Source: a bacterium
GTDB taxonomy: Bacteria > CSSED10-310 > JAJRTK01
Direction of reading: 5' to 3'
DNA: 6,866 nucleotides
NCBI GenBank assembly: GCA_024278345.1
Contig: JAJRTK010000112.1
Location: forward strand, 1 to 6,866
The first letter of the stretch is position 1; the number at the start of each line of letters is the position of its first letter. The position numbers and the translations under genes were made by a program. Positions 1 to 6,866 of this stretch are shown here, in pieces. The notes beneath the pieces were generated by a model. That model was given only the letters and a program-made list of their open reading frames with translations. It did no database searches and had not been told where the DNA came from.

Positions 1-945
1 AAGCGGGGAGCCTTTTCCCGAACTTTCGACTGGATTGTCATCGACGAGGCCTCCCAGATCCTGGTGCCTCAAGCCCTCCTGGCCCTGGTTCACGGAAAGG
101 GAAACACCCTTCTGGCCGGCGACGAGCGCCAACTCCCTCCGGTGATCCTCGGGAGATCTGTTTCCTCGGAAAGGTCGGTGTACCCGGAGATGGTCTCGGA
201 AAATCTCACGGTACGGGCAGGGGGTGTGGCCGGTGTTTCGAGGCTCGATCCTGGTCGTTCGATTCTCGGCCTTTTGGGGGATCTCCACGGCTCCCGGCAC
301 CGCGTGCGCCTCGACGTCAGCTACCGGATGAACCGGGAACTCTGCGCCTTTCCCAGCCAGACCTGGTATGACGGTGATCTCCAACCTGCCCCCGGAAACG
401 CCGAAACCCGGCTTCTTCTTCCCGGCCTGATCCGCCGCGATTTCATTGCAAGGGCTCTCGATCCTCAGAAGCCGTGTACACTCGTCCTTCTGGAGCAGGT
501 CGGTCCCGGTCTTGGCGGCGAGGTGGAGCTCATGACCGAAATGGCGAGACGCCTCATGCAGGAGCAGGGATTGGGTGCTCACCGCCTCGCTCTCATCACA
601 CCGCACCGCGCCAGAAACAGCGCGATCCAGGAGCGTCTTGGCCAGCTCCTGGGGAACTCGATTTCACTTCCCGTCATCGACACGGTGGAAAGGCTCCAGG
701 GAAGCGAGCGGGATGTCATCCTGACGGCAATCGTGGGAGGAAGCGCTGACGAGAGCCCCTTTCTCAACGATCCCCATCGCTTCAACGTCGTCATCACCAG
801 GGCCCGGACAAAACTCGTAGTCATCGGCAGCCAAGAGCTTTTTTCCAGGGTTCCTCGATGGGAGGCGGCGCTTTCTCGAAACGCCTGTTTTCACGAATTC
901 CGCCGCGCTTGCCGCGCCAATCATGCCCTCTTCGAGGTCTGGTAA
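1..945 (+). CDS. UPF1/Dna2-like superfamily 1 DNA/RNA helicase, C-terminal part (5' truncated by window edge)
   Basis: The reading frame is open from base 1, so the gene starts outside the window; 314 residues are visible. They hold the second half of an SF1B helicase motor in the right order. Residues 15-19 are DEASQ (motif II, Walker B), 40-48 GDERQLPPV (motif III), 107-113 SYRMNRE followed by a FPS...YDG stretch (the UPF1-type QYRM block), 197-206 ALITPHRARN (motif IV), 227-242 DTVERLQGSERDVILT (motif V) and 261-269 FNVVITRAR (motif VI, arginine finger). Walker A must lie upstream and cannot be checked. Family knowledge: such proteins use ATP to unwind or translocate on DNA or RNA, and bacterial members are often large, multi-domain and sometimes fused to nuclease modules. 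The protein ends about 45 residues after motif VI, so no C-terminal extra domain is present. The exact substrate is unknown. The next gene on this strand starts 167 bases later, so co-transcription is possible but unproven. Confidence 0.93.
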   Translation, partial: KRGAFSRTFDWIVIDEASQILVPQALLALVHGKGNTLLAGDERQLPPVILGRSVSSERSVYPEMVSENLTVRAGGVAGVSRLDPGRSILGLLGDLHGSRHRVRLDVSYRMNRELCAFPSQTWYDGDLQPAPGNAETRLLLPGLIRRDFIARALDPQKPCTLVLLEQVGPGLGGEVELMTEMARRLMQEQGLGAHRLALITPHRARNSAIQERLGQLLGNSISLPVIDTVERLQGSERDVILTAIVGGSADESPFLNDPHRFNVVITRARTKLVVIGSQELFSRVPRWEAALSRNACFHEFRRACRANHALFEVW

Positions 946-956
946 TCATTGATCGG

Positions 957-990
957 CGCAGCGCTCCTCCCGCCATTGCTCAGCGCTGCG
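957..990. repeat. 9-bp perfect inverted repeat in the helicase-GT gap
   Basis: CGCAGCGCT at 957-965 is exactly complementary to AGCGCTGCG at 982-990, with a 16-base loop. Two further G-T pairs could extend the stem outward. It starts 11 bases after the helicase stop codon. No T-run follows, so it is not a typical intrinsic terminator. It could be a processing or mRNA-stabilising hairpin or an extragenic palindrome. The rest of the gap (991-1112) is pyrimidine-rich, with no other gene seen. Confidence 0.5.
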
Positions 991-1100
991 TTCCTCTCGC
1001 ATCGGCACGACCCGCGCTTCCGGCGCGAGTTGCCCCCGTCCGCCGCTGCTCGCCATCTTCGCCTCTCTTGCCATCGGTTCTCCCCCAGAAACCTCCCACC

Positions 1101-1104
1101 GGAG
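1101..1104 (+). promoter_or_regulatory. Ribosome binding site supporting the TTG start of the GT4 gene
   Basis: GGAG at 1101-1104 lies 8 bases before a TTG at 1113. That TTG is where the conserved N-terminal beta strand of the glycosyltransferase begins. No ATG or GTG codon occurs in this frame between 858 and that point, so this site decides the start. Confidence 0.55.
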
Positions 1105-1112
1105 ATTCCTCC

Positions 1113-2198
1113 TTGTTTCTCATCGCCCACAACGCATCCCCCCTCCTTGGCGGCGGAGAAATCTGGCTAGCCCGCCTTCTCTCCGGTCTCCAAAGGCGAG
1201 GCCACCGAACCCTCGCCCTCTGCGCGACGAGCCCCATCGTCCAAGAGATGGAGCGTCACGGCGTCCCGGCCAGGATCTTTCGGATCGCTGGGGACGCCAT
1301 GTTCCCCGACGCAATCCGGTTCGCCTGGCTCCTGCGTCGGCTGGCTCCCGACGCCCTTCTTTTCACCACCTTCAAAAAGGCATGGCTGGGCGGATTGGGG
1401 GCTCGACTGGCCCGGGTTCCCCGCATCCTCCTCCGGATCGCCATCTCCGGTGTCACCGCGCGAAACTTCACCTACCGCGTCGCCGCTGGAAAGTTCTGCC
1501 ATCGCATCGCCATCAACGCCGAAGAGATCCGAGCGCCCCTTCTCCAGTCTCTCCCGGGCTTGGCTCCCGAGAGGATAGTCCTCATCCACGACGGCGTGCC
1601 CCATCCGCTTCCGACAAAACCGCCAGGCGCCGTGAAACGCGAGCTGGCCATTCCGGAAACCTCTCCCGTCATCGGCGCCGTGGCCCGGATCGTCCGGCAA
1701 AAGCGGTTCGACCGTCTGATGAAGGCCCTGGCCCGGCTTCCCGGAGTCCACGGCCTCCTGGCCGGAGAAGGCCCCGAACGTGCTCCCCTCATGGCCATGG
1801 CCCGAAAAAACGGCCTCGCCCATCGGTTGCACCTTCCTGGATTCCGCCGGGACGTGGGAGACGTTTTGTCCGCTCTCGACCTCTTTGTCGTCTGCTCGGA
1901 TCGGGAGGGGATGGCCAACTCCATGCTGGAGGCCATGGCTGTCGGAATCCCGGTCATCAGTACTCCGGTGAGTGGAGCTTTCGGTGCTCTGTCGCCCCGG
2001 GGAGGAGAAAGGGAAGCCGGCCGGATCGTGGGATTCGGGCAAAACGAATTGACAGCCGGGATCCGCGAGCTTCTGGGCTCCCCCGAGCTACGAAGAAGAC
2101 TGGCGGACCATGGCCACCGCCGATTCGAGGAAGAGTTTTCTTTCGAGCGAATGCTCCATCGCTGGGAAGTGCTGCTTCACTGGTCATCCCCACGATAG
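1113..2198 (+). CDS. Glycosyltransferase family 4 (GT-B fold), probable cell-surface glycan synthesis
   Basis: From the TTG at 1113 the protein is 361 residues, the usual size of a GT4 enzyme. The N-terminal Rossmann half begins FLIAHN with the glycine-rich GGGE loop at 13-16. The C-terminal half has LIHDGV (157-162), [13 protein letters not shown] (188-200), GEGPERAPL (218-226), HLPGFRRDV (240-248) and [19 protein letters not shown] (262-280). In that last block E265 and E273 form the EX7E motif that binds the nucleotide-sugar donor. Family knowledge: these retaining enzymes move a sugar from an NDP-sugar to a lipid or glycan acceptor at the cytoplasmic face of the membrane. Donor and acceptor cannot be read here, and no neighbouring polysaccharide genes help. 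The frame stays open back to an ATG at 858, inside the helicase gene. That start would add 85 proline/arginine/serine-rich residues with no family resemblance, so I prefer the TTG. The 3' end overlaps queD on the other strand by 22 bases. Confidence 0.88.
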
Positions 2199-2539
2199 AC
2201 GCATCCCGCGGTGCAAGTCTCCCGGACGATCACGGCGGACAAAGCGGGCAATCGGGGTTTGACTTTCCGCCAGACCCACCGCGCCAGGTTTTCGCTGGTA
2301 GGATTCTCCAGCCCTTCGACGTCATTCAGGTAGTGGTGATCCAATTGCCGGTAAAATGGCTCGAATGCGGCCTTGACTTCGGCAAAATCCAGGACCCAAC
2401 CCTCCGGTTCCAAAAGGCCACCCCGAACCCGGAGTTCGATTCGAAACGAATGGCCGTGGAGCCGGGAACACTTGTGGCTCGCGGGAAGGTTAGGCAAACG
2501 GTGAGCAGCTTCAATCCGAAATTCTTTATAGATTTCCAT
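2177..2539 (-). CDS. queD: 6-carboxy-5,6,7,8-tetrahydropterin synthase
   Basis: The 120-residue protein closely follows E. coli QueD, with an offset of three residues. It converts 7,8-dihydroneopterin triphosphate to 6-carboxytetrahydropterin, the step after GTP cyclohydrolase I in the pathway to preQ0, queuosine and other 7-deazaguanines. Zinc ligands are H13, H28 and H30 (EAAHRL and RLHGHS). Catalytic residues are C24 (SHKCSRL), D67-H68 (LDHHYLND) and E107 (RETCTAGC), matching Cys27, Asp70, His71 and Glu110 of the E. coli enzyme. [13 protein letters not shown] (76-88) is the other family signature. All key residues are present, so it should be active. The frame is open 29 codons further upstream, but homology begins at the ATG at 2539. 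The ribosome binding site is weak: a GGAA about 11 bases upstream. No queC, queE or queF lies nearby. The gene converges on and overlaps the glycosyltransferase gene, with no terminator between them. Confidence 0.96.
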
Positions 2540-2719
2540 GAAAAAACTAGTTCCAATGGGAAAGCGACCCCAAGCAAAGGTTGGGAACACCATTTCGAGG
2601 CAACTGTTACAACCGAACGGTGCCAAAAAAACAACGTTTTCAAAACCAATATTCTTACCACGGACTGTAGCGGGACAATCTGAGGCACGTTGGCAGCAAG
2701 ATCAGGGAGCCCCGCCGAA

Positions 2720-2755
2720 GGCGTGGGCGCGGTCAAACCCGTTCTACCGCACGCC
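2720..2755. repeat. Bulged 10-bp hairpin in the queD divergent region
   Basis: GGCGT (2720-2724) and GCGGT (2729-2733) pair with ACCGC (2746-2750) and ACGCC (2751-2755). This leaves a four-base bulge and a 12-base loop. A second stem lies just downstream: TCCGC (2764-2768) with GCGGA (2786-2790), enclosing CCG (2773-2775) with CGG (2782-2784). Two neighbouring stems in a gene-free GC-rich patch suggest a structured RNA or leader, on whichever strand is transcribed. No known RNA family is recognised. Confidence 0.4.
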
Positions 2756-2830
2756 AGGTCATGTCCGCCCGTCCGTGACGTCGGTGCGGATGATGGGTCG
2801 ATCGCCACAACGGGCCTATGGTAGGAATTT

Positions 2831-2869
2831 ATGGAAAAATTACCCAACGGCGTTCCTTGTAAGGGGTAG
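2831..2869 (+). other. Possible 12-codon leader ORF followed by a hairpin
   Basis: An ATG at 2831, preceded by AGGA at 2823-2826, opens a 12-codon frame (MEKLPNGVPCKG) that stops with TAG at 2867-2869. The hairpin AGCGGA (2868-2873) with TCCGCT (2888-2893) begins on that stop codon. The ribosome binding site of the next gene follows at 2916-2922. This order resembles a translated leader controlling a downstream gene. The peptide has no run of a single amino acid that would name a signal, and short ORFs of this size arise by chance. Confidence 0.25.
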
Positions 2870-2915
2870 CGGAAAGTTTTTCGTTTCTCCGCTCTTCGGC
2901 AGCTTGGAGTCGCCC

Positions 2916-2922
2916 GGGAGGG
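2916..2922 (+). promoter_or_regulatory. Strong ribosome binding site for the acidic-protein gene
   Basis: GGGAGGG lies 8 bases before the GTG at 2931. This near-consensus site decides the start of a frame that is otherwise open about 390 bases further upstream. The next in-frame ATG (2988) has no comparable site. Confidence 0.75.
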
Positions 2923-2930
2923 TTTCTCTC

Positions 2931-3905
2931 GTGTCCCCCTATCACACGGAAGTGTTTGGGAAGTTCCGCATCGAGCCTTGTCTCTCAATGGAACAAGTCG
3001 TTTACCTGCGGGGGTTTGCTCAGACTCTAAGGGTTCGCCGCGATCCGGAGCTCATTCGGTTCCTTTCCTCGAAGGGCGAAGTCGATGACTCTCTGCGTCT
3101 CTCCGCTGGTATCGTCTCTCTTGGCGCCTTCGGCGAGTTTTTCGTGCCTGCCCCGGGTGCTCCCGCCCCCGCTCACGACCCCACAGTCATCGAGACAACC
3201 TTGCCTCCTAATACACTGCCTTGCCTCACCTGTCCCTGGCTTCCCACCCAAGATGGAGCTTTCCTGGTCTGGAGCGGGAATGGGACCTGCGGCCATCTCC
3301 CCGAATGGCTCTGTTACATGCTTCTCAACTTCTTTTATCCATGGGACCGGGATCTTGTTGGCTCGATCTACTGGCAGGGAGATGATTGCCTCGATCTGGG
3401 GATTATTCACGTCGATCCCATGGGAATCTGCATTGACGAAGTGAATACGCCAGACGAAGAGATCACGGCCTTTTTCCCGGTCGACGACGACGATCTCGAA
3501 GATGCTCCTCTACCGTGGGAAACAGGTGACTGGGAAGAAAGCGACGATTCCTCCATCAACGTGGTTGGCCTGTTCCGCCGACATGAAATCCCACTCTGGG
3601 AACCAGAGCAGGAGGATTGGACTCCCGCATCTCAGGAAGAGTGCTCCGGTACGGAGGCCCTCGCCGATCATCACGTTCTGAATCCGCCCGATTCCAACGT
3701 GATGATGGAGTTCTTTGCTGAAATCATCTGCCATCTGGACCTGGAAAGCGACGCCGGTCTCTTAAACTCGCTTTACGAATTCCAGAACATGCTTGACTTA
3801 CTTCTTGTCCGCGCCATGGAGGAAACCCATCCCGAAACCCTGCTCCGCCTCGAAATGCTCCTGGAAGCTGTCAGGGACTTCATCGAATATCTGGAAGAGA
3901 GCTAG
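2931..3905 (+). CDS. Uncharacterised acidic protein, 324 residues, with a strongly acidic C-terminal extension
   Basis: I do not recognise a characterised function. The GTG start is set by the GGGAGGG site. Residues 1-170 look like a compact domain: SPYHTEVFGKFRIE at 2-15, a helix ending LRVRRDPE (33-40), GEFFV (68-72), CPWLPTQDGAFLVW (101-114), EWL...FFYPW (125-138) and IYWQGDDCLDLGIIHV (146-161). From memory, this series (YHTEV, TRR.KRDPE, PT.DG, PW, WQG.D, D.G.I.V) recalls an unnamed hypothetical protein found in assorted bacteria and phages; that is recall, not a search result. Residues 171-324 appear to be an added part. They start with a very acidic linker (DDDD at 185-188, then many E, D and W residues) and end in a leucine-rich acidic helical segment (255-324). 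No signal peptide or membrane segment is seen, so it is probably cytoplasmic. The stop shares the CTAG at 3902-3905 with the opposing gene. Confidence 0.8.
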   Translation: MSPYHTEVFGKFRIEPCLSMEQVVYLRGFAQTLRVRRDPELIRFLSSKGEVDDSLRLSAGIVSLGAFGEFFVPAPGAPAPAHDPTVIETTLPPNTLPCLTCPWLPTQDGAFLVWSGNGTCGHLPEWLCYMLLNFFYPWDRDLVGSIYWQGDDCLDLGIIHVDPMGICIDEVNTPDEEITAFFPVDDDDLEDAPLPWETGDWEESDDSSINVVGLFRRHEIPLWEPEQEDWTPASQEECSGTEALADHHVLNPPDSNVMMEFFAEIICHLDLESDAGLLNSLYEFQNMLDLLLVRAMEETHPETLLRLEMLLEAVRDFIEYLEES

Positions 3906-4369
3906 CTCTTGGTCAGCTTCGCCTTGAGCATGGCGAGTTCATCTTCCACGGCCTGCTCCTTTTCTTCCCGGAGCATTTGTCCCTCCAACGCGGCGTCGGG
4001 CCCAAGCAGTTCCTCGAACTGGTGGAGCAAAGCCTTGGCATTGGTGAACGGTACTGCTTCACTTTTTTGTTTGAGCTTGCCTTGGAGGACTTCGACTTTC
4101 GCTTCGAGGGCCATTTTTTCTGCCTTGAGGCGGGCCGCATCGGAACGGAAGAGCTGAACCTTACGGCCAGCAACCTCGGCAAGCTCTTGGTGGGAGCTTT
4201 TCTCCGCGATCTGATGTCGCCGTTCCCAAGCAATGACCTCCTGGAGCTTTTCTTGGAACTCCCGGTCAAGCTTGTGGAGGGTTTTGACGTAAGCCAGGAC
4301 GTATTCGCGTGCCTGAGCATAGTCCATGCCGTGGAGACTGAGCTCTGGATCTTCGTAACCGTCAATCAT
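3902..4369 (-). CDS. Coiled-coil protein, 155 residues, coupled to the response regulator; possibly PspA-like
   Basis: Function is not established. Nearly the whole chain is charged and helical. A long coiled coil covers about residues 17-103, rich in K, E, Q and regularly spaced L, V and A. A break follows at VPFTNAKALLHQFEELLGPDA (106-126), then a second short helix ends VEDELAMLKAKL (141-152). The pattern AWERRHQIAEKSSHQELAE (47-65), the second coil half and the final EDELAxLKAKL recall PspA/IM30 phage-shock proteins, which bind membranes and remodel them under stress. However, 155 residues is shorter than the usual 220 or so, and the N-terminal amphipathic helix of PspA is not evident, so this is a suggestion only. 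No signal peptide or membrane segment is seen. The ATG overlaps the regulator's TGA in an ATGA, a classic sign of translational coupling, so the two products are probably made together and may act together. Confidence 0.83.
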   Translation of the reverse strand: MIDGYEDPELSLHGMDYAQAREYVLAYVKTLHKLDREFQEKLQEVIAWERRHQIAEKSSHQELAEVAGRKVQLFRSDAARLKAEKMALEAKVEVLQGKLKQKSEAVPFTNAKALLHQFEELLGPDAALEGQMLREEKEQAVEDELAMLKAKLTKS

Positions 4370-5121
4370 GGCATCGCCTCGTGGGAGGCCGGCGAGTTCT
4401 CGGACTGCCGGTCATGGGACGTGTTGGAAGTGAAGCTTCCCGCCAGCACACACTCGATCATTTCGGAGTGAAGGCGTCGAATCAGGGCAGCCACAATCTC
4501 TTTGATGTTGGGGCGATGGACGTAGGGAGTGTAGTCGATGGTTTTTTCCCCGAGTTTTTTTCGATTCGCCGTGGCTCGGACCACAACCTTTGGCTCTCGG
4601 GAACCCAAATCCCTGGTCACAATGAGATATTGTAAGTTGCCCACCATCACGGAATCGGTCAGCTCTGCCGGAGGGCCGCTCGCTGCCTTGTTCCGAACCC
4701 CTTCAACCTCCTGATCATCCTGGCTGGGTCCGTACCGTCGGTCGAGTTCAATTTTGCGCATGCTGACGCCTGTTTCGACGATCTCCGCCAGCTCGTCAGC
4801 GCGAAAGGGTTTCGATATATAGTCCGAAGCACCAGCTTTCATCAACGTCACGGCGACCTTTTCCGAGCCTTTGCCAGTCATGATGATGACGTAGGTGGCC
4901 GGCCAGTGGAGCTTGATCTCTCGAAGCACCTCCAAGCCGTTCATCCGCGGCATCATATAATCGAGAAGCACGATGTCGGCCCGGATTTTTTCCATGACCT
5001 TGAGCCCGTCTTCCCCATCGTAGGCCGAGTGGATCTCGTAGTCGGAATTATCTTGAAGGAGCACCGTCACCAGCTCAACGATGGGTTTCTCGTCGTCTAT
5101 GAGGAGAATTTTCGTGGTCAT
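4366..5121 (-). CDS. Response regulator with CheY-like receiver and unrecognised C-terminal output region
   Basis: The product is 251 residues. Residues 1-122 form a complete receiver domain: acidic pair D9-D10 in LLIDDEKP, phosphoacceptor D54 in VLLDYMMPRMNG, T82 in IMTGKG, and K104 in YISKPF. Phosphorylation from a histidine kinase is therefore expected. After a hydrophilic linker (about 123-155) comes a region from 155 to 228: LTDSVMVGNLQYLIV, then KVVVRATANRKKLGEKTIDYTPYV, then a helix NIKEIVAALIRRLHSEMIECVLAG. I recognise no HTH, GGDEF, EAL, HD-GYP or PilZ motif in it, so it is probably not a DNA-binding regulator. The last 20 or so residues look disordered. The ATG at 5121 has AAGGTG at 5132-5127 (minus strand), five bases before the start, and homology begins there; the 28 upstream in-frame codons are rejected. 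No kinase gene is in the window. It overlaps the coiled-coil gene by four bases. Confidence 0.92.
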   Translation of the reverse strand: MTTKILLIDDEKPIVELVTVLLQDNSDYEIHSAYDGEDGLKVMEKIRADIVLLDYMMPRMNGLEVLREIKLHWPATYVIIMTGKGSEKVAVTLMKAGASDYISKPFRADELAEIVETGVSMRKIELDRRYGPSQDDQEVEGVRNKAASGPPAELTDSVMVGNLQYLIVTRDLGSREPKVVVRATANRKKLGEKTIDYTPYVHRPNIKEIVAALIRRLHSEMIECVLAGSFTSNTSHDRQSENSPASHEAMP

Positions 5122-5205
5122 GATCGCACCTTCATTTGCCAATAGGTCGGCTCCGCCACAGTTCCAGTCAGCCACACCAACCCGCCGCCGCCCGGTCCAA
5201 GTCAA

Positions 5206-5219
5206 CGGGGGTTACCCCG
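5206..5219. other. Small GC hairpin spanning the SDR stop codon
   Basis: CGGGG (5206-5210) pairs with CCCCG (5215-5219) around a four-base loop that contains most of the SDR stop codon TAA (5214-5212, minus strand). There is no T-run on either side, so it would be at most a weak pause or mRNA 3'-end structure between the SDR and the response regulator. Confidence 0.3.
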
Positions 5220-6333
5220 CAGGCAAGGCTCTCCGGCCCCAATCCGTGGCAACGCAGTAACGAAACAGGTTCTCCACGTAGTCGGAAACGCGGGGCACCG
5301 TGACATCCGAGCCCTCCAGAAGCTCAAGCGTCCCTGAATTATCAAACCGCGGGTTCTGGATGAAGTAGGGCACGTAGAGCTCTCCACCCCGGATCACCTT
5401 CCTCAGCTTGCCAAAGGTCAAGACCCGAAGCAAGGGATGAACCCAACGCATCCACCAGCCAGGGTTGACAAAATACAAAGGCTTGGCCACAGAAAAACAG
5501 TTTTGAAGGATCTCCGACATCGCCTTGAGCGTGATGTCTCCTTCGACGCCGGAAGTCAGATGAAAACAGCGCCCCAAGCTTTCCGAACGACTCCGAATCG
5601 CCAGCAGTGCATCGCTGACAAAGTTCACCGGAACCAGGTCGAGCGGCGTCTCCGGATTCCCCGGGCAAATTCGCCAAAGCCCCAGCGCGTAGACCCGGGC
5701 GGGCCAGTAGATCATCTTGAAGCTAGAAGTGTGTCCCTGCTCTGAATCCCCCGTGACAATGCTGGGGCGGTAAATGGTGATGGGCATCTCTTCCCGGGCC
5801 TTCCGTACAAGCTGTTCCGCCTCGAACTTCGTTTGCTCATAGGTATTTTTGTGGCCCAGGCTGCCATCCAGATCCGACTCGGAAACCACGCCGGTCCGGT
5901 TCCCGGCCACATAGGCCGTCCCCACATAGTCAAACCGGCGCAGGCTGCCACTCCGCATACAGTCCCGAGCCAGCTCCAACACTGCCTGTGTTCCGCCCAC
6001 ATTGATGACCCGGGCATCATCCAGAGGCAGGTCGAAACGGACGCTGGCCCCGCAGTGCAAGAACTCGTCGCAACTTTCCACGACCCGCCGCCGATCCGAG
6101 TCACTCAACGCAAGATCCGACCGGTCCAGCGTTCCCAAAAGTACCGTCACATTCGAATCAAGCGTACCCTGGTCCACTTCGCCAAAATAACGAAGGGCCA
6201 GCACAACTTTTTCGCGAGCCTCCTCCAGGTCCCTGCCGCGCACCAAAAGAACCATCTCCCGTTTGGCATCCAGTAGGCTGCGAAGCAGGTATCGCCCCAG
6301 AAATCCGGTCGCACCGGTCATAAAGATCGCCAC
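5212..6333 (-). CDS. Extended SDR oxidoreductase of the thioester/fatty-acyl reductase type (NAD_binding_4-like)
   Basis: The 373-residue protein begins with the NAD(P)-binding glycine motif TGATGFLG (6-13). Other family marks are LHCGASVRFDLPLDDARVIN (92-111), VGTAYVAG (137-144, with T139 at the serine/threonine position), Y165 and K169 in YEQTK (the catalytic YxxxK), YRPSIVTGD (188-196) and LDLVPVNFVSDAL (231-243). This set matches the SDR branch that includes thioester-reductase domains and fatty-acyl-CoA reductases, which reduce acyl thioesters or related carbonyls with NAD(P)H. The substrate is unknown, and no carrier-protein or adenylation domain is attached. The last 75 or so residues include a W- and V-rich stretch (291-306) that may contact a lipid or membrane. 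The start is GTG at 6333, with GAGGAGGG at 6345-6338; the internal ATG at residue 5 would remove the start of the nucleotide-binding fold. The response regulator follows after 90 bases, so the genes may share a transcript. Confidence 0.9.
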   Translation of the reverse strand: MAIFMTGATGFLGRYLLRSLLDAKREMVLLVRGRDLEEAREKVVLALRYFGEVDQGTLDSNVTVLLGTLDRSDLALSDSDRRRVVESCDEFLHCGASVRFDLPLDDARVINVGGTQAVLELARDCMRSGSLRRFDYVGTAYVAGNRTGVVSESDLDGSLGHKNTYEQTKFEAEQLVRKAREEMPITIYRPSIVTGDSEQGHTSSFKMIYWPARVYALGLWRICPGNPETPLDLVPVNFVSDALLAIRSRSESLGRCFHLTSGVEGDITLKAMSEILQNCFSVAKPLYFVNPGWWMRWVHPLLRVLTFGKLRKVIRGGELYVPYFIQNPRFDNSGTLELLEGSDVTVPRVSDYVENLFRYCVATDWGRRALPAG

Positions 6334-6337
6334 ACTA

Positions 6338-6345
6338 CCCTCCTC
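6338..6345 (-). promoter_or_regulatory. Strong ribosome binding site setting the GTG start of the SDR gene
   Basis: On the minus strand GAGGAGGG (6345-6338) contains the core GGAGG, five bases before the GTG at 6333. It overlaps the TAG stop (6337-6335) of the frame described in the next entry, an arrangement typical of closely packed genes. Confidence 0.75.
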
Positions 6346-6535
6346 GGAATCCAGACGATTTCGATAACAGATCCAAGCCTACCAGCACAAGCGCTCCGAC
6401 GAGCAAACCCGCTCCGATTGCAGGAACACGATGCCCACGCCGACCTCGAAAGCCAGGAATACAAGGGATTCACGAAAACCCAAAATCCGGTAGCGGGTAA
6501 TCCGGCATTCCCAGTCTGTTCCACGTGGTCCCCGT

Positions 6536-6564
6536 CCGAAGCCGGGGCTTCGGGAGCGCCCCGG
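6536..6564. repeat. Two overlapping, mutually exclusive hairpins
   Basis: CCGAAGC (6536-6542) pairs with GCTTCGG (6547-6553), giving a 7-bp stem with a 4-base loop. CCGGGGC (6542-6548) pairs with GCCCCGG (6558-6564), giving a 7-bp stem with a 9-base loop. They share bases 6542-6553 and cannot form together, as in attenuators or switching leaders. Neither is followed by a clear T-run. They lie about 200 bases upstream of the SDR start. Confidence 0.45.
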
Positions 6565-6741
6565 TTATAAGGGCTTCCAGAGTGGATGGATTGTGACGAA
6601 AGTTGGGCGGCGGTCGGACGGGAGGAACTCGCGCCAAAGGGGCATCCACGCAACGCGGGACAATTCCAGGACTGTGGAACTGCAAGCGCCAACGCCTCGC
6701 TATCGCTCGGCGGGTCACGCTGCGCGTTACCCGAAGGTCGT

Positions 6742-6760
6742 CCGGGGCCTCCGGCCCCGG
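6742..6760. repeat. Perfect 8-bp GC hairpin
   Basis: CCGGGGCC (6742-6749) pairs with GGCCCCGG (6753-6760) around a three-base TCC loop. It is the first of three closely spaced perfect hairpins. Confidence 0.65.
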
Positions 6761-6766
6761 TCCCCG

Positions 6767-6783
6767 GCAGGGCTTTGCCCTGC
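6767..6783. repeat. Perfect 7-bp hairpin with TTT loop
   Basis: GCAGGGC (6767-6773) pairs with GCCCTGC (6777-6783), with TTT between. It lies 6 bases after the preceding hairpin. No T-run follows, so it is not a classic terminator. Confidence 0.65.
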
Positions 6784-6808
6784 ACCCACCAGGGAGCACG
6801 CTCAACTT

Positions 6809-6832
6809 CCCGTTGCAACGAAGGGCAACGGG
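6809..6832. repeat. Perfect 8-bp hairpin with 8-base loop
   Basis: CCCGTTGC (6809-6816) pairs with GCAACGGG (6825-6832). With the two previous hairpins it makes a tandem set within 91 bases. The window ends 34 bases later. Confidence 0.65.
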
Positions 6833-6866
6833 ATCCCTGCCCACATTCATGTACGACGCGTTGCGT

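Follow-up and report, generated by a model that had tools for sequence, protein, structure and literature searches.

The gene pair and its junction

The window, by which we mean the whole stretch of 6,866 nucleotides from an uncultured bacterium analyzed here, carries on its minus strand a gene for a response regulator and, directly downstream, a gene for a small protein that we call mini-PspA (Table 1). Both open reading frames were exactly as given in the preliminary description, with the TGA stop codon of the regulator gene and the ATG start codon of the mini-PspA gene sharing the nucleotides ATGA. The junction reads ...GAGGCGATGCCATGATTGACGG, and a Shine-Dalgarno-like GAGG is located just 5' of the mini-PspA start codon. 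Overlaps of 4 bp are commonplace in bacterial operons, and the overlap is not conserved in the orthologous pairs, which are separated by gaps of 14 bp in genome G001 and 22 bp in genome G003. We have given it no special weight. No kinase, MglA or MglB gene adjoins the pair. A toxin-antitoxin-like pair was also considered and was rejected, as nothing was found in its support.

Two other features of the window were recorded. The mini-PspA gene and a convergent plus-strand ORF (2538-3905) have a CTAG palindrome at positions 3902-3905 in common, from which each of them takes its TAG stop codon; the plus-strand ORF had no match in Pfam or NCBIfam. The segment at positions 6690-6800 is GC-rich with palindromic segments (e.g., GGGGCCTCCGGCCCCGG), and is possibly a dispersed repeat.

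Table 1. Features of the response regulator and mini-PspA genes in the window.
Feature	Position	Strand	Basis
Response regulator gene, 251 aa from ATG	5121-4366	-	ORF
Receiver domain, residues 5-115	4777..5109	-	PF00072, E=7.8e-31
Codon for D54, predicted phospho-acceptor, motif LLDYMMP	4960..4962	-	Orthologue alignment and receiver-domain convention (inference)
Putative RomY-N-like output domain	4423..4698	-	Output-domain profile match; NCBIfam NF053858 RomY_Nterm
ATGA overlap of regulator stop and mini-PspA start	4366..4369	-	Read directly
Mini-PspA gene, 155 aa	4369-3902	-	ORF
Predicted PspA/Vipp1-like helical hairpin, residues 17-105	4055..4321	-	AlphaFold2, hhalign, Foldseek
Predicted C-terminal helix with DELxxLKxKL motif, like that of PspA	3908..4000	-	AlphaFold2, H124-154, pLDDT ~60-74

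The small protein is related to PspA and Vipp1

Profile comparisons indicate that the 155-residue protein is a shortened relative of PspA, a membrane-remodeling protein, and of Vipp1 (PF04012, ESCRT-III superfamily). When searched against all PDB sequences, a profile of the three orthologues identified Vipp1/PspA at 8.4e-9, ahead of the first unrelated match at 0.73, while a profile of 16 family members identified PspA/Vipp1 at 8.5e-12, the best other match being a designed coiled coil at 0.0037. Nothing other than Vipp1/PspA among the PDB sequences, which include every solved coiled coil, matched the profile at a meaningful score. PF04012 was matched individually by 9 of the 16 members (E up to 0.1, best 2.8e-7), and the next-best Pfam family by 4 of them, at 0.006. 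The window protein itself had no PF04012 match at E up to 1, and its G001 homolog scored 19.5 bits against a cut-off of 33.9. Alignment of the family to 13 canonical PspAs with hhalign gave a probability of 97.9 over residues 16-105, in agreement with the PspA-like nature that the preliminary description had considered possible.

The long coiled coil noted in that description corresponds to a helical hairpin in the AlphaFold2 model, which was computed from two input sequences. Helices 17-57 and 61-105 form the hairpin (core pLDDT 92-95) and are followed by two helices of lower certainty, while residues 1-16 are mostly unstructured. In a Foldseek search of this model against the PDB, Vipp1/PspA took the top nine places, and most of the next matches were other ESCRT-III proteins. 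The E-values were weak (0.02 or more), and in VIA-align similar Z-scores were reached by many unrelated hairpins. With a long helical hairpin, structural matches of this strength are not sufficient on their own, so the assignment to PspA is carried by the sequence profiles. In the alignments, a W-x2-R-x3-A motif followed by LA, with W48, R51, A55, L63, A64 and A67 invariant, corresponds to the turn of the PspA hairpin.

The PspA-like C-terminal helix of the preliminary description was likewise visible. The helix, VEDELAMLKAKL, was recovered in a true PspA (L038) with 52% identity over ~50 residues, and D143, E144, L145, L148 and K151 are invariant in four members of the mini-PspA family. In PspA, helices alpha-4 and alpha-5 take part in polymer contacts. 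The second hhalign block, which covers the C-terminal helix, is weak (probability 0.5), and the hairpin is the stronger evidence for PspA of the two.

The protein is not a complete PspA. The N-terminal alpha-0 helix, which in the PspA family is amphipathic and precedes the EDP segment, is absent, and the match to Vipp1 begins at residue 40 of Vipp1. Because of the missing alpha-0 helix and the reduced length, we named the protein mini-PspA and did not file it as PspA, and no support was obtained for a role as stress effector, as had been suggested. The hairpin formed by alpha-1 to alpha-3 in IM30 reportedly suffices to bind membranes, which it does by its positive charge (PMC12636044). The net charge of the mini-PspA hairpin is only +3 for the window protein and 0 for its G001 counterpart, which makes membrane binding by charge uncertain. 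Three canonical PspAs are encoded in the same genome.

The regulator has a receiver and a RomY-like output domain

The receiver domain of the regulator is complete, including the acidic pocket, the acceptor D, the T/S and the K, with D9, D10, D54, T82 and K104 invariant in the three orthologues, of which the G001 and G003 proteins are 45% and 33% identical to the window protein. Beyond PF00072, no other meaningful Pfam domain was found. Pfam revealed no helix-turn-helix or other DNA-binding output domain, and the NCBIfam matches of the regulator, aside from the one described below, cover the receiver. A DNA-binding regulator was accordingly rejected, as the preliminary description had already proposed.

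What that description did not recognize is the output domain, which provides the main mechanistic clue. Searches of Pfam, PHROGs and PDB profiles returned nothing useful for this domain, which was named by NCBIfam alone. All 25 aligned output domains matched NF053858 (RomY_Nterm), the best at 8.1e-40, and the G001 regulator matched it over the full model length with 75.8 bits, above the 50-bit cut-off. The window regulator scored 22.3 bits (E=1.3e-4), under that cut-off, and its output domain is, on profile evidence, a divergent RomY N-terminal domain. It has partly lost the hallmark HxQTED residues, with YLIVTRD where others have YHIQTED, and the partially conserved, SLDEVI-type C-terminal tail of standalone RomY proteins is absent from the regulator. 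Given the changed hallmark residues and the score under the cut-off, the GTPase function of the window regulator may have diverged. An AlphaFold2 model of the regulator, made from a single sequence, had a pLDDT of 40 and was set aside.

The RomY-like domain points to control of the MglA/MglB polarity GTPase. RomY of Myxococcus enhances the action of MglB as a GAP for MglA, an effect due mostly to RomY residues 1-89, and this segment has been modeled on MglA and MglB (PMC9481161). In Bdellovibrio, RomR, itself a response-regulator protein, directly contacts RomY (PMC11025332), which makes the fusion of a receiver to a RomY domain a plausible Rosetta stone.

Conservation of the gene pair

The small protein was found in 3 of 8 genomes of the phylum, which represent three different families, and in all three its gene is located directly 3' of the same regulator gene. 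None of the eight genomes was found to have only one of the two genes, and the other five lack the pair. Two sets of three genomes placed at random among eight would coincide exactly with a chance of 1/56, a figure that involves small numbers and several incomplete genomes. It is the kept adjacency and order across three families, and not the overlap, that goes beyond chance.

Outside the phylum, homologs of the two genes were also found unlinked, which partly speaks against the preliminary description by the yardstick it had set itself, regular linkage of the homologs. Among 296 genomes of Spirochaetes, ~15 members of the mini-PspA family were identified, none of them with the regulator gene adjoining. 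One relative, L037 of the Spirochaetales, came from a pattern-based genome scan, in which true PspAs were also among the matches listed and whose low yield is no evidence of rarity. In the diverse genome set, mini-PspA is rare, with strong, short matches in ~8 of 337 genomes, and this rarity makes its presence in G407, a genome from another phylum that also encodes a receiver-RomY fusion, suggestive; the two genes of G407 are on different contigs. Scans of IMG/VR with both proteins revealed no relatives.

The neighborhoods of the free-standing genes, with neighbors named by eye, are varied. The mini-PspA genes of Spirochaetota (L046-L059, L037:4992-5444) are often located by mnmE, a glycerophosphodiester phosphodiesterase gene or murJ. 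At L163 in G423, a mini-PspA region (~5666-7163) lies near a gene resembling those for YbjN/CesT-type proteins, and CesT_Tir-type chaperones have been reported as neighbors of PspA (PMC11237479).

Co-occurrence with MglA and MglB

We compared the distribution of the pair to that of MglA and MglB. The window genome contains an mglBA operon on contig C312, whose MglA has the motifs YYGPGLCGKTTNLQ and TVPGQV, and mglBA operons were also identified in G001 (L165) and G407 (L170). MglB is also present in G003, with a gene for a standalone RomY-like protein ~3 kb away. The three phylum genomes with the pair are also those with MglB; four of the five genomes without the pair had no Roadblock match and the fifth (G006) had one match below the cut-off. 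All four genomes with a receiver-RomY fusion have MglB, and three of them an mglBA operon. In the Spirochaetes, mini-PspA occurs without the regulator and, in G060, without MglB, which argues that mini-PspA does not need the regulator or the Mgl system.

Proposed mechanism

Taken together, the pair suggests, but does not prove, a signaling route that proceeds through proteins rather than DNA. The analysis shows the two homologies, the synteny, the co-occurrence and the presence of MglA/MglB and of canonical PspAs, and from these phosphorylation, contact between the two proteins, the GTPase target and the location are inferred. We tentatively favor, as quite possible but short of probable, a reading of the regulator as an orphan of the RomY type that is switched by phosphorylation and acts on MglA/MglB, with mini-PspA as its dedicated partner. 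A kinase encoded elsewhere would phosphorylate D54 of the receiver, and the phosphorylated receiver would switch the attached RomY-N-like domain. By analogy with RomY, this domain would engage MglB, a Roadblock protein, together with the Ras-like GTPase MglA, and would tune GTP hydrolysis and, with it, cell polarity or the localization of surface machinery. Mini-PspA would most likely bind the regulator and recruit it to the membrane or to PspA polymers in the same cell; alternatively, it may relay the output of the regulator to these sites, or be released by the regulator and act there itself. A bolder version, a phosphorylation-controlled co-GAP with a minimal ESCRT-III-type hairpin partner that couples two-component signaling, a Ras-like polarity GTPase and PspA-type polymers, we regard as unlikely when taken as a whole.

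RomY domains near cell wall genes, and other explanations

The wider distribution of the RomY domain also points to another possible target. A profile of the output domain matched 38 of 337 diverse genomes, mostly in standalone proteins with the core YHIQTEDSG. Outside the phylum, genes for standalone RomY-N proteins were located within a few kb of ftsE-ftsX(-envC) in 17 of 32 genomes, far above the ~0.3% expected for a 10-kb neighborhood in a 3-Mb genome. Homologs of ftsE, ftsX and envC were identified with profiles whose seeds, recognized by eye, numbered three for FtsE and two each for FtsX and EnvC. This linkage indicates control of the cell wall as much as of polarity, and the RomY domain could serve to control cell wall hydrolysis in many bacteria, possibly also in the window regulator. 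The regulator may then act in cell wall remodeling or division and not in polarity, with mini-PspA anchoring it at the membrane or septum. Such a role would be consistent with the presence of RomY domains in G002 and G004, which are without any Roadblock protein, and with the neighbors, named by eye, of two other RomY genes: the window genome encodes on contig C17 (L106:5897-6241) a second, standalone RomY protein of 114 aa (109.7 bits) next to a gene resembling an L,D-transpeptidase gene, and in G001 a RomY gene is located beside an RlpA-like gene. However, no RomY copy from the phylum of the window was found near ftsEX, the receiver-RomY fusions were found only in genomes with MglB, and the sole experimental work on the RomY domain concerns MglA/MglB (PMC9481161). 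We consider a cell wall role for the pair rather unlikely, although it retains appreciable weight.

As to the arrangement of these loci, the RomY-N genes (L082-L101, L113-L123, L127, L128, L136) are often located just 5' of ftsE-ftsX(-envC), and at some loci a transketolase pair intervenes. In G549, a RomY domain was found in a long ORF with an apparent FHA domain (L102), and another RomY protein is encoded at L126.

Mini-PspA could also act independently on canonical PspA polymers, by regulating or capping them, and be co-expressed with the regulator without contacting it, with both proteins serving the envelope. The free-standing genes in other neighborhoods in the Spirochaetes, and in G400, G538 and G407, would fit such independence; the retained hairpin and PspA-like last helix are parts that could join a PspA polymer or cap it, and three canonical PspAs are encoded in the genome. 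We judge this explanation somewhat less probable than the cell wall role. Against it count the order of regulator and mini-PspA gene, which is kept in three phylum families with spacings of no more than 22 bp, and the lack of phylum genomes with just one of the two.

An arrangement comparable to LiaRS-LiaH, in which a two-component regulator controls a conventional membrane stress effector of the PspA type, would agree with the homology to PspA and with the known location of PspA genes beside two-component genes (PMC11237479). In the reported arrangements, however, a receiver-HTH protein is accompanied by a linked kinase, whereas no HTH and no adjoining kinase gene were seen here, and the missing alpha-0 helix also counts against this explanation, which is improbable. 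Least probable is that the match reflects nothing but the composition of an unrelated coiled coil, as the weak Foldseek E-values, the unspecific Z-scores and the lack of a Pfam match for the window protein alone might suggest, since among all PDB sequences, every solved coiled coil included, only PspA/Vipp1 reached good scores, the residues of the hairpin turn are conserved and the family search brings in true PspAs.

Should the reading of the pair as a RomY-type regulator of MglA/MglB with a dedicated partner be true, it would represent a class of response-regulator output by protein contact, in which a receiver drives a RomY-type domain, and it would link bacterial Ras-like polarity control to the PspA/ESCRT-III family. 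The analysis also defines a widespread mini-PspA family that is largely missed by PF04012, and the common location of RomY genes with ftsE-ftsX-envC makes the general role of RomY outside Myxococcus testable.

Comparison with known systems

Mini-PspA has the same helical hairpin with the turn signature and a similar C-terminal helix as PspA and Vipp1 (IM30), which are ~220 residues long, as compared to 155 here; it is without alpha-0 and part of the alpha-1 to alpha-4 region, and its gene context differs. The output domain of the regulator is probably homologous to RomY of Myxococcus xanthus, the co-GAP of MglB for MglA. In the window regulator, the domain is fused behind a receiver, lacks the SLDEVILSYL C-terminal motif and has partly lost the hallmark residues. 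RomR, the polarity response regulator of the MglA module, likewise lacks a DNA-binding domain and comes from a genome with MglA/MglB; it is not known to carry a RomY domain.

LiaRS-LiaH and other PspA two-component operons also combine a two-component regulator with a PspA-family gene, but those regulators bind DNA and have a linked kinase, and no arrangement reported there joins a regulator of the RomY type to a shortened PspA (PMC11237479). A literature search of open-licence papers found no paper that links RomY and PspA. The pair is a combination of known parts that is itself new.
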